DNA of 64,000 bases from Flavobacteriia bacterium. GTDB lineage: Bacteria; Bacteroidota; Bacteroidia; Flavobacteriales_D; Crocinitomicaceae. The DNA lies in the NCBI GenBank assembly GCA_026391005.1, contig JAPLEV010000049.1, forward strand, positions 62,001 to 126,000. Direction: 5' to 3'. The position numbers were made by a program, and so were the translations under genes. Of this stretch, positions 1 to 64,000 are shown piece after piece; position 1 is the stretch's first letter; the number at the start of each line of letters is the position of its first letter. A model generated the notes under the pieces. The model made no database searches, was not told where the DNA came from, and saw only the letters and a list, made by a program, of their open reading frames with translations.

Positions 1-465
1 GATACCAGTAGAGGAGGGAGCGCCAATGATACCGGTGAAATCAAAAGTAAGTTCCTCCCACTGATTGACGAGTGTATTGCTGACTAATATTTCACCTGTA
101 GAAGCTCCTGCAGGAGTTGCAAACTTTATCCCAACAGGACTAATAATAGGCTTGTAGACCATTATTTTCACAATACAATTACTCGCTGTTAAGGTGAAAG
201 TTCCTATGCCTGCACCATGCTGTGATTCGCATCCCGCCCAAGGCATTCCATTTTGTTTAGCAGTAAATTTCGCGACCTGCGCTGAAAGATTTATCCCAGC
301 AACTGATGGATTTGCCACTATTTCTAAAGGTGGTTGATTGTCATTTTCAAATACGGTCCAGGTCCAAAGTGTTCCGTAACCACCGGTTTCAAATGATATG
401 GGGCCATTCTGTGCAAAACAGGTATTAACAGCAATCAATACAAAAAGGAGTAGCGCTTTTTTCAT
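1..465 (-). CDS. Exported protein with carbohydrate-binding-like domain, N-terminal part (cut by window edge)
   Basis: An open frame reads from an ATG at 465 leftwards off the window, 155 codons without a stop. Residues 1-18 form a signal peptide (MKK, then a run of Ala/Leu/Val, then CFAQ). The rest has the pattern of a galactose-binding-like beta-sandwich often found at the start of secreted Bacteroidota proteins: an aromatic stretch (GYGTLWTWTVFEND), then WAGCESQHGAG, then KIMVYKPIISPVGIKF and a segment WEELTFDF. In known relatives this fold precedes further such domains, glycoside hydrolase domains, or a C-terminal T9SS sorting domain. The catalytic part and any sorting signal lie outside the window, so the function is open. 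It is separated by about 100 bp from the lipoprotein gene that follows on the same strand. Confidence 0.8.
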   Translation of the reverse strand, partial: MKKALLLFVLIAVNTCFAQNGPISFETGGYGTLWTWTVFENDNQPPLEIVANPSVAGINLSAQVAKFTAKQNGMPWAGCESQHGAGIGTFTLTASNCIVKIMVYKPIISPVGIKFATPAGASTGEILVSNTLVNQWEELTFDFTGIIGAPSSTGI

Positions 466-561
466 GGTAGTTGGTTTAACTTTTTGTTAAAAGTACAATA
501 TTGTTTTGTGAATACTTGTTTTAAATTACTTTTTTGGCAAACAGCAATTAAAGTTACTTCA

Positions 562-1860
562 TCATAGTTTCTCTAACTCACATTTATTTATGCGTACATA
601 ATGGTTGGTCCCGTTGGGATAATCTTGCGCATATCCATTAAGTAAAAGAATATCTATGTAGTTTGATTTTATGGAACTGCCACTAGACTCATTACTCAAG
701 TACATATAGTTTCCTGAAACAAAAGAGGGTAATTTGATTTCTTTTAGACTTCCATCGATTCCTTTCTTAATAAATAAACCATTGTACTTGATACACAGGT
801 AATAGATGGTTCCTTGGTGTTCAATCAGTCGAATCCGATTGATATCATCCATATCTAATGGAATTGGAGTTTCGGTCGTTTGCCCGCTAGCATCAACGTC
901 TAGTTGGAAGTAGCTCGATTTCCATTCCTCCGAGGGATCGAGGAGTTTTTGATAAATACCAATAACTTTGTTCGAAGAACTCAGAAATAATTCGCAATTG
1001 TCTACTAATTTGCTCCGTGTCGCTGCCAAGGGATGGGTGCTTAAATCACAAATAGTTTGGTTGTCCCATGTGCCACTAAAACGGTGGAAGAATTTATTTT
1101 TATAATAAATAGCGGGTAATCCGGGACCAACATAATCGTCTTGTACAGCCAACACACAAGGTCCATTAGGCGTTCCTAATACGAAAGGGTAGTAGTAGGA
1201 ATTACCCAAATTTTGGCCAGCCATTTCTTCTGTCCAATTGGGTGCATCGACCTGCTTATAATAGAGTTTAAGGTCTTGGTACAATCCAAATGAAACGTAC
1301 AGTATATCGTCAGCGCCGATAGATGCTCCAATGCGTATGTTGACCGTTTCTGAGGTTCCAGGCGTATGATCTACGATTAATTCTATCGTGTGGTTAAATA
1401 TGTCACCACTTTTAGCATTTGGAAAAGCGTAGTGTTTTAGTTTTCCAAGCGACCCATTTTCTGATGGATCAGTTTCTGTGGGTTCAAAAACGATTAAGTG
1501 AATACCGCCTTTAGAATCGACCAAGATATTTGCAGGTCGTGAAGTAGGAATGCCTGCACCCTTCACCCAAGGTCCATTTTCTGTTTTACAATACAGGTAA
1601 ACGGTAGAGGGATTGCTTGCGTTGGGAAAGCCGTTCGTTAAATTATCATTATCGACAACAGTCATGAAGACCTTGTTTTCAAATCGAACAATTTTTTGCT
1701 GGTTGTATCCCCACCATGTCCCATTTTGTTCGTGGAACTTACTCCCAGGAATACTTTCAATGTGTACGTTAATATTACTCGAATCGTTTTTTTTACAGCA
1801 AAAAAGTATAATCGTTAAGAACAGTAAGATGGTAAAATTATATTTACTCAAATTGGTCAT
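562..1860 (-). CDS. Putative lipoprotein, sialidase/BNR-like beta-propeller type
   Basis: The 432-residue product starts with a hydrophobic signal segment ending LFCCKKNDSS, so Cys21 or Cys22 is a likely lipid-attachment site and the protein probably sits in the outer or inner membrane facing the periplasm or surface. The body contains repeated blocks of about 50 residues with beta-strand character and phrases such as KVFMTVVDND, ILVDSKGGIHLIVF and DDILYVSFGL, resembling BNR/sialidase-like propeller blades. No catalytic Asp-box series can be confirmed by eye, so an enzymatic role is not claimed. It is divergent from the beta-barrel gene at 1914, with about 50 bp between the start codons that must hold both promoters. 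Function unknown. Confidence 0.7.
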   Translation of the reverse strand: MTNLSKYNFTILLFLTIILFCCKKNDSSNINVHIESIPGSKFHEQNGTWWGYNQQKIVRFENKVFMTVVDNDNLTNGFPNASNPSTVYLYCKTENGPWVKGAGIPTSRPANILVDSKGGIHLIVFEPTETDPSENGSLGKLKHYAFPNAKSGDIFNHTIELIVDHTPGTSETVNIRIGASIGADDILYVSFGLYQDLKLYYKQVDAPNWTEEMAGQNLGNSYYYPFVLGTPNGPCVLAVQDDYVGPGLPAIYYKNKFFHRFSGTWDNQTICDLSTHPLAATRSKLVDNCELFLSSSNKVIGIYQKLLDPSEEWKSSYFQLDVDASGQTTETPIPLDMDDINRIRLIEHQGTIYYLCIKYNGLFIKKGIDGSLKEIKLPSFVSGNYMYLSNESSGSSIKSNYIDILLLNGYAQDYPNGTNHYVRINKCELEKL

Positions 1861-1913
1861 AAAAAAGACTTAGATTTATGCCAAATTAACTATTAATACT
1901 TCAAATTCAGATT

Positions 1914-2588
1914 ATGTCTATAAAAAAAATAATTTTCATTTGTTTTCTTGTGAACTCCCTTTGTGTTAATTCACAAGTGCTTAGAGGAGATATTCTAGTT
2001 GATCCTTACATAGGTATACCAAATTATCCAAACTTCGGAGTAACTCAACTATTTTCAATGAACACCCAGGGATCTGATAGTTATAAACTTGTTGGTGGGT
2101 TTTTTTCGTACGGTTTCCGTTTAGAGTACATGCTTACTGACAAATTAGGGTTGGGTACAGATTTTAATTATGTAAAGTCGGGTTATACTTCGGATTATAT
2201 CGGTTATCAATACGATGAATTTAATAATCAATTATTTGACACCAATGGTATGGCGCTGCTAATGCCTTATAGTGAGAAGTATACGGCCGAAAGATACCGC
2301 GCAATGGGCAGGTTGAATTATTATTTCTTAACTAATGAGAAAGTAAATTTTTATGGAGGTTTGGGTATTGGTTATTATGGCATTAATCGATCGTTCACTA
2401 CTACTCCATATGATCCTTCAAGTGCAAATTTTTTGAATTCTGTTGATGAGGTTTTATTCCCTTTTCCTTTCAGTTTTCGTTTGGCCTTAGGCGCTAAATT
2501 TTATTTTAATCGAAATTTTGGAGGTCACGTTGAACTAGGAAGTTTTGGCGGAGGCACCATTCAATTTGGTTTATCGGTGAAGATTTAA
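1914..2588 (+). CDS. Outer-membrane beta-barrel protein
   Basis: A 224-residue protein with an N-terminal signal peptide (hydrophobic residues 4-20, likely cleavage just after NSQ). The remainder alternates short aromatic beta-strands with turns: a strand with GGFFSYGFRLEYML, then LGLGTDFNYV, VNFYGGLGIGYYGI, and the final HVELGSFGGGTIQFGLSVKI. This is the usual look of an eight- to ten-stranded OmpW/OprF-like barrel in Bacteroidota. The C-terminus ends on a strand, as expected for insertion by the BAM complex. It faces away from the lipoprotein gene at 562-1860 and is followed by about 190 bp without a gene. The cargo or ligand cannot be told from the sequence. Confidence 0.75.
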   Translation: MSIKKIIFICFLVNSLCVNSQVLRGDILVDPYIGIPNYPNFGVTQLFSMNTQGSDSYKLVGGFFSYGFRLEYMLTDKLGLGTDFNYVKSGYTSDYIGYQYDEFNNQLFDTNGMALLMPYSEKYTAERYRAMGRLNYYFLTNEKVNFYGGLGIGYYGINRSFTTTPYDPSSANFLNSVDEVLFPFPFSFRLALGAKFYFNRNFGGHVELGSFGGGTIQFGLSVKI

Positions 2589-2776
2589 AAGAAAAAACTC
2601 GTAGAAAGTGTCTAGATATTATTTTTAGCACCCAATGATTGTGTTATTCTTCATAGTGGATTAAATGCTTCGAAATCAATTAGCTTGGTTATTTAGAATC
2701 TTACACAATTTATTTAAGACACTATTAATTTTATAACATTTTTATTGTAAATTAGAATTCTAAAAATCCAATTATT

Positions 2777-4264
2777 ATGAAAAAAACACTACTCTTACTT
2801 ACCTTGTTACCGTATTTCTTGTCTGCTCAGGTGTGCACACCAAGTTCCAATGTCGTTCTTTTTACAAATTATGATGGTGGAATTTTGAACATCAATGTAG
2901 ATGTTAATATTCCCAACTTAAAAATCGGTATTGTAAGTTATGAAGCTGTTCAGGTAAACTTTAGCGGTCCTTTCGTTAACAACATTACCGAGGTGCGTTA
3001 TGCAGGATACAACAGCAACAATGATAATTGTAATCTATCGGTTACTGCCACTTCTTTTTCTGGACTTCCAGTTGGCGCTGCTACTTCAATTACTTTTGCC
3101 CCTCCAGCTACAGTAAACGATCCGAACGGAAACAATTCAATTATCTGTGCTTACTCATGCAGCTCCGGTTCCAATCAAGGCGGATGCAACACTGTAAATC
3201 AAGTTGTGGCTTATTTTTACCAGGTTTTTAATGTGAACGCCGTATATTCACACAGAATTCAATACGGTTGCTGGACGGGAGTTCAAAACATCAGCATTGG
3301 AGGAAATTGTTGCCCGGCTCCACCGCCTCCGGCGCCTTTAACAGCGACATCGACTCAGGTGAATGTCTTGTGTAACGGTAGTTCAACAGGCAGTATAAAT
3401 TTAACGGTAGTTGGTGGTACGCCACCCTACACCTATGCTTGGAGTAATAATGCAGTAACGCAAGACTTAACGAATCTTCCATCGGGTTCTTATACGGTAG
3501 TAGTAACAGATGCAACGGGCGCACAAACCTCCAATTCGGTAACAATATCGTCGCCTCCTGCAATGGCCGTTGTGGGAACAGTATTAAATTCGCCTTGTTT
3601 TGGTGAATTTGGTAGTATCCAGTTAACTACTTCGGGAGGTGTTTCACCTTACACGGTAAATTGGAATGGATTAAATCCAGCGCAGGTTCCAGCAGGACAA
3701 TATGCTGTAAGTGTTGAAGATGCCAACAACTGTGTGTTCAACTACAATTTTGCTATTTCAGAGCCCACGCAAATTTCAGGAGATATTACAAGCACACCAG
3801 ATTTAGGCAATTGTGAAGGAACTATTTCTATCGTTGTACAGGGAGGTACAGCACCCTACGCGTATAGCTGGGATAGTTTGCCGGGTGTTTCCCCCAATAT
3901 GATAGATGTGTGTGAAGGTGAATATTGCGTAGAGGTAACTGACGCCAATGGTTGTGTGGAAGAATTTTGCGAAGAGGTGATCAGTTTGGCAAATGTCGGA
4001 GACGTCGACTTGCCATTTTCGAACAGCACGATCGCACCAAATCCTTCAATAGAAAGTACGATTTTGACGATTAATAGTGCGATTCAACAACCTCTTACCA
4101 TCCGTATTGTTGATGTTTCAGGTACGGAAGTTTTTGTAGAATCAGTTTATGTCAATGCATCGAATCAAGCAGAGATCAGTATTGCTGCTCCTAGCGGTAT
4201 TTATTTCATCAATTTCACCAACGAAGTAGGAATTATTGAAACGTTGAAATGGCTGCGATACTAA
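2777..4264 (+). CDS. SprB-repeat protein with T9SS type A sorting domain
   Basis: A 495-residue secreted protein. Residues 1-17 are a signal peptide (MKKTLLLLTLLPYFLSA). Residues about 20-180 form a Cys-containing N-terminal domain I do not recognise, ending in a proline-rich linker (PPPPAP). Residues about 188-405 hold SprB-type repeats: a Cys followed by a small-residue segment, GGTPPYTYAWS, DLTNLPSGSYTVVVTDATG, with two further degenerate copies. The last ~80 residues (from APNPSIEST) are a typical T9SS type A C-terminal domain that directs export across the outer membrane by the Por machinery. SprB repeats are best known from gliding adhesins of flavobacteria, so a cell-surface adhesion role is plausible but inferred. 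A strong bidirectional hairpin lies downstream. Confidence 0.9.
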   Translation: MKKTLLLLTLLPYFLSAQVCTPSSNVVLFTNYDGGILNINVDVNIPNLKIGIVSYEAVQVNFSGPFVNNITEVRYAGYNSNNDNCNLSVTATSFSGLPVGAATSITFAPPATVNDPNGNNSIICAYSCSSGSNQGGCNTVNQVVAYFYQVFNVNAVYSHRIQYGCWTGVQNISIGGNCCPAPPPPAPLTATSTQVNVLCNGSSTGSINLTVVGGTPPYTYAWSNNAVTQDLTNLPSGSYTVVVTDATGAQTSNSVTISSPPAMAVVGTVLNSPCFGEFGSIQLTTSGGVSPYTVNWNGLNPAQVPAGQYAVSVEDANNCVFNYNFAISEPTQISGDITSTPDLGNCEGTISIVVQGGTAPYAYSWDSLPGVSPNMIDVCEGEYCVEVTDANGCVEEFCEEVISLANVGDVDLPFSNSTIAPNPSIESTILTINSAIQQPLTIRIVDVSGTEVFVESVYVNASNQAEISIAAPSGIYFINFTNEVGIIETLKWLRY

Positions 4265-4406
4265 ACGGCATTGTAAAAATGAGATGGTTCGAAGTTTGAA
4301 AAATGATTTTGTATAGCGGCAAACTTTGAAAATATATTTTACTCAGAATGTTGGACTCCATTAAGCATTCGGCGTTTCAGCTAAATTCTAACTAATAAAT
4401 TAAATG

Positions 4407-4442
4407 AAAAAGCCATTTGTCAATTGACGAATGGCTTTTTTT
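4407..4442. terminator. Bidirectional rho-independent terminator
   Basis: A hairpin with arms AGCCATT / AATGGCT encloses a second self-complementary segment (GTCAATTGAC), with an A-run on the left and a T-run on the right. It lies between the convergent SprB-repeat gene and the aconitase fragments and can end transcripts from both sides. Confidence 0.85.
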
Positions 4443-4463
4443 ATGCTAAAAAAGTTAAGGATT

Positions 4464-5273
4464 TTAGTTTTCCATTAACTTGATCAAATTTAACGCCGAA
4501 CCTGCCTTAAACCAATCAATTTGAGAGCTATTGTAGGTGTGATTCAATAAAATAGTATCCGTTTTACCATTTGAATGCACGATTTCTAAGGTCAATGCTT
4601 TGCCAGGTTGGAATGATGTTAAATCAATAAAGTTGAAAGTGTCATCTTCTTGTATTTTATCATAATCTGCTTCATTTTGAAAAGTAAGGCCTAACATTCC
4701 TTGTTTTTTGAGATTAGTTTCGTGAATACGTGCAAAGGATTTCACGATTACTGCTGCTACGCCTAGATGTCTTGGCTCCATTGCCGCATGCTCACGCGAG
4801 GAACCCTCTCCGTAATTGTGGTCTCCCACAACAATTGTTGGAATTCCTGCTGCTTTATAGACTCGTTGAACCGCAGGGACTTCTCCGTAATTTAATGTGA
4901 GTGAATTTTTAACATAATTTGCTTTGCCATTAAAGGCGTTTTCAGCGCCAATTAATAAATTATTGGAGATGTTATCCAAATGGCCACGGTATTTAAGCCA
5001 AGGCCCAGCCATTGAAATATGGTCTGTTGTACATTTTCCTTTTGCTTTGATAAGCAGCTTCGCCCCAGTGATGTTTTCACCGTTCCACATTGGAAAATTA
5101 TCTAATAATTGCAATCTAGAGGAATCAGGGGCAACAGCAACTTGAACGCTTTCGCCGTCTTCAGCGGGCGGCAACAAAAGCATGCGTATTGGGATTTCCA
5201 TCAGCTCGTTTAGAGAAATTACGATTAAACGAGTGAATGATGGTATTCTTTTCTTGCTTTTCTGAACCTTCAC
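4464..5273 (-). CDS. acn: Aconitase C-terminal fragment (domain 4)
   Basis: The frame is 269 codons, but only the part from about residue 36 (position 5168 downwards) resembles aconitase; the first 35 codons are an out-of-frame reading of the N-terminal fragment. Family motifs are clear: [55 protein letters not shown] (contains the substrate-binding Ser-Arg of domain 4) and [18 protein letters not shown]. The frame has stayed open and conserved, which argues that the break is very recent or an artefact. The gene ends 20 bp from the terminator at 4407-4442. Confidence 0.75.
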
Positions 5274-6564
5274 GAGCCCATTGACCTATGCAAGGACCAC
5301 ACGCATTGGTAAATATCTTCGTTCCCATTTTTTCAAAATCTTCTAATATTCCATCGCGTTCTGCCGTAAAACGTACTTGTTCAGACCCTGGATTAATACC
5401 AAATTCAGCTTTTGGCAAAAGGCCATTAGCAACAGCTTGTTTTACAATGGATGCCGCTCTAGCTAAATCCTCATACGATGAATTCGTACATGAGCCAATT
5501 AATCCCCATTCTACTTTAGTTGGCCACTCATTATTTTTCGCTTGTCCCTTCATTTTTGAAACGGGAGTTCCATTATCAGGTGTAAACGGACCATTGATGT
5601 GCGGTTCTAAATCGCTTAAATTAATTTCAATAAGTTGATCAAAATAGGTTTTTGGATCTTCGTAAACTTCAGGATCACCTGTTAAATGTTCGGCTATAAG
5701 ATCCGCAGCACTAACCACTTCCGCTCTTCCTGTCGCAATCAAATACCGTCGCATAGATTCATCATAACCAAAGGTTGAGGTGGTTGCACCGATCTCTGCG
5801 CCCATATTACAGATAGTGCCTTTCCCGGTACACGATAAAGCAATCGCTCCTTCTCCAAAATATTCTACTACAGCTCCAGTTCCTCCTTTCACGGTTAGTA
5901 TGTCCGCTACTTTTAGAATGACATCTTTTGCAGAGGTCCAACCATTGAGTTTTCCTGTTAATCTAACACCAATTAATTTAGGAAATTTTAATTCCCACGC
6001 CATGGCAGCCATTACGTCTACTGCATCAGCTCCACCAACACCAATTGCAATCATTCCTAAACCACCTGCATTAACAGTATGAGAATCTGTACCAATCATC
6101 ATCCCACCTGGAAAAGCATAATTCTCTAGAACAACTTGATGAATAATGCCTGCGCCTGGCTTCCAGAAACCAATGCCATATTTGTTAGAAATAGAGGACA
6201 AAAAATTAAAAACCTCGTTGTTTTGGTTGAGGGATTCTTGTAAGTCTTTACTTGCACCAACTTTCGCTTGAATCAGGTGGTCTGCATGAACAGTAGAGGG
6301 AACGGCTACTTTCTTTTTTCCCGCTTGCATAAATTGTAACAAGGCCATCTGTGCTGTTGCATCTTGCATAGCAACACGATCTGGTGCAAAATCTACGTAC
6401 GAATTGCCTCGAGAATAAACTTGGCTTGCATTACCCTCCCAAAGATGCGTATAAAGAATTTTTTCAGTCAATGTTAAAGGGCGTCCAACTAATTTTCGCG
6501 CAGCTTCTATTCGCTCGGGATACAAGGAATAAATTCTTTTTATCATTTCAATATCAAAAACCAT
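5161..6564 (-). CDS. acn: Aconitase N-terminal fragment (domains 1-3)
   Basis: This 467-residue frame carries all three cluster-ligating cysteines: Cys359 in LIGSCTNSS, and Cys422 and Cys425 in ACGPCIGQW. Other family hallmarks are the HADHLIQA segment near residue 94, [14 protein letters not shown] near 158-171, and [16 protein letters not shown] near 446-460. The two final residues after FVA (Ala-Arg) belong to the shifted frame and are not part of the family sequence. On its own it lacks the domain 4 that closes the active site, so it should be inactive unless a missing base is restored. The start ATG at 6564 lies about 165 bp from the oppositely oriented CoA-transferase gene. Confidence 0.8.
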
Positions 6565-6713
6565 ATATTTTAACTTAATAATTTCAGTAAAAGTAAGAAT
6601 TTTTGTTCGTTGGGAAGCTTGATTACACCGATATTTTTTCCAAAATTCCTACTAAACTAGGTTTCTAATTCACGGAAGTGGACCTTAAATTAGTATTATT
6701 ACCATTCAACTAT

Positions 6714-6721
6714 TACCTTTG
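6714..6721 (+). promoter_or_regulatory. -7 promoter element of CoA-transferase gene
   Basis: TACCTTTG matches the Bacteroidota -7 consensus TAnnTTTG exactly. Only 7 bp separate it from the GTG start at 6729, so the transcript would begin at or next to the start codon (leaderless). The -33 element is weak. Confidence 0.55.
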
Positions 6722-6728
6722 ATTTCAG

Positions 6729-7784
6729 GTGTTAGAAAAACTAAAAATAATTGATCTTTCAACAGTTTTGGCAGGGCCATCAGTGGCAACTTTTTTTGCT
6801 GAGTTAGGAAGTCACGTTATTAAAATTGAAAATAAGCACAACCCCGACGTCACTCGGTCATGGTTTTTTCAAGGGGAGGAAAAACAAGACGTTTCCGCTT
6901 ATTTTTCTAGTATAAATTATAAAAAAGAATATCGGCCCCTCGATTTATTAAACCCAATTGATTATAATTCTTTCCTTGAGGAAATATCCAAGGCTGATAT
7001 TCTTATCAGTAATTTTAAAGAGGGCGACGAGGAAAAATTAAAGGTGAGCGATGAGGATCTTCGAGTCATTAATCCAACTTTAATTATAGGCAAAATAAAG
7101 GGTTTTAGCGATGAAAGTGATCGAGTAGCTTATGATTTAATTTTACAGGCAGAAACAGGGTTTATGTCTATAAATGGCACACAGGAAAGCGGTCCATTAA
7201 AAATGCCGGTTGCGTTAATTGATGTCTTGGCCGCGCACCATTTAAAAGAAGGGCTATTGCTTGCGCTAATCGAACGAACGAAAAATGGTACGGCAAAAAC
7301 GGTGGAGGTTTCGTTATATGATGCAGCGGTTTGTAGTTTAATCAATCAAGCATCAAATTATTTAATGTCGGGTAAAGTTCCCGAGAGAATGGGAAGTTTA
7401 CATCCTAACATTGCCCCATACGGCGAGTTATTTGAAACTAAGGATGGTCAACTCATTACTTTTGCAATTGGAAGTAACCTTCATTTTTTTAAATTATGTC
7501 GTTTTCTTGAGTTGAATCTTTTATTGAATGATATTCGGTTTGCAGATAATCAGCAGCGTGTAATTCATCGGGGGGAACTTGAAAAATTACTCAAAGAAAA
7601 AGTATCAGAGCGAACGAGCGAGCAAATTATTACTGCTATGAGATCAGAAAAAGTTCCCTATGGTATTATTAAAAATATTGATGAGGTTGTATCTAGTGCC
7701 GCTTCAAAAAAAATGATAAAGACAGAAATTATAGATATGAAAACAACCAAGCGGATGTCTCAAATTGCTTTCACATGGAAATAA
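6729..7784 (+). CDS. CaiB/BaiF family (class III) CoA-transferase
   Basis: A 351-residue protein that begins with GTG. It opens with LEKLKIIDLSTVLAGPSVATFFAELGSHVIKIE, cut here to its key parts: the motif DLSTVLAGP and the segment GSHVIKIEN that bind CoA in this family. Further family signs are LIGKIKGFS..., the aspartate-containing YDLILQAETG (residues ~137-146; the catalytic Asp of class III transferases lies in this region) and the C-terminal dimer segment. Length is slightly short of the usual 380-400. Members move CoA between carboxylic acids or racemise 2-methylacyl-CoAs; the substrate is not evident. It overlaps the following acetyltransferase gene by 10 bp, so the two are translationally coupled. 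Confidence 0.85.
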   Translation: MLEKLKIIDLSTVLAGPSVATFFAELGSHVIKIENKHNPDVTRSWFFQGEEKQDVSAYFSSINYKKEYRPLDLLNPIDYNSFLEEISKADILISNFKEGDEEKLKVSDEDLRVINPTLIIGKIKGFSDESDRVAYDLILQAETGFMSINGTQESGPLKMPVALIDVLAAHHLKEGLLLALIERTKNGTAKTVEVSLYDAAVCSLINQASNYLMSGKVPERMGSLHPNIAPYGELFETKDGQLITFAIGSNLHFFKLCRFLELNLLLNDIRFADNQQRVIHRGELEKLLKEKVSERTSEQIITAMRSEKVPYGIIKNIDEVVSSAASKKMIKTEIIDMKTTKRMSQIAFTWK

Positions 7785-8200
7785 GATCTCCACAAACACC
7801 ACAAGAATGGGAATCATATTATGATTTGCGTTATCGGGTTTTACGCCAACCTTGGAATCAAAAAAAAGGGAGTGAACGGGACGATCAAGAGGACGATGCA
7901 GCGCATTTTGCTGTTTTTCAAGGTTTCGTAATTATCGCTGTTGGCAGGCTGGATATCCTTGATGACTCCGTTGGTAAAGTGAGGTATATGGCTGTAGAGG
8001 AGTCATTTCAAGGAAAGAATATAGGAAAAGCATTAATGGAGTTTATTTTGACTCGTTGCGAAACAGAACAGCTTCACACTATCATTTTGCATGCTAGAGA
8101 AATAGCAGTGCCGTTTTATGAACGATTAGGATTTCGGATAGTGGAGAAATCACACTTGTTGTTTGGTGAAATACAACATTACTTAATGGAAAAAAAATAA
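7775..8200 (+). CDS. GNAT family N-acetyltransferase
   Basis: A 141-residue single-domain protein of the GNAT fold. Residues 1-60 contain the N-terminal strands with LRYRVLRQPW; residues ~70-95 hold the acetyl-CoA motif A (VRYMAVEESFQGKNIGKALM, with the Q-x-x-x-I-G-x-A pattern); residues ~110-125 hold motif B (AREIAVPFYERLGF). The LRYxVLRxPWxQ start resembles the ElaA-like/YjcF-like subgroup. The acceptor substrate is unknown. The start overlaps the end of the CoA-transferase gene by 10 bp, and a compact terminator follows at once. Confidence 0.85.
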   Translation: MEIRSPQTPQEWESYYDLRYRVLRQPWNQKKGSERDDQEDDAAHFAVFQGFVIIAVGRLDILDDSVGKVRYMAVEESFQGKNIGKALMEFILTRCETEQLHTIILHAREIAVPFYERLGFRIVEKSHLLFGEIQHYLMEKK

Positions 8201-8220
8201 GGCTAGTGTAAACTAGCCTT
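8199..8220. terminator. Terminator hairpin between convergent genes
   Basis: Perfect 9-bp arms AAGGCTAGT / ACTAGCCTT with a four-base loop directly after the acetyltransferase stop; A- and T-rich flanks allow action in both directions, also for the subtilase gene on the other strand. Confidence 0.8.
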
Positions 8221-8246
8221 ATTTCCTATATTATGTATTCAATTTA

Positions 8247-10388
8247 TTATAAAACGATTAGTTTTCTTAGGGCTATTGTCTCATTTAAATGGCGTAATGT
8301 AACAAAATAGATTCCTGAAGATAAATTTTCTGTTTGGTAGCTTTGTTGATTCGTAACATTTTCGCTATTCAAAATTTTACCATTTGAATCTGTTATTGTT
8401 AGTTCATCAATATCATTATTAAACCATTCAATTGTGGCATTATTAACCGTTGGGTTGGGGTAAATTATCAATTCAGTATTTTGGTTATCAACTATTCCGC
8501 TAGTGCTTTCAAATAATACGGTTGCATTAATAGTTGTTTGACATCCGTTATTATCCATCACCGTAACGGTGTAAATTCCAGGGGATAAGTTTGATAAATC
8601 TTCGGTGGTTTCGTTATTACTCCATAGATAAGTATATGCTGGAGTTCCTCCGGTTACGTTTAGGTCAATCGCACCATTATTAGTATTATTTGCAGGGCTA
8701 GTGCTTACTGATGCAACAAGGTCATTTGGTTGTGAAATAGAATAGCTTACGTAGGTTATACAACCGTTACCATCGGTTAATGTTAATCGATATGTTCCAG
8801 GGCTTAAGTCAGCTAGATCTTGAGATGTAGCGCCGTTGTCCCATGCGTATGTATATCCTGGTGTACCTTGAACAATATTTACATCGATAGCTCCATTACC
8901 TAAACCGAAACAAGAGACATTGGTTTGATTCGCATTAATTACGGTAGGTGAACTTGTTGAAACATCAATAGTTGTATCTAAAACACAGCCATGAGCATCT
9001 GTGATCTGAATAGCGTAGTTACCAATTGCTAAACTATCTTGAAATAGTCCAATGTAATTATTTGACCAAACCGCAGTGTATGGAGCTTGACCACCACTTG
9101 GATTGATCGTTATACTTGAGGAATTTATGGCACAACTTCCAGTTACTATAGCGTTAGTTTGGATTGGTTGAGAAACAAAGTTACTAGCCATCAAAACTGC
9201 TGCTGAAGCGTCAATTCTTCCTGATCCAATTTTTCCAGTGTAGTTTGGATTTAAAGCATCAATATTATTTGAGCTATTCTTTAATATATATTCAATATCT
9301 AAATTAGTAAGACAAGGATTAACAGCTAACATTAGAGCAACTACTCCGCTAACTATTGGGGTAGCATAGGATGTTCCTGAACTGTTGAAGTACCATCCCG
9401 GAGCAGCCGTAATAGCAACGTTGTATCCTGGGGCACTCAAATCAACTGTTGAATTGTGCTGATGCGTGCTCATTGGGTCACCTGCAATTGCTTCGTGGCT
9501 ATCATTAAACCCAATACTAGTAACTGAAAACACATTGGCAAGAGCGGAAGGGTAAACCAACTGGTCAGGACTTCCACATGTTGTTCCATTTCCTGCAGCG
9601 GCAATAATAAAACTGCCATTATTATATGCTTCGTTAATCACATCTTGGCTGTATTGATTATAAAAGCAACCTGATGTCCAACTTAAATTTATTATGTCAA
9701 TTCCGGCATAGGATGCAGCTAAAATTTCATTAAATGACATTTGGTATAAAGCAAGGGAGCTATTAAATCCGATGGAGCTTTTTCCCAAATTATTATCAGT
9801 ATTTCCTGCTGCTAATATAGCAACTGCTGTACCATGTGTTTGTGTTAAAGTGTTTGTATTATCGTAGTAGCTTACTTTTCCAACTAATTCTTCGTGGTTT
9901 ACATAGTAATTTTGATCTGAGATTCCAATTACAACAGCACTGTTACCTTGTGTTATGTCCCACGCACCACTTGCATTTATTAAGTCTAATGCATAATCTG
10001 AAGGAAATTCAATAGAATAATCATTTGTCGTGTAAAGCGATTCATATTTTGGTGCTAGTACAACGCCCTTTGTAAGTGTTGGCTGGTTTGTAAATGCGTC
10101 TAAAAGAACTTGCTCGCTGCAATTACACGTAATTTCGTAAACCTTTTGAAGCTTCTCTTGCTTAGATGCAGGCAATGCTTTCACAACTCCGGTGATTGAA
10201 AGGGAGCTAATTAGAGAATTAAACGTTGCATTATTGGAGGAAAGTAGACCATCCGAGTTTAAGATAGGTACCAATTCTTCTTGTTGAATTGTTGCCCAGA
10301 TCTTGCCATTCTCTTGACCATGAACAGAAATCGTGGACATTCCGATTAGGATTGAAAAGAAAATTTTCGAAGTTAGATTTGCTTTCAT
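8247..10388 (-). CDS. Secreted subtilisin-like (S8) serine peptidase with SprB repeats and T9SS sorting domain
   Basis: The longest frame begins at 10433, but the ATG at 10388 gives a clean signal peptide (MKANLTSKIFFSILIGMSTI, ending HGQ) and is chosen, giving 713 residues. A propeptide-like region (~25-125) is followed by the S8 domain (~130-415) with catalytic Asp158 (GISDQNY), His185 (THGTAVA), oxyanion Asn267 (AAAGNG) and Ser340 (SSGTSYATP), so the triad is intact. Residues ~425-630 are three SprB-like repeats with GGTPAYTYLWSNN and DLSNLSPGIYTVTVMDNNGC. The last ~70 residues (YPNPTVNNATIEW onward) are a T9SS type A sorting domain. It is expected on the cell surface or in the medium as a degradative or maturation protease. 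Confidence 0.92.
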   Translation of the reverse strand: MKANLTSKIFFSILIGMSTISVHGQENGKIWATIQQEELVPILNSDGLLSSNNATFNSLISSLSITGVVKALPASKQEKLQKVYEITCNCSEQVLLDAFTNQPTLTKGVVLAPKYESLYTTNDYSIEFPSDYALDLINASGAWDITQGNSAVVIGISDQNYYVNHEELVGKVSYYDNTNTLTQTHGTAVAILAAGNTDNNLGKSSIGFNSSLALYQMSFNEILAASYAGIDIINLSWTSGCFYNQYSQDVINEAYNNGSFIIAAAGNGTTCGSPDQLVYPSALANVFSVTSIGFNDSHEAIAGDPMSTHQHNSTVDLSAPGYNVAITAAPGWYFNSSGTSYATPIVSGVVALMLAVNPCLTNLDIEYILKNSSNNIDALNPNYTGKIGSGRIDASAAVLMASNFVSQPIQTNAIVTGSCAINSSSITINPSGGQAPYTAVWSNNYIGLFQDSLAIGNYAIQITDAHGCVLDTTIDVSTSSPTVINANQTNVSCFGLGNGAIDVNIVQGTPGYTYAWDNGATSQDLADLSPGTYRLTLTDGNGCITYVSYSISQPNDLVASVSTSPANNTNNGAIDLNVTGGTPAYTYLWSNNETTEDLSNLSPGIYTVTVMDNNGCQTTINATVLFESTSGIVDNQNTELIIYPNPTVNNATIEWFNNDIDELTITDSNGKILNSENVTNQQSYQTENLSSGIYFVTLRHLNETIALRKLIVL

Positions 10389-10484
10389 ACTTTTTAGTTT
10401 TAAGTGTTGTTTGTAAATGATGATACAAATCAACTTCTTTAAAATAAGTACGAAAACAGTTTCAAAAGGAAGGAAGAGTAAAAT

Positions 10485-10548
10485 ACGCTAACGTACTAAT
10501 TAAAGAATACGTAGTTTATCAAATAGACTACGTAGTTATACGTAGCGT
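10485..10548 (-). terminator. Long imperfect hairpin downstream of the LptF/G-type permease gene
   Basis: Outer arms ACGCTA(A)CGTA / TACGTAGCGT enclose inner arms ACGTAGT / ACTACGT. It sits 3 bp after the permease stop and upstream of the subtilase start. It could end the permease transcript, but lacks a strong T-run, so it may instead be a processing or regulatory structure. Confidence 0.45.
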
Positions 10549-10551
10549 TGT

Positions 10552-11628
10552 TTATTTTTGGGCGAGTCTAAATAAATAAATCGCAACTAGTGAAAATAAT
10601 AAATTAGGCATCCATACAGCTATAATAGCAGGAAAACCAATCTTTATGGCCGTTACTGCCATAACCTTCATGCAAAAAATATAAATAAAGACAAATCCAA
10701 GACCTATAGCAATATTAGCCCCAACGCCTCCACGTTTTTTTCTTGAGGAAACAGCAACGCCAATAATCGTTAATATGTAAGTGGCAAAAGGATACGATGT
10801 TCGCTGGTATAACTCAATTTCATAAAAAGGGACCTGAGAAGACCCTTTGTATTTCTCACGTTTAATCATACTCGTTAGTTCACTGTAAGTCATTGTTTCA
10901 GCAACATTTTCTCTTTGGGCCATTTCACTGATCTTAAAATCAAAAACAGTATCTTTTTTGGCGGAGTGTATCATTTTTCCTTTTGGAAAAGAAAGCCATT
11001 TCTCATACACATCCGTAAGTATCCAATTATTTGTTCCTTCAATATTTTTAGCTTTACGTGCTTTCAGAAAATAGTAGGGCTGTAAACTATCATTCCACAA
11101 TTGAATAACCAAGTCTTTTACTTCGCCTTCCTGATTCGAATAATTTGAAAAATAAATAAGTTGATTTCCTGGATACTCTGCATGGTAATCCTGGACGGTC
11201 ATTCCTTCGCGATAATATTTTTCTTCAAAATCTAATCGTATTTTATTTGTTCTTGGTACAATAAAGTGATTCAAGATCAAGGACAAAAACATAAGTATTG
11301 TTGATGCCATTATGTAGGGTCTTAAGAAGCGATTAATAGGCCGGCCACTAAACCACATAGGAACTATTTCGGTGTCTTGGGCCATCTTAGCAGTAAACCA
11401 AATCACCGAAATGAAAATTATCATCGAAGAAAACATGTTGCCGTGAAAGATGATAAAGCCCAAATAATATTCAAAAACGATAGCGGAAAAAGGAGCGCGA
11501 TGCGAAATAAATTCACTTAGTTTATCTGAGACATCAAAAACAACAGCGAAAAGCATAATGATCCCCAACATAAAAAAGAAAGTGCTCAAAAACTTTCGAA
11601 TAATATATTTATCGAGGATTTTCAGCAT
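10552..11628 (-). CDS. LptF/LptG family permease (lipopolysaccharide export)
   Basis: A 358-residue inner-membrane protein of the YjgP/YjgQ family, which in partnership with LptB and LptC extracts lipopolysaccharide from the inner membrane. The opening LKILDKYIIRKFLSTFFFML is the typical coupling helix plus first transmembrane segment. Three N-terminal membrane spans (~15-35, ~58-80, ~100-120) precede a periplasmic beta-jellyroll (~135-260) and three further spans in the last 100 residues. Which of LptF or LptG it represents cannot be decided without the paralogue. It follows tgt by 3 bp on the same strand, so the two genes form an operon, an arrangement often seen in Bacteroidota. Confidence 0.88.
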   Translation of the reverse strand: MLKILDKYIIRKFLSTFFFMLGIIMLFAVVFDVSDKLSEFISHRAPFSAIVFEYYLGFIIFHGNMFSSMIIFISVIWFTAKMAQDTEIVPMWFSGRPINRFLRPYIMASTILMFLSLILNHFIVPRTNKIRLDFEEKYYREGMTVQDYHAEYPGNQLIYFSNYSNQEGEVKDLVIQLWNDSLQPYYFLKARKAKNIEGTNNWILTDVYEKWLSFPKGKMIHSAKKDTVFDFKISEMAQRENVAETMTYSELTSMIKREKYKGSSQVPFYEIELYQRTSYPFATYILTIIGVAVSSRKKRGGVGANIAIGLGFVFIYIFCMKVMAVTAIKIGFPAIIAVWMPNLLFSLVAIYLFRLAQK

Positions 11629-11631
11629 GAA

Positions 11632-12762
11632 TTATCTTTTTTGAGAAAGTTGTTTTACCATCGTGTTTTTCCATGCTAAGAAGTCACCGGCTTTAATGTG
11701 CTGCCTTGCTTGATCTACTAATTCAAGGTAAAAGGCTAAATTATGAATGGTCGCAATTTGAATTCCAAGGTATTCTTTGGAACTTATTAAATGCCTTAAA
11801 TACGCCTTTGTATATACTTGGTCTACCCAAACTTTTGAAGTTGGATCAATGGGACTAAAATCATCTGCCCACTTTTTATTTTTTATATTTAAGGTTCCTT
11901 CCCAGGTGAAAAGCATGCCATGCCGCGCATTTCGACTTGGCATTACGCAATCAAACATGTCGATTCCTAAGGCTATGCATTCTAGAATATTCCAAGGAGT
12001 TCCCACTCCCATTAAATAGCGCGCTTTATCTTTCGGTAGAATACTACAAACGTGCTCTGTCATCGCATATAATTCATCTTCAGGTTCCCCAACTGACAAA
12101 CCACCAATTGCATTACCGATCTTACCATATTCAGCGATTGTTTCAGCTGAAATCGTTCTCAAATCTTTAAATGTACTTCCTTGCACGATAGGGAACAGGC
12201 ACTGGTCGTATTCATAAAGTGGTCGTGTATTATTCATATGGTCGTGACAGCGTTTTAACCAGCGGTGTGTAAGTTCCATTGAATTTTTAGCATAACGATA
12301 ATCGCATGGATATGGAGTACATTCGTCAAAGGCCATGATAATATCTGCTCCAATGCTGCGCTGCATGTCAATTACTGTTTCGGGCGAAAAAAATAAATAG
12401 CTTCCATTTAGGTGCGACTGAAACGTAACACCCTCCTCTTTTATTTTCCTTGATCCTGACAGCGAGTATACTTGGTATCCGCCACTATCGGTGAGCATTG
12501 GGCGCTCCCAACCAATGAATTGGTGCAACCCCCCCGCTTTTTCAATAATTTCTAGTCCAGGTCGTAAAAATAAATGATAGGTATTTCCTAGAATTATTTG
12601 TGCACCAATATCATCTCTCAATTCTTGTTGATGAACTCCTTTAACACTACCTACCGTACCAACAGGCATGAAAATTGGCGTTGTAATGCTGCCATGGTCA
12701 GTATGTAGAAGCCCAATGCGCGCCGAGGTGTCTTTATCTTCCTGGAGTAAATCAAAGTGCAT
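11632..12762 (-). CDS. tgt: tRNA-guanine transglycosylase (queuosine tRNA modification)
   Basis: The product exchanges guanine 34 of tRNAs with GUN anticodons for the queuosine precursor preQ1. The ATG at 12762 (MHFDLLQEDK) is preferred over the longer frame from 12789, whose first codons overlap the -7 element. In the 376-residue protein Asp92 (MLTDSGGYQ) is the general acid/base and Asp271 (FDCVMPSRNARHG) the nucleophile. The zinc site of the family, normally a C-x-C-x-x-C motif followed by a His, reads S-K-V-W-V-D here at ~309-314, so the three cysteines are absent although the surrounding fold (YTKAYLRHL, IATIHNLAFYL) is kept. It leads an operon with the LptF/G-type permease. Confidence 0.93.
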   Translation of the reverse strand: MHFDLLQEDKDTSARIGLLHTDHGSITTPIFMPVGTVGSVKGVHQQELRDDIGAQIILGNTYHLFLRPGLEIIEKAGGLHQFIGWERPMLTDSGGYQVYSLSGSRKIKEEGVTFQSHLNGSYLFFSPETVIDMQRSIGADIIMAFDECTPYPCDYRYAKNSMELTHRWLKRCHDHMNNTRPLYEYDQCLFPIVQGSTFKDLRTISAETIAEYGKIGNAIGGLSVGEPEDELYAMTEHVCSILPKDKARYLMGVGTPWNILECIALGIDMFDCVMPSRNARHGMLFTWEGTLNIKNKKWADDFSPIDPTSKVWVDQVYTKAYLRHLISSKEYLGIQIATIHNLAFYLELVDQARQHIKAGDFLAWKNTMVKQLSQKR

Positions 12763-12786
12763 AAGAATGTTGAAAAAAAAGTAAGA

Positions 12787-12794
12787 CAAAGATA
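12787..12794 (-). promoter_or_regulatory. -7 promoter element of tgt
   Basis: On the minus strand the sequence reads TATCTTTG, an exact TAnnTTTG match, 24 bp upstream of the ATG at 12762. It overlaps the longer frame's putative start and so supports the downstream ATG. Confidence 0.55.
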
Positions 12795-12839
12795 CGTGTA
12801 TTTAATTTGCCACCTCATCTTTGTACAAATTCAAATTAT

Positions 12840-13973
12840 ATGTCCATTTTCGACCATTGGTCATGGGATTTTTTTTCGATATTATTTTTATTTTTTGCAG
12901 CTTTTGTTGGGATTCAACTTTTATATGTTGCGCTCATATTTGTTCGATTAGCTTTTTATAAAAAGAAAAAAGGAATTCCCTTAGGTTATGCGCCTATCAG
13001 TATTATTATTGCGGCTAGAAATGAGTCGGATAATTTATATGATAATTTACCGTATATACTTTCTCAAGATTACCCCGAATTTGAGGTTATTATTGTCAAT
13101 AATCAATCTGTTGACGATAGCGCATGGCTATTAAAAGCGTTATGTCTTCATCATAAAAACCTAAAGGTTGTAGAAATTGAGAAAAATAAGCATTTATTAC
13201 CGGGAAAAAAACTTCCTATTACCTTAGGGGTGAAAGCAGCAAAATACGAGCGGATGTTTTTTACAGATGCAGATTGTAAGCCGGCATCTAATCAGTGGCT
13301 GCGAATTATGAGCGAATCCTTTACCGAAGAAAAAGAAATTGTTTTGGGTTATGCACCTTATTTTAGATCAAAAGGAATAATTAATAAAATCATCCGTTAT
13401 GATACCGCTTTTATTGGCGTTAGCTATTTATCCTTGGCTTTGGCCAAATTGCCTTACATGGGAGTCGGTCGAAATCTAGCGTACACAAAAAAAGTCTTTG
13501 AATCCGTTAGAGGATTTAAGTCACATTATTCAGTTCCTTCGGGAGATGACGATTTATTTATACAAGAAGCGGCGGTAAATCAAAATTATACCATACAGAT
13601 TGCGCCAGAAACATTTTGTTATTCAAAAGCATCAGAAACTTGGAAAAGTTGGGTAAGGCAAAAAACAAGGCACTACTCTACATCAAGTCGATATAACTTT
13701 ATTAAGAAAGCATTGTTAGGAATATATCCCTTATCGTTGTTGTTGTCATGGTTATCTTGTGTTATTTTGTTATTTGATTCGAGATTGTTTGGAATTACTT
13801 TATTTCTATTTGGATTTATGCTTTTAGCAAAATGGTTAATTCAGGGAAAATGCCTTCGTCAATTAAACGAAAAAAGTTTTGTATTTACCTTCCCTTTGTG
13901 GGATTTAGGTCATGCATTATTAATGCCACTGTTGTATAATTTTTCCGATCACAAAAGGTATAAAAAATGGTAG
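12840..13973 (+). CDS. Membrane-anchored family 2 glycosyltransferase
   Basis: The frame is open from a TTG at 12807, but the ATG at 12840 gives a better start (MSIFDHWSWDFF) followed by one transmembrane helix (~12-38). The GT-A catalytic domain follows: ISIIIAARNESDNL (nucleotide-sugar binding), FTDADCKP (DxD metal site, near residue 143), and GDDDLFIQEA with QKTRHYSTSSRY, the equivalent of the ED/QxxRW acceptor region of processive enzymes. Two to three C-terminal helices complete a membrane enzyme of about 377 residues. It probably transfers a sugar to a lipid or polysaccharide acceptor in the envelope. It overlaps the sigma-factor gene by 7 bp. Confidence 0.87.
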   Translation: MSIFDHWSWDFFSILFLFFAAFVGIQLLYVALIFVRLAFYKKKKGIPLGYAPISIIIAARNESDNLYDNLPYILSQDYPEFEVIIVNNQSVDDSAWLLKALCLHHKNLKVVEIEKNKHLLPGKKLPITLGVKAAKYERMFFTDADCKPASNQWLRIMSESFTEEKEIVLGYAPYFRSKGIINKIIRYDTAFIGVSYLSLALAKLPYMGVGRNLAYTKKVFESVRGFKSHYSVPSGDDDLFIQEAAVNQNYTIQIAPETFCYSKASETWKSWVRQKTRHYSTSSRYNFIKKALLGIYPLSLLLSWLSCVILLFDSRLFGITLFLFGFMLLAKWLIQGKCLRQLNEKSFVFTFPLWDLGHALLMPLLYNFSDHKRYKKW

Positions 13974-14572
13974 AAAACGAGCATTTATCAGATAAAGCAA
14001 AACATGATTTTGTATTGGTTGAGGCTGCAAAAGAGGGTAAACAGGCCGCTTATGCAGAATTAATGGATCGTTACAAGGAATCAATTTACTACATGATGTT
14101 GAAAATGGTGAAAAACCAAGATGATGCGGATGATTTGACTATTGAAGCATTCGGAAAAGCATTTAACCGTTTGGACCAATATTCTCCTAGCTTTGCTTTT
14201 AGTACGTGGTTATTTAAAATTGCTTCAAATAATTGCATCGATTTTATTCGAAAAAAGCGTGTACAAGTATTGAGTATGGATACTGGAATTACCACATCCG
14301 ATGGTGAGACTCGTCGCATTGATGCTAAATCAATGACGCATAATCCAGAGGAATCGCTGATATATGGACAGCGACTTGTACACATGCGTTTATTGGTTAG
14401 TAAATTAAAACCGCGTTACAAGGAACTTGTTGAAAAACGTTACTTTGAAGAACTTAGTTATGAGGAAATTGCACAGCAATTAAATTTACCATTAGGCACT
14501 GTTAAAGCACAGCTATTTAGAGCAAGAGATTTTCTGGCAAATATGATGGAAAAAACAAAGGATACGATTTAA
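13967..14572 (+). CDS. ECF-type RNA polymerase sigma factor
   Basis: A 201-residue sigma-70 family protein with only regions 2 and 4. Region 2 (~30-100) carries DADDLTIEAFGKAF and FSTWLFKIASNNCIDFIRK (core binding and -10 recognition); region 4 (~135-195) carries RYFEELSYEEIAQQLNLPLGTVK, the helix-turn-helix for the -35 element. No anti-sigma gene lies next to it. It overlaps the glycosyltransferase gene by 7 bp and its TAA is directly followed by the rsmG GTG start, so the three genes are one operon. Close relatives in Bacteroidota with this gene order are often housekeeping-like RpoE paralogues; the regulon is unknown. Confidence 0.88.
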   Translation: MVENEHLSDKAKHDFVLVEAAKEGKQAAYAELMDRYKESIYYMMLKMVKNQDDADDLTIEAFGKAFNRLDQYSPSFAFSTWLFKIASNNCIDFIRKKRVQVLSMDTGITTSDGETRRIDAKSMTHNPEESLIYGQRLVHMRLLVSKLKPRYKELVEKRYFEELSYEEIAQQLNLPLGTVKAQLFRARDFLANMMEKTKDTI

Positions 14573-15196
14573 GTGATAAGTATTGCATCTTATTTTAGTG
14601 AGCTTTCAAAAAATCAAGCACAGCAATTCGAAAAATTACCGAGTCTTTATCGTTTTTGGAATGAGCAAATTAATGTCATTTCACGTAAAGACATGGAAAA
14701 TTTTAATGAACGACATGTACTGCATTCTTTAGGAATTGCTAAAGTTCTTTCGTTTAAAAAGGAGACACAAGTCCTGGACGTTGGAACGGGTGGAGGTTTT
14801 CCGGGAATTCCCTTAGCTATTTTATTTCCGGAAGTTCAATTTACGCTAGTAGATTCCATTGGAAAGAAAATTAAAGTAGTGAAAGAAATTTCTGACGAAT
14901 TAGGATTGCAAAATATAAGTGCACACCATCAGCGTGCCGAAGCAGTAAAAGGAAAATATCATTTCATTGTAAGTCGAGCAGTTACACAAATGCCCGAATT
15001 TATTGAATGGGTATCCTCAAAAATAGAAAAGCAATCAGCTCATAGCCTAAAAAATGGTATTCTTTACTTGAAAGGAGGGGATTTGAAAGAGGAGCTATCT
15101 TCTGTTAAACAAAAGCACAGTATATTTTCATTAAGCGACTATTTTGAAGAACCATTTTTTGAAACTAAAAAAGTGGTGCATGTAGAACTTAATTGA
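14573..15196 (+). CDS. rsmG: 16S rRNA (guanine-527-N7) methyltransferase
   Basis: The 207-residue product uses S-adenosylmethionine to methylate N7 of G527 in 16S rRNA. The family signature is visible: ERHVLHSLGIAK, then the SAM-binding VLDVGTGGGFPGIPLAI (residues ~64-80) and the follow-on TLVDSIGKKIKVV and IVSRAVTQMPEF. The start is a GTG placed immediately after the sigma-factor stop codon. The 3' end overlaps the convergent apaG gene by 8 bp. Confidence 0.94.
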   Translation: MISIASYFSELSKNQAQQFEKLPSLYRFWNEQINVISRKDMENFNERHVLHSLGIAKVLSFKKETQVLDVGTGGGFPGIPLAILFPEVQFTLVDSIGKKIKVVKEISDELGLQNISAHHQRAEAVKGKYHFIVSRAVTQMPEFIEWVSSKIEKQSAHSLKNGILYLKGGDLKEELSSVKQKHSIFSLSDYFEEPFFETKKVVHVELN

Positions 15197-15575
15197 GTAG
15201 TATCGGATAGGTTAACACAAAGGCAGGAATTTCGACATTAAATACATCACCGAGAACTAAATCTTTAAAAGTGTAATGCCCAGACATTTTGCCGTAGGGC
15301 ATAAATAATTCTGTAAAACTTGAATATTCAAAGCTTTCTTCAGGATTAATTTCGGGCGTAAAGCCAATAACTCCCTCTCCCTCTACTTCTGCATTGCCTA
15401 ATAATACATGCTCAATCTTCCAATATCGCCTCAACAATTGAACGTTATTCTGCAAGTGATTGGTAATTTTAACATCATACCTATATCGGAATGGACCATT
15501 TGGGATGCTTGATTCTTGTTCCAGAAAACTACTAGTTACCTCAATTTCAATACTTATGGTTCGCTTATCAATCAT
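15189..15575 (-). CDS. apaG: ApaG domain protein
   Basis: A 128-residue protein made of a single ApaG fibronectin-type III-like fold. Typical segments are YRYDVKITNHLQNNVQLLRRYW, cut here to RYDVKITNH and LLRRYWKI, then GVIGFTPEINPEESFEYSS and the C-terminal MSGHYTFKD. ApaG was first linked to Co2+/Mg2+ sensitivity; the biochemical role remains unclear, with pyrophosphate binding proposed for some members. It converges on rsmG with an 8-bp overlap; upstream lies ~100 bp of AT-rich DNA before folC. Confidence 0.92.
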   Translation of the reverse strand: MIDKRTISIEIEVTSSFLEQESSIPNGPFRYRYDVKITNHLQNNVQLLRRYWKIEHVLLGNAEVEGEGVIGFTPEINPEESFEYSSFTELFMPYGKMSGHYTFKDLVLGDVFNVEIPAFVLTYPILLN

Positions 15576-15678
15576 TGCCTGTTTTGTAATTTAATAACAT
15601 TTGAACGAATTAGTTTTTTTTTTCAGGTAATTAATTCAAAAAATTAATCCATTTAACATTCAAAAATAAGATAAAAAA

Positions 15679-16902
15679 TCATTTTTTCAAAAGCGATAGT
15701 TTAATATCACTAATGAGGAAAAAGCTTCCGCAGATGACAATTGTTTCGTTGTACAAGGTGTCGCTAACTATTTCGTTTATGGCTGCATTTATTTCTTTAT
15801 ATACTTTTTTAACTGCGCCAATTTCCGCGGCTAATTCTGACAGTTCTTTATAAGTAGTACTCCGTTCATTTTTAAAAACACATAAATTTATTTCGCTTGT
15901 TGAGGGTAAATTAGAAATGAGTTTCTTCAAGTCCTTATCTCCACTGCTTCCGACGATAAATTTTAATTTTTCATGTGGTGTATCCTGTAATTCTTTCAAT
16001 AGGATTTTTATTCCCGCTTCATTATGTGCAGCATCTATGATAATTTGGGGCTGTTTTTGAATTTTTTGAAAGCGTCCGAAAAGCCCAGTATTTTCATATA
16101 GATTTCTAAGTGCCAAATTCACTACGGCATCTTTTGCCTCAATGCCAATGACGGACAATCCTTGTATTGCTGTTTGCAGATTTGTTTGTTGATAATTTGC
16201 AATACCATCTACTTTAGTGTATGTAGGTAATAAAAATTGAATACTCGTTTGCTTTTCAAGGGCGTGGTTCAGGAAAATATTTTTTGTTTCTGCTGTTTCT
16301 TCGGCCACAAATACGGGTACCTTATTTTTAATTATTCCGGCTTTTTCTGCAGCAATCGCCTCGATAGTGTTCCCCAAAAAGTTTTGATGGTCAAGTCCTA
16401 TATTTGTAATGATACTAAGTAAGGGTTGCACCACATTCGTTGCATCTAATCGCCCTCCTAAGCCTGTTTCTATAATCGCGTAAGTGCAATTTTGTGCAGC
16501 AAAATACTCCATTGCCATCACGAAAGTAATTTCAAAAAAGGAGGGCTGAAAAGGCAATTCGATTTCACGTAGTTTCGTGCAAAATGTGACAACATCCTCC
16601 TCAGAAATTGTTGTTCCATTTATTAGTATTCGCTCCTTGAAATCAAAAATGTGAGGAGAGGTAAAGAGTCCCACTTTTTCGCCTTTTTCGGTAAGAATGG
16701 ACGCAATAAATGAACAGGTAGAACCTTTTCCATTTGTGCCAGCAACATGAATTGTTTTTGTCTTAAGATGTGGATTACTAAAGGTATTTAGTAACTTCTC
16801 AACCCTTTCTAAACCTGGTTTATATGCTTCGGCTCCAATTTCTTGATAGGAGGGAAATTGTTTGAAAAGCCAATCAATAGTTTGCTTGTACTTATTGCGC
16901 AC
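15679..16902 (-). CDS. folC: Folylpolyglutamate synthase / dihydrofolate synthase
   Basis: A 407-residue Mur-ligase-like enzyme that adds glutamate to dihydropteroate and to folates. The P-loop is at residues ~54-61 (AGTNGKGSTC). Other landmarks are LFTSPHIFDFKERILING (~79-96), the Mg-binding IIETGLGGRLDATN (~142-155), and NIGLDHQNFLGNT with IAAEKAGIIK (~168-190). The C-terminal domain begins near LFGRFQKI and has the conserved DAAHNEAG. Length is normal for bacterial FolC. The gene overlaps the upstream TonB-like gene by 11 bp, so it is co-transcribed with exbB-exbD-tonB. Confidence 0.95.
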   Translation of the reverse strand: MRNKYKQTIDWLFKQFPSYQEIGAEAYKPGLERVEKLLNTFSNPHLKTKTIHVAGTNGKGSTCSFIASILTEKGEKVGLFTSPHIFDFKERILINGTTISEEDVVTFCTKLREIELPFQPSFFEITFVMAMEYFAAQNCTYAIIETGLGGRLDATNVVQPLLSIITNIGLDHQNFLGNTIEAIAAEKAGIIKNKVPVFVAEETAETKNIFLNHALEKQTSIQFLLPTYTKVDGIANYQQTNLQTAIQGLSVIGIEAKDAVVNLALRNLYENTGLFGRFQKIQKQPQIIIDAAHNEAGIKILLKELQDTPHEKLKFIVGSSGDKDLKKLISNLPSTSEINLCVFKNERSTTYKELSELAAEIGAVKKVYKEINAAINEIVSDTLYNETIVICGSFFLISDIKLSLLKK

Positions 16903-17605
16903 GAACTATACAGGTAACATAGGTATATTGTGTACCAGCACTTTTATCTTGTTTATACCTAACTTGCCTAATTACTTCGCTGATAACTCCGTTTATAATA
17001 CGTTGATCTGTGGTAGTTGTTTTTGATGCTATGTTGTTTCCGCTTAGTACTTTTCCTTCGCTATTTATGATTAGTTTTAAGTGGACCTTGATATCAACAT
17101 CTGTTTTATATTTTGGTAAGATTGGGTCATTTAATCTTACTCTGTGAATCCCATTGCCAGGCCCATTTCCAATTCCTTCGCCTCCATCACCTTCCCCAGA
17201 TCCCGGCCCATTAAGGGATCCATTACCTGTTCCATTGCCACCACCAGTACCACCAGTACCAAAAGGATTTGGAGCACTATTAGTTCCGTTATTAGCCGGA
17301 GCATTAAAGTCATTTCCTACTACTGTATTGGGATTTTCATGTTTAACTGGATTTATCGGAGCATTATTTTCAGTTCCGCCGCCATCACTGCCTCCTGTTT
17401 TGGCTATTTCAACATTATCTTTATCAATTATCATTTGTTCTATCACCGCATCTGATTTAAGTGGTGGTCGGGCTTTTGGAATTGGCACGTGTATAAATAA
17501 GTAGCAGGCGCTTATTAAAAAAAATAGAATAATTATTGAGGATGAAAGAATTGCTACCTTCAGTTCTTTGTTTTCGTCTGTGTTTTCAGCGGGGAGTACG
17601 TACAT
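16892..17605 (-). CDS. TonB-like energy transducer protein
   Basis: A 237-residue protein with a cytoplasmic N-terminus, a single transmembrane helix (~17-40), a long low-complexity linker rich in Gly and Asn (~75-155) and a small C-terminal alpha/beta domain (~160-237) with ISEVIRQVRYKQDKSAG, like the TonB C-terminal domain. Placed after exbB and exbD it should span the periplasm and pass proton-motive energy to outer-membrane receptors. The linker contains repeats of GGTGG/GNGTGNG type instead of the Pro-rich linker of classic TonB. It overlaps folC by 11 bp. Confidence 0.82.
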   Translation of the reverse strand: MYVLPAENTDENKELKVAILSSSIIILFFLISACYLFIHVPIPKARPPLKSDAVIEQMIIDKDNVEIAKTGGSDGGGTENNAPINPVKHENPNTVVGNDFNAPANNGTNSAPNPFGTGGTGGGNGTGNGSLNGPGSGEGDGGEGIGNGPGNGIHRVRLNDPILPKYKTDVDIKVHLKLIINSEGKVLSGNNIASKTTTTDQRIINGVISEVIRQVRYKQDKSAGTQYTYVTCIVRAQ

Positions 17606-17679
17606 AATAGATTCTGTTTTTTATTTAGTAAAAAACTATAAACGGAAATTGATGCTGAAGGTTACTGATTTTTGTGTAT

Positions 17680-18075
17680 TTATTCTTCAGTAGTGGCGAT
17701 AATAATTTTTAAATTATTTTTCATGCCGAGTCCTAATAAATCGACTAATTCTTGGACTTCTGAACTTTTAGGAATTCTTAATATTACAGTTTGATCGTTC
17801 AACTTAGCTGTTTCAATGAGTAATTTCTGCTCAATACCTTCCCTTGTTACTTCCTCTTTATTGACGAAATATTTTTTATCTTGTGTTACTGTTAACGTAA
17901 CATGTTGTTTTTTCGTTTTTTCGTTTGCATCTGACTTAGGCAAAGGAACCTTGATTACATTAGGATTTGCCAAGGTCGAAATGATTAAGAAAAATAAAAG
18001 TAAGAAAAACATGATGTCACTTAAAGCCGAAGTAGCTACTTCAACATGAAAGCGTTTATTGCGCTTTATTGCCAT
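17680..18075 (-). CDS. exbD: ExbD/TolR family biopolymer transport protein
   Basis: A 131-residue protein with a short cytoplasmic start, one transmembrane helix (~18-38) containing the expected Asp of the proton channel (SDIMFFLLLFFLI, Asp20), and a periplasmic domain (~45-131). With ExbB it forms the ion-driven motor that powers TonB. It overlaps exbB by 20 bp and is 74 bp from the TonB-like gene. Confidence 0.92.
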   Translation of the reverse strand: MAIKRNKRFHVEVATSALSDIMFFLLLFFLIISTLANPNVIKVPLPKSDANEKTKKQHVTLTVTQDKKYFVNKEEVTREGIEQKLLIETAKLNDQTVILRIPKSSEVQELVDLLGLGMKNNLKIIIATTEE

Positions 18076-18790
18076 TGTTTGTTCTAAGGAGGTTTGCGAA
18101 ATCTAAACTTACTTTTTGAATATTCAATGCATAATTATCAATCATTCCGTTTAGGAGATGATACCCTGCAAAAGCTATAATTCCAACAATTAGGCCTGAA
18201 CCTGAGCTAATCATTTTTTCATAAAGCCCACCTGAAATATTACTAATCGAAACATTTTCTGTAATGGAAATAGAGTAGAAAATTTTAATTACACCGGAAA
18301 TAGTACCTATAAATCCTAATGTTGGGGCAATTCCGGCTATTAAACCCAAATGGCCTAAATTCCTTTCCATTTTTCCAATTTCGATATTTGCCGCTTTTTC
18401 CATATTTGATTGCCGCTCAACATAACCTCTATCCATCGATTGCACTCCTTCATTCACTACACTTCCAAATGCTGTTTTATCTTTTGAAAGTTTGTCCATA
18501 ACCTTATCATAATTTGTAGCTAAAAGATCATCTTTTATATCTCTTAATAAATCGCTGTTAAATTTTGTCATCCTTCGAATATACCGATACTTTTCTACCA
18601 TTACGATTAAGGAATAGAATAAAAGAATCCCAATTGGAATTAAAAACACCCCACCCTTCATTAAAAATTCAAATGCCGAAATATCCTCCTGAGTTTTTTT
18701 GATGGGAACTTGTGCTATATTTTGGGCTATTGTAAATACGCCTATCAATAAAAATGATCCAGTAACAAAAAGTTTCATTTGTTTTTTCAT
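18056..18790 (-). CDS. exbB: MotA/TolQ/ExbB proton channel family protein
   Basis: A 244-residue inner-membrane protein. An N-terminal signal-like helix (~7-22) is followed by a transmembrane helix at ~48-70, a large cytoplasmic loop (~75-145), and two helices (~148-170 with GLIAGIAPTLGFIGTISGVI and ~195-220 with GSGLIVGIIAFAGYHLL). The Thr/Gly pattern in those helices lines the ExbD channel. It heads the operon exbB-exbD-tonB-folC. Confidence 0.93.
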   Translation of the reverse strand: MKKQMKLFVTGSFLLIGVFTIAQNIAQVPIKKTQEDISAFEFLMKGGVFLIPIGILLFYSLIVMVEKYRYIRRMTKFNSDLLRDIKDDLLATNYDKVMDKLSKDKTAFGSVVNEGVQSMDRGYVERQSNMEKAANIEIGKMERNLGHLGLIAGIAPTLGFIGTISGVIKIFYSISITENVSISNISGGLYEKMISSGSGLIVGIIAFAGYHLLNGMIDNYALNIQKVSLDFANLLRTNNGNKAQ

Positions 18791-18813
18791 ACTTCAAAAT
18801 AAAATTTGTGTCT

Positions 18814-18847
18814 CAAAATTATAAATAAGGCACAACTTTTTTTTCAA
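18814..18847 (-). promoter_or_regulatory. Promoter of the exbB-exbD-tonB-folC operon
   Basis: Minus strand: TTG (18847-18845), 23-bp spacer, then TAATTTTG (18821-18814), matching the Bacteroidota -33/-7 pattern 23 bp before the exbB ATG. Confidence 0.5.
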
Positions 18848-18944
18848 TAGTGCAATTAGATATCCACATCGAATTGTTACCTTATTTATCGAATAATACG
18901 ATTAATACAATTTGGCACACTTCTTTTGTAAGAAAACAAAGTCA

Positions 18945-20183
18945 TTAAACGAGTTGTTGAAGTGCGATTTCGAGCGCTGCCTTTGCTATCCCGGTTTTTG
19001 CCTTATTTTTAGTAAAGGTAGCTTGTAAAGCTTTTTTAATAATGTCGCTAGTATCCTCAAAAATAGCAGCATCTTCAATTGTATCTAAATCGTTACTCAT
19101 AAGATATGCAAATACGCGTGCCATGCCACAATTAGCAATAAAATCGGGGATTAATGACAAGCTATTATCTGCTTTTTCTGCGATTGCACCAAAAAATATT
19201 TCTGGATCGGCAAAAGGGACATTGGCACCGGAAGATATCACGCTAATCCCAGTATTAAGCATACGGCTTAATTGTTCCTCGGTAATCATTCGGCTCCCAG
19301 CGCAAGGAATAAAGACATCGGCTTGTACATCCCAAATACGAGCGTTAACGTCATCGTATGACAATAAGTTTTCGTGGGAAAGCGCTGTCCCTTTTTTAGT
19401 TAAATACAGTGATTTAACTTCCTCAAATGTTAAACCATTTTCATTGATTAATCCGCCATTTCGATCAATAATCCCAACTATTAAAGCACCTTCTTTTGCT
19501 AAATAATACGCTGCAGAAGAGCCAACATTTCCCCATCCTTGCACGAGTACTCTTTTACCCTTTAATTCACCACCCCAAATGGAATAATAATGTTGAATAG
19601 AGGTAGCTACTCCAAAACCTGTAATCAAATCAGCAACAAGGTATTTTCGACTAACAGATGGAGAGTAGCGCTCGTCTTCAACCACTTTAGAAACACCTTG
19701 TCTTAATTGTCCTATTCTATTTATTTTCTGAGATTCTTTCGGTTGAAAGTGTCCATTAAATACACCTTCTTGTGGATGCCATACACCACAATCTTCTGTT
19801 ATCGGAATGACTTCATGAATTTCATCAACATTTAAATCTCCTCCTGTTCCGTAGTAATTTTTCAATAAAGGAGATACTGCAGCAAACCATCTTTTTAAGA
19901 CTTCTTTTTTTCTAGGATCTGTGGGATCGAAGTTGATTCCTGACTTTGCACCACCAATTGGCGGACCTGCAACGGTAAATTTTACTTCCATGGTTTTCGC
20001 CAGTGATTCAACTTCTCTTTTATCAAGACCTTTTCTCATTCTAGTGCCACCACCAGCCGCGCCACCGCGTAGGCTATTGATAACGATCCATCCTTCTGCT
20101 TCCGTTTCACTATCTTTCCATTCGAAAACGATTTCCGGTCTTTTACTTTCAAATTTTTTTAGTAATTCTTTCATATTGTTCAC
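18945..20183 (-). CDS. Glu/Leu/Phe/Val family dehydrogenase
   Basis: A 412-residue NAD(P)-dependent amino-acid dehydrogenase that deaminates an amino acid to its 2-oxo acid. The catalytic lysine is Lys80 in GPPIGGAKSGINF, and the GGDLNVDE segment supplies the catalytic Asp region. The Rossmann domain shows VLVQGWGNVGSSAA (~211-224) and an acidic strand end (GIIDRNGG). Length and the GAAGGGTRM substrate segment fit the leucine/phenylalanine/valine branch; substrate choice cannot be fixed by eye. The start is either the ATG at 20183 or the one at 20174. A -7 element lies at 20197-20204. Confidence 0.9.
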   Translation of the reverse strand: MNNMKELLKKFESKRPEIVFEWKDSETEAEGWIVINSLRGGAAGGGTRMRKGLDKREVESLAKTMEVKFTVAGPPIGGAKSGINFDPTDPRKKEVLKRWFAAVSPLLKNYYGTGGDLNVDEIHEVIPITEDCGVWHPQEGVFNGHFQPKESQKINRIGQLRQGVSKVVEDERYSPSVSRKYLVADLITGFGVATSIQHYYSIWGGELKGKRVLVQGWGNVGSSAAYYLAKEGALIVGIIDRNGGLINENGLTFEEVKSLYLTKKGTALSHENLLSYDDVNARIWDVQADVFIPCAGSRMITEEQLSRMLNTGISVISSGANVPFADPEIFFGAIAEKADNSLSLIPDFIANCGMARVFAYLMSNDLDTIEDAAIFEDTSDIIKKALQATFTKNKAKTGIAKAALEIALQQLV

Positions 20184-20196
20184 TTATTAGCGCCGG

Positions 20197-20204
20197 CAAA
20201 GGTA
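20197..20204 (-). promoter_or_regulatory. -7 promoter element of the amino-acid dehydrogenase gene
   Basis: TACCTTTG on the minus strand, exact TAnnTTTG match, 13 bp before the ATG at 20183. Confidence 0.5.
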
Positions 20205-20248
20205 CGCTTTTAAATTAGTTGGTAGACACACGCTTTTTATAGGGGTAT

Positions 20249-21316
20249 TTAGTAGCCGGGTATGTGCAACACGCCGCTTACAATGGCTCGATTCGCACCG
20301 GTAGCGCTAGGGTCATTAGTGGCTTTATTTTCCAAGTACCGATACCCAAGAAATGCAAAGATAATTGCTTCTTTAAAATCAATGAGCTCGAGTTCAGGAA
20401 TAATAATCTTACCGGAATAATGGGCTGCGATGCGCTCAATTAAGAAATTGTTCTTTGCACCACCGCCTGTAATATAAACGGAACTTAACTTCTCATTGAT
20501 AAGAACCTTGGCTATTTGGAGAGCTTCGTGCTCTACAATGGTTCGCATAATGGAACTTGGCACTGAAAAATCATCGATTAGTGAAAGGAATTCTGAATTT
20601 AGCCATTCAGTTCCAATAGATTTGGGACCACTATTTTTATAATATTCAATTTGGTTTAAGGTCGCTAACAATTGGGTGTTTAATTCGCCGCTTCTTGAGA
20701 TTTCCCCGCCGGAATCAAAATCCTTCCCATATTTATTAGCAAATCGATTAATTGGCAGATTTCCCGGGCAAATATCAAATGCTTTGAGTTGACCATCTTT
20801 CTTAAAGCTGATGTTAGTAAAGCCACCAATATTTAAAAATGATTCTGCAAGATTTGAAAACAAATATTCATCGCCTAATGGAACCAATGGAGCTCCTTGT
20901 CCACCGGCTAAAATATCTCGGGTTCTAAAATCATTGATTACATTAATACCAGTTTGGAATGCTAGTGTGCTACCGCATCCAATTTGGGTTGAAAATCCTT
21001 TGCTGGGTTGGTGAAAAATAGTTTGTCCATGACAAGCAATGGCATCTATGTCTATTGAGTTAATGGCAAGTTGCTGAAGAAAATCGTTAGCCGATTCCCC
21101 ATAAAACTGACCTATTTGCTTGTCTAGTTGGTATATATTACTTGCTGAAAGTGTCTCAATGCTGTCTAAGGCCTCAAGGATATCTTTGGGGTAGGCGATT
21201 GTTCGGCTGTGGAGTAGTTTGAATGAGTATCCCTCAACACTATTTTTAAAAGAAACATGTGCAATATCTAATCCATCTTTTGATGTTCCAGACATTAATC
21301 CGATGATTTGAGTCAT
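20249..21316 (-). CDS. anmK: Anhydro-N-acetylmuramic acid kinase
   Basis: A 355-residue sugar kinase of the ASKHA fold that phosphorylates and opens 1,6-anhydro-MurNAc during cell-wall recycling. It starts with IGLMSGTSKDGLDIAHVSF (ATP/phosphate 1 motif), has AIACHGQTIFHQP with the sugar-contacting His-Gly-Gln, VINDFRTRDILAGGQGAPLVP with the catalytic Asp, FLNIGGFTNIS, and the adenosine motif VYITGGGAKNNFL. Length is normal. It is divergent from the acyl-CoA dehydrogenase gene with 71 bp between starts. Confidence 0.95.
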   Translation of the reverse strand: MTQIIGLMSGTSKDGLDIAHVSFKNSVEGYSFKLLHSRTIAYPKDILEALDSIETLSASNIYQLDKQIGQFYGESANDFLQQLAINSIDIDAIACHGQTIFHQPSKGFSTQIGCGSTLAFQTGINVINDFRTRDILAGGQGAPLVPLGDEYLFSNLAESFLNIGGFTNISFKKDGQLKAFDICPGNLPINRFANKYGKDFDSGGEISRSGELNTQLLATLNQIEYYKNSGPKSIGTEWLNSEFLSLIDDFSVPSSIMRTIVEHEALQIAKVLINEKLSSVYITGGGAKNNFLIERIAAHYSGKIIIPELELIDFKEAIIFAFLGYRYLENKATNDPSATGANRAIVSGVLHIPGY

Positions 21317-21353
21317 TTGTGAAAACTTTTAGGATTAAAGAACAAAAATCACT

Positions 21354-21361
21354 TATTTTTG
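21354..21361 (+). promoter_or_regulatory. -7 promoter element of acyl-CoA dehydrogenase gene
   Basis: TATTTTTG matches TAnnTTTG, 26 bp upstream of the ATG at 21388. No convincing -33 TTG at the proper distance. Confidence 0.45.
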
Positions 21362-21387
21362 TAAATATAATGCAATAACTTTTGACT

Positions 21388-22530
21388 ATGAATTTTGATT
21401 TAACAGAGGAACATAAAGCGGTTAAGGAAGCAGCGAGAGATTTCGCTCAAAATGTATTAAAACCAGGCGTAATAGAAAGAGACAATCTTCAGAAGTTTCC
21501 CGCTGAAGAAATAAAGCAATTAGCTGAACTCGGATTTATGGGGATGATGGTTGATCCAAAATACGGAGGCAGTGGAATGGACACCTTATCGTATGTCTTG
21601 GCGATGGAAGAAATTTCTAAGGTAGATGCTTCCGCCTCAGTTTGTATGTCGGTCAATAATTCTTTGGTATGTTGGGGTATAGAAAAATTCGGAACAGAAG
21701 AGCAAAAACAAAAGTATTTAGTTCCATTAGCTACAGGTGAAAAAATTGGTGCTTTTTGTTTATCGGAACCAGAAGCAGGATCAGATGCTACTTCTCAGGT
21801 GACTTCCGCCATCGATATGGGGGATCATTATCTCTTAAATGGCACAAAAAATTGGATTACAAATGGATCAACCGCTTCCGTTTACTTGGTTATTGCACAA
21901 ACGAACAGAGAGTTGGGTCATAAAGGGATCAATGCATTAATTGTGGAGCGTGGAATGGATGGTTTTATTGTCGGTGCAAAAGAAGATAAATTGGGTATTC
22001 GCGGCAGTGATACGCATACCTTGTTATTTAATGATGTCAAGGTTCCTAAAGAAAATAGGATTGGGGAAGATGGTTTTGGATTTAAATTCGCAATGAAGGT
22101 ATTAAGTGGCGGTAGAATTGGCATTGCTGCTCAAGCGCTTGGTATTGCTGCAGGCGGATTTGAATTAGCGCTGGCTTATTCGAAAGAACGAAAAACATTT
22201 GGAAAAGAAATATATAAACATCAGGCGATTGCTTTTAAGTTAGCCGATATGGCCACTGAGATAGAAGCAGCACGTTTGCTGGTTTATCGTTCTGCACTCG
22301 ATAAGGATGCTGGAAGAAACTACGATCAATCGAGTGCAATGGCAAAGCTTTATGCTTCTAAGGTAGCAATGGAACAAACCATTGAGGCCGTTCAGATTCA
22401 TGGTGGGTATGGTTTTGTGAAAGAATACCACGTTGAACGCTTAATGCGTGATGCCAAGATCACTCAGATTTATGAGGGGACTTCTGAAATTCAAAAAATT
22501 GTTATTTCTCGGGGACTGCTATCTGATTAA
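21388..22530 (+). CDS. Short/medium-chain acyl-CoA dehydrogenase
   Basis: The product (380 residues from the ATG at 21388; an upstream in-frame TTG at 21382 is less likely) is an FAD enzyme for the first oxidation step of fatty-acid or branched-chain acyl-CoA breakdown. Family signatures: GAFCLSEPEAGSDATS (FAD/substrate binding), NGTKNWITNGS, GIRGSDTHTLLFNDVKVP, and the C-terminal QIHGGYGFVKEYHVERLMRD with IYEGTSEIQK, where the Glu of YEGTSE is the catalytic base. Close in pattern to butyryl-CoA dehydrogenases. Its last 4 bp overlap the convergent bcp gene. Confidence 0.94.
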   Translation: MNFDLTEEHKAVKEAARDFAQNVLKPGVIERDNLQKFPAEEIKQLAELGFMGMMVDPKYGGSGMDTLSYVLAMEEISKVDASASVCMSVNNSLVCWGIEKFGTEEQKQKYLVPLATGEKIGAFCLSEPEAGSDATSQVTSAIDMGDHYLLNGTKNWITNGSTASVYLVIAQTNRELGHKGINALIVERGMDGFIVGAKEDKLGIRGSDTHTLLFNDVKVPKENRIGEDGFGFKFAMKVLSGGRIGIAAQALGIAAGGFELALAYSKERKTFGKEIYKHQAIAFKLADMATEIEAARLLVYRSALDKDAGRNYDQSSAMAKLYASKVAMEQTIEAVQIHGGYGFVKEYHVERLMRDAKITQIYEGTSEIQKIVISRGLLSD

Positions 22531-22985
22531 ACAGCTAGTTGTTTTACAAATTCTAATGCTTTGCTTACATGCCCAACAGGGTCAGTTTGAGAATTGTAAA
22601 TGCCATGAATTTTTTTATCCTTTCCGATAATATAGGTAACCCTTCCAGGAATTAATCCAAATAGATTGCTTGGTACGGCGAATAATTTTCGGATTTTACC
22701 ACCTTCATCGCTTAATAAATCAAATGGTAATTGGTAATTAGCAGCAAACTTTTTGTGACTCGTAGTTGAGTCGGAAGATATGCCAAAAACCGTACATCCA
22801 AGTTCTTGAAAATCTTGATGGGTATCGCGAAAACGACATGCTTCTTTTGTACAACCAGGGGTATCATCTTTTGGATAAAAAAATAGTACAATGATTGAAT
22901 TTCCGAGTTGCTCACTCATGTCAATGGTCTCGCTCTCCTGGTTTAGCAACTTAAATTCAGGGCAATAATCGTCAATTTGTATCAT
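22527..22985 (-). CDS. bcp: Thioredoxin-dependent thiol peroxidase (BCP-type peroxiredoxin)
   Basis: A 152-residue peroxiredoxin that reduces hydrogen peroxide and organic peroxides. The active site FYPKDDTPGCTKEACRF gives peroxidatic Cys45 and resolving Cys50, the classic BCP pair. It overlaps the photolyase gene by 4 bp and is the last gene of the seven-gene carotenoid operon, where it would remove peroxides formed in light stress. Confidence 0.95.
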   Translation of the reverse strand: MIQIDDYCPEFKLLNQESETIDMSEQLGNSIIVLFFYPKDDTPGCTKEACRFRDTHQDFQELGCTVFGISSDSTTSHKKFAANYQLPFDLLSDEGGKIRKLFAVPSNLFGLIPGRVTYIIGKDKKIHGIYNSQTDPVGHVSKALEFVKQLAV

Positions 22986-24292
22986 ACGTTTGGGCTTAAT
23001 GCTTCTTTATACCGCGCTAAAACTCGTTCTCGTGCGAATGTATGTTCTATGATTGGTTTTGGATATTTATCTGTCCCAAATTCAGGGACCCATTTTTTAA
23101 TGTATAAAAATGTTGGATCAAATTTTTGTTGTTGAATTGTTGGATTGAAGACTCGGAAATAGGGTGCAGCATCACAGCCGGAACCTGCGGCCCATTGCCA
23201 ACCACCCACATTACTTGCTAATTCAAAATCCAATAGTTTTTCCGCAAAATAGGCTTCTCCTAGCCTCCAATCAAGAAGTAAGTGCTTCGTTAAAAAACTA
23301 GCGACCACCATTCTTACTCGGTTATGCATAAAACCGGTTTCATTGAGTTCACGCATGCCGGCGTCAACTATAGGATATCCTGTTATTCCATCACACCATG
23401 CCTGAAAGTGAGCTTCATTTCGTTCCCAAATAATCCGATCATAACTTGGTTTAAAAGCATTATTGATTGTTTTTGGAAAATGAAAGATAATCATTTGGTA
23501 AAAATCTCGCCAGATTAATTCATTGAGATAAGTAGCGTTATGTTTTAGGGCATATGTCGCTAGCGAACGAATGCTAATGGTGCCAAACCGTAAATGAATG
23601 CTTAAACGTGATGTACCTAATAAAGCTGGAAAGTTTCTAGTCTCGTGGTAGTTTGAAATAATCGTTTCAGGAAAATTATTACTTGGAAAAATTGTTTTGA
23701 TTTTGGAATTAAACCCCATTTCTTCCATCGAGATAAGTGAAGTAAATTCATTCGCTTGTCTAAGATGATGAGTCTGCTCGCTGCTTTCAAAGGAGGCTAG
23801 TTGGTCTTCCGTTAATTGTTTTTTCCATTTGTTTGCATACGGTGTGTAGATCGTGTAGGGGAGCCCGTCGTCTTTTGTCACTTCACTTTTTTCAAAAATG
23901 ACATGGTCTTTGGCTTCAATAAACGTACAGTTTATACTACTAAGTTTTACCTTGATTTCCGAATCACGAATTAGAGCATAAGGCTCGTAATCTGAGTTTG
24001 TAAAAACATGGCTGCAGGCTAGTTTTGAAGATAGGTCGGGAATGCAATGCGTGGGGTCGCCATAAATCACAAGTAAATCAGTTCCGAGCGACTGATACTG
24101 CTGTTTTAAGCGACTAATTTCTTGATAAATAAAAGCGACTCTTTGGTCGTCCTTCTGTAAATTAGAAAGTATTTGTTTATCAAAAATAAACACCGGCTGA
24201 ACTTTAAATCCAGATGTTAGTGCTTTAAACAATCCCGCATTATTGTCAATTCGGAGGTCTCTTCTATGCCAAAAAAGTACGGTACTACTCAT
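22982..24292 (-). CDS. phrB: Deoxyribodipyrimidine photolyase
   Basis: A 436-residue class I photolyase/cryptochrome-family flavoprotein. The N-terminal antenna domain begins VLFWHRRDLRIDNNAGL; the C-terminal FAD domain contains LNELIWRDFYQMI, GITGYPIVDAGMRELNETGFMHNR (the DNA-lesion pocket) and NVGGWQWAAGSGCDAAPYFR with FNPTIQQQKFDP. These match cyclobutane pyrimidine dimer photolyases, which use blue light to split UV-induced dimers. It is 10 bp from the PTPS/QueD-like gene and overlaps bcp by 4 bp. Confidence 0.94.
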   Translation of the reverse strand: MSSTVLFWHRRDLRIDNNAGLFKALTSGFKVQPVFIFDKQILSNLQKDDQRVAFIYQEISRLKQQYQSLGTDLLVIYGDPTHCIPDLSSKLACSHVFTNSDYEPYALIRDSEIKVKLSSINCTFIEAKDHVIFEKSEVTKDDGLPYTIYTPYANKWKKQLTEDQLASFESSEQTHHLRQANEFTSLISMEEMGFNSKIKTIFPSNNFPETIISNYHETRNFPALLGTSRLSIHLRFGTISIRSLATYALKHNATYLNELIWRDFYQMIIFHFPKTINNAFKPSYDRIIWERNEAHFQAWCDGITGYPIVDAGMRELNETGFMHNRVRMVVASFLTKHLLLDWRLGEAYFAEKLLDFELASNVGGWQWAAGSGCDAAPYFRVFNPTIQQQKFDPTFLYIKKWVPEFGTDKYPKPIIEHTFARERVLARYKEALSPNV

Positions 24293-24302
24293 ATTAAAAG
24301 GA

Positions 24303-24710
24303 TTAATTTCCGTCGAAATAAACGATGTTATTTTCTGTTTCCCATAGTTTAATACTTAGCTCATATTTTTTGTCTAGGGCTTCTCGCATCAAACCATAAA
24401 TAATAGCTGCTACATTTTCTGCAGTGGGATTTAATTGTTCGAATTCTGGACAATCTAGGTTAAGGTTTCGATGGTCAAAACGATCAATAATTTCTTTTTT
24501 AATTATTGATTTCAAAATCTTGAGATCGATTAGGTAACCTGTTTCAGCATCTATTTCTCCCGAAACCCACACTTCTAAAATGTAGTTATGTCCGTGATAG
24601 TTTGGATTGTTGCATTTATCAAATACAGCTTCGTTTTTTTCATCAGTCCAATCAGGGCGAAATAATCGGTGTGCAGCATTAAAGGTACTGCGCCTACAAA
24701 CTTTTAACAT
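24303..24710 (-). CDS. 6-pyruvoyl-tetrahydropterin synthase / 6-carboxy-tetrahydropterin synthase family
   Basis: A 135-residue T-fold enzyme acting on dihydroneopterin triphosphate. The zinc histidines are His14 (FNAAHRLF) and the pair in the HGH motif; the catalytic Cys is in KCNNPNYHGHNY. That segment, with DHRNLNLDCPEF, NPTAENVAAIIY and LWETENNIVYFDG, resembles eukaryotic-type PTPS (tetrahydrobiopterin synthesis) more than the short C-x3-HGH motif of E. coli QueD. It may therefore make a pterin cofactor rather than the queuosine precursor. It overlaps idi by 7 bp within the photoprotection operon and precedes the photolyase by 10 bp. Confidence 0.85.
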   Translation of the reverse strand: MLKVCRRSTFNAAHRLFRPDWTDEKNEAVFDKCNNPNYHGHNYILEVWVSGEIDAETGYLIDLKILKSIIKKEIIDRFDHRNLNLDCPEFEQLNPTAENVAAIIYGLMREALDKKYELSIKLWETENNIVYFDGN

Positions 24711-25231
24711 GGAAATAGTTGGATTAATTTATCGTAATGTTGGCGCATAATTATTTTCAACCAAACAGTATATTGTGACGGATTTACTTCAATATTTTCT
24801 TTCAACTCCAACAAAGATATCCACTGATAGTCAGCAACTTCATCTTTGTTAAGAATGGGGTTATTTGAGGAAAATCCTATGAATACATGGTCAATTTCAT
24901 GCTCAATAAGTTCGTTTTCCATTTTTGCCTTATAAGTAAAACTAAAAGAAGATGATAAATCGCAAACCATGCCCATTTCTTCCATTAATCGTCGCTTGGC
25001 AGCCAGATGATTTGGTTCATTTGGATGAGGATGGCTACAGCATGTATTTGCCCATAATCCGGGAGAATGGTACTTGCTTAAGGATCGTTGCTGTAGTAAT
25101 AATTGCTGTTTATCATTGAAAATAAAAATCGAAAAAGCTCTATGTAACGCACCTGATTGGTGTGCTTCATTTTTCTCCATCACACCGATTTCGCAATCGT
25201 CACTGTCTACTAAAATTACTTGTTCTAACAT
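24704..25231 (-). CDS. idi: Isopentenyl-diphosphate delta-isomerase, type 1
   Basis: A 175-residue Nudix-fold enzyme that interconverts isopentenyl and dimethylallyl diphosphate, feeding carotenoid synthesis. The catalytic Cys is in WANTCCSHPHPNE (~61-73), metal ligands include the His of that segment, and the catalytic Glu lies in EHEIDHVFIG (~111-120). Length and motif order match type 1 enzymes. It overlaps crtB by 1 bp and the PTPS-like gene by 7 bp. Confidence 0.95.
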   Translation of the reverse strand: MLEQVILVDSDDCEIGVMEKNEAHQSGALHRAFSIFIFNDKQQLLLQQRSLSKYHSPGLWANTCCSHPHPNEPNHLAAKRRLMEEMGMVCDLSSSFSFTYKAKMENELIEHEIDHVFIGFSSNNPILNKDEVADYQWISLLELKENIEVNPSQYTVWLKIIMRQHYDKLIQLFPC

Positions 25232-26067
25232 TATATTCTATTAAAACGATTTTTAAGATAGGATGACATTAGAATTCTAATTTTTTTTGTGTTTGGGATT
25301 CTAATTCTTTCTTTCAGTATTTTTTCGATGGGTGTAGCTTTTATTTTTTTAAATAATTTAAAATAATAGCAATAAGCAAGGTAGACGCCTAATCTAGCTT
25401 TTTTTGGTAGATTTTTAATTCCTTCGAATCCTGCTTTGAAGTCGATTTCTATATCTTCTTCTATTGTTGATTTTATTTGAGCATCGAATTCATGCATGCT
25501 TAATCCGGGAAAATAGGTCCTTCCTAACTCTTGGTAATCCGTACTTAAATCTCTTAAAAAGTTTATTTTTTGAAAAGCAGATCCCAATTTCATCGCTGCT
25601 GGTTTCAATTCTTTATATTTTTCCTCGTCACCTTCAACAAAAACGCACAAACACATTAAGCCAACTACTTCAGCAGAACCAAGAATGTACTCATCGTATC
25701 CCGCTTTATCGTATGCTTGCTTTTCTAAATCCATTTCCATTGAGCGAAGAAACGTTTCTATCAAATCTAATGGAATATTAAAGGTATTAACAGCCCACTG
25801 AAAACTATTCAAGATTGGATTTAATGAAATTTTATCACTTATCGCCAAATAGGTTTGGGCTTTAAAGTCAATTAATAATTTCTCCTTATCGAATCCGTGA
25901 AACGAATCAACAATTTCATCTGCAAATCGAACGAAGCCATAAATTGAATAGATTGGCTTATGAAGATCTTTATGAAGTAAGCTAATTCCCAAGGAAAATG
26001 AGGTGCTGTAGCGTTTGGTTGTAAGCTCACTCATTTCGGAACTAAGGTTATCGAAAAATTCTTTCAT
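25231..26067 (-). CDS. crtB: Phytoene synthase
   Basis: A 278-residue squalene/phytoene-synthase family protein that condenses two geranylgeranyl diphosphates to phytoene. The first Asp-rich motif is FVRFADEIVDSFHG (~45-58), the second is LRDLSTDYQELGRTYFP (~171-187), both needed to bind diphosphate-Mg2+. It sits 14 bp after crtI and shares a base with idi. Confidence 0.95.
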   Translation of the reverse strand: MKEFFDNLSSEMSELTTKRYSTSFSLGISLLHKDLHKPIYSIYGFVRFADEIVDSFHGFDKEKLLIDFKAQTYLAISDKISLNPILNSFQWAVNTFNIPLDLIETFLRSMEMDLEKQAYDKAGYDEYILGSAEVVGLMCLCVFVEGDEEKYKELKPAAMKLGSAFQKINFLRDLSTDYQELGRTYFPGLSMHEFDAQIKSTIEEDIEIDFKAGFEGIKNLPKKARLGVYLAYCYYFKLFKKIKATPIEKILKERIRIPNTKKIRILMSSYLKNRFNRI

Positions 26068-26081
26068 AGCTCAGTTTTTCT

Positions 26082-27551
26082 TTATGAATTACTTTTAATT
26101 ATATGGTTAGCGACTACTTCACCGGAAATTATTGAAGGTGGTACCCCCGGACCTGGAACAGTTAATTGGCCAGTGTAATAGAAGTTCGATATTTTATCGC
26201 TTTTGATTTTGGGTTTAAAAATGGCTGTTTGTTTTAGGGTATTTGCCAAACCATATGCATTTCCTTTGAAGGCATGATAGTCTGATTTAAAATCCGAGAT
26301 ACAGAAGCTTCTTTTATATACAATATTTTCTTTGATGTCGTTACCTGTTATGATTTTTAACCTTTCGACTATTTTTTGGAAATAAATTTCTCGAATTTCT
26401 TCACCGTCTTCTAAGTCGGGCGCTAATGGAATTAAGAAAAACAAATTTTCATGACCTTCAGGAGCCGTTTGGGGATCTGTCAAAGATGGCAGCGATAAAT
26501 AGAAGAGGGGGTTTGTTGGCCATTTTGGGTCTTGGTATATTTCTTTTCCGTGTTCCTCGAGCGATTCATCAAAAAATAGGTTGTGATGATTAAGCTTGGT
26601 TAGTCGTTTATTAACGCCGACATAAAAAAGTAAACTAGAAGGAGCCATAACACGTTTGTTCCAATAGGATTCGCTGTAGTTTGCTTTTTCTTTCAGCAAG
26701 GCTGCTTCAGTATGTTGATAATCCGCTCCTGATATAAAAAAGTCTGCTTCGTAAGTTTCATTTAAGGTCCGAGCACTTACAGCCTTTTTTCCTTCATATT
26801 CAAAGCCAAGAACTTCCGAGTTCGTTTTAATTACTACTCCTTGTTCCAATGCTATTTTTTCAAATGCTTCGATGAATTTGAACATCCCACCCATAGGGTA
26901 CCATGTGCCTAGTGAAAGGTCCGCATAATTCATTAAAGAATACAAGGCAGGGGTATCTTTTGGCATTGCGCCAAGAAATAAAACAGGGAATTCTAAGAGG
27001 GAAATGATTTTGGGATGAGAGAAGTATTTACGAATGTATTTAGCAAACGACTGCGTTAGATGGAGACTAAATAGTCCTTTCAAAATACGCATATCAGCAA
27101 ATTCCAAAAGACTTAAACTCGGTTTAAATACGAGGTCATCCATTCCGACTTCATATTTGTATTTCGCTTCTTTTAAAAATTGTCTTAATTTAATAGCACT
27201 ACCTGGCTCTAAGCTTTCAAACCAATTTTCAATTTCATCCATTTTGGCTGGTATTTCAGATTTTGAATGATCTGGCCAAAAGACACTGTAAGAAGGATCT
27301 AATCGTTTTAATTCATAGAAAGCGGAGGTAGTATAACCAAATTTTCGGTAAAAGTTTTCAAAAACATCTGGCATCCAATACCAGCTCGGGCCCATATCAA
27401 AAGTAAATCCTTCTGCTTTAAATTGTCGCGCTCTCCCACCAATTGTTGTATTCTTTTCTAGTATAGTTACTTTGTAACCTTTTTGAGCTAAAAACGATGC
27501 CGCAGAAAGGCTAGAAATACCAGCGCCAAGAATAACAACTTTATTTTTCAT
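26082..27551 (-). CDS. crtI: Phytoene desaturase
   Basis: A 489-residue FAD-dependent desaturase that turns phytoene to lycopene or a related polyene. The N-terminal dinucleotide fold reads VVILGAGISSLSAASFLAQK; it is followed by TIGGRARQF and FDMGPSWYWMPDVFE, and the C-terminal carotenoid signature FYYTGQLTVPGPGVPPSIISG is present in parts (TVPGPGVPPSIISGEVVA). No cyclase or hydroxylase gene follows, so later pigment steps must be encoded elsewhere. The start codon follows the sigma-factor stop without a gap. Confidence 0.95.
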   Translation of the reverse strand: MKNKVVILGAGISSLSAASFLAQKGYKVTILEKNTTIGGRARQFKAEGFTFDMGPSWYWMPDVFENFYRKFGYTTSAFYELKRLDPSYSVFWPDHSKSEIPAKMDEIENWFESLEPGSAIKLRQFLKEAKYKYEVGMDDLVFKPSLSLLEFADMRILKGLFSLHLTQSFAKYIRKYFSHPKIISLLEFPVLFLGAMPKDTPALYSLMNYADLSLGTWYPMGGMFKFIEAFEKIALEQGVVIKTNSEVLGFEYEGKKAVSARTLNETYEADFFISGADYQHTEAALLKEKANYSESYWNKRVMAPSSLLFYVGVNKRLTKLNHHNLFFDESLEEHGKEIYQDPKWPTNPLFYLSLPSLTDPQTAPEGHENLFFLIPLAPDLEDGEEIREIYFQKIVERLKIITGNDIKENIVYKRSFCISDFKSDYHAFKGNAYGLANTLKQTAIFKPKIKSDKISNFYYTGQLTVPGPGVPPSIISGEVVANHIIKSNS

Positions 27552-28064
27552 TTAATTTGATGAATATGAATAGTCCGATAGCTCGTGCATTAATTTTTTT
27601 CGCGCTATAAAAATACGGCTTTTCACAGTTCCAATTGGAATTTTTAATTCGTTTGCGATTTCTTGGTATTTGAATCCTTGAAAATGCATTTCAAAAGGTG
27701 TTTTAAACTCATCTTCTAATTGCGTGATTTTGTTTCGTATGTCTTTTGTAGAAATATATTCCATAGGCGTTTCTTTACATCCTTGAATATTAGAGAACAA
27801 TTCTAGTTCCTTTGAACTATCAAAAATAGACCTCGACTTTACTTTTCGGCGGTATTGATTTATGAAAATATTTCGCATGATGGTAAATACCCATGCCTTA
27901 AAGTTGGTTTGAGGTGTGTAGTAATTTTTGTAGGTGATGGCTTTTAACATAGTTTCCTGTGTTAAGTCTTGAGCATCAGCTTTATTTCTTGTAAAACTCA
28001 TGGCGAAAGAACGTAGATTGAATTCTAAATCTACGAGGGCTTGGTTGAATTCTAAAGTCGACAT
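27552..28064 (-). CDS. ECF-type sigma factor of the carotenoid operon
   Basis: A 170-residue sigma factor with region 2 (~10-75: DAQDLTQETMLKAI, FKAWVFTIMRNIFINQYRR) and region 4 (~110-165: FQGFKYQEIANELKIPIGTVKSR). It is the first gene of the operon and ends exactly where crtI begins. No anti-sigma gene is adjacent. In Myxococcus, ECF factors control light-induced carotenoid genes; the position here suggests a similar role, possibly with self-activation. The promoter carries a nested palindrome, so an additional DNA-binding repressor is likely. Confidence 0.88.
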   Translation of the reverse strand: MSTLEFNQALVDLEFNLRSFAMSFTRNKADAQDLTQETMLKAITYKNYYTPQTNFKAWVFTIMRNIFINQYRRKVKSRSIFDSSKELELFSNIQGCKETPMEYISTKDIRNKITQLEDEFKTPFEMHFQGFKYQEIANELKIPIGTVKSRIFIARKKLMHELSDYSYSSN

Positions 28065-28141
28065 ATATTTTGTTTAATGTTTACAAAACAAAGTTAAACA
28101 AAATTGTTTAACAAAAAACAAAAAAGATTAAACAAAATATA
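28064..28141. promoter_or_regulatory. Nested palindromic operator of the carotenoid operon
   Basis: Two inverted repeats share one centre at 28102.5. The outer arms are perfect 15-bp repeats (28064-28078 and 28127-28141; TATATTTTGTTTAAT and its complement). The inner arms are perfect 9-bp repeats with a 2-bp spacer (28093-28101 GTTAAACAA, 28104-28112 TTGTTTAAC). Thus four TTGTTTAA half-sites occupy the 84-bp intergenic region. The inner palindrome overlaps the -7 element and the left outer arm touches the sigma-factor start codon, as expected for a repressor site. Confidence 0.7.
28089..28096 (-). promoter_or_regulatory. -7 promoter element of the carotenoid operon
   Basis: Minus strand TAACTTTG, exact TAnnTTTG match, 24 bp upstream of the sigma-factor ATG, with TTG trinucleotides 15 and 22 bp further upstream. 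It overlaps the inner palindrome of the operator. Confidence 0.55.
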
Positions 28142-28148
28142 AAAAAAA

Positions 28149-29087
28149 TTATTTTCTGATGTTTTTCAGCATCTCATCGACTAATCTTGGAAGGTCAAAT
28201 TTAGCTTGCCATCCCCACTGCTGTTTTGCGATACTGTCATCAATAGTGTTTGGCCAACTATCAGCAATAGCCTGTCGAAAATCTGGTTTATATTTAATTT
28301 GAAAATCTGGGAGATGATTTTTTATTTCAGCGCTTAATATAGCAGGGGTAAAACTGACTCCAGCCAAATTATACGACGACCTTATTTTAATATTTTCGCT
28401 TGGAGCTTCCATAAGTTCTATTGTTGCGCGAATAGCATCCTCCATAAATAACATCGGTAGTTCTGTTTGTTCATTTAAAAAGCAGTCGAAAATAGTTCCC
28501 TCTTTCGCTTTGTAAAAAATATCAACTGCGTAATCGGTTGTTCCTCCTCCGGGAGGACTTTTATATGAAATTAAACCAGGATAGCGAAGACTTCTAACAT
28601 CTACTTGGTATTTTTTATGATAATATTCGCACCATCGTTCACCGGCTAATTTTGAAATACCATAAACGGTTGTTGGTTCCATGGTAGTGTGTTGAGGAGT
28701 ATTATTTGCGGGAGTTGTCGGTCCAAAAACGGCAATTGAACTTGGCCAAAAAAGTTTATCAATGTATTTTTCTTTTGCTAAATCCAACAAAATGAATAGG
28801 CCATCCATATTAAGTTGCCAAGCGAAGGCGGGATTTTTCTCTGCGGTTACTGAAAGAAGTGCTGCTAATAGGTATACTTCTTTAATTTCATTTGAAATAA
28901 TATAGTCTCTTACGGAAGTCTTATCTAGGACATCTAATTTTACATAAGGTCCATTTTTTAGTAATTCAGGCGCATTTTCACCTAAATCAGCTGCTATTAC
29001 TGTTGCCGAACTAAAGCGTTCGCGCAAACTAAGAACAAGTTCTGTCCCAATTTGACCATTTGAACCGATTACTAATATTTTTTTCAT
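28149..29087 (-). CDS. SDR-type L-threonine 3-dehydrogenase-like NAD-dependent epimerase/dehydratase
   Basis: A 312-residue extended short-chain dehydrogenase. The Rossmann motif is ILVIGSNGQIGTELV; the catalytic Ser is in WPSSIAVFGP and the Tyr-x-x-x-Lys pair in TTVYGISKLAGERW. The segment PPGGGTTDYAVDIFY (~187-201) is characteristic of the SDR-type threonine dehydrogenases known from Flavobacterium and Cytophaga, which oxidise L-threonine to 2-amino-3-ketobutyrate. A -7 element lies at 29105-29112. Its 3' end is 8 bp from the carotenoid operator. Confidence 0.87.
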   Translation of the reverse strand: MKKILVIGSNGQIGTELVLSLRERFSSATVIAADLGENAPELLKNGPYVKLDVLDKTSVRDYIISNEIKEVYLLAALLSVTAEKNPAFAWQLNMDGLFILLDLAKEKYIDKLFWPSSIAVFGPTTPANNTPQHTTMEPTTVYGISKLAGERWCEYYHKKYQVDVRSLRYPGLISYKSPPGGGTTDYAVDIFYKAKEGTIFDCFLNEQTELPMLFMEDAIRATIELMEAPSENIKIRSSYNLAGVSFTPAILSAEIKNHLPDFQIKYKPDFRQAIADSWPNTIDDSIAKQQWGWQAKFDLPRLVDEMLKNIRK

Positions 29088-29104
29088 TTTGATATTATTT
29101 AAAG

Positions 29105-29112
29105 CAAATTTA
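29105..29112 (-). promoter_or_regulatory. -7 promoter element of the threonine dehydrogenase gene
   Basis: Minus strand TAAATTTG, exact consensus, 17 bp upstream of the ATG at 29087. Confidence 0.5.
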
Positions 29113-29177
29113 ATCTTTGAAAGTGAATTGTCAGCTTAGTTAATTAATAATCACCTATTTTTATACTACTGTTTAAA

Positions 29178-29213
29178 TTGATTATACTGATTTTACTTAA
29201 TTTCTTACATTTG
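29178..29213 (+). promoter_or_regulatory. Promoter of hmgA-hppD
   Basis: TTG (29178-29180), 25-bp spacer, TACATTTG (29206-29213). The -7 match is exact; the spacer is slightly longer than usual. The hmgA ATG is 47 bp downstream. Confidence 0.5.
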
Positions 29214-29260
29214 TATTAAATAACATGTCTTTGATTTAAGGCAGCCATAAACAAAAGAAT

Positions 29261-30421
29261 ATGCCATTTTATCATAAATTAGGATCTTTTCCGAGTAAGC
29301 GACATACCGTTTTTCGTCAGGAGGATGGAAGTTTATACCATGAGCAATTATTTGGAACCATAGGATTCGATGGAATGTCGACGCTAATGTATCATATTAA
29401 TCCACCTACTATAGTTAAGGAAATTCTTGGTCAAAAAAATATTGCTCCTGAAATTGCACATGAAAAAAACATGCAAATGCGAAGTTTTCAGGGTTTTAAT
29501 GTGATTCCAGCGAATGATTTTTTAGATAGCAGAAAACCAATTTTGGTAAATAATGATGTTTATATTGAATTAGCAGCCCCCACTTCCTCGATGACCGATT
29601 ATTTTTATAAAAATGCTGACGCAGATGAGGTTTTGTTTATACATCGTGGCGAGGGAAAGGTAAAAACTCAATTGGGAGACATAGCTTTTAAATATGGTGA
29701 TTATATAGTTATTCCACGTGGAATGATTTATCAAATTCATTTTGATACAAGCGATAATAAATTACTCATTATTCAATCCTTTCATCCTATATACACCCCA
29801 AAACGCTATCGAAATAGGTTTGGACAATTACTCGAGCATTCACCTTATTGCGAGCGTGATATACGTCCACCCAGTGCGCTAGATGTTAAAAATGAAAAGG
29901 GTGATTTTTTGATTAAGATTAAAAAGCAAGATATTATTTACGACTATATCTATGCCCATCATCCATTTGATGTGGTAGGTTGGGATGGATTCAATTATCC
30001 TTACGCTTTTTCAATTCATGAATTTGAACCAATTACTGGAAGGGTTCATCAACCTCCACCTGTTCACCAGACCTTTGAAACTAGTGCATTTGTAATATGT
30101 TCTTTCGTTCCGCGTCTTTATGACTACCACCCATTGTCAATTCCAGCTCCATACAATCACAGTAATATTGATTCTGATGAGGTGTTATATTACGTTGACG
30201 GCGACTTTATGAGTCGCAACCATATTGAAAAGGGACAAATTACGCTACATCCTTCTGGTATTCCTCACGGTCCGCATCCAGGTGCTTATGAGAGAAGTAT
30301 TGGAAAAACGTCTACAGAAGAATTAGCAGTAATGATTGACACTTTTAACCCTCTTAAACTTACTGCTTTTGCGATGGGTATTGAGGAGACAGATTACGCA
30401 AAATCATGGATCAACCATTAA
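29261..30421 (+). CDS. hmgA: Homogentisate 1,2-dioxygenase
   Basis: A 386-residue iron dioxygenase of the cupin fold that opens the homogentisate ring in tyrosine and phenylalanine breakdown. Diagnostic segments are HPFDVVGWDGFNYPYAFSIH, FEPITGRVHQPPPVHQTFE, SFVPRLYDYHPLSIPAPYNH, SDEVLYYVDGDFMSR and HPSGIPHGPHPGAYE; the last three carry the His/Glu/His iron ligands. It is 12 bp upstream of hppD, so the two form an operon for consecutive steps. Confidence 0.94.
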   Translation: MPFYHKLGSFPSKRHTVFRQEDGSLYHEQLFGTIGFDGMSTLMYHINPPTIVKEILGQKNIAPEIAHEKNMQMRSFQGFNVIPANDFLDSRKPILVNNDVYIELAAPTSSMTDYFYKNADADEVLFIHRGEGKVKTQLGDIAFKYGDYIVIPRGMIYQIHFDTSDNKLLIIQSFHPIYTPKRYRNRFGQLLEHSPYCERDIRPPSALDVKNEKGDFLIKIKKQDIIYDYIYAHHPFDVVGWDGFNYPYAFSIHEFEPITGRVHQPPPVHQTFETSAFVICSFVPRLYDYHPLSIPAPYNHSNIDSDEVLYYVDGDFMSRNHIEKGQITLHPSGIPHGPHPGAYERSIGKTSTEELAVMIDTFNPLKLTAFAMGIEETDYAKSWINH

Positions 30422-30433
30422 AAAAGTAAAACG

Positions 30434-31597
30434 ATGGCAGCAGAAATAAAAAATTTAAAAAATCTTCAAAATACCACCTATGGTCTGAAGAAATTATTTG
30501 ACGATGCACAAGATTTCCTCCCTCTATTAGGAACTGATTATGTTGAATTATACGTGGGTAATGCTAAGCAATCGGCGCACTTTTATAAAACGGCATTTGG
30601 TTTTCAATCGGAGGCTTTTGCGGGATTAGAAACAGGTTGTAAGGATCGAGTGTCCTATGTTTTAAAGCAGGATAAAATCAGATTGGTACTTACAACGCCA
30701 TTAACAATGGATGGACCTATCAACGATCACATTAATAAGCATGGTGATGGAGTTAAAATCGTAGCACTTTGGGTGGAAGATGCCACAGTTGCATTTAATG
30801 AAACGACAAAACGAGGCGCCGTACCTTTTATGGAACCTACTCGTGAAGAAGATGAGCATGGTTATGTAATTCGATCGGGTATATATACTTACGGCGAAAC
30901 GGTTCATATTTTTGTTGAACGATCAAATTACGCTGGTATTTTTTTGCCTGGCTACAAAGCGTGGACGTCGCACTACAATCCCGCGCCGGTTGGTTTGAAA
31001 TTTATTGATCACATGGTCGGAAATGTGGATTGGAATGAAATGAATACTTGGTGCCAGTTTTATGCTCAGGTTATGGGCTTTGCGCAGATCATTTCTTTTG
31101 ATGATAACGACATTTCTACGGAATATACAGCTTTGATGAGCAAGGTAATGAGTAATGGGAATGGTCGGATTAAATTTCCAATAAATGAACCTGCAGCAGG
31201 CAAGAAAAAGTCTCAAATAGAGGAATACATTGATTTTTATAATGGTCCAGGCGTTCAGCACATTGCGCTTGCAACGGATGATATTATAGCAACAGTTTCT
31301 GCGATGCGCGATCGTGGGGTCGAATTTTTATATGTGCCAGACTCTTATTATCTTGATTTAATTGATCGAGTGGGCCAAATAGATGAGGATGTTGAGGTAT
31401 TAAAACAACATGGTGTTTTAATTGATCGCGATGAAGAGGGCTACTTGCTTCAATTATTCACAAAACCAGTGGTTGATCGTCCGACCATGTTTTTTGAAAT
31501 CATTCAACGTAAAGGTGCGCAATCATTTGGGAAAGGTAATTTCAAAGCCTTATTTGAAGCGATTGAAAGGGAACAAGAAAATAGAGGAACTTTGTAA
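30434..31597 (+). CDS. hppD: 4-hydroxyphenylpyruvate dioxygenase
   Basis: A 387-residue enzyme with two vicinal-oxygen-chelate repeats that converts 4-hydroxyphenylpyruvate to homogentisate, the substrate of the neighbouring HmgA. Iron ligands are the His in LKFIDHMVGNV, the His in GPGVQHIALATDD and the Glu in TMFFEIIQRKG. The C-terminal helix ends AIEREQENRGTL, the usual gate helix. It converges on frr with only 10 bp between stops. Confidence 0.95.
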   Translation: MAAEIKNLKNLQNTTYGLKKLFDDAQDFLPLLGTDYVELYVGNAKQSAHFYKTAFGFQSEAFAGLETGCKDRVSYVLKQDKIRLVLTTPLTMDGPINDHINKHGDGVKIVALWVEDATVAFNETTKRGAVPFMEPTREEDEHGYVIRSGIYTYGETVHIFVERSNYAGIFLPGYKAWTSHYNPAPVGLKFIDHMVGNVDWNEMNTWCQFYAQVMGFAQIISFDDNDISTEYTALMSKVMSNGNGRIKFPINEPAAGKKKSQIEEYIDFYNGPGVQHIALATDDIIATVSAMRDRGVEFLYVPDSYYLDLIDRVGQIDEDVEVLKQHGVLIDRDEEGYLLQLFTKPVVDRPTMFFEIIQRKGAQSFGKGNFKALFEAIEREQENRGTL

Positions 31598-31607
31598 ATC
31601 AAAGGTT

Positions 31608-32171
31608 TTAGACCGTCATAATTTCCTTTTCTTTCTGCTCTAGTAATTCGTCAATTTTCTTAATGAATTTATTGGTAATATCTTGAACAACAGCTTCAGC
31701 ATCTTTGGTCATATCCTCCGATAAACCATCGGTTTTCATGGTTTTAATGAAATCCAAGGCATCTTTACGATTATTTCGAATACCCACTTTTCCGGATTCA
31801 CCTTCTGATTTTGCCTTTTTTACTAAATCTCTTCTTCTTTCTTCCGTTAGTGGTGGCACAGCAATTAATAATTGTTCTCCGTTGCTTTGTGGGTTTAATC
31901 CGAGATTTGCATTCATTATTCCTTTCGCGATATCATTCAAGGTGTTTTTTTCGAAGGGTTGAACAGTGATTGTTCGGGCGTCCATGGTGTTCACATTCGC
32001 GATTTGCTGTAAAGGGGTCATTGCACCATAATACTCCACCATAACTCCAACTAGCATAGCAGGTGTTGCTTTTCCAGCGCGCACTTTCAATAATTCATTT
32101 TCAAAATGCGTCATTGTTTTATCATTTGAACTCCGTAAATCATCGTAAACCATTTCTAGTTCTTCGGTCAT
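31608..32171 (-). CDS. frr: Ribosome recycling factor
   Basis: A 187-residue protein of normal length that splits the post-termination ribosome together with EF-G. Conserved parts: HFENELLKVRAGKATPAMLV, cut to LLKVRAGKATP, then TIVQPFEKN-like TITVQPFEKN, GLNPQSNGEQLLIAVPPLTEERR and VGIRNNRKDALD. It lies 11 bp downstream of pyrH in the usual pyrH-frr operon. Confidence 0.96.
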   Translation of the reverse strand: MTEELEMVYDDLRSSNDKTMTHFENELLKVRAGKATPAMLVGVMVEYYGAMTPLQQIANVNTMDARTITVQPFEKNTLNDIAKGIMNANLGLNPQSNGEQLLIAVPPLTEERRRDLVKKAKSEGESGKVGIRNNRKDALDFIKTMKTDGLSEDMTKDAEAVVQDITNKFIKKIDELLEQKEKEIMTV

Positions 32172-32182
32172 CTTATTAAATT

Positions 32183-32890
32183 TTAGTTTTGAACTATTGT
32201 TCCAATGTGCTCTTCGGTTAATACTTTATAAAGTGTTCCAGGTGTATCCATATCAAAAACGATAATGGGAAGGTTATTCTCTTTACAAAGTGTAAATGCG
32301 GTTAAGTCCATCACATTTAGTCCTTTGGAGTAAACCTCATCGAATGTAATGTGGCTATATTTTGTAGCTGTTTTATCTTTTTCAGGATCAGCTGTATAAA
32401 TGCCATCAACGCGTGTTCCTTTTAAGATGACTTCAGCATTTATTTCTATAGCACGCAAAGAAGCTGCGGAATCGGTTGTAAAAAAAGGATTACCTGTACC
32501 CGCCCCAAAGATTACCACACGCCCTTTTTCTAAATGCCGAACGGCTTTTCTTCGAACAAATGGTTCACAAATTTCTTTCATTTCAATGGCAGATTGAAGT
32601 CGCGTTTCAACTTGAATAGCTTCTAGTGCAGCTTGAAGAGCCATGGAATTAATCATAGTGGCGAGCATTCCCATATAGTCGCCGTGCGTTCTATCCATTC
32701 CGCCTTGCTCAGCTTGCACACCTCTAAAAATATTTCCCCCGCCTATAACGATAGCTATTTCAACACCTGTCGCATGAAGTTCTTTTATTTGTTTAGCGTA
32801 GGAAGTGATTTTATCATTATCAATACCGAATTGTTTGGCTCCCATTAAGGATTCTCCACTTAGTTTTAGTAGAATACGTTTGTATTTCAT
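32183..32890 (-). CDS. pyrH: UMP kinase
   Basis: A 235-residue amino-acid-kinase-fold enzyme that phosphorylates UMP. The ATG at 32890 ([17 protein letters not shown]) is preferred over one six codons upstream because the latter touches the -7 element. Landmarks: the ATP site [40 protein letters not shown] in part, and [16 protein letters not shown] for UMP binding. Co-transcribed with frr. Confidence 0.96.
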
Positions 32891-32905
32891 GGTATTGAAT
32901 TTAGG

Positions 32906-32939
32906 CAAATATACTATGATTATTTGAAATGCTTAACAA
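32906..32939 (-). promoter_or_regulatory. Promoter of pyrH-frr
   Basis: Minus strand TTG (32939-32937), 23-bp spacer, TATATTTG (32913-32906), 15 bp upstream of the pyrH ATG. It shows pyrH-frr is transcribed apart from rluF and tsf. Confidence 0.6.
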
Positions 32940-33019
32940 TGGCTGTTGGCTGATGAGATTTCTTTATGGAAGATTCTTTTGTCATTAATGGAATTCTCAC
33001 CCTTGTTAATTGGTTAAAT

Positions 33020-33775
33020 TTATTCTTCATCGCTATCCCAAGGTAGGCTTGCGTCTTCTGTTTTGCTTGATTCTGCAATTAATTGCTGTAATTCATTTAA
33101 TTCTTCTTCATGCAATTCCCGGTATTGTCCTAGTGGAAGATCCAATTTTATATTGATAATTCTTGTTCGAGTTAACTCCACTACTTCGTAATCTAAATAG
33201 TTGCACATTCTTCTAATTTGCCGATTTAGTCCTTGTGTCAATATAATTTTAAAACTAAAGGTTGTTATTTTAACAACCGTACACTTACGTGTTATGGTGT
33301 CTAGCACGGGAACGCCATTCCCCATTTGTTTAATAAATTCTTTGCTTATGGGCCTGTCAACACGAACAATATATTCTTTTTCGTGATTATTTCGAGCACG
33401 CAAAATTTTGTTGACTATTTCCCCATCGTTTGTCAATAATAATAAGCCATTGCTATTTTTGTCTAATCTTCCAATTGGAAAAATTCTTATTGGATAGTCG
33501 ATGAAGTCTATAATGTTGTCTATAACATCTAAGCTGGTGGTGCATTCGATCCCCTCAGGTTTGTTAATTGCTAAGTACACTAGTTTTTCGGTTGTTTCAT
33601 TGATTGATTTACCATCGATGCAAACATTATCATTTGGGCTCACTTTTGTTCCCATTTGTGGTACTATACCATTGATGGTCACGCGGCCTTCATCAATAAG
33701 TTTATCCGCTTCTCTGCGTGAACAAATTCCTTTTTCACTAATAAATTTATTTAGTCGTTTTAGATCGGATTCCAT
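33020..33775 (-). CDS. rluF: 23S rRNA pseudouridine(2604) synthase
   Basis: A 251-residue RsuA-family pseudouridine synthase. An N-terminal S4 domain (RLNKFISEKGICSRREAD, ~7-24) is followed by the catalytic domain with the active-site Asp in FPIGRLDKNSNGLLLLTNDG (~96-115) and QGLNRQIRRMCNYL (~180-193). ILRARNNHEKEYIVRVD and LERTR-like ELTRTRIINI match RluF, which modifies U2604. The acidic C-terminal tail (DASLPWDSDEE) is lineage-specific. The gene sits between tsf and pyrH with its own promoter. Confidence 0.9.
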   Translation of the reverse strand: MESDLKRLNKFISEKGICSRREADKLIDEGRVTINGIVPQMGTKVSPNDNVCIDGKSINETTEKLVYLAINKPEGIECTTSLDVIDNIIDFIDYPIRIFPIGRLDKNSNGLLLLTNDGEIVNKILRARNNHEKEYIVRVDRPISKEFIKQMGNGVPVLDTITRKCTVVKITTFSFKIILTQGLNRQIRRMCNYLDYEVVELTRTRIINIKLDLPLGQYRELHEEELNELQQLIAESSKTEDASLPWDSDEE

Positions 33776-33779
33776 GGCT

Positions 33780-33810
33780 CAAAGGTATTCAAATAGACTA
33801 TGTCAAACAA
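33780..33810 (-). promoter_or_regulatory. Promoter of rluF, predicting a leaderless transcript
   Basis: Minus strand TTG (33810-33808), 20-bp spacer, TACCTTTG (33787-33780). Only 4 bp separate the -7 element from the ATG at 33775, so the transcript should start at or inside the start codon. Confidence 0.6.
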
Positions 33811-33873
33811 ATTGATTTATGATACTTCCGGTAGACTTCTAAAATTCATTTTTTTTAAAATTTAAACAAAAAA

Positions 33874-33899
33874 AAATCCCGTTTCTAAAAACGGGATTT
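33874..33899 (-). terminator. Rho-independent terminator of the rplM-rpsI-rpsB-tsf operon
   Basis: Perfect 11-bp arms AAATCCCGTTT / AAACGGGATTT with a four-base loop; on the minus strand it is followed by a long T-run, 20 bp after the tsf stop. Confidence 0.9.
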
Positions 33900-33918
33900 A
33901 ACAACTAAATAATTTAAA

Positions 33919-34749
33919 TTAACTTAATGAAAATCGTTTAAAGTCAGTAACTGACAGCCCTTTTTCGGTAGCATTTAAGAATTGTTCAACGCTTAATTTA
34001 TTATCTCTAACAAATGGTTGACTTAACAAAGTGTTTTCTTGAAAAAATTTGTTTAATCGACCCATAGCAATTTTCTCTGCCATTTCAACCGTCTTTCCCT
34101 CTTGAATTGCAAGTTCTTTTCCTACTTCAATTTCACGTTCAATTGTTCTTGCATCAACACCACCCTTATCTATAGCAATTGGATTCATTGCAGCAATTTG
34201 CATGGCAACTTGTCGACCTGCTTCTGCAGCAGCTTCAACATTATTGTTTAAGCCAACTAAAGTGGCCAATTGATTTCCTGGGTGGTTATAAGCAACCACT
34301 TTTTCAGATTGGATAATTGCATAAGAAGACAATTCTAATTTTTCACCTAAGCGACCAATTTGCTCGATTATTTTTTCTTCTAAGGTCAATTTGTCATCGT
34401 ATGCAAGCGCTTTCAAAGCATCAACGTTAGAAGGTTTTTGACTTAAAGCTAGATCAACGATTGATTGCACAAAAGAAACATATCCTTCATTTTTAGCAAC
34501 GAAATCTGTTTCGCAGTTTAAAGCAAGAATTACGCCTGTTTGACCATCAGCCGCTGCTTGCGCCATGATTAGGCCTTCTTTGGCATCATTGTCACCTCTT
34601 TTCGCAGCAACTTTTTGTCCTTTTTTACGAAGAATATCGATCGCCATTTCGATGTCACCATTAGATTCTACTAATGCATTTTTGCAGTCCATCATTCCTG
34701 CACCGGTTTGTTGACGTAAATTATTTACATCAGCAGCTGTAATTGCCAT
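33919..34749 (-). CDS. tsf: Translation elongation factor Ts
   Basis: A 276-residue nucleotide-exchange factor for EF-Tu. The N-terminal UBA-like module reads VNNLRQQTGAGMMDCKNALVE in part (RQQTGAGMMDCKNAL), followed by IDILRKKGQKVAAKR and the Thr-Asp-Phe-Val EF-Tu contact in NCETDFVAKN. Length is normal. It follows rpsB by 34 bp and is closed by the terminator at 33874-33899. Confidence 0.97.
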   Translation of the reverse strand: MAITAADVNNLRQQTGAGMMDCKNALVESNGDIEMAIDILRKKGQKVAAKRGDNDAKEGLIMAQAAADGQTGVILALNCETDFVAKNEGYVSFVQSIVDLALSQKPSNVDALKALAYDDKLTLEEKIIEQIGRLGEKLELSSYAIIQSEKVVAYNHPGNQLATLVGLNNNVEAAAEAGRQVAMQIAAMNPIAIDKGGVDARTIEREIEVGKELAIQEGKTVEMAEKIAMGRLNKFFQENTLLSQPFVRDNKLSVEQFLNATEKGLSVTDFKRFSLS

Positions 34750-34783
34750 GGTCTATAAATTTATTGGTTTAAAATATGTGAGA

Positions 34784-35740
34784 TTAAGCTTCTTCTTCCT
34801 TGTTATCTTCAGCAACAGGCGCTTCTTCAGCAACTGGCGCTTCTTCAACAACTGGAGTTTCTTCCGCAACAGGAGTTTCTTCAACAACAGGAGTTTCTTC
34901 AGCAACAGGAGCATCTTCAGCAACAGGAGCATCTTCAACAACTGCCGCTTCAGTATTCTCTATAGAATTTAATCGTTTTCTTGTTTTTGGAGCGGTATTA
35001 CCTTTTGCCTCAACTAGCTCTTCTGAACCTGATTCATTTTCAGGTTTCATGTTTTTTCTATCTTCTAATCCGTCACGAATTGCATCGCAGATTTCATCTA
35101 GAATAAGCGAAATTGATTTAGTTGCATCGTCATTTGATGGGATAGGAAAGTCGACTAGCTTTGGATTAGAATTCGTATCTACCATAGCAAAAACAGGAAT
35201 ATTTAATCTTTTTGCTTCTGCCAATGCAATATGCTCCTTCATTATATCCACTATAAAAATTGCTGCTGGTTGTCTTGTCATTTCGGCAATAGAACCAAAA
35301 GTTTTTTCTAGCTTTTCACGCTGACGTGTTTTGAATAGTTTTTCGCGCTTGTTTAATGTTTCCCATGTACCATCTGACTTCATTTTATCAATCACAGTCA
35401 TTTTTTTGATTGATTTTCTTGTCGTTTGAAAATTTGTTAACATTCCACCGGTCCATCTTTCTGTTACGTATGGCATGTTTATTTTAATAACTCTTTCAGA
35501 AACAATTTCTTTAGCTTGTTTTTTTGTTGCAACGAAAAGAACTTTTTTACCAGAGCGAGCGATTTGTTTCATTGCAGCACATGCCTGATTGAGATGAATA
35601 ATCGTTTTATTTAAATCGATTATGTGTATTCCTTTCTTCTCTTCGAAGATATAAGGAGCCATCGCTGGGTTCCACTTTCTTTTTTGGTGACCGAAATGAA
35701 CTCCTGCATTTAAAAGAGTTTCAAAATTTAATTTAGACAT
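34784..35740 (-). CDS. rpsB: 30S ribosomal protein S2 with repetitive acidic C-terminal extension
   Basis: Residues 1-232 are a normal S2 ([50 protein letters not shown]). The protein then goes on to 318 residues: a charged linker ([23 protein letters not shown]) and eight hexapeptide repeats of the form P-V-(A/V)-E-(E/D)-(A/T), ending DNKEEEA. The DNA of the repeats is an 18-bp tandem array. Extensions of S2 are known in several Bacteroidota; the role is unknown. Upstream lies a 98-bp leader region with a 7-bp hairpin (35811-35835). Confidence 0.95.
34806..34949. repeat. 18-bp tandem repeat, eight copies, inside rpsB
   Basis: On the plus strand eight consecutive 18-bp units of the pattern TCTTCAGCAACAGGAGTT, with variation at 2-5 positions per unit and no length change. 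They encode the acidic Pro-Val-Ala-Glu hexapeptides of the S2 tail. Copy number is likely to vary between strains. Confidence 0.85.
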
Positions 35741-35810
35741 ATATAATTTATTTGTTTACGTTCCTTAAATTAGTTCAACAGTTGAGGGATCATAACGATG
35801 GGTACTCAAA

Positions 35811-35835
35811 AGTTTGGATACTAAACCACCAAACT
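35811..35835 (-). promoter_or_regulatory. Hairpin in the rpsI-rpsB intergenic region
   Basis: Arms AGTTTGG / CCAAACT (7 bp perfect, 11-base loop) lie just after the rpsI stop and about 70 bp before rpsB. There is no T-run, so a terminator is unlikely; a processing site or an S2 autoregulatory leader is possible. Confidence 0.4.
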
Positions 35836-35838
35836 CGA

Positions 35839-36225
35839 TTAACGTTTCGAGAATTGGAATTTCTTTCTTGCCTTTGGTTGACCTGGCTTTTTACGTTCCA
35901 CCATTCGGGGATCACGTGTCATTAAACCATCAGCTTTTAATAACGGCTTGTAATCAGCTGAGATTTCAACTAATGCACGTGAAATACCTAATCGAATAGC
36001 TTCCGCTTGGCCATTAATTCCACCGCCCATAACATTGACTTTAACGTCGTATTTCCCAACTGTTTCTGTTAAGACAAATGGTTGATTTATTTTAGCTTGT
36101 AGTACATCAATTGGAAACATTACAGCCATAGCTTTTTTGTTAATTGATATATTGCCTTTTCCTTGGGATAAATATACACGAGCAACCGCCGTCTTCCTTC
36201 TTCCTAGAGCGTTTATGATTTCCAT
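35839..36225 (-). CDS. rpsI: 30S ribosomal protein S9
   Basis: A 128-residue ribosomal protein. It begins with the conserved ALGRRKTAVARVYL and ends RDPRMVERKKPGQPKARKKFQFSKR, of which the final SKR contacts the P-site tRNA anticodon loop. It follows rplM by one base, the universal L13-S9 pairing. Confidence 0.97.
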   Translation of the reverse strand: MEIINALGRRKTAVARVYLSQGKGNISINKKAMAVMFPIDVLQAKINQPFVLTETVGKYDVKVNVMGGGINGQAEAIRLGISRALVEISADYKPLLKADGLMTRDPRMVERKKPGQPKARKKFQFSKR

Positions 36226-36226
36226 A

Positions 36227-36682
36227 TTATTTGAGTGAATCTAAATTTAACAATTCTGGTTGTTGAGCTTCGTGCTTGTGTGTGTCACCAACATACACCT
36301 TAAGGTTTGTGAATAATTGTCTCCCTAAAGTATTTTTAGGCAACATACCTTTTATAGCCTTTTCAATTAGTCTTTCGGGATGATTTTTTAGCATGTTTTC
36401 AGCTGTGGTGAAACGCTGCCCACCAGGATAGCCGGAAAACCGAACATATTCTTTGTTCGCTAATTTAGCACCTGAGAAGGTAATTTTCTCTGCATTGATA
36501 ATTATTACATTATCCCCACAATCTGCATGAGGGGTATAATTTGTTTTATACTTCCCACGGATTACTTTAGCAACTTTACTTGCTAATCTTCCAACTGTAT
36601 GTCCATCTGCATTTACAATAAACCACTTTTTATTAGCGGTTTGCGCATTGCCAGAAATCGTTTTATAACTTAATGTATCCAC
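36227..36682 (-). CDS. rplM: 50S ribosomal protein L13
   Basis: A 151-residue ribosomal protein with WFIVNADGHTVGRLASKVAK, YTPHADCGDNVIIINA and KGMLPKNTLGRQLFTNLKVY. It is the first gene of rplM-rpsI-rpsB-tsf. The leader contains a small hairpin (CCCT / AGGG near 36711-36723). Confidence 0.97.
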   Translation of the reverse strand: MDTLSYKTISGNAQTANKKWFIVNADGHTVGRLASKVAKVIRGKYKTNYTPHADCGDNVIIINAEKITFSGAKLANKEYVRFSGYPGGQRFTTAENMLKNHPERLIEKAIKGMLPKNTLGRQLFTNLKVYVGDTHKHEAQQPELLNLDSLK

Positions 36683-36726
36683 GTTGTATGCTTTAATGTG
36701 TGCATTTAAACCCTAAAATAGGGGTG

Positions 36727-36757
36727 CAAAGATAGGATTTTTGTTTTTATTAACAAA
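36727..36757 (-). promoter_or_regulatory. Promoter of the rplM-rpsI-rpsB-tsf operon
   Basis: Minus strand TTTG (36757-36754), 19-bp spacer, TATCTTTG (36734-36727): a full match to the Bacteroides consensus TTTG-N19-TAnnTTTG, giving a leader of about 40 bases. Confidence 0.75.
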
Positions 36758-36785
36758 GAATAAAATAAAAAAAATAAAGAAATTT

Positions 36786-37547
36786 TTATCGGCTTTTGAA
36801 TGCAAGAATTGCTTCGCGTGTAAAATCGCTTAAAACCAATTTTCCGCTTATGCTCGCGCGACTAGAAAGTAAGGTATCCCAATTTTCTGTCCCTTCCCAA
36901 AAAACTTTTTTTAGGGCTGACATTGCTTCGGGATTAGAAAGTGATAGTTTAGTCGCTAGCGTTTGAATAGCAACATCCATTTCAGCATTTGTATCGTATA
37001 TTTCCGTGTACAACCCTTTCTTCATGGCCCATTCAGCACTTCGCCATTCGCTTGCATTAATGGCTAATTCACTCATGGCCGAAAGTCCAATTTTTCGCTG
37101 AACTGCCGGACCAACTACAAAAGGGCCAATGCCAACGGCTAATTCAGACAGTTTAACACTCGCATTTGTAGTTGCAAAACAATAATCAGTTGCACTTGCT
37201 ATACCAACTCCACCTCCGACTGCTTTTCCTTGGACCCTTCCGATAATTAATTTTGGACATAGACGACAAGCGTTAATTACTTTTGCAAATCCCGAAAAAA
37301 ACAATTCTCCTGATTTTATGTCAGAAATGGCAATGAGCTCATCAAAGCTAGCGCCAGCGCAAAATACTTTTTCTCCAAAGGATTTTAAAATGATTACCTT
37401 GACTTTTTCGTCCTCGCCAAGCGAAGTAATTGTTTTAGCCAGTAATTGAAGCAAGGTCCCCGGAAGTGAATTGCTCTGGGGGTGACTAAAGCTGATGGTA
37501 CCAATTCCGTTAAGAATAGAAGTTTCAACTGTTCCTATTTCCTCCAT
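36786..37547 (-). CDS. Enoyl-CoA hydratase/isomerase family protein
   Basis: A 253-residue crotonase-fold protein. The oxyanion-hole segments are FCAGASFDEL (~60-70) and GRVQGKAVGGGVGIASATDY (~103-122). The Glu pair of true hydratases is not obvious in the second half (VKLSELAVGIGPFVVGPAVQ), where one Glu is kept; so the reaction (hydration, isomerisation or hydrolysis) is open. It lies 11 bp after the coiled-coil gene on the same strand. Confidence 0.85.
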   Translation of the reverse strand: MEEIGTVETSILNGIGTISFSHPQSNSLPGTLLQLLAKTITSLGEDEKVKVIILKSFGEKVFCAGASFDELIAISDIKSGELFFSGFAKVINACRLCPKLIIGRVQGKAVGGGVGIASATDYCFATTNASVKLSELAVGIGPFVVGPAVQRKIGLSAMSELAINASEWRSAEWAMKKGLYTEIYDTNAEMDVAIQTLATKLSLSNPEAMSALKKVFWEGTENWDTLLSSRASISGKLVLSDFTREAILAFKSR

Positions 37548-37558
37548 CGTTGTTTTGT

Positions 37559-38512
37559 TTACTTCAAGGTTATACTATCAGTTCCAATAACAACGCCATC
37601 GCAAATAACTTTAATTTTATAATTTCCTTTTATGGCTTTTTCAGACTTGAAATCATAAAAAATAGAAACATCGATTGCCTGATTTTGATAATCAATTTCT
37701 TTTTTATCAGAGTAACCAACGTTACCTAGTTCAGTATCTACAGTATTATTTGAACGAGATTGAAGTACTTTGCCAGAAGGATCGGTGATCTGTAAAAAGA
37801 CAGTTTTTTTTCCTGCAGTTGCCAAGGGATTTTGAGAAACGGTAAAGCTGGACATAATTTGAATAGTATTTTTTGCTCTGTCTGTTTCTTTTATAGTCTT
37901 ATTCCAATTGGACAGTAAGCCTGACGAATGAAATGAATAGGCCTGAAGCTTAGCCCCTTTCTTTAGTTGGATATTTTTTTCTTCAGCATCTTTTTTAAAT
38001 TCATCTCTTTCGTTAGTGGTATTATTAAGTTGAACGGAAGTTTCGTCTAGCTTTGAAGTTAATTCGATATTCAGGGTATTTAAGGCATCAATTTCTTTAA
38101 CATAACCCTTCATAATCGTGCGCAAAGTTTCGTTCTCTTTCCTGAGTTGGAAAAGTTGTGAGGCAGTAATTTTTTTATTCGAATTTAATTCATTCAACAA
38201 TCCTTTAATTTTATCTTTCTGGATGTTAAGGCTATCAGCTTTGCTTTGATCTTTATCAATTAATTTATCATAAGTATCAAGCATATTTTTAAAATCAGTT
38301 TTCAAATCATTGGATAAATTACCAACATAACCATCCATCATTTTATTCATACCTTCCATGTCAGATTTAAGAATTAAATTCTCGTTGTTACAAGCATTTA
38401 ATTCTGACCGCTTACCAGACCACATGAAGGTTATAAAAGCCAATGCTGCTAAAAGAATAAATATGGCAATTAAATAAAATCCATTACTGCTCTTTGGGGT
38501 TTCTTCGCTCAT
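37559..38512 (-). CDS. Membrane-anchored coiled-coil protein of unknown function
   Basis: A 317-residue protein with a short cytoplasmic start, one transmembrane helix (~11-29: FYLIAIFILLAALAFITFMW), a long heptad-rich coiled coil (~35-175, many Leu/Asn/Lys), and a C-terminal beta-rich domain (~185-317) with QITDPSGKVLQSRSNNT and FYDFKSEKAIKGNYKIKV. It probably faces the periplasm. Such proteins are common in Bacteroidota without an assigned role. It is co-oriented with the crotonase gene and purS. Confidence 0.75.
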   Translation of the reverse strand: MSEETPKSSNGFYLIAIFILLAALAFITFMWSGKRSELNACNNENLILKSDMEGMNKMMDGYVGNLSNDLKTDFKNMLDTYDKLIDKDQSKADSLNIQKDKIKGLLNELNSNKKITASQLFQLRKENETLRTIMKGYVKEIDALNTLNIELTSKLDETSVQLNNTTNERDEFKKDAEEKNIQLKKGAKLQAYSFHSSGLLSNWNKTIKETDRAKNTIQIMSSFTVSQNPLATAGKKTVFLQITDPSGKVLQSRSNNTVDTELGNVGYSDKKEIDYQNQAIDVSIFYDFKSEKAIKGNYKIKVICDGVVIGTDSITLK

Positions 38513-38551
38513 GATATTATTTTTTAAGTACTATTTTAATTTGTTAAAAAT

Positions 38552-38803
38552 TTAGCAACTTTCAATTTTGAAATCATATTTTTCCATAATTTGATTCGCC
38601 AAAAGCTTCTTGCAGGCTTCCTCTACTTTTAATTCAGCGGTTTTTAAATCGTTACAATCAATAAATATTCGAATATGGCGTCCGATTCTTACATTTTCTA
38701 CTTCCGACAAACCAATATTTTGAAGCGCACTTGTAACTGCTTTTCCTTGAGGATCTAATAAGGCATCTTGGGGCATTATATCTATTTCAGCTTTGAATTT
38801 CAT
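38552..38803 (-). CDS. purS: Phosphoribosylformylglycinamidine synthase subunit PurS
   Basis: An 83-residue small subunit (from the ATG at 38803; eight extra codons upstream are not family-like). It bridges PurL and PurQ in the fourth step of purine synthesis. Conserved parts: IDIMPQDALLDPQGKAVTSAL and VRIGRHIRIFID, with VEEACKKLLANQIMEKYDF. Finding PurS alone is notable, since PurL and PurQ must be elsewhere. It overlaps the pssA end by 17 bp. Confidence 0.92.
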   Translation of the reverse strand: MKFKAEIDIMPQDALLDPQGKAVTSALQNIGLSEVENVRIGRHIRIFIDCNDLKTAELKVEEACKKLLANQIMEKYDFKIESC

Positions 38804-39623
38804 TTGTTTTTTTTTGACGATTTTCAATTAATGACAACATTATATACAAAAATACAATTATTGGAATAGACCAAAGGTAAAAAAGTATAAAACTTATTAA
38901 TGCAAACAAAAGTAATAAGTAACGAAATTTATTATCTGTCCAGCCAAAGTTTTTAAATTTAAGTGCAATCAGAGGGACTTTAGCAATCATTAATAATGAA
39001 AATAGGCCGGTAATTAGTGTGATTGAATAGCAATTGAAAAGTAATAAAACCCATGAGTCTTGATTATTCCAAGCAGGAAATTTAGTACAGAAAAACAAGG
39101 GTAAAAATAATATGAATAGTGTGTTTAGCGGGGTTGGGACACCAATGAATTGATCACTTTGATTTTCGTCGATATTAAATTTTGCTAAACGAAACATAGC
39201 TAAAAAAGGGATAATTAGTGCCACAAAAGGAAGATACTTTATAGTTGCATCGAAGTGATTGGGAACATTATAAAAAATAGCCTGCATCCATGCTTGAATC
39301 TGAAACCAAGTATAGGAGGTCGATTCATAGTTGTAATCATGGGGTGGGATAAGCCCATCATGTACACCAACAATTATCATAACCATAACAATTATTCCTG
39401 GCGCTAATCCAAATGATACCATATCAGCTAAAGAATCTAGTTGCTTGCCCATTGGACCACTTTTGTTTAGCTTTCTCGCGATAAATCCATCGAGAAAATC
39501 AAAGCCCATGGCCGCAAACAAGAAAAAGGGGGATAGGTCAATTCTTCCTGCTAGTGTCGCTAATATTGAAGCGATTCCGCAAATTAAATTCATCCCAGTT
39601 AGTATGTTTGGAAAGCTAAACAT
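38787..39623 (-). CDS. pssA: CDP-diacylglycerol-serine O-phosphatidyltransferase
   Basis: A membrane enzyme of 278 residues (start at the ATG 39623; a TTG at 39647 would add eight residues). It makes phosphatidylserine, the precursor of phosphatidylethanolamine. The CDP-alcohol phosphotransferase motif is complete: DFLDGFIARKL followed by GKQLDSLADMVSFG, giving the D-x2-D-G-x2-A-R...G...D...D pattern. Six to eight transmembrane helices follow. It overlaps purS. Confidence 0.92.
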   Translation of the reverse strand: MFSFPNILTGMNLICGIASILATLAGRIDLSPFFLFAAMGFDFLDGFIARKLNKSGPMGKQLDSLADMVSFGLAPGIIVMVMIIVGVHDGLIPPHDYNYESTSYTWFQIQAWMQAIFYNVPNHFDATIKYLPFVALIIPFLAMFRLAKFNIDENQSDQFIGVPTPLNTLFILFLPLFFCTKFPAWNNQDSWVLLLFNCYSITLITGLFSLLMIAKVPLIALKFKNFGWTDNKFRYLLLLFALISFILFYLWSIPIIVFLYIMLSLIENRQKKTNEIQS

Positions 39624-39760
39624 TAAGTTGTTTATTTTTTTATTCAATTAACAATTATAATAGCGATTAAAAAAAGTATTTTTATCGCGATTATTTTTTG
39701 AAATACAAATAACACAATTTTTTAGCAATATTTGGGTTAAGAAGTCCTAAATTTAATATT

Positions 39761-40840
39761 ATGAAAGGTTTCTTTTTTTATTTTTTCATTTTTGTTTCAT
39801 CAAATGCATTCTCTCAAAAGTATTCCAATGAGTTTTTGGCCATTGGGGTTGGAGCGGATGCTTATGGTATGGGAAATGCAGTTGTTGCATCTGCTGATGG
39901 AGTAAGCGCAGCTTATTGGAATCCTGCTGGTTTGGTTGGTGTAAAAAGTTGGCTAGAAGCAAGTGTTATGCACTCCGAGTTTTTTGCAGGAATCGCGAAA
40001 TACGATTATGTAGGATTAGCGCATGCTATCAATGATCGCAGCGCAATTAGTTTCTCTTTTATACGATTTGGCGTAGATGATATTCCCAATACGACGCAGT
40101 TAATCGATAATAACGGTGTTGTTAATTACGATAATATCACCAAATTTAATGCTGGTGATTATGCATTTTTAGGATCTTATGCTTCAAAGTTAAAAGTAGA
40201 GGGCATGAGTATAGGAGGAAGTGTAAAGGTTATTTATCGTAAAGTTGGAGACTTTGCCAAGGCATGGGGGTTTGGACTAGATGCTGGTTGGAAATATCAG
40301 CGAAATAAAAGCTGGACTTTTGGGATTGTTGCTCGTGATGTAACCTCAACTTTTAATGCTTGGGTATTTAATTTAGATCCGGAAATGCAGCAGGTCTTCT
40401 TGGCTACGGGAAATGAAATTCCAAGTAATGGATTAGAATTAACGCTACCCAGGGTTATTTTTGCCTCAGCGTGTCAGTTTGATTTGGGTAAAAAAGGGCT
40501 AAAGCTAGGAGCAGAGCTTGATTTAGATGTAACGACTGATGGAAAGAGAAATACTTTAATCAGTGCTGCACCTTTTTCGATTGATCCACATCTCGGAATT
40601 CAGTTTGGTTTTCGCGATATCGTTAAATTGAGAGGGGGGATTTCTTCTATTCAGTCATTCAGTCGCATCGATGGATCCTCTTATTGGGGAGTTCAACCTA
40701 ACCTGGGATTGGGGATTGGTATCAAGGGTTTTCATTTAGATTATGCCTTTACTCGATTGGGCGATGCAAATGCTAATTTTTACACACATATTTTTTCAAT
40801 TAAGCTTAAATTAGCTAAACCCAAGAATGCAATGAAATGA
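39761..40840 (+). CDS. porV2: PorV2-like outer-membrane protein of the type IX secretion system
   Basis: A 359-residue protein with a signal peptide (~1-18) and a FadL/PorV-type beta-barrel. The start of the mature part, FLAIGVGADAYGMGNAVVA followed by AAYWNPAGL, is the typical PorV/PorQ opening in which an N-terminal plug enters the barrel. The last strand ends HIFSIKLKLAKP. The following gene encodes a C25 peptidase of PorU2 type and overlaps by 4 bp (ATGA), supporting a shuttle/sortase pair parallel to PorV-PorU. Confidence 0.85.
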   Translation: MKGFFFYFFIFVSSNAFSQKYSNEFLAIGVGADAYGMGNAVVASADGVSAAYWNPAGLVGVKSWLEASVMHSEFFAGIAKYDYVGLAHAINDRSAISFSFIRFGVDDIPNTTQLIDNNGVVNYDNITKFNAGDYAFLGSYASKLKVEGMSIGGSVKVIYRKVGDFAKAWGFGLDAGWKYQRNKSWTFGIVARDVTSTFNAWVFNLDPEMQQVFLATGNEIPSNGLELTLPRVIFASACQFDLGKKGLKLGAELDLDVTTDGKRNTLISAAPFSIDPHLGIQFGFRDIVKLRGGISSIQSFSRIDGSSYWGVQPNLGLGIGIKGFHLDYAFTRLGDANANFYTHIFSIKLKLAKPKNAMK

Positions 40841-43800
40841 AAAAGATAGCCCTTGTTTTCTGGTTTTTTCTTATGTGCTTTTCTACGAAAGCGCAATCTT
40901 ACGGAAATGAATGGATTAATTATTCCCAGAAATATTATTCTTTTTCACTAACCCAAACAGGCCTTTATAAAATTGATGTTGCCTCATTAGCCGCTGCGGG
41001 AATTCCAATAAATACTTTTACGGCGGGTAATGTCCAGCTCTTTGGTAGGGAAAAGGAACTTCCCCTATTTATTCAAGATGGTGGGGATAATTTACTTGAC
41101 TTGGGCGATATCATCTTTTTCTACGCTGAAAAGAATGACGGTTGGCTAGATTCAACGCTATATGATGACCCAAGTAGAATGGGAAATCCTAAATATAGTT
41201 TATACAATGACACGATTCAGTATTTTTTTACGTGGAACTCGAGTGAGAACAACAAGCGATTTGTGGTTGAAAATGATGTGGATTTTAATTCCTATTCTCC
41301 CTCTAATTATGTTTTAGCGGAAAAATGGCAATCCTTTTCTCAATCTTATATTGCTGGGGAAAAATCGTCAGACGCCTCAAGCTCATTTTTTGTTTCAGGA
41401 GAGGGCTGGGGGAGCTCTATACAAAATGGAGTTAATGGATATACATGGAATTTATCATCTACCTTGTTAGAAAATGTCTATCAAGGGATTGATGCGCCGC
41501 TCGTAAATTATAGAGCTGTTACCGTTGGCGCATCCAATGCCGTATTTGGGGGAATCGGAAATCATCATTCATTGCATACCATTGGGTCCTCTAATTACGT
41601 GCTCATAGATACTATTTTTACCGGCTATCAAGGGATTTCTATTAATAAATCATTTCCCGTATCAGTATTACCAGCCGCAGGAGGCACCAATTATAAGGTG
41701 AGTATTATTGGGGATCAAAGTGCCCTTTCGGATTTTCAATCCTTAAATTATTGGTCCTTCGTTTATCCACGTTCTCCCTCTTTTTTGAATGCCAACAAAA
41801 CTTCTTTTTTGGTGGAGAATAATGCTTCTCAATCCAAAATTAGACTTAACATGACAGCGCTTTCTATTCCCACAAGCTATTGCTTTGTCCTTGGCGATGT
41901 TCCCCGAAAAACCCCAGTTGTAACGGTTTCTCCCGGCAATTTTCAGGTGCTCATTCCAAATAGTGCTTCAGGAAATTCGCAAAAAGTAATCTTGCAAGAT
42001 GCAAGTACTATAGTCAATATCATTTCGTTTAAATTAGTCAATGGAACGGGTGTTTTTACCGATTTCTCTTCGATTCCAAATCTAGAAAAGGCCTTATTGT
42101 TTATCTACCACCCAAAGATTGAAAATTCAGTTATTGAATATGCGACTTATCGCAGTTCAATTTTAGGCGGCGATTACAATGTTATACTATCTAAAACGGA
42201 TGAGTTATACCAGCAATTTGGTGGTGGAATACCAAAACATATCAATGGAATTCGCCGTTATGCTCACTTTATTTATTCGCTTGCTAACGAAAAGCCTGTA
42301 GGAATGTATTTACTTGGAAAGGGAATCCGTGAGGCCAGTGTAACCACTGCGCTTTCTTCTGGACCTGGAACAAGAGTATCCCCGGCCACTTATGGCCAAT
42401 CGCTTGTTCCATCGTTTGGACAGCCATCTTGTGATGTTTGTATTACTTCAAATTTAGGGGGAATGGACAAATGGGTGCCATTAATACCAACTGGTCGGAT
42501 TTCCGTAAATAGTAATATTGAATTACAAACGTATCTTTCCAAGGTAAAGGAATTCGAATTACAGCAGGACCCAGGTTCCATTTACTCATCTCAATCAAAG
42601 GATTGGCAGAAGCAAATTTTACATTTTTCAGGAGGTAATAATTCAAATGAGCAGTATCTTTTTCAGCTCTATTTGAATAATATGGCCTCTATTGCTGAGG
42701 ATGATTACTTTGGCGGTAACACGACTTTGGTAGCGAAACAATCAGGAAATCCACTTACGCCAGCGCAAATTCAAGGAATACAAGATCGAATTAAAGAAGG
42801 GGTAACAATTATGAATTTTTTCGGGCATTCCTCCTCCTCCATAAGTGGTTTTGACGTAAATCTTGACGAACCAGAAAATTGGGATAATCAAGGACGTTAT
42901 CCCTTATTGATTGCCAATTCCTGTTACAACGGTAACATATTTCAAAGTACATCAACTAAATCTGAACAGTTTGTTTTGACTCCCAATGCAGGAGTTATTG
43001 CTTATCTCGGTACAATCGATTATGGTTTTACATCTGCTCTGAATGATTTTTCCAATAATTTCTATAAGCAGTTTAGTCTTTACAATTACGGAGGAACTTT
43101 AGGGTCGCACATTAAGAATTTAATTGACACGGTAATGAATCCGAATTCTGATTTAATTACTGAGTCCACGTTTTCTCAAATGACACTTCACGGTGACCCT
43201 ATGTTGCGATTAAATCCTCATGACAAACCTGAAATAGAACTTACAGATCCTCAAATTGTATTTGGGCCAGATAACATCACTTTGGCAACTGATTCAATTG
43301 ATATCTCAGTCACGCTAAAAAATTTAGGAAAATCCATTCCAGGAGATTTTACCCTTCAAATCCTTAGAGATTTTCCGGGGTCTTTGGTCGATTCTAATTA
43401 CGTTTTTATTGTTAACGGGTTGGATTATGAAAAAACAATTCAAGTTAAAATTCCTTTTTACCCGCTTATCGGTGTTGGTTTGAATAGATTTACAATTAGT
43501 GCTGATATCCCTTCTGTGGTTGATGAACAATATGACGAGGTAACCAATAATCAGGTATTGAAAAACTTTATGATTAACATTGATGGTATTGAGCCTATAT
43601 TGCCGATTGATTTTGCTGTTGTGCCTCGAGACACAATCGCTTTATTTGCATCAACGATTGATCCTTTGGCGCCATTGAACACTTATCGTTTTGAAATAGA
43701 TACCGTACATACCTTTAATAGCGGCTTTCGTCGTTATGCGATGGTAACAGGGCTAGGTGGGGTAAAATCGGTGAATTGGAATCAATGGATTTCCAATTCG

Positions 43801-46005
43801 ACTAATATAGCGGCTCCAGTTGTTATGGTTGATAGTGTTGTATATTATTGGCGAGTTTGCTTGAATGAAGCAATGCCGATGTGGAAAACAAGATCTTTTC
43901 AATACATCATCAACAAGGAAGGTTGGGGGCAAGATGATTTTCATCAGTTTACTTTCAACGCGCCAATTGGTGTTAATCTCAACCAAATCAGTGAAAACCG
44001 CGAATTTGTTCCCATTCAAAAAACAATTTCCTGCTTAGCCTTAGCATCTTTTTCAGCACCATTTATTTACGATAATGCCTGGTATTTAAATGATGAGCAG
44101 CAAGAGTATGAGGTTTGTAATTTAAGCCCTAAATTTCATGTTGCCATAATCGATAAAGCGACTTTATTGCCTTGGGAGACCCGCTATACTTATCCAAATG
44201 GAACGGTTGTAAATCCCAATAATAATTTCGGTAACGCTAATGATAATTCGGGCTGTAAGCCAAGACCAATGAGGTATTTTACGTTTCAACAAAACAATGC
44301 CGCTCAGATTGATGCCTTTCAAAATCTAGTCGAAAATGTTGTTCAAAATGGCGATTATATTTTAATTTATTCTCCGATGACGACACGTTACGATTGGTGG
44401 GATCTTTATGATCCGGGCTTGTATCAAACGTTTTCTAATCTAGGTTCTGATAGTATTTATGCCGGTAGACCTAATCGCCCTTTCATTTTTTTAACGCGAA
44501 AAGGGGATCCTAGTTTTGTGGTGGAGTTGGTTTCTCAAAACAATGAAAATATCTTTCTTGACACGCTTATTTCTGGTTCTCAATTATTTGGAAGAGAGAC
44601 GACTCCTTTGATTGGGCCTGTTTCAGAATGGAAGTCACTCTTTTGGAAACGTGATGGATTAGAGCTAACGGCAGGAGATTCCACTATTCTCAATATAAAA
44701 TTATATAATACCTATGGTGCTTATCAATACACGATTGATACGCTTATGACCCCCAATGATTCAATTATCCAATTATCCAATTTAATAGACCCTGTTCTAT
44801 TTCCATACATGCGGTTAGAGGCACAATATTATGATTCCATAACTCAAACACCTTCCCAATTGGATTTTTGGCATGTTGTTTTTGCACCCCTGCCTGAAGC
44901 AGCTATTGATGCAAGCGCAGGGATTACTTGGACAACGCTAAACGATACCCTCCAAGAAGGGGAGACTGTAAAATTTGCCGTAGATGTTCGGAATATAAGT
45001 GATTATGGCATGGACTCTTTGTTAGTGAACTATTATATTGTTGACAAAAATGAGGTAATTCACCCGATTTTGTATCCGAGACAAGGACCTTTATTATCGG
45101 GAGATATTTTTAGAGATACCATTGAGTTTTCATCGATAGGCCTAGTGGGTGAAAATTGGCTTCGAATGGAAATCAATCCATATATCGATCTACTTAATGC
45201 ACAAACGGATCAGCCGGAATTAACCCATATTAACAATTTATTGCAGTTCCCGTTTGCGGTTCAATCAGAGGATATCAATCCAATATTGGACGTTACCTTT
45301 AATGGTCAACATATTTTAAATAATGACATTATTGCCCCGACTACAGAAATTATAGTCACCTTAAAAGACGAAAATCCGTACTTAGTGATGAGTGAGGATG
45401 CTGATACGTCCTTGTTTGGCATCTACCTAACTGATCCCGATGGGGAACAATTTAAAATTCCATTTATGAATTCAAATGGTGAGGTTATCATGCAATGGAT
45501 TCCCGCCGAAATGCAAAACAAGAAATTTAAGATTATTTACCCTAAGTATTTTGAGAAAACAGGGATTTACTCACTACTCGTTCAAGGAAGCGATAAATCA
45601 GGAAATCTATCGGGTGATTTTGAATATAAGATAAATTTTGAGGTGATACACGAGTCGGCGATTACGGAATTTTTAAACTATCCTAATCCATTTTCTACGA
45701 GTACTCGTTTTGTATTTACGGTGACTGGCGACGAGCTACCAGATGATATTTTAATTCAAGTGATGAATATTAATGGTAAAGTGGTTCGAGAAATAACCGA
45801 AGGGGAGCTTGGGCCCATCCATGTTGGCAGAAATATTACTGATTTTGCCTGGGATGGAAAGGACCAATTTGGTGACCAACTAGCAAATGGCATTTATTTG
45901 TATCGCGTTCAAGCACGGCTTAATGGCCAAAACGTTAAGCAATTGGAATCAGGTGCAGATAAATTTATTCATAAGGGACTGGGAAAGATGTACCTTATAC
46001 GTTAG
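40837..46005 (+). CDS. porU2: PorU2-like C25-family peptidase (putative second T9SS sortase)
   Basis: A 1722-residue secreted protein. A signal peptide (~1-20) precedes an N-terminal beta-rich region with LFGREKELPLFIQDGGDN and FFYAEKNDGWLDS. The C25 peptidase domain lies at ~400-760: catalytic His664 in MNFFGHSSSS and Cys696 in LIANSCYNGN, so both active residues are present. Long beta-sandwich repeats fill ~800-1620. The C-terminus (~1610-1722) has a FlgD-Ig-like domain (YPNPFSTSTRFVF; DFAWDGKDQFGD; LANGIYLYRVQA). PorU cleaves T9SS sorting domains and attaches cargo to lipopolysaccharide; PorU2 is assumed to do likewise for a subset. Confidence 0.88.
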   Translation: MKKIALVFWFFLMCFSTKAQSYGNEWINYSQKYYSFSLTQTGLYKIDVASLAAAGIPINTFTAGNVQLFGREKELPLFIQDGGDNLLDLGDIIFFYAEKNDGWLDSTLYDDPSRMGNPKYSLYNDTIQYFFTWNSSENNKRFVVENDVDFNSYSPSNYVLAEKWQSFSQSYIAGEKSSDASSSFFVSGEGWGSSIQNGVNGYTWNLSSTLLENVYQGIDAPLVNYRAVTVGASNAVFGGIGNHHSLHTIGSSNYVLIDTIFTGYQGISINKSFPVSVLPAAGGTNYKVSIIGDQSALSDFQSLNYWSFVYPRSPSFLNANKTSFLVENNASQSKIRLNMTALSIPTSYCFVLGDVPRKTPVVTVSPGNFQVLIPNSASGNSQKVILQDASTIVNIISFKLVNGTGVFTDFSSIPNLEKALLFIYHPKIENSVIEYATYRSSILGGDYNVILSKTDELYQQFGGGIPKHINGIRRYAHFIYSLANEKPVGMYLLGKGIREASVTTALSSGPGTRVSPATYGQSLVPSFGQPSCDVCITSNLGGMDKWVPLIPTGRISVNSNIELQTYLSKVKEFELQQDPGSIYSSQSKDWQKQILHFSGGNNSNEQYLFQLYLNNMASIAEDDYFGGNTTLVAKQSGNPLTPAQIQGIQDRIKEGVTIMNFFGHSSSSISGFDVNLDEPENWDNQGRYPLLIANSCYNGNIFQSTSTKSEQFVLTPNAGVIAYLGTIDYGFTSALNDFSNNFYKQFSLYNYGGTLGSHIKNLIDTVMNPNSDLITESTFSQMTLHGDPMLRLNPHDKPEIELTDPQIVFGPDNITLATDSIDISVTLKNLGKSIPGDFTLQILRDFPGSLVDSNYVFIVNGLDYEKTIQVKIPFYPLIGVGLNRFTISADIPSVVDEQYDEVTNNQVLKNFMINIDGIEPILPIDFAVVPRDTIALFASTIDPLAPLNTYRFEIDTVHTFNSGFRRYAMVTGLGGVKSVNWNQWISNSTNIAAPVVMVDSVVYYWRVCLNEAMPMWKTRSFQYIINKEGWGQDDFHQFTFNAPIGVNLNQISENREFVPIQKTISCLALASFSAPFIYDNAWYLNDEQQEYEVCNLSPKFHVAIIDKATLLPWETRYTYPNGTVVNPNNNFGNANDNSGCKPRPMRYFTFQQNNAAQIDAFQNLVENVVQNGDYILIYSPMTTRYDWWDLYDPGLYQTFSNLGSDSIYAGRPNRPFIFLTRKGDPSFVVELVSQNNENIFLDTLISGSQLFGRETTPLIGPVSEWKSLFWKRDGLELTAGDSTILNIKLYNTYGAYQYTIDTLMTPNDSIIQLSNLIDPVLFPYMRLEAQYYDSITQTPSQLDFWHVVFAPLPEAAIDASAGITWTTLNDTLQEGETVKFAVDVRNISDYGMDSLLVNYYIVDKNEVIHPILYPRQGPLLSGDIFRDTIEFSSIGLVGENWLRMEINPYIDLLNAQTDQPELTHINNLLQFPFAVQSEDINPILDVTFNGQHILNNDIIAPTTEIIVTLKDENPYLVMSEDADTSLFGIYLTDPDGEQFKIPFMNSNGEVIMQWIPAEMQNKKFKIIYPKYFEKTGIYSLLVQGSDKSGNLSGDFEYKINFEVIHESAITEFLNYPNPFSTSTRFVFTVTGDELPDDILIQVMNINGKVVREITEGELGPIHVGRNITDFAWDGKDQFGDQLANGIYLYRVQARLNGQNVKQLESGADKFIHKGLGKMYLIR

Positions 46006-47234
46006 AAGAATTTACAGCTCATTATTGCTGTGTCATCTCCATAATTTCCCTTTCCGCACCAATCAGTAAGGTGGGAGAAAATGATGTCATTCATGTCTTC
46101 CATTTTTAGTCCCGAATAAGTCTTGATATCTTTTATTAAACGATCAATCCCAAATGCTTCGCCATTTAAATCCTCTGTTTCTACAACTCCATCAGTATAC
46201 AAAACAAGTGTTGCTTTACTATCTAGCGTTAGTGACCCAACATTAATAGATGGTAATTCGTCGAGCATCCCTAAACCAATGCATCCATCCGTGAGTGGAA
46301 GTATTTTTCTGTTCATATATAGAATCGGGTAATTATGCGCAGCGTTGATGTATTTTAGTTTGCGGGTATGTGCATTAAAATGGGCAATAAAAAAAGTAAT
46401 GAACTTTTCACCTTTTGCATTTAAAACGATCTTCTTATTAAGCTCTTCCATTAAAAAAGCCAATTCAAAGCGCTGGTATTTAAAAAGCGTGCGAACGGTG
46501 GCTTGAAAATTCGCCATTAACATAGCTGCGCTAATTCCTTTTCCTGAAACGTCAGCAATGCATAAAATGTATTCGTCGTCGCCCAGGGGAATGAAGTCGT
46601 AATAATCACCACCAATTGCATGCCGCTGAATGTATTTGGCATGAACGTCCATTTTTCGGTCGGACGGAAGATCGGATGGAAAAAGAAGTTTCTGCAGTTC
46701 TGATGCTACTTCCAGATCTTTAGATATAATTTCTTTTATTATATTGCTCTTTACTAAACGCTTATTTTCAATGGCAACTGTTATGATACTCGTTAATGTC
46801 TGCGCAAAGGATAAATGGGAATCTGTATCTATTAACATAGAAGGTTTCAACTGATTATCCAATAATAATAAATAGGCAAGGGGTTGCCCTAAATGGAGTA
46901 CGGGTAAGACGACATTAAATTCTTTTAATAAATTGGAGTTAGAATCGGCAAGTAGGGTTATGTCTTTGAACCGAAGGAGATCAGGTATATTACTTTTCGC
47001 ATCAATTTTACCCTTAAAACCTTCTTTTAAAATGCAATTCCAACCTTCTTGATCGATAAACAATACAAATCGCCGGAAATTTAATTGTTGTTTTAATACA
47101 AATGAAAAATTATTCAGTAATTGCTCCGTGGAGAGGTTATTATTTATAGCAGAGGTTATCTCCAATAATGCATTAAGCTTTAAGTCTTGCAATGCAATTT
47201 TTTGGTCTAACTTTAGTTGAAGTTCCTCTGTCAT
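46002..47234 (-). CDS. GAF domain-containing SpoIIE-type PP2C protein phosphatase
   Basis: A 410-residue protein with an N-terminal coiled segment, a GAF-like sensor (~20-160) and a PP2C/SpoIIE catalytic domain (~190-410). Metal-binding acidic residues are seen in GGDYYDFIPLGDDEYILCIADVSGKGISAAMLM, here as GGDYYDF and IADVSGKG, then VLYTDGVVE and GDDTAIM. These enzymes dephosphorylate anti-sigma-factor antagonists in partner-switching control. The convergent porU2 gene overlaps by 4 bp, and the gene starts inside the end of the LpxD-like gene (4 bp overlap). Confidence 0.9.
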   Translation of the reverse strand: MTEELQLKLDQKIALQDLKLNALLEITSAINNNLSTEQLLNNFSFVLKQQLNFRRFVLFIDQEGWNCILKEGFKGKIDAKSNIPDLLRFKDITLLADSNSNLLKEFNVVLPVLHLGQPLAYLLLLDNQLKPSMLIDTDSHLSFAQTLTSIITVAIENKRLVKSNIIKEIISKDLEVASELQKLLFPSDLPSDRKMDVHAKYIQRHAIGGDYYDFIPLGDDEYILCIADVSGKGISAAMLMANFQATVRTLFKYQRFELAFLMEELNKKIVLNAKGEKFITFFIAHFNAHTRKLKYINAAHNYPILYMNRKILPLTDGCIGLGMLDELPSINVGSLTLDSKATLVLYTDGVVETEDLNGEAFGIDRLIKDIKTYSGLKMEDMNDIIFSHLTDWCGKGNYGDDTAIMSCKFF

Positions 47235-48148
47235 TTATTTTTTCGCATAAAATCTGGTAAGGAACGCAGTGCAATCAGCTCCTTGAATTTTTCTTTTACC
47301 TCACCACAGGGACTTCCAAAATAGGTTTTGCCCCCTTCTAAATCATTCATAACACCACTTTGTGCTAATATGATTGCAGCTTCACTTATTTTTATACTGC
47401 TTGCAATGCCGACCTGTCCCCATATTACCACTCGATCTTCTATAATAACACAACCTGCTATTGCAACGCCTGCAGCAATTAAACAATTCTGCCCAATTAC
47501 AGTATCGTGACCAATGTGCACTTGATTATCGATCTTAGATCCTTTGCCTATTTTTGTAATTCCTGTCACTCCCCGATCAACGGTGCATAATGCGCCGATT
47601 TCGACACCTTCTTCAATGGTAACTGTTCCGCAGGAATGCATCACCTTGTATTCTCCTGTTTCGCTTGTTTTTTTGTAATAGAAAGCATCGTGTCCGATAA
47701 CACTATTTGCTCCAATTGTTACATTGTCATGAATCCTCGTGCCATCTAAAATAGAAGCCCCTGGATAAATACGTACGTTTTTTCCGATCTGTACATTGTG
47801 ACCAAGGTAAACGTTTGGATAAATAAGATTTTGATTGTCTGAGTTTGTCTTAGGGCCTAATTTTGGGGCAAAATGTCGTGTTAATTTATTAAAATCATCA
47901 AAAGGATTTACTGAGATGATAAGCGCTTTGCCTTCGGGGCAATTTGTTTCTTTATTAATGATAATGGTAGTTGCGGCCGAGTTAAGTGCTTTTTCGTAGT
48001 ATTTAGGGTGATCAACAAATACGATATCACCTGCTTCAACAAGGTGAATTTCATTCAATCCAACTATTGGATGCGCAGGGTCACCATGATATTCACAGTT
48101 GATAAGCGCAGCAATCTCATCTAAGCGATGTGTTTTATCTAGTTTCAA
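47231..48148 (-). CDS. LpxD-like UDP-3-O-acyl-glucosamine N-acyltransferase
   Basis: A left-handed beta-helix acyltransferase of about 305 residues. The N-terminal uridine-binding domain is followed by hexapeptide repeats (~100-270) and NQVHIGHDTVIGQNCLIAAG, in which the His corresponds to the LpxD catalytic base. Bacteroidota often have two LpxD-type enzymes; this looks like the shorter second one. No ATG is available: the TTG at 48148 (MKLDKTHRLDEIA) is chosen because the alternative TTG at 48166 lies inside the -7 element. It overlaps the phosphatase gene by 4 bp. Confidence 0.85.
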   Translation of the reverse strand: MKLDKTHRLDEIAALINCEYHGDPAHPIVGLNEIHLVEAGDIVFVDHPKYYEKALNSAATTIIINKETNCPEGKALIISVNPFDDFNKLTRHFAPKLGPKTNSDNQNLIYPNVYLGHNVQIGKNVRIYPGASILDGTRIHDNVTIGANSVIGHDAFYYKKTSETGEYKVMHSCGTVTIEEGVEIGALCTVDRGVTGITKIGKGSKIDNQVHIGHDTVIGQNCLIAAGVAIAGCVIIEDRVVIWGQVGIASSIKISEAAIILAQSGVMNDLEGGKTYFGSPCGEVKEKFKELIALRSLPDFMRKNK

Positions 48149-48163
48149 AAGAATAGCTTTAAG

Positions 48164-48171
48164 CAAATTTA
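48164..48171 (-). promoter_or_regulatory. -7 promoter element of the LpxD-like gene
   Basis: Minus strand TAAATTTG, exact match; 15 bp before the TTG at 48148. It overlaps the alternative TTG start and therefore decides the start codon. Confidence 0.55.
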
Positions 48172-48259
48172 TGAAGAAAGAAGACTACAGGTGAGGATCT
48201 TTAAAGTAGTTATCACCCTACATTTGTTAAAATACTCAGTAAAAAAAGATGCGATTGCC

Positions 48260-48289
48260 TTGGAATTAAAAAAGAAATTCTTAAATTTG
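48260..48289 (+). promoter_or_regulatory. Promoter of rpmE
   Basis: TTG (48260-48262), 19-bp spacer, TAAATTTG (48282-48289): full consensus. The rpmE ATG at 48315 gives a leader of about 20 bases. Confidence 0.72.
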
Positions 48290-48314
48290 CAATCCAATTT
48301 GAATTAATAAAAGC

Positions 48315-48569
48315 ATGAAAAAAGAAATTCACCCAGACGATTACCGACTTGTAGTATTCAAAGATATGTCAAATGAGTATTCATTTGTTTGCCCTTCTTG
48401 CGCAAATACTAAAGAAACTATTGTTTGGGAAGATGGTAATGAATATCCTTTGGTGAAATTAGATATTTCTCATAAATCTCACCCTTTCTTTACTGGTATC
48501 GCTCAGTTTGTGGATACTGCAGGTAGAATCGATAAATTTAATAATCGTTTTGGTCGTCACATGAAGTGA
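48315..48569 (+). CDS. rpmE: 50S ribosomal protein L31, type B
   Basis: An 84-residue ribosomal protein. The start [16 protein letters not shown] and the end [14 protein letters not shown] match type B L31. Of the zinc cysteines found in the other type, only the pair in FVCPSCAN is present; it may or may not bind metal. It is a single-gene unit with its own promoter and terminator. Confidence 0.95.
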
Positions 48570-48592
48570 TTTTGAAACTCAACTAAATAGGA

Positions 48593-48616
48593 AGCCTTTC
48601 GAATTCGGAAGGCTTT
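48593..48616. terminator. Terminator of rpmE, bidirectional
   Basis: Arms AAGCCTT / AAGGCTT continue through a G-U pair into CGAATTCG; T-run on the right. It also lies 3 bp from the end of the convergent Sua5-type gene. Confidence 0.85.
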
Positions 48617-48618
48617 TT

Positions 48619-49581
48619 TTATGCCTTAAATTTTTCAGTAGCACGATTCAATCGATCGTTTAGGGTGGCACCTAATCCTTGTTCAGGAAATCTTTCAATG
48701 AAAATTTGTTGGAATCCTCTTTCGTCAAACTCATGCAATGCACTGTATAACTTCCGAGCCGCTTCTTGGAGGTCACTCGTTTCGCTTAATACAATCGCAT
48801 TTTCAATCTTTGTAGTGTTTGGGCATTCCTTAAAGAAAATATAGCCATTATTTTGATCCATTTTGGTGGAAGATGCATCATAAAAGTAAAGCGGTGTTCT
48901 TGGCGCATAATGATACTTGACCATCCCACTGGCGATTCCATTTTCTGTCGTTTCGTTTTTTATTCGAGGAACCTCGCCTAGGTGAAGTGCTATTTCTTCA
49001 ATGGAAATACTTCCTAAACGATAAACAATTACTTGCTCATTCTCCATTCCAATGATAGTAGACTCTATTCCTTTTTCACAAGGACCTCCATCAAGAATCA
49101 GGGGGATTTTACCCTTAAGTTGATTATAAACATGTTCGGCATTTGTAGGACTTACCCTTCCGTACAAATTTGCACTGGGCGCTGCTAATGGAAAATCTAA
49201 CTGTTGAAGCAATGCGTGAAAGTCAGGGTGCGAGGGTATGCGTATAGCCACATGCGTTTTGCCTCCGGTAATTAGATCGTCTACTAAGTTGCTTTTGGGT
49301 AATAGCACAGTAAGAGGTCCTGGCCAAAACACTTCTGTTAGTTGCTTTAAGATGGGAGGAAACTCGAGAATAAAGGGATCTATTTGTTCTTGATTTGCAA
49401 AATGTAAAATCAATGGGTTATTGAAGGGCCGAGATTTTGCTTCAAATATTTTTTTTACGGCTGAAGGGTTTAATCCATTAGCCGCTAGGCCATATACTGT
49501 TTCCGTGGGAACGGCAACCAGTTCGCCTGCTTTTAGGTACTCACTCGCTAGGGAGAGCTTATCTGTTATTATCGTTTCCAC
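48619..49581 (-). CDS. L-threonylcarbamoyladenylate synthase, Sua5 type
   Basis: About 320 residues with an N-terminal YrdC domain (GELVAVPTETVYGLAANGLN; AKSRPFNNPLILHFAN; FPLAAPSANLYGRVSPTNA) and a C-terminal SUA5 domain (~200-320; GMVKYHYAPRTPLYFYD). It makes threonylcarbamoyl-AMP for the t6A base at position 37 of ANN-reading tRNAs. The frame is open from an ATG at 49626, but the GTG at 49581 (METIITDK) fits the family start and lies 4 bp after an exact -7 element, so a leaderless GTG-started transcript is predicted. Confidence 0.92.
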   Translation of the reverse strand: METIITDKLSLASEYLKAGELVAVPTETVYGLAANGLNPSAVKKIFEAKSRPFNNPLILHFANQEQIDPFILEFPPILKQLTEVFWPGPLTVLLPKSNLVDDLITGGKTHVAIRIPSHPDFHALLQQLDFPLAAPSANLYGRVSPTNAEHVYNQLKGKIPLILDGGPCEKGIESTIIGMENEQVIVYRLGSISIEEIALHLGEVPRIKNETTENGIASGMVKYHYAPRTPLYFYDASSTKMDQNNGYIFFKECPNTTKIENAIVLSETSDLQEAARKLYSALHEFDERGFQQIFIERFPEQGLGATLNDRLNRATEKFKA

Positions 49582-49585
49582 AGAA

Positions 49586-49593
49586 CAAAAGTA
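49586..49593 (-). promoter_or_regulatory. -7 promoter element of the Sua5-type gene
   Basis: Minus strand TACTTTTG, exact TAnnTTTG match, 4 bp before the GTG at 49581. It rules out the upstream ATG at 49626 as the start of this transcript. Confidence 0.55.
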
Positions 49594-49673
49594 GAGAATT
49601 ACTTTGAATACGATTGTTAGGAGCATGTTGGAATTTAATTGCTTAAAATGAACGCCAATTGATAAATGAAATT

Positions 49674-49681
49674 TATCTTTG
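49674..49681 (+). promoter_or_regulatory. -7 promoter element of the response-regulator gene
   Basis: TATCTTTG, exact match, 26 bp before the ATG at 49708; the alternative ATG at 49666 lies upstream of it. Confidence 0.5.
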
Positions 49682-49707
49682 CCTTATCTAAAACAATTCT
49701 AAATAAG

Positions 49708-50388
49708 ATGGGAATTATTATTGCAGATAGCAACGACATTATGCGCATTGGTTTGCGAACAGTGTTGAGCAATGATCCTTCATTAACGATTGTTGGAGAT
49801 GCCCAAAATAACCAAGAATTAATAGATCAGATAAAGGCTTTTGGCGCTTCGATAGTATTGATTGATTTCACATCGCAGGGCTTTGATATAAATGTTATCT
49901 CTAAGGTTTTGCGACACGATTCAACTGTTAAGTTTGTTGCCATTACGCCCGATCAAAGTGCTCAAACATTGGTTGATGCTATTCGTTCGGGTGTTATTAG
50001 CTACGTGAAAAAGGATTGTGAATTATCCGAAATATTAGATGCGGTAAAAGAAACAAAAAAAGGCAATCGGTTTTTTTGCGGACAACTATTAGAAACGATA
50101 CAACGAGCAAATATAGATGTTCACGACATAGATGTCGATGGTTTTACCTGCGAAGCGGTTATTCTAACTGAAAGGGAAACAGAGATAATTAAGTTGATTG
50201 CTGAGGGATTAACTAATATTCAAATAGCGGATTATTTGTTTTTAAGTGCACATACGATTAACACTCACCGTAAAAATATAATGGGTAAATTAGGCGTTCG
50301 AAATACAGCTGGTATTGTTATGTATGCCGTGAAGACAGAATTGGTTTATCCCAATAAGTTTCTGTTTGCTCCAAATGCCCTAAACTAA
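49708..50388 (+). CDS. NarL/LuxR-type DNA-binding response regulator
   Basis: A 226-residue protein (from the ATG at 49708, where the receiver domain begins IIIADSNDIMRIGLRTVL). The receiver phospho-acceptor Asp is in SIVLIDFTSQ (about residue 52), and FVAITPDQS and VKKDCELSEI are the switch segments. A C-terminal LuxR helix-turn-helix (~150-215) reads LTERETEIIKLIAEGLTNIQ with HTINTHRKNIMGKLGV. No partner kinase is nearby. It converges on the TonB-dependent receptor with a 4-bp overlap. Confidence 0.9.
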   Translation: MGIIIADSNDIMRIGLRTVLSNDPSLTIVGDAQNNQELIDQIKAFGASIVLIDFTSQGFDINVISKVLRHDSTVKFVAITPDQSAQTLVDAIRSGVISYVKKDCELSEILDAVKETKKGNRFFCGQLLETIQRANIDVHDIDVDGFTCEAVILTERETEIIKLIAEGLTNIQIADYLFLSAHTINTHRKNIMGKLGVRNTAGIVMYAVKTELVYPNKFLFAPNALN

Positions 50389-53027
50389 CGAATTTTACAA
50401 ATTAATTTCAGGTTGATCCTTCGTTGGGTTAAATAGTTCGGAATTGCATAATATTTTCCTTGAACATCTTGGATCCATTGTTTAGAAAGCACATTGTTTA
50501 TTCCTAGTAGGTTGAAGATCTCTAATGAGATCAAAGCATCTGAAAAGTTTTTGCCCCAAAAATTATTCTTTCTTACTTTATCATTTGGAATTAAGTCGTA
50601 GGCCATACCTAAATCTACCCTAAAATAACTTTTTAATCGCAGGGTATCTTTATACCTTGTGCGGTCGGGTGGGCCATAAGGTAAACCGGTTGAAAATTGC
50701 AGCCCCATTTGAACGGTGAAATTTTCAAGTCCAGGCATTTTATCCTGCACTAGCGCTCCGAAATTGAACAATTGATCCGTTGGTCGCGGAATGTATCCCG
50801 GAAAAATTGTTGCGCTGTCTGCAATTGTTTGATCGTTACTGTAGCCAAAAATAATTTTTTCGCCTGCTGCATTATAGTATTCTTTATGTGAATCTCCGAT
50901 AATATTTTCCTTTGTGGATAATACGCCCAATTTAAAAAACGATTCGATTCCTTCCACAAACTCCCCATGAATATTGACATCAAATCCGTATGCGTAGGCA
51001 ACAGCATTGTTTTCAGCGTAGTAGCGGGTGCGAACATTCTCTATTTCATATGGATTTACGTCCCATAAATATTTGTAGAATAATTCACCCGAAACCTTAA
51101 ATGGATTTTCTCTATTCCACATCGAGAACAAGAGATCTGTTGATGCGACCAGGTGAAACGATTTTTGGGATTTAACCTGGGTATTTAACGTTCCTTCTAG
51201 GGTGCGGAATTCTCTGTAGAATGGAGGTTGATAGTAAAGTCCTGATGCTAATCGATAACTGATATTGCGTTTGGTAATCCGTCCATTATGCACCATGTAA
51301 TTGCGTGGATAGAAAATTAATGCGGCACGTGGAGTTAGATAAAACTCATTATTAACACTTGTATAGCCGCTTCTCAATCCTAAACTTAAGGCTATTTTTT
51401 TGGCTGATTCACTTATGGTATCATTAAAAAGCTTGGTTGTTTTTATGCCATTAAATTTTGTTTTTTGCTGAATTGCAACGGCATGATTTCGGTGGATGTT
51501 TGTCCAACTTTGATTCCATTGCCCATAGGCTGTAGCTCGTTCTCCAACCAAACTTAATTCACTTTTTATGGTTTCAAATAATTCTACTTGATTAGGTGAT
51601 GCTTGAGGAATACTATATCCTGCTGAGTCAATCATTTTCCATTCACTTAAGACATCTGTAAAAACATCATGTTGGTAATTTACGCCCCATTTGATGGTAG
51701 AGGTATAGAAATGTCTTTTTTCAAAATCTTTAAAGTTAGCATAAACACGATGCTCTCCTTGATGATAGATATTTGTAATGGTAGCATTTAATTGATTTCT
51801 TGCATGGTTTAAAAAGGTGCCAATTCCTAAAACAGCGATGGAATCACCGTATGTTTCTTTGGATGGATCCATTTCAAGTTCGTTGATGTAATATTGCCCT
51901 TGGATATCGAAATATTCTTTTTCGTTCGAATTAAAAATAGTAGCATAAAAATCCAAATCGGTATTCTTGCTTGCTTGATACTTTAATGCGGTGCCGCCCA
52001 TCATGGTTTGGAATCGTGTGCTTTCTTGTCCGTCAAAGTAGATTCGAAAAGAATAAGCTTCGTTTGCGGTCCCAAAGTCGGTAACTGCTGTTTGGGGAAT
52101 GAATTGGTAATTATTGGATGAAAAGTGCCCTAAAACGGACCAAGTTAATTTGGGATTTAGTTGGTAATTGGTAAGGAATTGCCCATCCATAAAAACTGGA
52201 TTGTAGGAGCCTTTTGTTGGCAAGGAGTTTAATAAGTAGCCGTTAGAACGGTATCTTGCTCCAGCGATATAGTTGAATTTTTTTGAAACTGCTTGTTCAG
52301 CATGGACTTCTGTCCCAAGTAATGAGAGCATTGCGGATCCCTTTGTACTTTTGGGTGTCTTGTATTCAATATCCAACACAGAACTTAATTTGTCGCCGTA
52401 TTGTGCATCAAATCCACCGGCTGAAAACTTCACCGATTCAACCAAAGCAGAATGTATAAAACTCATTCCTTCTTGTTGTCCACTCCGAGTTAGAAAGGGG
52501 CGGTAAACCATAAACCCATTTACGTAGACTAAGTTCTCGTCGTAGTTTCCTCCTCGAACATTGTAATTTGTTGTTAATTCATTATTAGATACAGCAGCGG
52601 TTACCAATGTGAGGGTTCTTTCAACACTTCCTGTTATCCGTTGGGGATCGAATGGAGCAAGTTTCGTTATTTCAAATGGGTCATCTTTCGACGAAACCAC
52701 CTGTACGGTTCTTTCTTGTTGAATAGGGAATTGAACGGCTTTTATTACATAACTCAATTTTGGGGTGCTAGCACTATAAACCATGCGAATTTCACGGTAT
52801 TCGTCAATACTTAGTTTAATTTTCAAGGTATCAAAGGCACTTGTTGAAAAGCTATAAGCTCCTAATGAATCACTGAAAATAATAGTACTTGGAATGGTAT
52901 TTACTTCTATTTGAACACTCTCTAAAGGATTTCCTCTTTTGTCTATACAGCTACCAACAATTTTTATTTGTTGGGAAATGCCATAGGCGGATAAAAATGA
53001 GAATATTAATAGGGCAATGCATTTCAT
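50385..53027 (-). CDS. TonB-dependent outer-membrane receptor with carboxypeptidase-like N-terminal domain
   Basis: An 880-residue receptor. The ATG at 53027 (MKCIALLIFSFLSAYG) gives a signal peptide. Residues ~22-105 form the CarboxypepD_reg-like domain usual in this phylum (GSCIDKRGNPLESVQIEV). The plug domain (~120-240) contains NYNVRGGNYDENLVYVNGFMVYRP and GGFDAQYGDKLSSVLDIEY; the rest is a 22-strand barrel ending RINLKLICKIR. It would take up a substrate with energy from the ExbB-ExbD-TonB system. No SusD partner is adjacent, so a glycan role is not indicated. A -7 element at 53034-53041 lies 6 bp before the ATG. Confidence 0.93.
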   Translation of the reverse strand: MKCIALLIFSFLSAYGISQQIKIVGSCIDKRGNPLESVQIEVNTIPSTIIFSDSLGAYSFSTSAFDTLKIKLSIDEYREIRMVYSASTPKLSYVIKAVQFPIQQERTVQVVSSKDDPFEITKLAPFDPQRITGSVERTLTLVTAAVSNNELTTNYNVRGGNYDENLVYVNGFMVYRPFLTRSGQQEGMSFIHSALVESVKFSAGGFDAQYGDKLSSVLDIEYKTPKSTKGSAMLSLLGTEVHAEQAVSKKFNYIAGARYRSNGYLLNSLPTKGSYNPVFMDGQFLTNYQLNPKLTWSVLGHFSSNNYQFIPQTAVTDFGTANEAYSFRIYFDGQESTRFQTMMGGTALKYQASKNTDLDFYATIFNSNEKEYFDIQGQYYINELEMDPSKETYGDSIAVLGIGTFLNHARNQLNATITNIYHQGEHRVYANFKDFEKRHFYTSTIKWGVNYQHDVFTDVLSEWKMIDSAGYSIPQASPNQVELFETIKSELSLVGERATAYGQWNQSWTNIHRNHAVAIQQKTKFNGIKTTKLFNDTISESAKKIALSLGLRSGYTSVNNEFYLTPRAALIFYPRNYMVHNGRITKRNISYRLASGLYYQPPFYREFRTLEGTLNTQVKSQKSFHLVASTDLLFSMWNRENPFKVSGELFYKYLWDVNPYEIENVRTRYYAENNAVAYAYGFDVNIHGEFVEGIESFFKLGVLSTKENIIGDSHKEYYNAAGEKIIFGYSNDQTIADSATIFPGYIPRPTDQLFNFGALVQDKMPGLENFTVQMGLQFSTGLPYGPPDRTRYKDTLRLKSYFRVDLGMAYDLIPNDKVRKNNFWGKNFSDALISLEIFNLLGINNVLSKQWIQDVQGKYYAIPNYLTQRRINLKLICKIR

Positions 53028-53033
53028 ATTAAG

Positions 53034-53041
53034 CAAAGGTA
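53034..53041 (-). promoter_or_regulatory. -7 promoter element of the TonB-dependent receptor gene
   Basis: Minus strand TACCTTTG, exact match, 6 bp before the ATG; suggests a leaderless or very short-leader transcript. It overlaps the TTG start of the longest frame and so excludes it. Confidence 0.55.
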
Positions 53042-53135
53042 AGGTTTAACGCTTTTATAAGAACTTTATTTTTTAATAATTTGATGGTAATGAAGCGCCA
53101 CTCCGTATCAAGGATATATAAAATTGCTTTCTTTC

Positions 53136-53168
53136 TTGTGCTGTATTCAGCGAAAAGTAGTATATTTG
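53136..53168 (+). promoter_or_regulatory. Promoter of tRNA-His
   Basis: TTG (53136-53138), 22-bp spacer, TATATTTG (53161-53168). The mature tRNA starts 13 bp further on. Confidence 0.6.
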
Positions 53169-53181
53169 TCGCCACAATAAT

Positions 53182-53256
53182 GGAGGTTGTAGCTCAGTTG
53201 GTTAGAGCGTCGGTTTGTGGTACCGAAGGTCGCGGGTTCGAGACCCGTCTCCCTCC
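53182..53256 (+). tRNA. tRNA-His (GTG), with two acceptor-stem mismatches
   Basis: D arm GCTC/GAGC, anticodon arm TCGGT-TTGTGGT-ACCGA with anticodon GTG, and T arm GCGGG-TTCGAGA-CCCGT are all present. G at 53182 and C at 53256 form the extra G-1:C73 pair that marks histidine tRNAs. In the acceptor stem the 5' side GAGGTTG meets CTCCCTC, leaving pairs 5:68 (T/C) and 6:67 (T/T) unmatched, while all other pairs are good. CCA is not encoded in full (CCA appears only as C-C-A overlapping C73). A terminator follows at 53258. Confidence 0.85.
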
Positions 53257-53257
53257 C

Positions 53258-53281
53258 AAAGTCCCCTAGTGGGACTTTTTT
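53258..53281 (+). terminator. Terminator of tRNA-His
   Basis: Arms AAAGTCCC / GGGACTTT with a short loop, then a T-run. A second identical copy lies at 53355-53378. Confidence 0.85.
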
Positions 53282-53297
53282 ATTTTACATTGTTCAA

Positions 53298-53378
53298 GTC
53301 GCGGGTTCGATCCCGAGACTTCTCCCGAAACTTCTCCCGAAACTTCGGGATCCCAAAGTCCCCTAGTGGGACTTTTTT
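53298..53378 (+). repeat. Partial duplicate of the tRNA-His 3' end and terminator
   Basis: GTCGCGGGTTCGA at 53298-53310 equals 53229-53241 of the tRNA-His T arm. After it comes a degenerate stretch with a 12-bp unit repeated in tandem (ACTTCTCCCGAA, about 53318-53341), then a 28-bp segment (53351-53378) identical to 53254-53281, including the terminator hairpin. There is no 5' half of a tRNA, so this is a remnant and not a second gene. Confidence 0.8.
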
Positions 53379-53424
53379 CTTCCAAATATTCGATCACTGA
53401 CTAGGCTTAAAACACTAGATTACT

Positions 53425-53432
53425 TATTTTTG
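53425..53432 (+). promoter_or_regulatory. -7 promoter element of the DUF1573 gene
   Basis: TATTTTTG, exact match, 21 bp before the ATG at 53454. Confidence 0.45.
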
Positions 53433-53453
53433 TTCAAGTTAAATTTTCAACAT

Positions 53454-53945
53454 ATGAAACGTTTGGTATTTATTATTGGGATTCTTTCTTTAGTATCGTG
53501 TTCTGAGGATAAACAAGAGAAAGTAACAAATGAATCCTCTATTGTCGCGAATGAGGAAAATGAAAAAGCGTTAAAAGAAACCTTAACCGATACAGAAAGG
53601 GAGGAGCAAGAAAGAATGAAGTCGTTTACCACGATGTCATTTGATAAATGGGACCACGATTTTGGCACTATAAAACAAGGTTCGACGAATAAAGTCCTAT
53701 TTAAGGTAAGCAACACAGGGAAAAAACCATTGGTGATAACGGATGTTTCTGCTAGCTGCGGATGTACAACGCCTAAAAAACCCGAATACCCTATTGCTCC
53801 GGGTAAAAGCGACGTTATTGAAGTTGTGTTTTTACCCACTTCTTTACAATCGAAAGAGCAAACCAAGAAAATTACCGTGCAAGCCAACACGGAACCATCT
53901 ATGACGATTCTGACCATTCATGCTTTTGTTGAAACTAATAAATAG
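53454..53945 (+). CDS. DUF1573 domain lipoprotein
   Basis: A 163-residue protein from the ATG at 53454 (the longer frame starts with a TTG inside the promoter). Residues 1-16 form a lipoprotein signal ending LSLVSCSED, Cys16. A charged helical linker (~20-60) leads to a DUF1573 immunoglobulin-like domain (~65-163) with DFGTIKQGSTNKVLFKVSNTG and the Cys pair of ASCGCTTPKKPEYPIAPG. DUF1573 proteins are frequent in Bacteroidota; their function is unknown. The next gene starts 3 bp later. Confidence 0.88.
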   Translation: MKRLVFIIGILSLVSCSEDKQEKVTNESSIVANEENEKALKETLTDTEREEQERMKSFTTMSFDKWDHDFGTIKQGSTNKVLFKVSNTGKKPLVITDVSASCGCTTPKKPEYPIAPGKSDVIEVVFLPTSLQSKEQTKKITVQANTEPSMTILTIHAFVETNK

Positions 53946-53948
53946 TAG

Positions 53949-54800
53949 ATGAAATTACACGTTATTAATACCGGATATTTCAAATTAGATGGTGGTGCCA
54001 TGTTTGGAGTAGTTCCAAAGTCCTTATGGCAAAGAACCAATCCTGCTGACGAAAATAACATGTGTTCTTGGGCATTACGTTGTTTGTTGGTGGAAGATGG
54101 TAATCGATTAATGCTTATCGACGCAGGGATAGGGGATAAGCAGTCCGAAAAGTTTTTTTCTTATTATTTTCTTTATGGAAATGCGACATTATCCAAAAGT
54201 CTTGCCGAGTTGGGATTTCATGAAGATGATATTACGGATGTTTTTTTGACCCATTTGCATTTCGATCATTGCGGTGGAGCTATTAAGTGGAATGATTCAA
54301 TGAATGGCTATCAACCCGTTTTCAAAAATGCTAAGTATTGGAGTAATGAGCAACATTGGGAGTGGGCTACCAAGCCAAATCCAAGGGAAAAAGCTTCTTT
54401 TTTAAGCGAAAACATCTTGCCGATTCAAGAAAGTGGCCAGTTAGAATTTATCGACCGTAAAAGTGATTTTATGGAAAATGTATTTCCAAATATGGATATT
54501 CTTTTCGTCGATGGTCATACCGATAGCATGATGATTCCCCATATAAAATACAGGGGTAAGACCTTAATTTTTATGGCAGACTTACTACCGAGCGTTGGGC
54601 ATATCCCATTACCATACGTAATGGGATACGATACCCGACCTTTAATTACGATGAAGGAAAAAAGTCAATTTTTAAACATTGCCGCTCAAAATGAATATGT
54701 GCTCTTCTTGGAGCATGATAGTGTAAATGAGTGTTGTACACTAGAGTTAAACGAAAAAGGGGTCCGGCTCAAAGATACATTCCTTCTTAACGAACTATAG
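53949..54800 (+). CDS. MBL-fold metallo-hydrolase
   Basis: A 283-residue metallo-beta-lactamase-fold enzyme. The metal motif H-x-H-x-D-H is in VFLTHLHFDHCGG (~96-108); further metal ligands are expected at VDGHTDSMM (~189-197), MADLLPS (~211-217) and LEHDSV (~260-265). Lengths and motif spacing fit the AHL-lactonase-like/YflN group. The substrate is not known. It is co-transcribed with the DUF1573 gene. Confidence 0.88.
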   Translation: MKLHVINTGYFKLDGGAMFGVVPKSLWQRTNPADENNMCSWALRCLLVEDGNRLMLIDAGIGDKQSEKFFSYYFLYGNATLSKSLAELGFHEDDITDVFLTHLHFDHCGGAIKWNDSMNGYQPVFKNAKYWSNEQHWEWATKPNPREKASFLSENILPIQESGQLEFIDRKSDFMENVFPNMDILFVDGHTDSMMIPHIKYRGKTLIFMADLLPSVGHIPLPYVMGYDTRPLITMKEKSQFLNIAAQNEYVLFLEHDSVNECCTLELNEKGVRLKDTFLLNEL

Positions 54801-54827
54801 AAACTATATTTTTGGTTTTTAAAGACA

Positions 54828-56135
54828 TTATTTAATTGAAAAAGTAAGTTCTACTCTTCTGTTTAATTTTCGTCCATTTTCACTTTCATTACTTTTAGCG
54901 GGAATGTTTTCGCCATGGGATGCCGTTTTAATGTTTATTGGGTTTACCCCTAAAGTCGTTAGGTATGTCATAACTGATTTTACACGTAAATCAGACAAGT
55001 TGTCATTGTATATATTTTCACCAATATTATCGCAATGTCCGGAAAGAGTTATGGTCAGTTGATCTAAGTTCTTATAAGGTTTTAGGCTAGTTATTAACTT
55101 ATTCTTTTCTGTTTCTAGCATTTCGAAATCATTAAAATTAAAATAAACAGTTTCCTTTGCAGTCAGTATTTTAGTATCTGTTTTTGTCTCGGACGATGAT
55201 TTTTCTGTTGCCGTATTAATCGGCTTTATTTTTTCTGTTAGTTGGGTAATATCAGCGAAAAAAATATCCAAGTCCCGAATAAAAAAGGCAGATTTACCAT
55301 CGACAGATGCTACAAATCCCTGGTCGTCGGCAGCTGTATTAAAGGGGGCGCCAATATTAATAACGTTTCCAAGTTTACCACTTTTATCGATAACCACTTT
55401 AAAAATATCTAAACCACCAAAGCCACCATGACCATCTGATGAAAAATAAATAGTTTTATTATCTCCAGCTATAAACACGGACCGTTCGTCTCCATCAGTA
55501 GAAATCCCCATAATTTTAGGGTAAGACCAAACACCATTTTTTTTAGTACTGTAATAAATATCCATGTCTCCTTCATAGTCAGGGCCACAAGCCACAACGA
55601 AAAGATTTCCATCCGATGAAACCGCCATGCCATCTGTTCCGTAACCAAAGTTGGCGCTAAATTCTTCATCAAAAAATTGTGTGATTCCACCACCTAATCC
55701 GATTCCCTTTCCCCATCCTTTACTGCTCCGTTTAGCATTAAAATAAGGCCCATTTTTTTTAACCCAGTCGTCAGCCCAGCTTTGATAATATATACTTTCA
55801 CCTTGAGCGTCTACTGACGGTTCATCTTCTCCAGAAGCCGTATTAATATTTTCTCCAAGGGGGGTAGGTTTTTGCCAAGTATTGTCAATAAATTTAGATT
55901 GATAAATATCTCCATTTTCCCCAACTGAACTATTCTTTAATGCTCTCGTAGACATGAAATAGAGCGTTTTTCCATCCGGCATGATGCTAATATTACATTC
56001 TCTTTCACGGGAATTAAGTTGTTTTATCTCGGAAATGACAATTTTGTTCGGGTGCACTAAGATTTCAATTTCTTGTGAAAAAAAATAAAAGTGATTAGCA
56101 AAAAGTAATAGAATTAGAAGTGTTTTTATTTTCAT
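54828..56135 (-). CDS. OmpA-family protein with PD40-type beta-propeller repeats
   Basis: A 435-residue protein with a signal peptide (~1-20). Residues ~45-290 hold WD40/PD40-like blades (NISIMPDGKTLYFMSTRA, DGESVYYQSW-like SIYYQSW, DNKTIYFSSDGHGGFGGLDIF). A Thr/Lys/Ser-rich linker follows, then an OmpA-like domain (~330-435) with ITLSGHCDNIGENIYNDNLSDLRVKSV in parts (LSGHCDNIG, NLSDLRVKSVMTYL) and NGRKLNRRVELTF. It should bind peptidoglycan and sit in the outer membrane. Such proteins in Bacteroidota sometimes serve T9SS or gliding, but this is not shown here. Confidence 0.88.
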   Translation of the reverse strand: MKIKTLLILLLFANHFYFFSQEIEILVHPNKIVISEIKQLNSRERECNISIMPDGKTLYFMSTRALKNSSVGENGDIYQSKFIDNTWQKPTPLGENINTASGEDEPSVDAQGESIYYQSWADDWVKKNGPYFNAKRSSKGWGKGIGLGGGITQFFDEEFSANFGYGTDGMAVSSDGNLFVVACGPDYEGDMDIYYSTKKNGVWSYPKIMGISTDGDERSVFIAGDNKTIYFSSDGHGGFGGLDIFKVVIDKSGKLGNVINIGAPFNTAADDQGFVASVDGKSAFFIRDLDIFFADITQLTEKIKPINTATEKSSSETKTDTKILTAKETVYFNFNDFEMLETEKNKLITSLKPYKNLDQLTITLSGHCDNIGENIYNDNLSDLRVKSVMTYLTTLGVNPINIKTASHGENIPAKSNESENGRKLNRRVELTFSIK

Positions 56136-56215
56136 CAGTATTAGTTTTTTTTTACCAATATAAACCTTTTAATTTTGATTTTGGTACAAAAGTCTTTTTT
56201 TATTGTACATTTTTA

Positions 56216-56245
56216 TTGCTTATTTAAAAATTCGGATTACTTTTG
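56216..56245 (+). promoter_or_regulatory. Promoter of tRNA-Asp
   Basis: TTG (56216-56218), 19-bp spacer, TACTTTTG (56238-56245): full consensus. The mature tRNA starts 79 bp after the -7 element, so a leader of about 70 bases must be removed. Confidence 0.7.
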
Positions 56246-56323
56246 TATCCGCTTTAGCAATAAGGTTCACACGATTTTGAATCCAGATGTTTCTGGAGAT
56301 TTTCGAAAGGAAGTTAAAAAATT

Positions 56324-56397
56324 GGTTTGGTAGTTCAGTTGGTTAGAATACATGCCTGTCACGCATGGGGTCGCGGGTTCGAGTCCCGTCCAGACCG
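56324..56397 (+). tRNA. tRNA-Asp (GTC)
   Basis: Acceptor GGTTTGG / CCAGACC (one G-U pair), D arm with GTTC/GAAT variant, anticodon arm CATGC-CTGTCAC-GCATG with anticodon GTC, T arm GCGGG/CCCGT around TTCGAGT, discriminator G. CCA is not encoded. Its last 10 bases begin the 157-bp repeat described next. Confidence 0.93.
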
Positions 56398-56544
56398 CAC
56401 AGAACGTTAAAGCGTTAAAAAGAAAAGCCTCTATGGCCCCGACGCTATCGGTCGGGATTCGGACATTCCGAAACGGAATCGTCGGAACTGGAGGATTAGA
56501 AAACCCTAGGATGTATCAAATATCTTAGGGTTTTTGTTTTTTAG
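56388..56544 (+). repeat. 157-bp direct repeat, copy A (tRNA-Asp 3' end, structured trailer, terminator)
   Basis: This stretch starts within the tRNA-Asp acceptor arm (GTCCAGACC) and ends after the terminator (arms at 56504-56530, then T-run). It recurs 1545 bp downstream at 57933-58089 with three substitutions (56406, 56442, 56509). The trailer folds into hairpins CCCGAC/GTCGGG and ATTCCG/CGGAAT inside a CCTC/GAGG stem. The remaining ~180 bp up to the lipoprotein start at 56724 show nothing further. Confidence 0.9.
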
Positions 56545-56723
56545 GGCTTTTTGATTTCTTTGCTAACCTAGAACAAAACCCAAATGTCACTTACGAACTT
56601 TTTTTAATCAATCTCTTGTTAGTTAAAGCAAAAACAGTAACTTAGCTTTAGAATATCCCTGTCCTAAATAAGGGAGGAATTATAGTATTATAGAATTATT
56701 CATTATATTTGATAAAAAAAATC

Positions 56724-57311
56724 ATGCTAAAATCTACAATTTTTATTTTGTCTGCAGTGTTATTAATCCTATCATCTTGCAATTCTTCACAAAAGAATTC
56801 TTCTGATTTAGTTTATGTTTCAAAAAATATTGATGGGGCAATTGTGAAAAATGAGAATAATGTTTCAATTGCTTTGACTGATATTAGGGTTTTTCAAATT
56901 GAGAATCCAGATTTAAACCAAGCGCACAAAGAAAAATTACAAAATACAGTGGATAAAATTGTTTTAATGGGCAATGAAGAAAAGAAAATTCAAGATTTCT
57001 TGGACAAAGAAATAGTAAATCTTAAAGATCAATCATCACCAGATTTAGATAAAATAAAAAGTTTTTCAAGTGAATTCCTAAAATCTATTTCTTCTGTTAT
57101 TAAAAATGATCAAGAAACGAAGTTTGCATTGGTTGAGATTCAATCTACATTGAATTTTTCAAACTATAAGTTAAACGGCACAAAAATAGAAAATACACTT
57201 GCTTTAAAATCAATTAAGTTAAGTGTTTCTAACGCTTATCAAATGGCTGCTTTTCTTGTAAAATCAATGGTGAGGCTTTCAACATCACAGTCGCTGGGGA
57301 TTCCTCAATAA
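56724..57311 (+). CDS. Small putative lipoprotein of unknown function
   Basis: A 195-residue protein from the ATG at 56724; the longer frame begins with a TTG at 56709. Residues 1-17 form a lipoprotein signal (MLKSTIFILSAVLLILSSC). The rest is helical and Lys/Asn/Ser-rich, without a domain I recognise. It lies between copy A and copy C of the tRNA-Asp repeats, in DNA with no core genes, and may be accessory. Confidence 0.65.
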   Translation: MLKSTIFILSAVLLILSSCNSSQKNSSDLVYVSKNIDGAIVKNENNVSIALTDIRVFQIENPDLNQAHKEKLQNTVDKIVLMGNEEKKIQDFLDKEIVNLKDQSSPDLDKIKSFSSEFLKSISSVIKNDQETKFALVEIQSTLNFSNYKLNGTKIENTLALKSIKLSVSNAYQMAAFLVKSMVRLSTSQSLGIPQ

Positions 57312-57623
57312 ATAAAGTTGAAATGAGAAAAGTTCCAGATGTTCTCATGTAATTATCTTCTGATTCAAATGTCAACGCATTTTCTCGTAAAGTTCTAATA
57401 TTACGTGTTAAAGCTTATAATCTTGATCACAAATAGTTACCTAATCTAACCAAGTAGCTATATAAAAGATAATTTGAATTGATTTTCCTTGATATCTTCT
57501 AAATTTTTAAGTGGTAAATTGTATACATAAGCAATATTCATCATGCCAAAGTTCACCATAATTTCAGACCCTAGGATGTATCAAACATCTTAGGGTTTTT
57601 GTTTTTAGTTTAAGCCATTCTCT
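57312..57623. other. Intergenic region between lipoprotein and GIY-YIG genes
   Basis: AT-rich. On the minus strand a 33-codon open frame (57559-57458) starts MVNFGMMNIAYVYNL; it has no support as a gene and may be a remnant. The right third holds repeat copy C (57569-57621). Confidence 0.5.
57569..57621 (+). repeat. Direct repeat, copy C (terminator plus 3' flank)
   Basis: 53 bp: terminator hairpin CCCTAGGATG...CATCTTAGGG, T-run, then TTTAAGCCATTCT. The same unit, 54 bp with two substitutions and one T indel, is at 58049-58102. The two copies frame the GIY-YIG gene plus repeat copy B. The stem base-pair at the loop is G-C here and G-U in the other copies. Confidence 0.85.
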
Positions 57624-57884
57624 ATGGAAGTATATACAGTTTATATTATTCGTAATCCCCAAAAAGTTTATTACAAAGGCTTCACAAGCGATGTTTTGCG
57701 TCGATTGGAAGAACATAATTCTTCAATAGGAAAATACACTTCTGAAAAAGGGCCATGGACTTTGGTATTCAAACATTCATTTATTTCAAAGTCGGATGCA
57801 TTGAAGTATGAACGGATGCTTAAACGTCAAAATCACAAATACCTGGATTGGTTAATTGCATCTGAAAAAAATGAAATAAGCTAG
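57624..57884 (+). CDS. GIY-YIG family nuclease (YhbQ/UPF0213-like)
   Basis: An 86-residue single-domain protein. The GIY-YIG core is represented by VYTVYIIRN and YYKGFTSD (~4-24), followed by the catalytic Arg in LRRLEEHN (~26-33) and the metal-binding Glu in ALKYERMLKRQ (~65-75); WTLVFKHSF lies between. Relatives are numerous in Bacteroidota and many genomes carry several copies. The gene begins 3 bp after repeat copy C and ends 48 bp before copy B, so it is enclosed by direct repeats of a tRNA-Asp terminator. Confidence 0.88.
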   Translation: MEVYTVYIIRNPQKVYYKGFTSDVLRRLEEHNSSIGKYTSEKGPWTLVFKHSFISKSDALKYERMLKRQNHKYLDWLIASEKNEIS

Positions 57885-57899
57885 ATTTTAAGCAAGTGT

Positions 57900-57945
57900 C
57901 CATGGGGACGTCTCGGCTGAGCCGAGAAGTCTGTCCAGACCGCAC
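57900..57945 (+). pseudogene. tRNA-Asp 3'-end remnant with replaced T arm
   Basis: CCATGGGGACG aligns with GCATGGGGTCG of tRNA-Asp, and GTCCAGACCGCACAG from 57933 is identical to the tRNA-Asp acceptor 3' side. Between them the T arm is replaced by a perfect hairpin TCTCGGCT/AGCCGAGA followed by AGTCT. No 5' half is present. Confidence 0.65.
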
Positions 57946-58089
57946 AGAACATTAAAGCGTTAAAAAGAAAAGCCTCTATGGCCCCGGCGCTATCGGTCGG
58001 GATTCGGACATTCCGAAACGGAATCGTCGGAACTGGAGGATTAGAAAACCCTAAGATGTATCAAATATCTTAGGGTTTTTGTTTTTTAG
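57933..58089 (+). repeat. 157-bp direct repeat, copy B
   Basis: 154 of 157 bases equal copy A (56388-56544). Two of the three changes keep base-pairing: A to G at 57987 turns A-U into G-U in the CCCGAC/GTCGGG stem, and G to A at 58054 turns G-U into A-U in the terminator stem. It is followed by TTTAAGCCATTCT as in copy C. The gap on to the gene at 58214 shows nothing else. Confidence 0.9.
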
Positions 58090-58213
58090 TTTAAGCCATT
58101 CTTTATTTTATCTAAATAGATTTAGTGTTTTTTAATTGTGTAACCATATAAAATACAAAAGTTTAAAAGCCATTGAATTGAAATCAATTATCTTCTAAAA
58201 ACACACATTAATT

Positions 58214-58720
58214 ATGTCAATAATTATATCTAATCAATTTTCTAAAAGCTGGGTTTTTGTGTTAATTCTCTTTTGGATTCCATTTTCTTTATTTTGTCAA
58301 AAAATAGATTACACCTTTTTGAAACCAGATGAAGGAGAAAAATTCGTTTCTATTTACCTTACGGTTCAGGATCTTAGTGTTTCTAAATTAAATTCCAAGA
58401 TAGAAGATTTGGATACCATAACTCAAGTGAAAAAAAAGAAAGCAAAAGGTAAATTCAATTATTTTGGATTTAGAATTACTGCAAATACAATTTACTATGA
58501 TGATCGAAAAAAGGGTTTTGTTGGAAATTTTATTTCTTACCATTTTGACGCGGATACACTTCATTTCGTTATGTCAGAAAAGAATGGTGATATTCTTTTT
58601 ATAGAAATAAGTCATTTAAATCAAGAAAAAAAATCAGTGGTTATTAGAGAAAATAAATTGAACGGAAAAACCTTTAAATATTATAGTGAGAATTGCATTT
58701 TAGAGAGAAGATCAAGTTAA
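58214..58720 (+). CDS. Exported protein of unknown function
   Basis: A 168-residue protein with an N-terminal hydrophobic segment (~12-32, WVFVLILFWIPFSLFC) that is a signal peptide or lipoprotein signal (Cys29 region). The rest is a compact alpha/beta region with VSIYLTVQDLSVSKLN and GFRITANTIYYDDRKKGF; no known domain is recognised. It is the first gene after the tRNA-Asp repeat region. The downstream sequence has no clear terminator. Confidence 0.6.
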   Translation: MSIIISNQFSKSWVFVLILFWIPFSLFCQKIDYTFLKPDEGEKFVSIYLTVQDLSVSKLNSKIEDLDTITQVKKKKAKGKFNYFGFRITANTIYYDDRKKGFVGNFISYHFDADTLHFVMSEKNGDILFIEISHLNQEKKSVVIRENKLNGKTFKYYSENCILERRSS

Positions 58721-58847
58721 TTTCACACTGAATCTATAAAATTCAAGCGCACTTTTCCCTTCCCAGCTTACAATTATTGTTTTAGCGATTCTTTATTGAA
58801 ATATATACTAGGGATTTATTTCTTTTGTAAGAGTAAAACTACTATTA

Positions 58848-59291
58848 TTACTTAGTAAAAGTAATTGTAGAAATAGAAGTCATTCCTCCATTTACTACAG
58901 TATTTTTTATTTTAAGTGTCGTTGAGTTTAATACTTCCAATTCATACTCGGAACCATCAAGAGTTATTAGCGTCTCAGTGGGATTAAAGGACCAAGCCCC
59001 TCCATATGATGTTTGAGGGTCTAATGGATCACATTTTGTTGGACCTTCATCAATTGTTACAGTATTATTTGTATTAAATATGGTTAAATTATCTTGTTGA
59101 CAAGATGCAATCTGGTCGTAATACTCAACATTATCCATTACATAAGAAGTCAATATCCAATTTTTACCTGTTATTAATTCTGTTTTTGTTGGTGCTGGAG
59201 TAGGAGTAGGGGTTTCTTTTTTACAGCTTACAACTGTTATTCCTAATCCTAGTACTAGAAGAGCTGAAGTAATTTTACTAATTGCTTTCAT
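58848..59291 (-). CDS. Lipocalin-like domain lipoprotein
   Basis: A 147-residue protein with a lipoprotein signal (~1-23, ending VVSCKKE) and a short TPTPAPT linker. The body has the lipocalin-like pattern of Bacteroidota: GKNWILTSYVMD at the start, then DNLTIFNTNNTVTIDEG, GGAWSFNPTETLITLDG, YELEVLNSTTLKI and a final TFTK. Probably a surface or periplasmic eight-stranded barrel; ligand unknown. Confidence 0.8.
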   Translation of the reverse strand: MKAISKITSALLVLGLGITVVSCKKETPTPTPAPTKTELITGKNWILTSYVMDNVEYYDQIASCQQDNLTIFNTNNTVTIDEGPTKCDPLDPQTSYGGAWSFNPTETLITLDGSEYELEVLNSTTLKIKNTVVNGGMTSISTITFTK

Positions 59292-59348
59292 AATTTTTGT
59301 TTTTTTTAATGGTTTATATTGTTTTGAATGGGCAGATATTGGTTTTTT

Positions 59349-59474
59349 TTATCTTTCTACAATAAAATTGATTGATTGAGAATGATTATCAGTGGTAAAT
59401 TCAGTTGCAGTTGTTTGAGCGAATGTTATACCACTACAAAGAATCGTAAGGATAGCTAAGGAAAGTTTTTTCAT
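59349..59474 (-). CDS. Small secreted peptide (41 residues)
   Basis: An ATG at 59474 opens a 41-codon frame: a clear signal peptide (MKKLSLAILTILCSGITFAQ) then only about 21 mature residues (TTATEFTTDNHSQSINFIVER). It lies 57 bp upstream of the lipocalin-like lipoprotein on the same strand. Either a short exported peptide or the remnant of a longer secreted protein. Confidence 0.5.
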   Translation of the reverse strand: MKKLSLAILTILCSGITFAQTTATEFTTDNHSQSINFIVER

Positions 59475-59785
59475 TAGAGGTGGTTTTTTCTATGAAATAT
59501 TAAAACAAATTTTTACTAAAGGTAATTATTTTTTATCCAAGACACTAATATTATATTTTTCATCTTCTCGATTGGCAAATAGATGATAGAGAAAATTTCG
59601 TTGAAATTTTCAACTTCTTGAAACTGCCAATCATTTACGAAATGTTAGTTTTGAAAAATAAAACATTAATTTTAAATGTTTCAACTTAAGCTGAAATAAA
59701 AATAAAATACATTGATTGTCACTTAAAAATTGTAAGATAATATGATATCAATGACTAAAAGGATGACGCATTAAAATTTTAAATA
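59475..59785. other. Intergenic region with repeated TTGAAA/TTTCAA elements
   Basis: No gene. GTTGAAA-T-TTTCAAC (59600-59614) is an inverted repeat; TTTCAACTTAAGCTGAAA (59679-59696) is a second, imperfect one; single copies of TTGAAA lie at about 59619 and 59652. These are between two divergently oriented genes and may be operator sites. Confidence 0.4.
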
Positions 59786-61153
59786 ATGAAAAAAGCTACT
59801 AACAAATCAGCACATTTACTAATTATAACACTAGCATATCTGCTAATCATCTCATCAGTTTTTGCTCAAGCACCACAAAAGATGAGTTACCAAGCTGTGA
59901 TTAGAAATACGAGTGGTGCACTTGTATCCTCTACATCAGTAGGTATGCAAATAAGTATATTGCAAGGTTCTGTGGCTGGAACAGCTGTTTATGCTGAAAC
60001 TCAAACACCAATTACAAATGCCAATGGCTTGGTAAGTATAGAAATAGGAACCGGAACTGTTATTACGGGCACCTTTGCAGGAATCAACTGGGCCAATGGC
60101 CCTTACTTCATTAAATCCGAAACTGACCCAGCAGGTGCAGCAAATTATACCATAACAGGCACGAGCGAATTAATGAGTGTGCCTTATGCTTTGTTTTCAG
60201 CCAATGGAATAAACAGCGGAAATGCCGCAGGAAACACCCCTTATTGGAATGGTTCTCAATGGGTGGTGAATGGCAACAATTTTTATAATAATGGAACAAA
60301 CCTAGGAATAGGGACCACAAGCCCTAATGCTTCTGCCATTGCGGAAATGAATTCTACCACCCAAGGTTTTTTACCGCCAAGAATGACCACTGATCAGCGT
60401 GATGCCATCGCTTCACCAGCAACTGGTTTAACAATTTACAATACAACTGTTAATTGTTTGCAGTGGTGGAACGGTTCCCTTTGGTACGATGGCTGTGGAA
60501 ACAATTTGCCTCCTACACCGTCCGGGCAATATCCTGCAGGTTCCGTCTTTTGTTTGAACCCAACCATAGTGATTGATGTCAGTAACCCAACTACAGGACG
60601 TGTTTGGATGGACCGTAATTTAGGCGCTACGCAAGTAGCTACCTCAATTGCCGACCCCGATGCCTATGGCGATTTATACCAATGGGGTAGAAGAAGCGAT
60701 GGCCACCAGTGCCGCACTTCGCCAACTACAAGTACCCTAAGTTCCATAGACCAACCGGCAAATGGCAGTTTTATTTTAGCACCCAACTCACCTTATAATT
60801 GGCGCAACCCTCAAAATTCGAATCTTTGGCAGGGGGTAAATGGCGTAAATAACCCTTGTCCTGGTGGCTACCGTTTACCCACCGATGCTGAAATCGATGC
60901 AGAGCGCTTGAGTTGGAGCCAAAGTAACGGCCAGGCTGCTTTTGCCTCTCCCCTCAAATGGACCTCGGCTGGAGCCCGTTGGTTTAATAGCGGTTTGGTG
61001 GACTTTGTTGGGAACTATGGCCGCTATTGGACCAGTACCATTAGTAGCACAAATAATAATAATTCGCGCTTATTGTACTTCGGAATTAACATTGCCCTAA
61101 CGGCTCACGATGTCCGTGCCCTTGGTCAGTCTATACGTTGCCTCAAGGATTAA
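59786..61153 (+). CDS. Secreted protein with FISUMP (Fibrobacter major paralogous) domain
   Basis: A 455-residue protein with a signal peptide (~1-27, ending SVFAQ). Residues ~28-150 are a domain shared with the gene at 61773 ([64 protein letters not shown]). After a variable middle with GTTSPNASAIAEMNST, the C-terminus (~270-455) is a FISUMP domain: GRVWMDRNLGATQVA, DAYGDLYQWGRRSDGH, CPGGYRLPTDAE and RYWTSTIS...SIRC. Function unknown; family size in relatives suggests surface or extracellular proteins. Confidence 0.85.
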   Translation: MKKATNKSAHLLIITLAYLLIISSVFAQAPQKMSYQAVIRNTSGALVSSTSVGMQISILQGSVAGTAVYAETQTPITNANGLVSIEIGTGTVITGTFAGINWANGPYFIKSETDPAGAANYTITGTSELMSVPYALFSANGINSGNAAGNTPYWNGSQWVVNGNNFYNNGTNLGIGTTSPNASAIAEMNSTTQGFLPPRMTTDQRDAIASPATGLTIYNTTVNCLQWWNGSLWYDGCGNNLPPTPSGQYPAGSVFCLNPTIVIDVSNPTTGRVWMDRNLGATQVATSIADPDAYGDLYQWGRRSDGHQCRTSPTTSTLSSIDQPANGSFILAPNSPYNWRNPQNSNLWQGVNGVNNPCPGGYRLPTDAEIDAERLSWSQSNGQAAFASPLKWTSAGARWFNSGLVDFVGNYGRYWTSTISSTNNNNSRLLYFGINIALTAHDVRALGQSIRCLKD

Positions 61154-61278
61154 TACTAAATTTATCTCACGCATTTTGCTTGTGCAGGAACTACCCATAA
61201 ATTGTGCAAAAATGAATTAAACTTTCCATTTATAAATTACAACAAAGTATATTTAAACGTAAATAAAACCAAAATCAG

Positions 61279-61767
61279 ATGAAAAAAACCAATATAATAC
61301 GCCTTTTAATACTGACAATTGGACTATCCTGTTCAGACTTTGCGCAAGCCCAACAATCGTCCAATTCCGCGGGCGGAGATGCCACGGGAAACGGAGGATC
61401 TGTAGCTTACAGCGTGGGGCAGATAGTTTACACGACTCATACAGGGTCAACAGGTTCTGTAGCCCAAGGAGTCCAGCAAGCCTATGTAATATCTTCTGTT
61501 GGAATTAATGAAACCGAATTAAACAGCTCCCTTTCGTTATTTCCAAATCCTATTGTAGATAATTTAACCTTGCAAATAAGCGATTTCAACAAGGAGAAGT
61601 TATCGTATCTTCTCTTTGATACGGAAGGTAAATTATTAACCAATGGACAAGTAATAGCAAAGCTAACTCAAATAAACACAGCAAGTTTGCCCCCTGCTAC
61701 TTACTTCATTAAAGTCCTAAACCAAGAAAATAAACAAGTTGAATCATTTAAAATTATTAAAAACTAA
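61279..61767 (+). CDS. Small secreted protein with T9SS type A sorting domain
   Basis: A 162-residue protein: signal peptide (~1-25), a short conserved region ([20 protein letters not shown] and [19 protein letters not shown]) and a T9SS C-terminal domain from [16 protein letters not shown] onwards, ending SFKIIKN. It is almost only a signal, a linker and a sorting domain, so the cargo part is very small. The next gene starts 5 bp after its stop, and both are likely co-transcribed. Confidence 0.85.
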
Positions 61768-61772
61768 AAACA

Positions 61773-62816
61773 ATGAAAAAGATAATTATAATTTGTGCAA
61801 CAATATTTATGACAGCAAGTGTCTTCGCTCAAGCGCCTCAAAAAATTAGCTATCAAGCTGTGGTTCGTAACAGTAGTAATGCATTAATAACATCTGCATC
61901 AGTAGGTATACAAATAAGTATATTGCAAGGTTCTGCAGCTGGAACAGCTGTTTATGTAGAAACGCAAACGCCAAGTACCAACACCAATGGCTTGGTAAGT
62001 ATAGAAATCGGAGGAGGAACAGTTGTATCTGGTAATTTTTCCACTATCAACTGGGCCAATGGTCCTTACTTCATTAAAACCGAAACCGACCCAACAGGCG
62101 GCACTGCTTATACAATAGTTGGCACAAACGAATTAATGAGTGTGCCTTATGCTTTGTTTAGTGCTAATGGAACACCTGGTCCGGCAGGCCCTCAGGGCCC
62201 AGCGGGAACCAATGGAACGAACGGCGCTCAAGGTCCTATCGGAGCAACCGGTCCAGCAGGGGCCCAAGGTCCAACGGGCGCAACAGGTCCGGCAGGGGCC
62301 CAAGGACCTCAAGGATTGCCAGGAAGTGGTGGTTTTACCCATTATATCGGCGAACTCTTTGGCGGTGGTATTGTGATCTCAGTTTGGAAAGAAAATGGAG
62401 TAGAGAAAGGGTTAATTGCATCTTTGGTTGATTTAACCACTTCTGCAAATTATAGCAATATTCAAACAACAATCATTGGACCTACTGCTCAAAGTCCATT
62501 TGATGGACAAACAAATACCACCGCTGTAGTCAATCAGGGGGCTACGGTAGGCGCATCTTATTTATGCAATAATTATTCATCCGGTGGATTCAATGATTGG
62601 TATTTGCCCGCTATTTGGGAGCTCAACCAATGTTACAACGCAGCATTCATTGTAAATACTGTATTAGGTGCAACAAATGGCTTTAAGTTATCCTATTACT
62701 GGAGCTCTACAGAAAGTAGTGGTTCCAATGCATGGTGCCATAATTTTAGCGGCGGTACGTCGGTCTTTGACAGTAAATTATTTGCGTATAGTGTTCGGGC
62801 CGTACGGAGAATTTAA
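61773..62816 (+). CDS. Secreted protein with collagen-like repeats and DUF1566 domain
   Basis: A 347-residue protein. Signal peptide (~1-19); residues ~20-132 match the N-terminal domain of the product at 59786; residues ~133-187 are about 18 Gly-X-Y triplets of collagen type ([23 protein letters not shown]); residues ~190-347 are a DUF1566-type domain ([56 protein letters not shown]). Collagen-like stretches form trimeric stalks in bacterial surface proteins. It shares the operon with the short T9SS protein. Confidence 0.85.
62169..62334 (+). repeat. Collagen-like Gly-X-Y coding repeat
   Basis: Tandem 9-bp units (GGN-CCN-GCN and variants) with an imperfect 36-bp higher-order repeat (GCAACAGGTCCGGCAGGGGC type). 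It codes for about 18 Gly-X-Y triplets and creates a GC-rich island in otherwise AT-rich DNA. Confidence 0.75.
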
Positions 62817-63081
62817 GCCATTCAAAAACACGCTAATCCTTTGCCAAGGTTTACGTCCTCAATCGAGTAAATGGCTTTACGGTCATTGTATTAAGGCTTA
62901 GCATCATTTAAGGTGAATGTCTTTATTTGCCTTACCTTCGCGCCAAATTAAGGTTATGATTATGTTATTTTCGAACCTTGTCGAGTAATTAGAGTAGGAT
63001 AGGGGGTGAAAATTCTCATACCTTTAATTTTATAATTGTGCTTCATCCCATGAGAAGGATAAAGCTTGATACTATTTTTAT

Positions 63082-63534
63082 ATGAAACGCATCAACGAAT
63101 ACAAAAAAGTTTTTGAAATTGAAAACGAAATCGATCTAACAGCATTAAAATTGACCTACCGAAAGCTGGTGAAGCAATGGCACCCTGACAAGTTTCAAGA
63201 GGGAGATCCATTAAGAGAGGAAGCAACGATTAAAGGGCAACAAGTGGTTGATGGCTACCATTTTTTAGTGAGTATTGCTCCAGAAACAAAAGCGGCAAAT
63301 TTGGCTGAATATACCACTACCGTGAATGAAAGTGGCATCGCAGATTTTAAACACAAAGGACTTTTATTAGAGATTACCTTCACTGATGGTTCGACCTATG
63401 AATATTTTGGTGTGAATGCTAATGTGTATAAAAAGTTGATTAATTCAGATAAGCAAGTTCGTTTTGCCAAACGTTTTATCTACGATAGTTACTTGTATCG
63501 AAAATCAAAAAAAGCAACGGAAGGAGAAGGCTAA
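63082..63534 (+). CDS. J-domain and KTSC domain fusion protein
   Basis: A 150-residue protein. Residues ~5-65 are a DnaJ-like J-domain with the HPD tripeptide in KQWHPDKF (about residue 34), able to stimulate an Hsp70. Residues ~90-140 are a KTSC domain (GLLLEITFTDGSTYEYFGVN; then VYKKLINSDK and FAKRFIYDSYLYRK). KTSC domains are often found next to nucleases or helicases, with unclear function. The region upstream (~265 bp) has no gene. Confidence 0.75.
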   Translation: MKRINEYKKVFEIENEIDLTALKLTYRKLVKQWHPDKFQEGDPLREEATIKGQQVVDGYHFLVSIAPETKAANLAEYTTTVNESGIADFKHKGLLLEITFTDGSTYEYFGVNANVYKKLINSDKQVRFAKRFIYDSYLYRKSKKATEGEG

Positions 63535-63643
63535 TGTCTTGGAATAATAAGGAAGTTCTTTTTTAACCACTTTGCTTATTTGATCAAGAAAAAGCGGCGA
63601 TTGCTTTATGAAATAGTGCTTGTACGCTAAAAAATAGCTTACT

Positions 63644-64000
63644 TTATTCTCTTACACACCTAACATTGAACCCCATGATCCAATTGGTACTTCGATTTAC
63701 TAGCCTTCCTGACGAGTATGGGCACGGTAGATTTTCATCAAAGAATAAACTCACATAAGGCGTAGACTCTCCAATTGGTGATTGATACGCCCAGAAACAG
63801 ATGTCTTCACCAAGTCCGCCACAGCCAACATCTCTCCATCCGGCTGCTTGGAAATTTAATCCAATAGTATTGGATCCCACAAAACCATTCGTCCAACCTT
63901 CTGAACTGAAAGCATCTATTAAGTTCTTTTCAGATAGAAATAGTTGGTTTTCCAATGTTGCCCAATCTCCTTCTGTTGGCAAGCGCCACCCTTCCGGTGC
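63644..64000 (-). CDS. FISUMP-domain protein, C-terminal part (cut by window edge)
   Basis: An open frame enters from the right edge (first visible residues APEGWRLPTEGDWATLEN) and ends at 63644. It has the C-terminal half of a FISUMP domain: GLNFQAAGWRDVG, CFWAYQSPIGESTPYV, VNRSTNWIMGFNVRCVRE. The N-terminus, and any signal peptide, lie outside the window. It is the second FISUMP domain within 5 kb and on the opposite strand. Confidence 0.8.
   Translation of the reverse strand, partial: APEGWRLPTEGDWATLENQLFLSEKNLIDAFSSEGWTNGFVGSNTIGLNFQAAGWRDVGCGGLGEDICFWAYQSPIGESTPYVSLFFDENLPCPYSSGRLVNRSTNWIMGFNVRCVRE

Follow-up and report, generated by a model that had tools for sequence, protein, structure and literature searches.

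According to the available part of the report on SegB (PMC13096335), this protein of phages T4 and T6 is a free-standing GIY-YIG homing endonuclease that is encoded in a tRNA cluster, cuts within tRNA genes and has the motif RAWTSGAAC. Its nuclease activity is required for the tandem amplification of a unit composed of tRNA-Tyr and segB. By our own reading, the motif on the opposite strand resembles a T-arm. The units described here resemble SegB in having a GIY-YIG gene beside tRNA genes and in forming tandem arrays. However, SegB belongs to phages, whereas the present units are chromosomal and their protein is single-domain; palindrome-remodelled pseudo-tRNAs are not described in that part of the SegB report. 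The mORFs of fungal mitochondria, known from Allomyces atp6 and from Glomus atp6, atp9, cox2 and nad3 in the available part of the source (PMC3630166), also resemble the present units, in that a host gene with a carried end is followed by an endonuclease gene and the displaced native end. They differ in residing in mitochondrial protein genes, the atp6 example encodes a LAGLIDADG enzyme, and the same part of the source describes no junction palindrome. REP/RAYT systems, as far as the available parts of two reports go (PMC12306157, PMC3733652), are similar in having short palindromes around the gene of a small DNA-processing enzyme, but the RAYT enzyme is of the HUH/tyrosine type.

Among the open-access matches listed, none from the bacterial literature combined GIY-YIG with RAYT/REP, none tied GIY-YIG genes to Bacteroidota chromosomal tRNA genes or REP palindromes (which is not proof of absence), and none gave a role for single-domain GIY-YIG proteins of the present type. 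The original prediction for the DNA analysed here had called its putative element novel in type, a phrase that needs qualifying because SegB and the mORFs are close precedents.

The GIY-YIG unit behind tRNA-Asp

The window, a stretch of 64,000 nucleotides, comes from a draft genome of 2.64 Mb (G000:C19; genomes are denoted G and loci L). The features of the tRNA-Asp locus are listed in Table 1. It had been predicted that a 53-bp repeat frames a GIY-YIG nuclease gene and a 157-bp duplicate of the tRNA-Asp 3' end, and the sequence comparison bore this out. The segment 57568-57621 (54 nt) recurs at 58048-58102 (55 nt) with two substitutions and one indel. The segment 57933-58089 is 98.1% identical to 56388-56544 and contains the final 11 nt of tRNA-Asp, the trailer and the terminator. 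The ORF between the terminator copies matches PF01541 with 52.7 bits (cut-off, 22.6; E 5.4e-14). The predicted absence of an integrase or transposase held as well, within the region from 53.9 to 62.8 kb, where Pfam matched neither in the eight further ORFs scanned.

Table 1. Features of the tRNA-Asp locus in the window
Feature	Position	Strand	Basis or remark
Intact tRNA-Asp (GTC), host gene of the unit	56324..56398	+	ARAGORN; Rfam tRNA
Copy A, trailer and terminator	56399..56540	+	Followed by the words AGGGCTTTTTGATTTCTTT, common to the GIY-less G098 locus
Palindromic insert of ~50 bp in the trailer	56438..56487	+	Not in G021; second instance in copy C, 57983-58032
Stretch of ~1 kb separating copy A from the GIY unit	56541..57567	+	Contains ORF 56709-57311
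Terminator copy B and GIY leader	57568..57621	+	Sequence comparison
GIY-YIG nuclease gene, 86 aa	57624..57884	+	Intact ORF; Pfam
Pseudo-tRNA-Asp 3' part, CATGGGG ... GTCCAGACCGC	57901..57943	+	Sequence; same layout in G021 and G096
Palindrome TCTCGGCTGAGCCGAGA replacing the T-stem 5' strand and T-loop	57911..57927	+	Sequence; likewise in G021 and G096
Copy C, 157 bp: tRNA-Asp 3' end, trailer, terminator	57933..58089	+	Alignment
Terminator copy C and leftover GIY leader, no gene behind	58048..58106	+	Sequence

The 53-bp unit is made up of the terminator and the GIY leader (TAGTTTAAGCCATTCT). Copy A, which lies behind the intact tRNA, has no leader. We considered whether the 53-bp unit is a target-site duplication and rejected this reading, because the same terminator and leader precede the GIY genes of relatives and the leader is missing from copy A. 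The 53-bp unit is instead the edge of a repeating unit. The downstream copy extends further into tRNA-Asp, as CATGGGG is kept at 57901-57907. The palindrome that follows may represent a junction or a cut site. G021 and G096 carry the same T-arm replacement behind the GIY gene, with one palindrome base different. The original prediction had also proposed that the nuclease gene and the copy of the tRNA end were inserted at the terminator. The unit itself stood, but the terminator could not be upheld as the insertion site since the junctions lie inside tRNA arms; the terminator copies are explained by the terminator travelling along with the duplicated tRNA end.

The alignment with G021 is interrupted at 56437/56488 and 57982/58033, the edges of the palindromic inserts in the trailers. 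In addition, G021 lacks, between terminator and GIY gene, the stretch of ~1 kb at 56541-57567, whose ORF has no Pfam match. Given that the GIY unit of the window stands 1 kb past copy A, the window layout is a rearranged one; its GIY gene is 1.2 kb from its tRNA. Copies A and C (98% identical) are too alike to tell a carried foreign end from a displaced native end.

Two further observations were made in the window. Behind a tRNA-His gene (53183-53257) stands GTCGCGGGTTCGA (53298-53310), and its terminator occurs a second time at 53351-53378, with CCCGA/TCGGG repeats between these two. This region (53183-53379) is a GIY-less pseudo-tRNA scar. The ORF at 61773-62816 encodes collagen triple-helix repeats and an Lcl_C domain.

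The GIY-YIG protein

Residues Y17, G19, R27 and E63 were unchanged in all 21 alignment rows. The AF2/AlphaFold model (pLDDT 89.5) consists of one domain, and neither Pfam nor this model revealed a separate DNA-binding domain in the 86-aa protein. The nearest solved structures, by profile and by fold, were those of UPF0213 proteins (1zg2 and 1ywl, BH0048 and EF2693) and SLX1. The profile, which found both, did not retrieve I-TevI among its PDB matches. I-TevI and SegB have a separate C-terminal DNA-binding domain, and SLX1 acts together with SLX4. We know of no tRNA-linked repeats for UPF0213 or SLX1 nucleases. The window protein falls outside the two-domain architecture of I-TevI and SegB, though it may be similar in action. 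Cutting of hairpins by structure selectivity would suit both its relatives and its sites.

The dN/dS of the window gene against G096 and G021 was 0.16-0.22, and that among intact copies was 0.13-0.22, indicating that the GIY gene is under purifying selection. A defence system was discarded as a candidate because the PADLOC matches were weak (E 0.003 for the window protein and 1.6e-4 for L026). A phage origin was likewise rejected: the 16 matching phage records (Rhizobium, 10; Listeria, 5; uncultured phage, 1) were all below 60% identity, and those listed ranged from 36 to 43%. The single matching phage region that was inspected had no tRNA annotation, and a scan of viral contigs confirmed no relative of the window GIY.

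GIY-YIG genes in the same genome and genus

Genome G000 has seven GIY-YIG matches. Two belong to open frames which, at 616 and 470 aa, have by our reading the size of UvrC. Three of the other five lie behind a tRNA, namely tRNA-Asp (window), tRNA-Met (L006) and tRNA-Phe (L007). Thus, apart from the window, there are two GIY-YIG paralogues directly behind tRNAs, as the original prediction had suggested looking for. That of tRNA-Phe is truncated; that of tRNA-Met has a downstream repeat of trailer and terminator, which reaches the contig end. A GIY gene was found within 1.5 kb of 3 of the 30 tRNAs of G000, and a strict cognate copy at one (tRNA-Met). This strict test registers neither the scar at tRNA-His nor the copy in the window, with its 11 nt of tRNA.

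The near named relatives of the window GIY are mostly Flavobacteriales MAGs. With the tRNA-Asp stretch as query, matches were found in 78 of 86 genomes, and 50 loci were mapped. The arrangement differs among these relatives. An intact GIY of the window type was present in G000, G021 and G096, and a truncated GIY followed the tRNA-Asp trailer in G087, G099, G105 and G066. An empty-like site was also found: in G098, the words that stand after copy A of the window come after tRNA-Asp, its trailer and its terminator, and the stretch examined contains no GIY. The checks suggested with the original prediction thus mostly turned out in its favour. The intact tRNA-Asp has the same sequence in the GIY-bearing genomes and in the GIY-less G098, and no recoding that would protect it was seen; hence nothing shields tRNA-Asp from the cut proposed below. 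An isolate of Flavobacterium amniphilum (L155) has the order tRNA-Asp, GIY, tRNA-Asp.

The isolated trailer-terminator-GIY pieces in G087, G099, G105 and G066 suggested that the trailer had transposed elsewhere, a reading that we set aside. The better one is that an island entered the 3' end of tRNA-Asp or, in the case of G105, that the contig ends at the tRNA. In each of G087 and G099, one contig carries tRNA-Asp and another the trailer-GIY piece, the latter behind island-like sequence, which suggests that integrative elements have used the same tRNA end. The tRNA-Asp gene seems to be a hot spot of integration in the genus of the window. At L106/L132 (G087) and L107/L145 (G099), island-like DNA splits the tRNA-Asp 3' end from the trailer.

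Linkage to tRNA genes across relatives and the class

The window protein matched 31 of 60 genomes at 61 match places, tandem copies being counted separately. A same-strand tRNA lay within 300 bp of 28 of these (25 upstream, 5 downstream, some both; the window's own gene scored as a miss), and an antisense tRNA within 300 bp of none. The tRNA density gives a chance expectation of 0.18% per 300 bp upstream. Across the class, 92 of 119 genomes matched and 27 did not when the query was alignment A1, whose 21 members are tRNA-linked so that the search is biased to tRNA linkage. A same-strand tRNA within 300 bp was present at 75 of 89 class loci (86 distinct; 64 upstream, 12 downstream), and an antisense one was present at a single locus. 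Thirteen distinct class loci had no intact tRNA within 450 bp. A clear tRNA fragment was near L178, L185, L196, L202 and L241 and a weak one near L199 and L215, and the GIY gene of L246 lay between REP-like arrays.

Of 73 loci with a tRNA, 53 had a partial copy of this tRNA on the far side of the GIY gene, compared with 3.7% for a non-cognate control in which ten tRNAs of different isotype were tried at each locus; the cognate copy was absent in the other 20. The duplicated host-gene end on both sides of an endonuclease gene, characteristic of mORFs, was therefore found at these 53 loci. Intact, truncated and empty-like alleles at the home locus, as for a SegB-type element, were found too at tRNA-Asp, with the tRNA as the presumed target. 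There were two architectures, tRNA-GIY-3' copy (62) and 5' copy-GIY-tRNA (11; class II), and many tRNA copies had no 5' acceptor strand. Tandem arrays were found at L187 (10 units with a period of 457 bp, nine of them identical) and L188 (5 units). The window unit is one member of a large tRNA-bound family in the sampled class, probably Bacteroidia. The observation of repeats and nuclease gene is confirmed, and its scope is wider than was first claimed.

Related arrangements were noted at a few places. At L248 (G224), a palindrome-bearing tRNA-Cys 5' piece directly precedes the intact tRNA-Cys, and no GIY gene intervenes. L265 and L266 (G127) are tandem tRNA-like pieces (Lys-like, Pro 3' part and Asp 5' part) with a period of 81-90 bp and palindromes in some units.

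Phylogeny of the GIY proteins

A FastTree tree was built from 143 GIY proteins over 82 columns, with 61 of its 136 inner branches unresolved. On the 104 tRNA-linked rows, tRNA isotype required 36 changes and host family 80. When the non-tRNA rows were grouped in, 52 changes were needed against a shuffled mean of 95.5, and none of 200 shuffles was as low. Many GIY genes away from tRNAs fell into two clades of their own, of 14 and 8 rows. The nuclease follows the tRNA beside which its gene sits. The isotype clades fit homing to one tRNA and, equally, vertical inheritance at one tRNA.

Palindromes and junctions in the tRNA arms

In many copies, a perfect palindrome stood in place of part of a tRNA arm, often bounded by TC...GA. 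Counting strict palindromes (arm of at least 6, loop of 3-9), we found 32 in 5,018 bp of tRNA copies, at 27 of the 53 loci, compared with 15 in 90,257 bp of the flanks of the same loci and 1 in the intact tRNAs (5,599 bp). The flanks of all class loci contained 29 in 140,812 bp against 26 expected, and we rejected the reading of the palindromes as dispersed noise since these flanks are at chance level. Further loci had double hairpins or palindromes of different arm length. By a looser count, 63 of 73 loci had a palindrome joined on one side or both, several of these being terminators or AT-rich stems. Palindromes joined on two sides were found at 38 loci, at least one of which (L232) is merely a T-arm.

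The junctions fell at base-exact positions that recurred within clades. For Val, the junction ran from 28 to 46 at L165, L174, L206, L208 and L220 and from 28 to 45 at L191; for Asn, from 25 to 36 at L173, L180, L197, L210 and L234, with a T-loop junction from 59 to 63 at L182 and L223. The Asp junction ran from 38 to 51 (L171, L176), that of Met from 36-38 to 47-49 (L195, L212, L224, L230) and that of Leu from 63 to 69 (L235, L239), and the Arg junction lay between 22 and 23 with nothing lost (L190). The Val and Asn sets each came from several host families. The replaced arm was the anticodon arm in several clades and the D- or T-arm in others. Within a clade the sequence of the palindrome differed and its position in the tRNA was constant. 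The junctions thus lie in the tRNA arms and not in the terminator.

Discussion

The recurrence of this arrangement at many tRNA genes of relatives points to a family of selfish genes on tRNA genes. We propose, and give about an even chance to, a homing-like chromosomal unit with a free-standing endonuclease specialised on one tRNA gene. The usual unit comprises a tRNA, its terminator, a small GIY-YIG gene and a partial copy of that tRNA, an arm of which is often replaced by a palindrome. The nuclease, which has a single domain and is related to UPF0213 and to the structure-selective SLX1 enzymes, would break a tRNA gene in a hairpin arm, and a unit-bearing copy would serve as the template for repair of the break. 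The recipient tRNA would regain its 3' half from the unit, followed by the terminator and the nuclease gene, and the old 3' half would be left downstream; alternatively, the unit would be amplified in tandem. Because the tRNA is kept whole, the unit would be able to persist. The palindrome, whose position is fixed in nuclease clades, would mark the junction and possibly the cut. Old units would decay to truncated genes and pseudo-tRNAs, and the class II units, with a 5' tRNA copy, the nuclease and the intact tRNA, would be the mirror case. This mechanism is plausible, and the GIY unit may be mobile and spread between genomes by such repair-driven copying.

The adjacency to tRNAs (28 of 61 and 75 of 89), the cognate copies (53 of 73) and the fixed junctions across host families favour homing, as do the excess of palindromes in the copies over flanks and intact tRNAs, the lower number of changes for isotype than for host family in the GIY tree, the presence, truncation and absence of the gene inside one genus, the arrays, the purifying selection and the precedents of SegB and the mORFs. 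Against it are the single 86-aa domain with UPF0213 and SLX1 rather than I-TevI or SegB as nearest structures, the unprotected tRNA-Asp, the fit of the isotype clades with vertical inheritance on a tree of few columns and many unresolved branches, the bias of the class query to tRNA linkage, the 20 of 73 loci without a copy, the strict palindrome in just 27 of 53 copies and the distance of 1 kb between the window unit and its tRNA.

Another explanation is that the GIY-YIG enzyme acts as RAYTs do and mobilises short REP-like palindromes into hairpin loops of tRNA arms, terminators and other repeats, the tRNA genes being the richest hairpin targets and the pseudo-tRNAs a by-product. Of 119 genomes, 71 contain the palindrome CCCGATNNNNATCGGG, with up to 75 copies per genome, and its reversed control is almost absent. 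Its count rises with the GIY count (rho 0.42, P 1.5e-6), but this correlation ignores phylogeny and includes the palindromes inside GIY loci. The hairpins that enclose 18 dispersed copies are longer than those of permuted flanks (stems averaging 4.89 against 4.00; P 0.002), although these copies come from three genomes. GIY loci without an intact tRNA nearby share flank repeats in 14 of 28 cases, with 3.31 palindromes per kb near the gene and 0.94 per kb far from it. These were 29 hand-picked loci, among them five of the 13 class loci without a tRNA; L042 gave no GIY and L037 was left out, and 3 of the 14 (L021, L024 and L090) are tRNA-trailer or pseudo-tRNA cases. The two GIY clades that are mostly not tRNA-linked and the palindromic insert within the trailer hairpin of the window also fit. 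However, the flanks of class loci hold palindromes at chance level, G000 has no copy of CCCGATNNNNATCGGG, the one pattern tried, and the palindrome varies within a clade whose tRNA position is fixed. The enzyme of the window is a GIY-YIG protein, not the HUH/tyrosine transposase of a REP/RAYT system. We regard this explanation as rather unlikely, with perhaps one chance in a handful or slightly better. At L001, L002, L246, L041 and L096, non-tRNA GIY-YIG genes were observed amid REP-like repeat arrays, some on both sides.

If the GIY gene were an old resident with a cell function at tRNA loci, ordinary recombination would duplicate tRNA ends in tandem and the spare copies would decay. Vertical inheritance fits the isotype clades, purifying selection fits an old resident, and unequal crossing-over could yield identical array units. 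Yet the gene is patchy and truncated within one genus and matchless in 27 of 119 class genomes, and decay predicts neither that different host families share a junction base nor that palindromes lie far above the flank and tRNA controls, which makes slippage with vertical inheritance improbable. It is very unlikely that the GIY gene is cargo or a scar of tyrosine-integrase elements attaching at tRNA 3' ends. By our own reading, the separate contigs of tRNA-Asp and trailer-GIY in G087 and G099, the latter behind island-like sequence, would agree with such elements, but a PF00589 match lay within 5 kb of 1 of the 33 GIY sites listed in nine genomes and was a fragment, class II units copy the 5' end of the tRNA, and the tRNA copies have remodelled arms. 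An RNA target, with an isotype-specific tRNA nuclease and a pseudo-tRNA as decoy or resistant copy, would account for the isotype-specific GIY clades and for the anticodon arm replaced in several of them. The nearest structures, however, are UPF0213 proteins and the SLX1 DNA nucleases, many copies lack the 5' acceptor strand, other clades have the D- or T-arm replaced, and the PADLOC matches mentioned above were weak. We consider it highly improbable.

A broader form of the homing-like proposal would join it to the REP-like repeats. The units would be a new class of mobile DNA in which a structure-selective, hairpin-recognising GIY-YIG nuclease swaps its own palindrome for a tRNA arm, a spare tRNA end keeps the host gene whole, and the same enzymes spread REP-like palindromes into other hairpin loops, as a GIY-YIG counterpart of RAYT/REP. 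We put this forward tentatively and hold it to be doubtful.

If the homing-like proposal is true, tRNA genes across a whole bacterial class would harbour hidden, isotype-specialised selfish genes, and the pseudo-tRNAs, palindromes and tandem arrays at tRNA loci would be accounted for. The enzyme family would gain predicted, clade-specific cut sites. The units would then provide a bacterial parallel to the fungal mORFs and a chromosomal parallel to the tRNA amplification driven by SegB.
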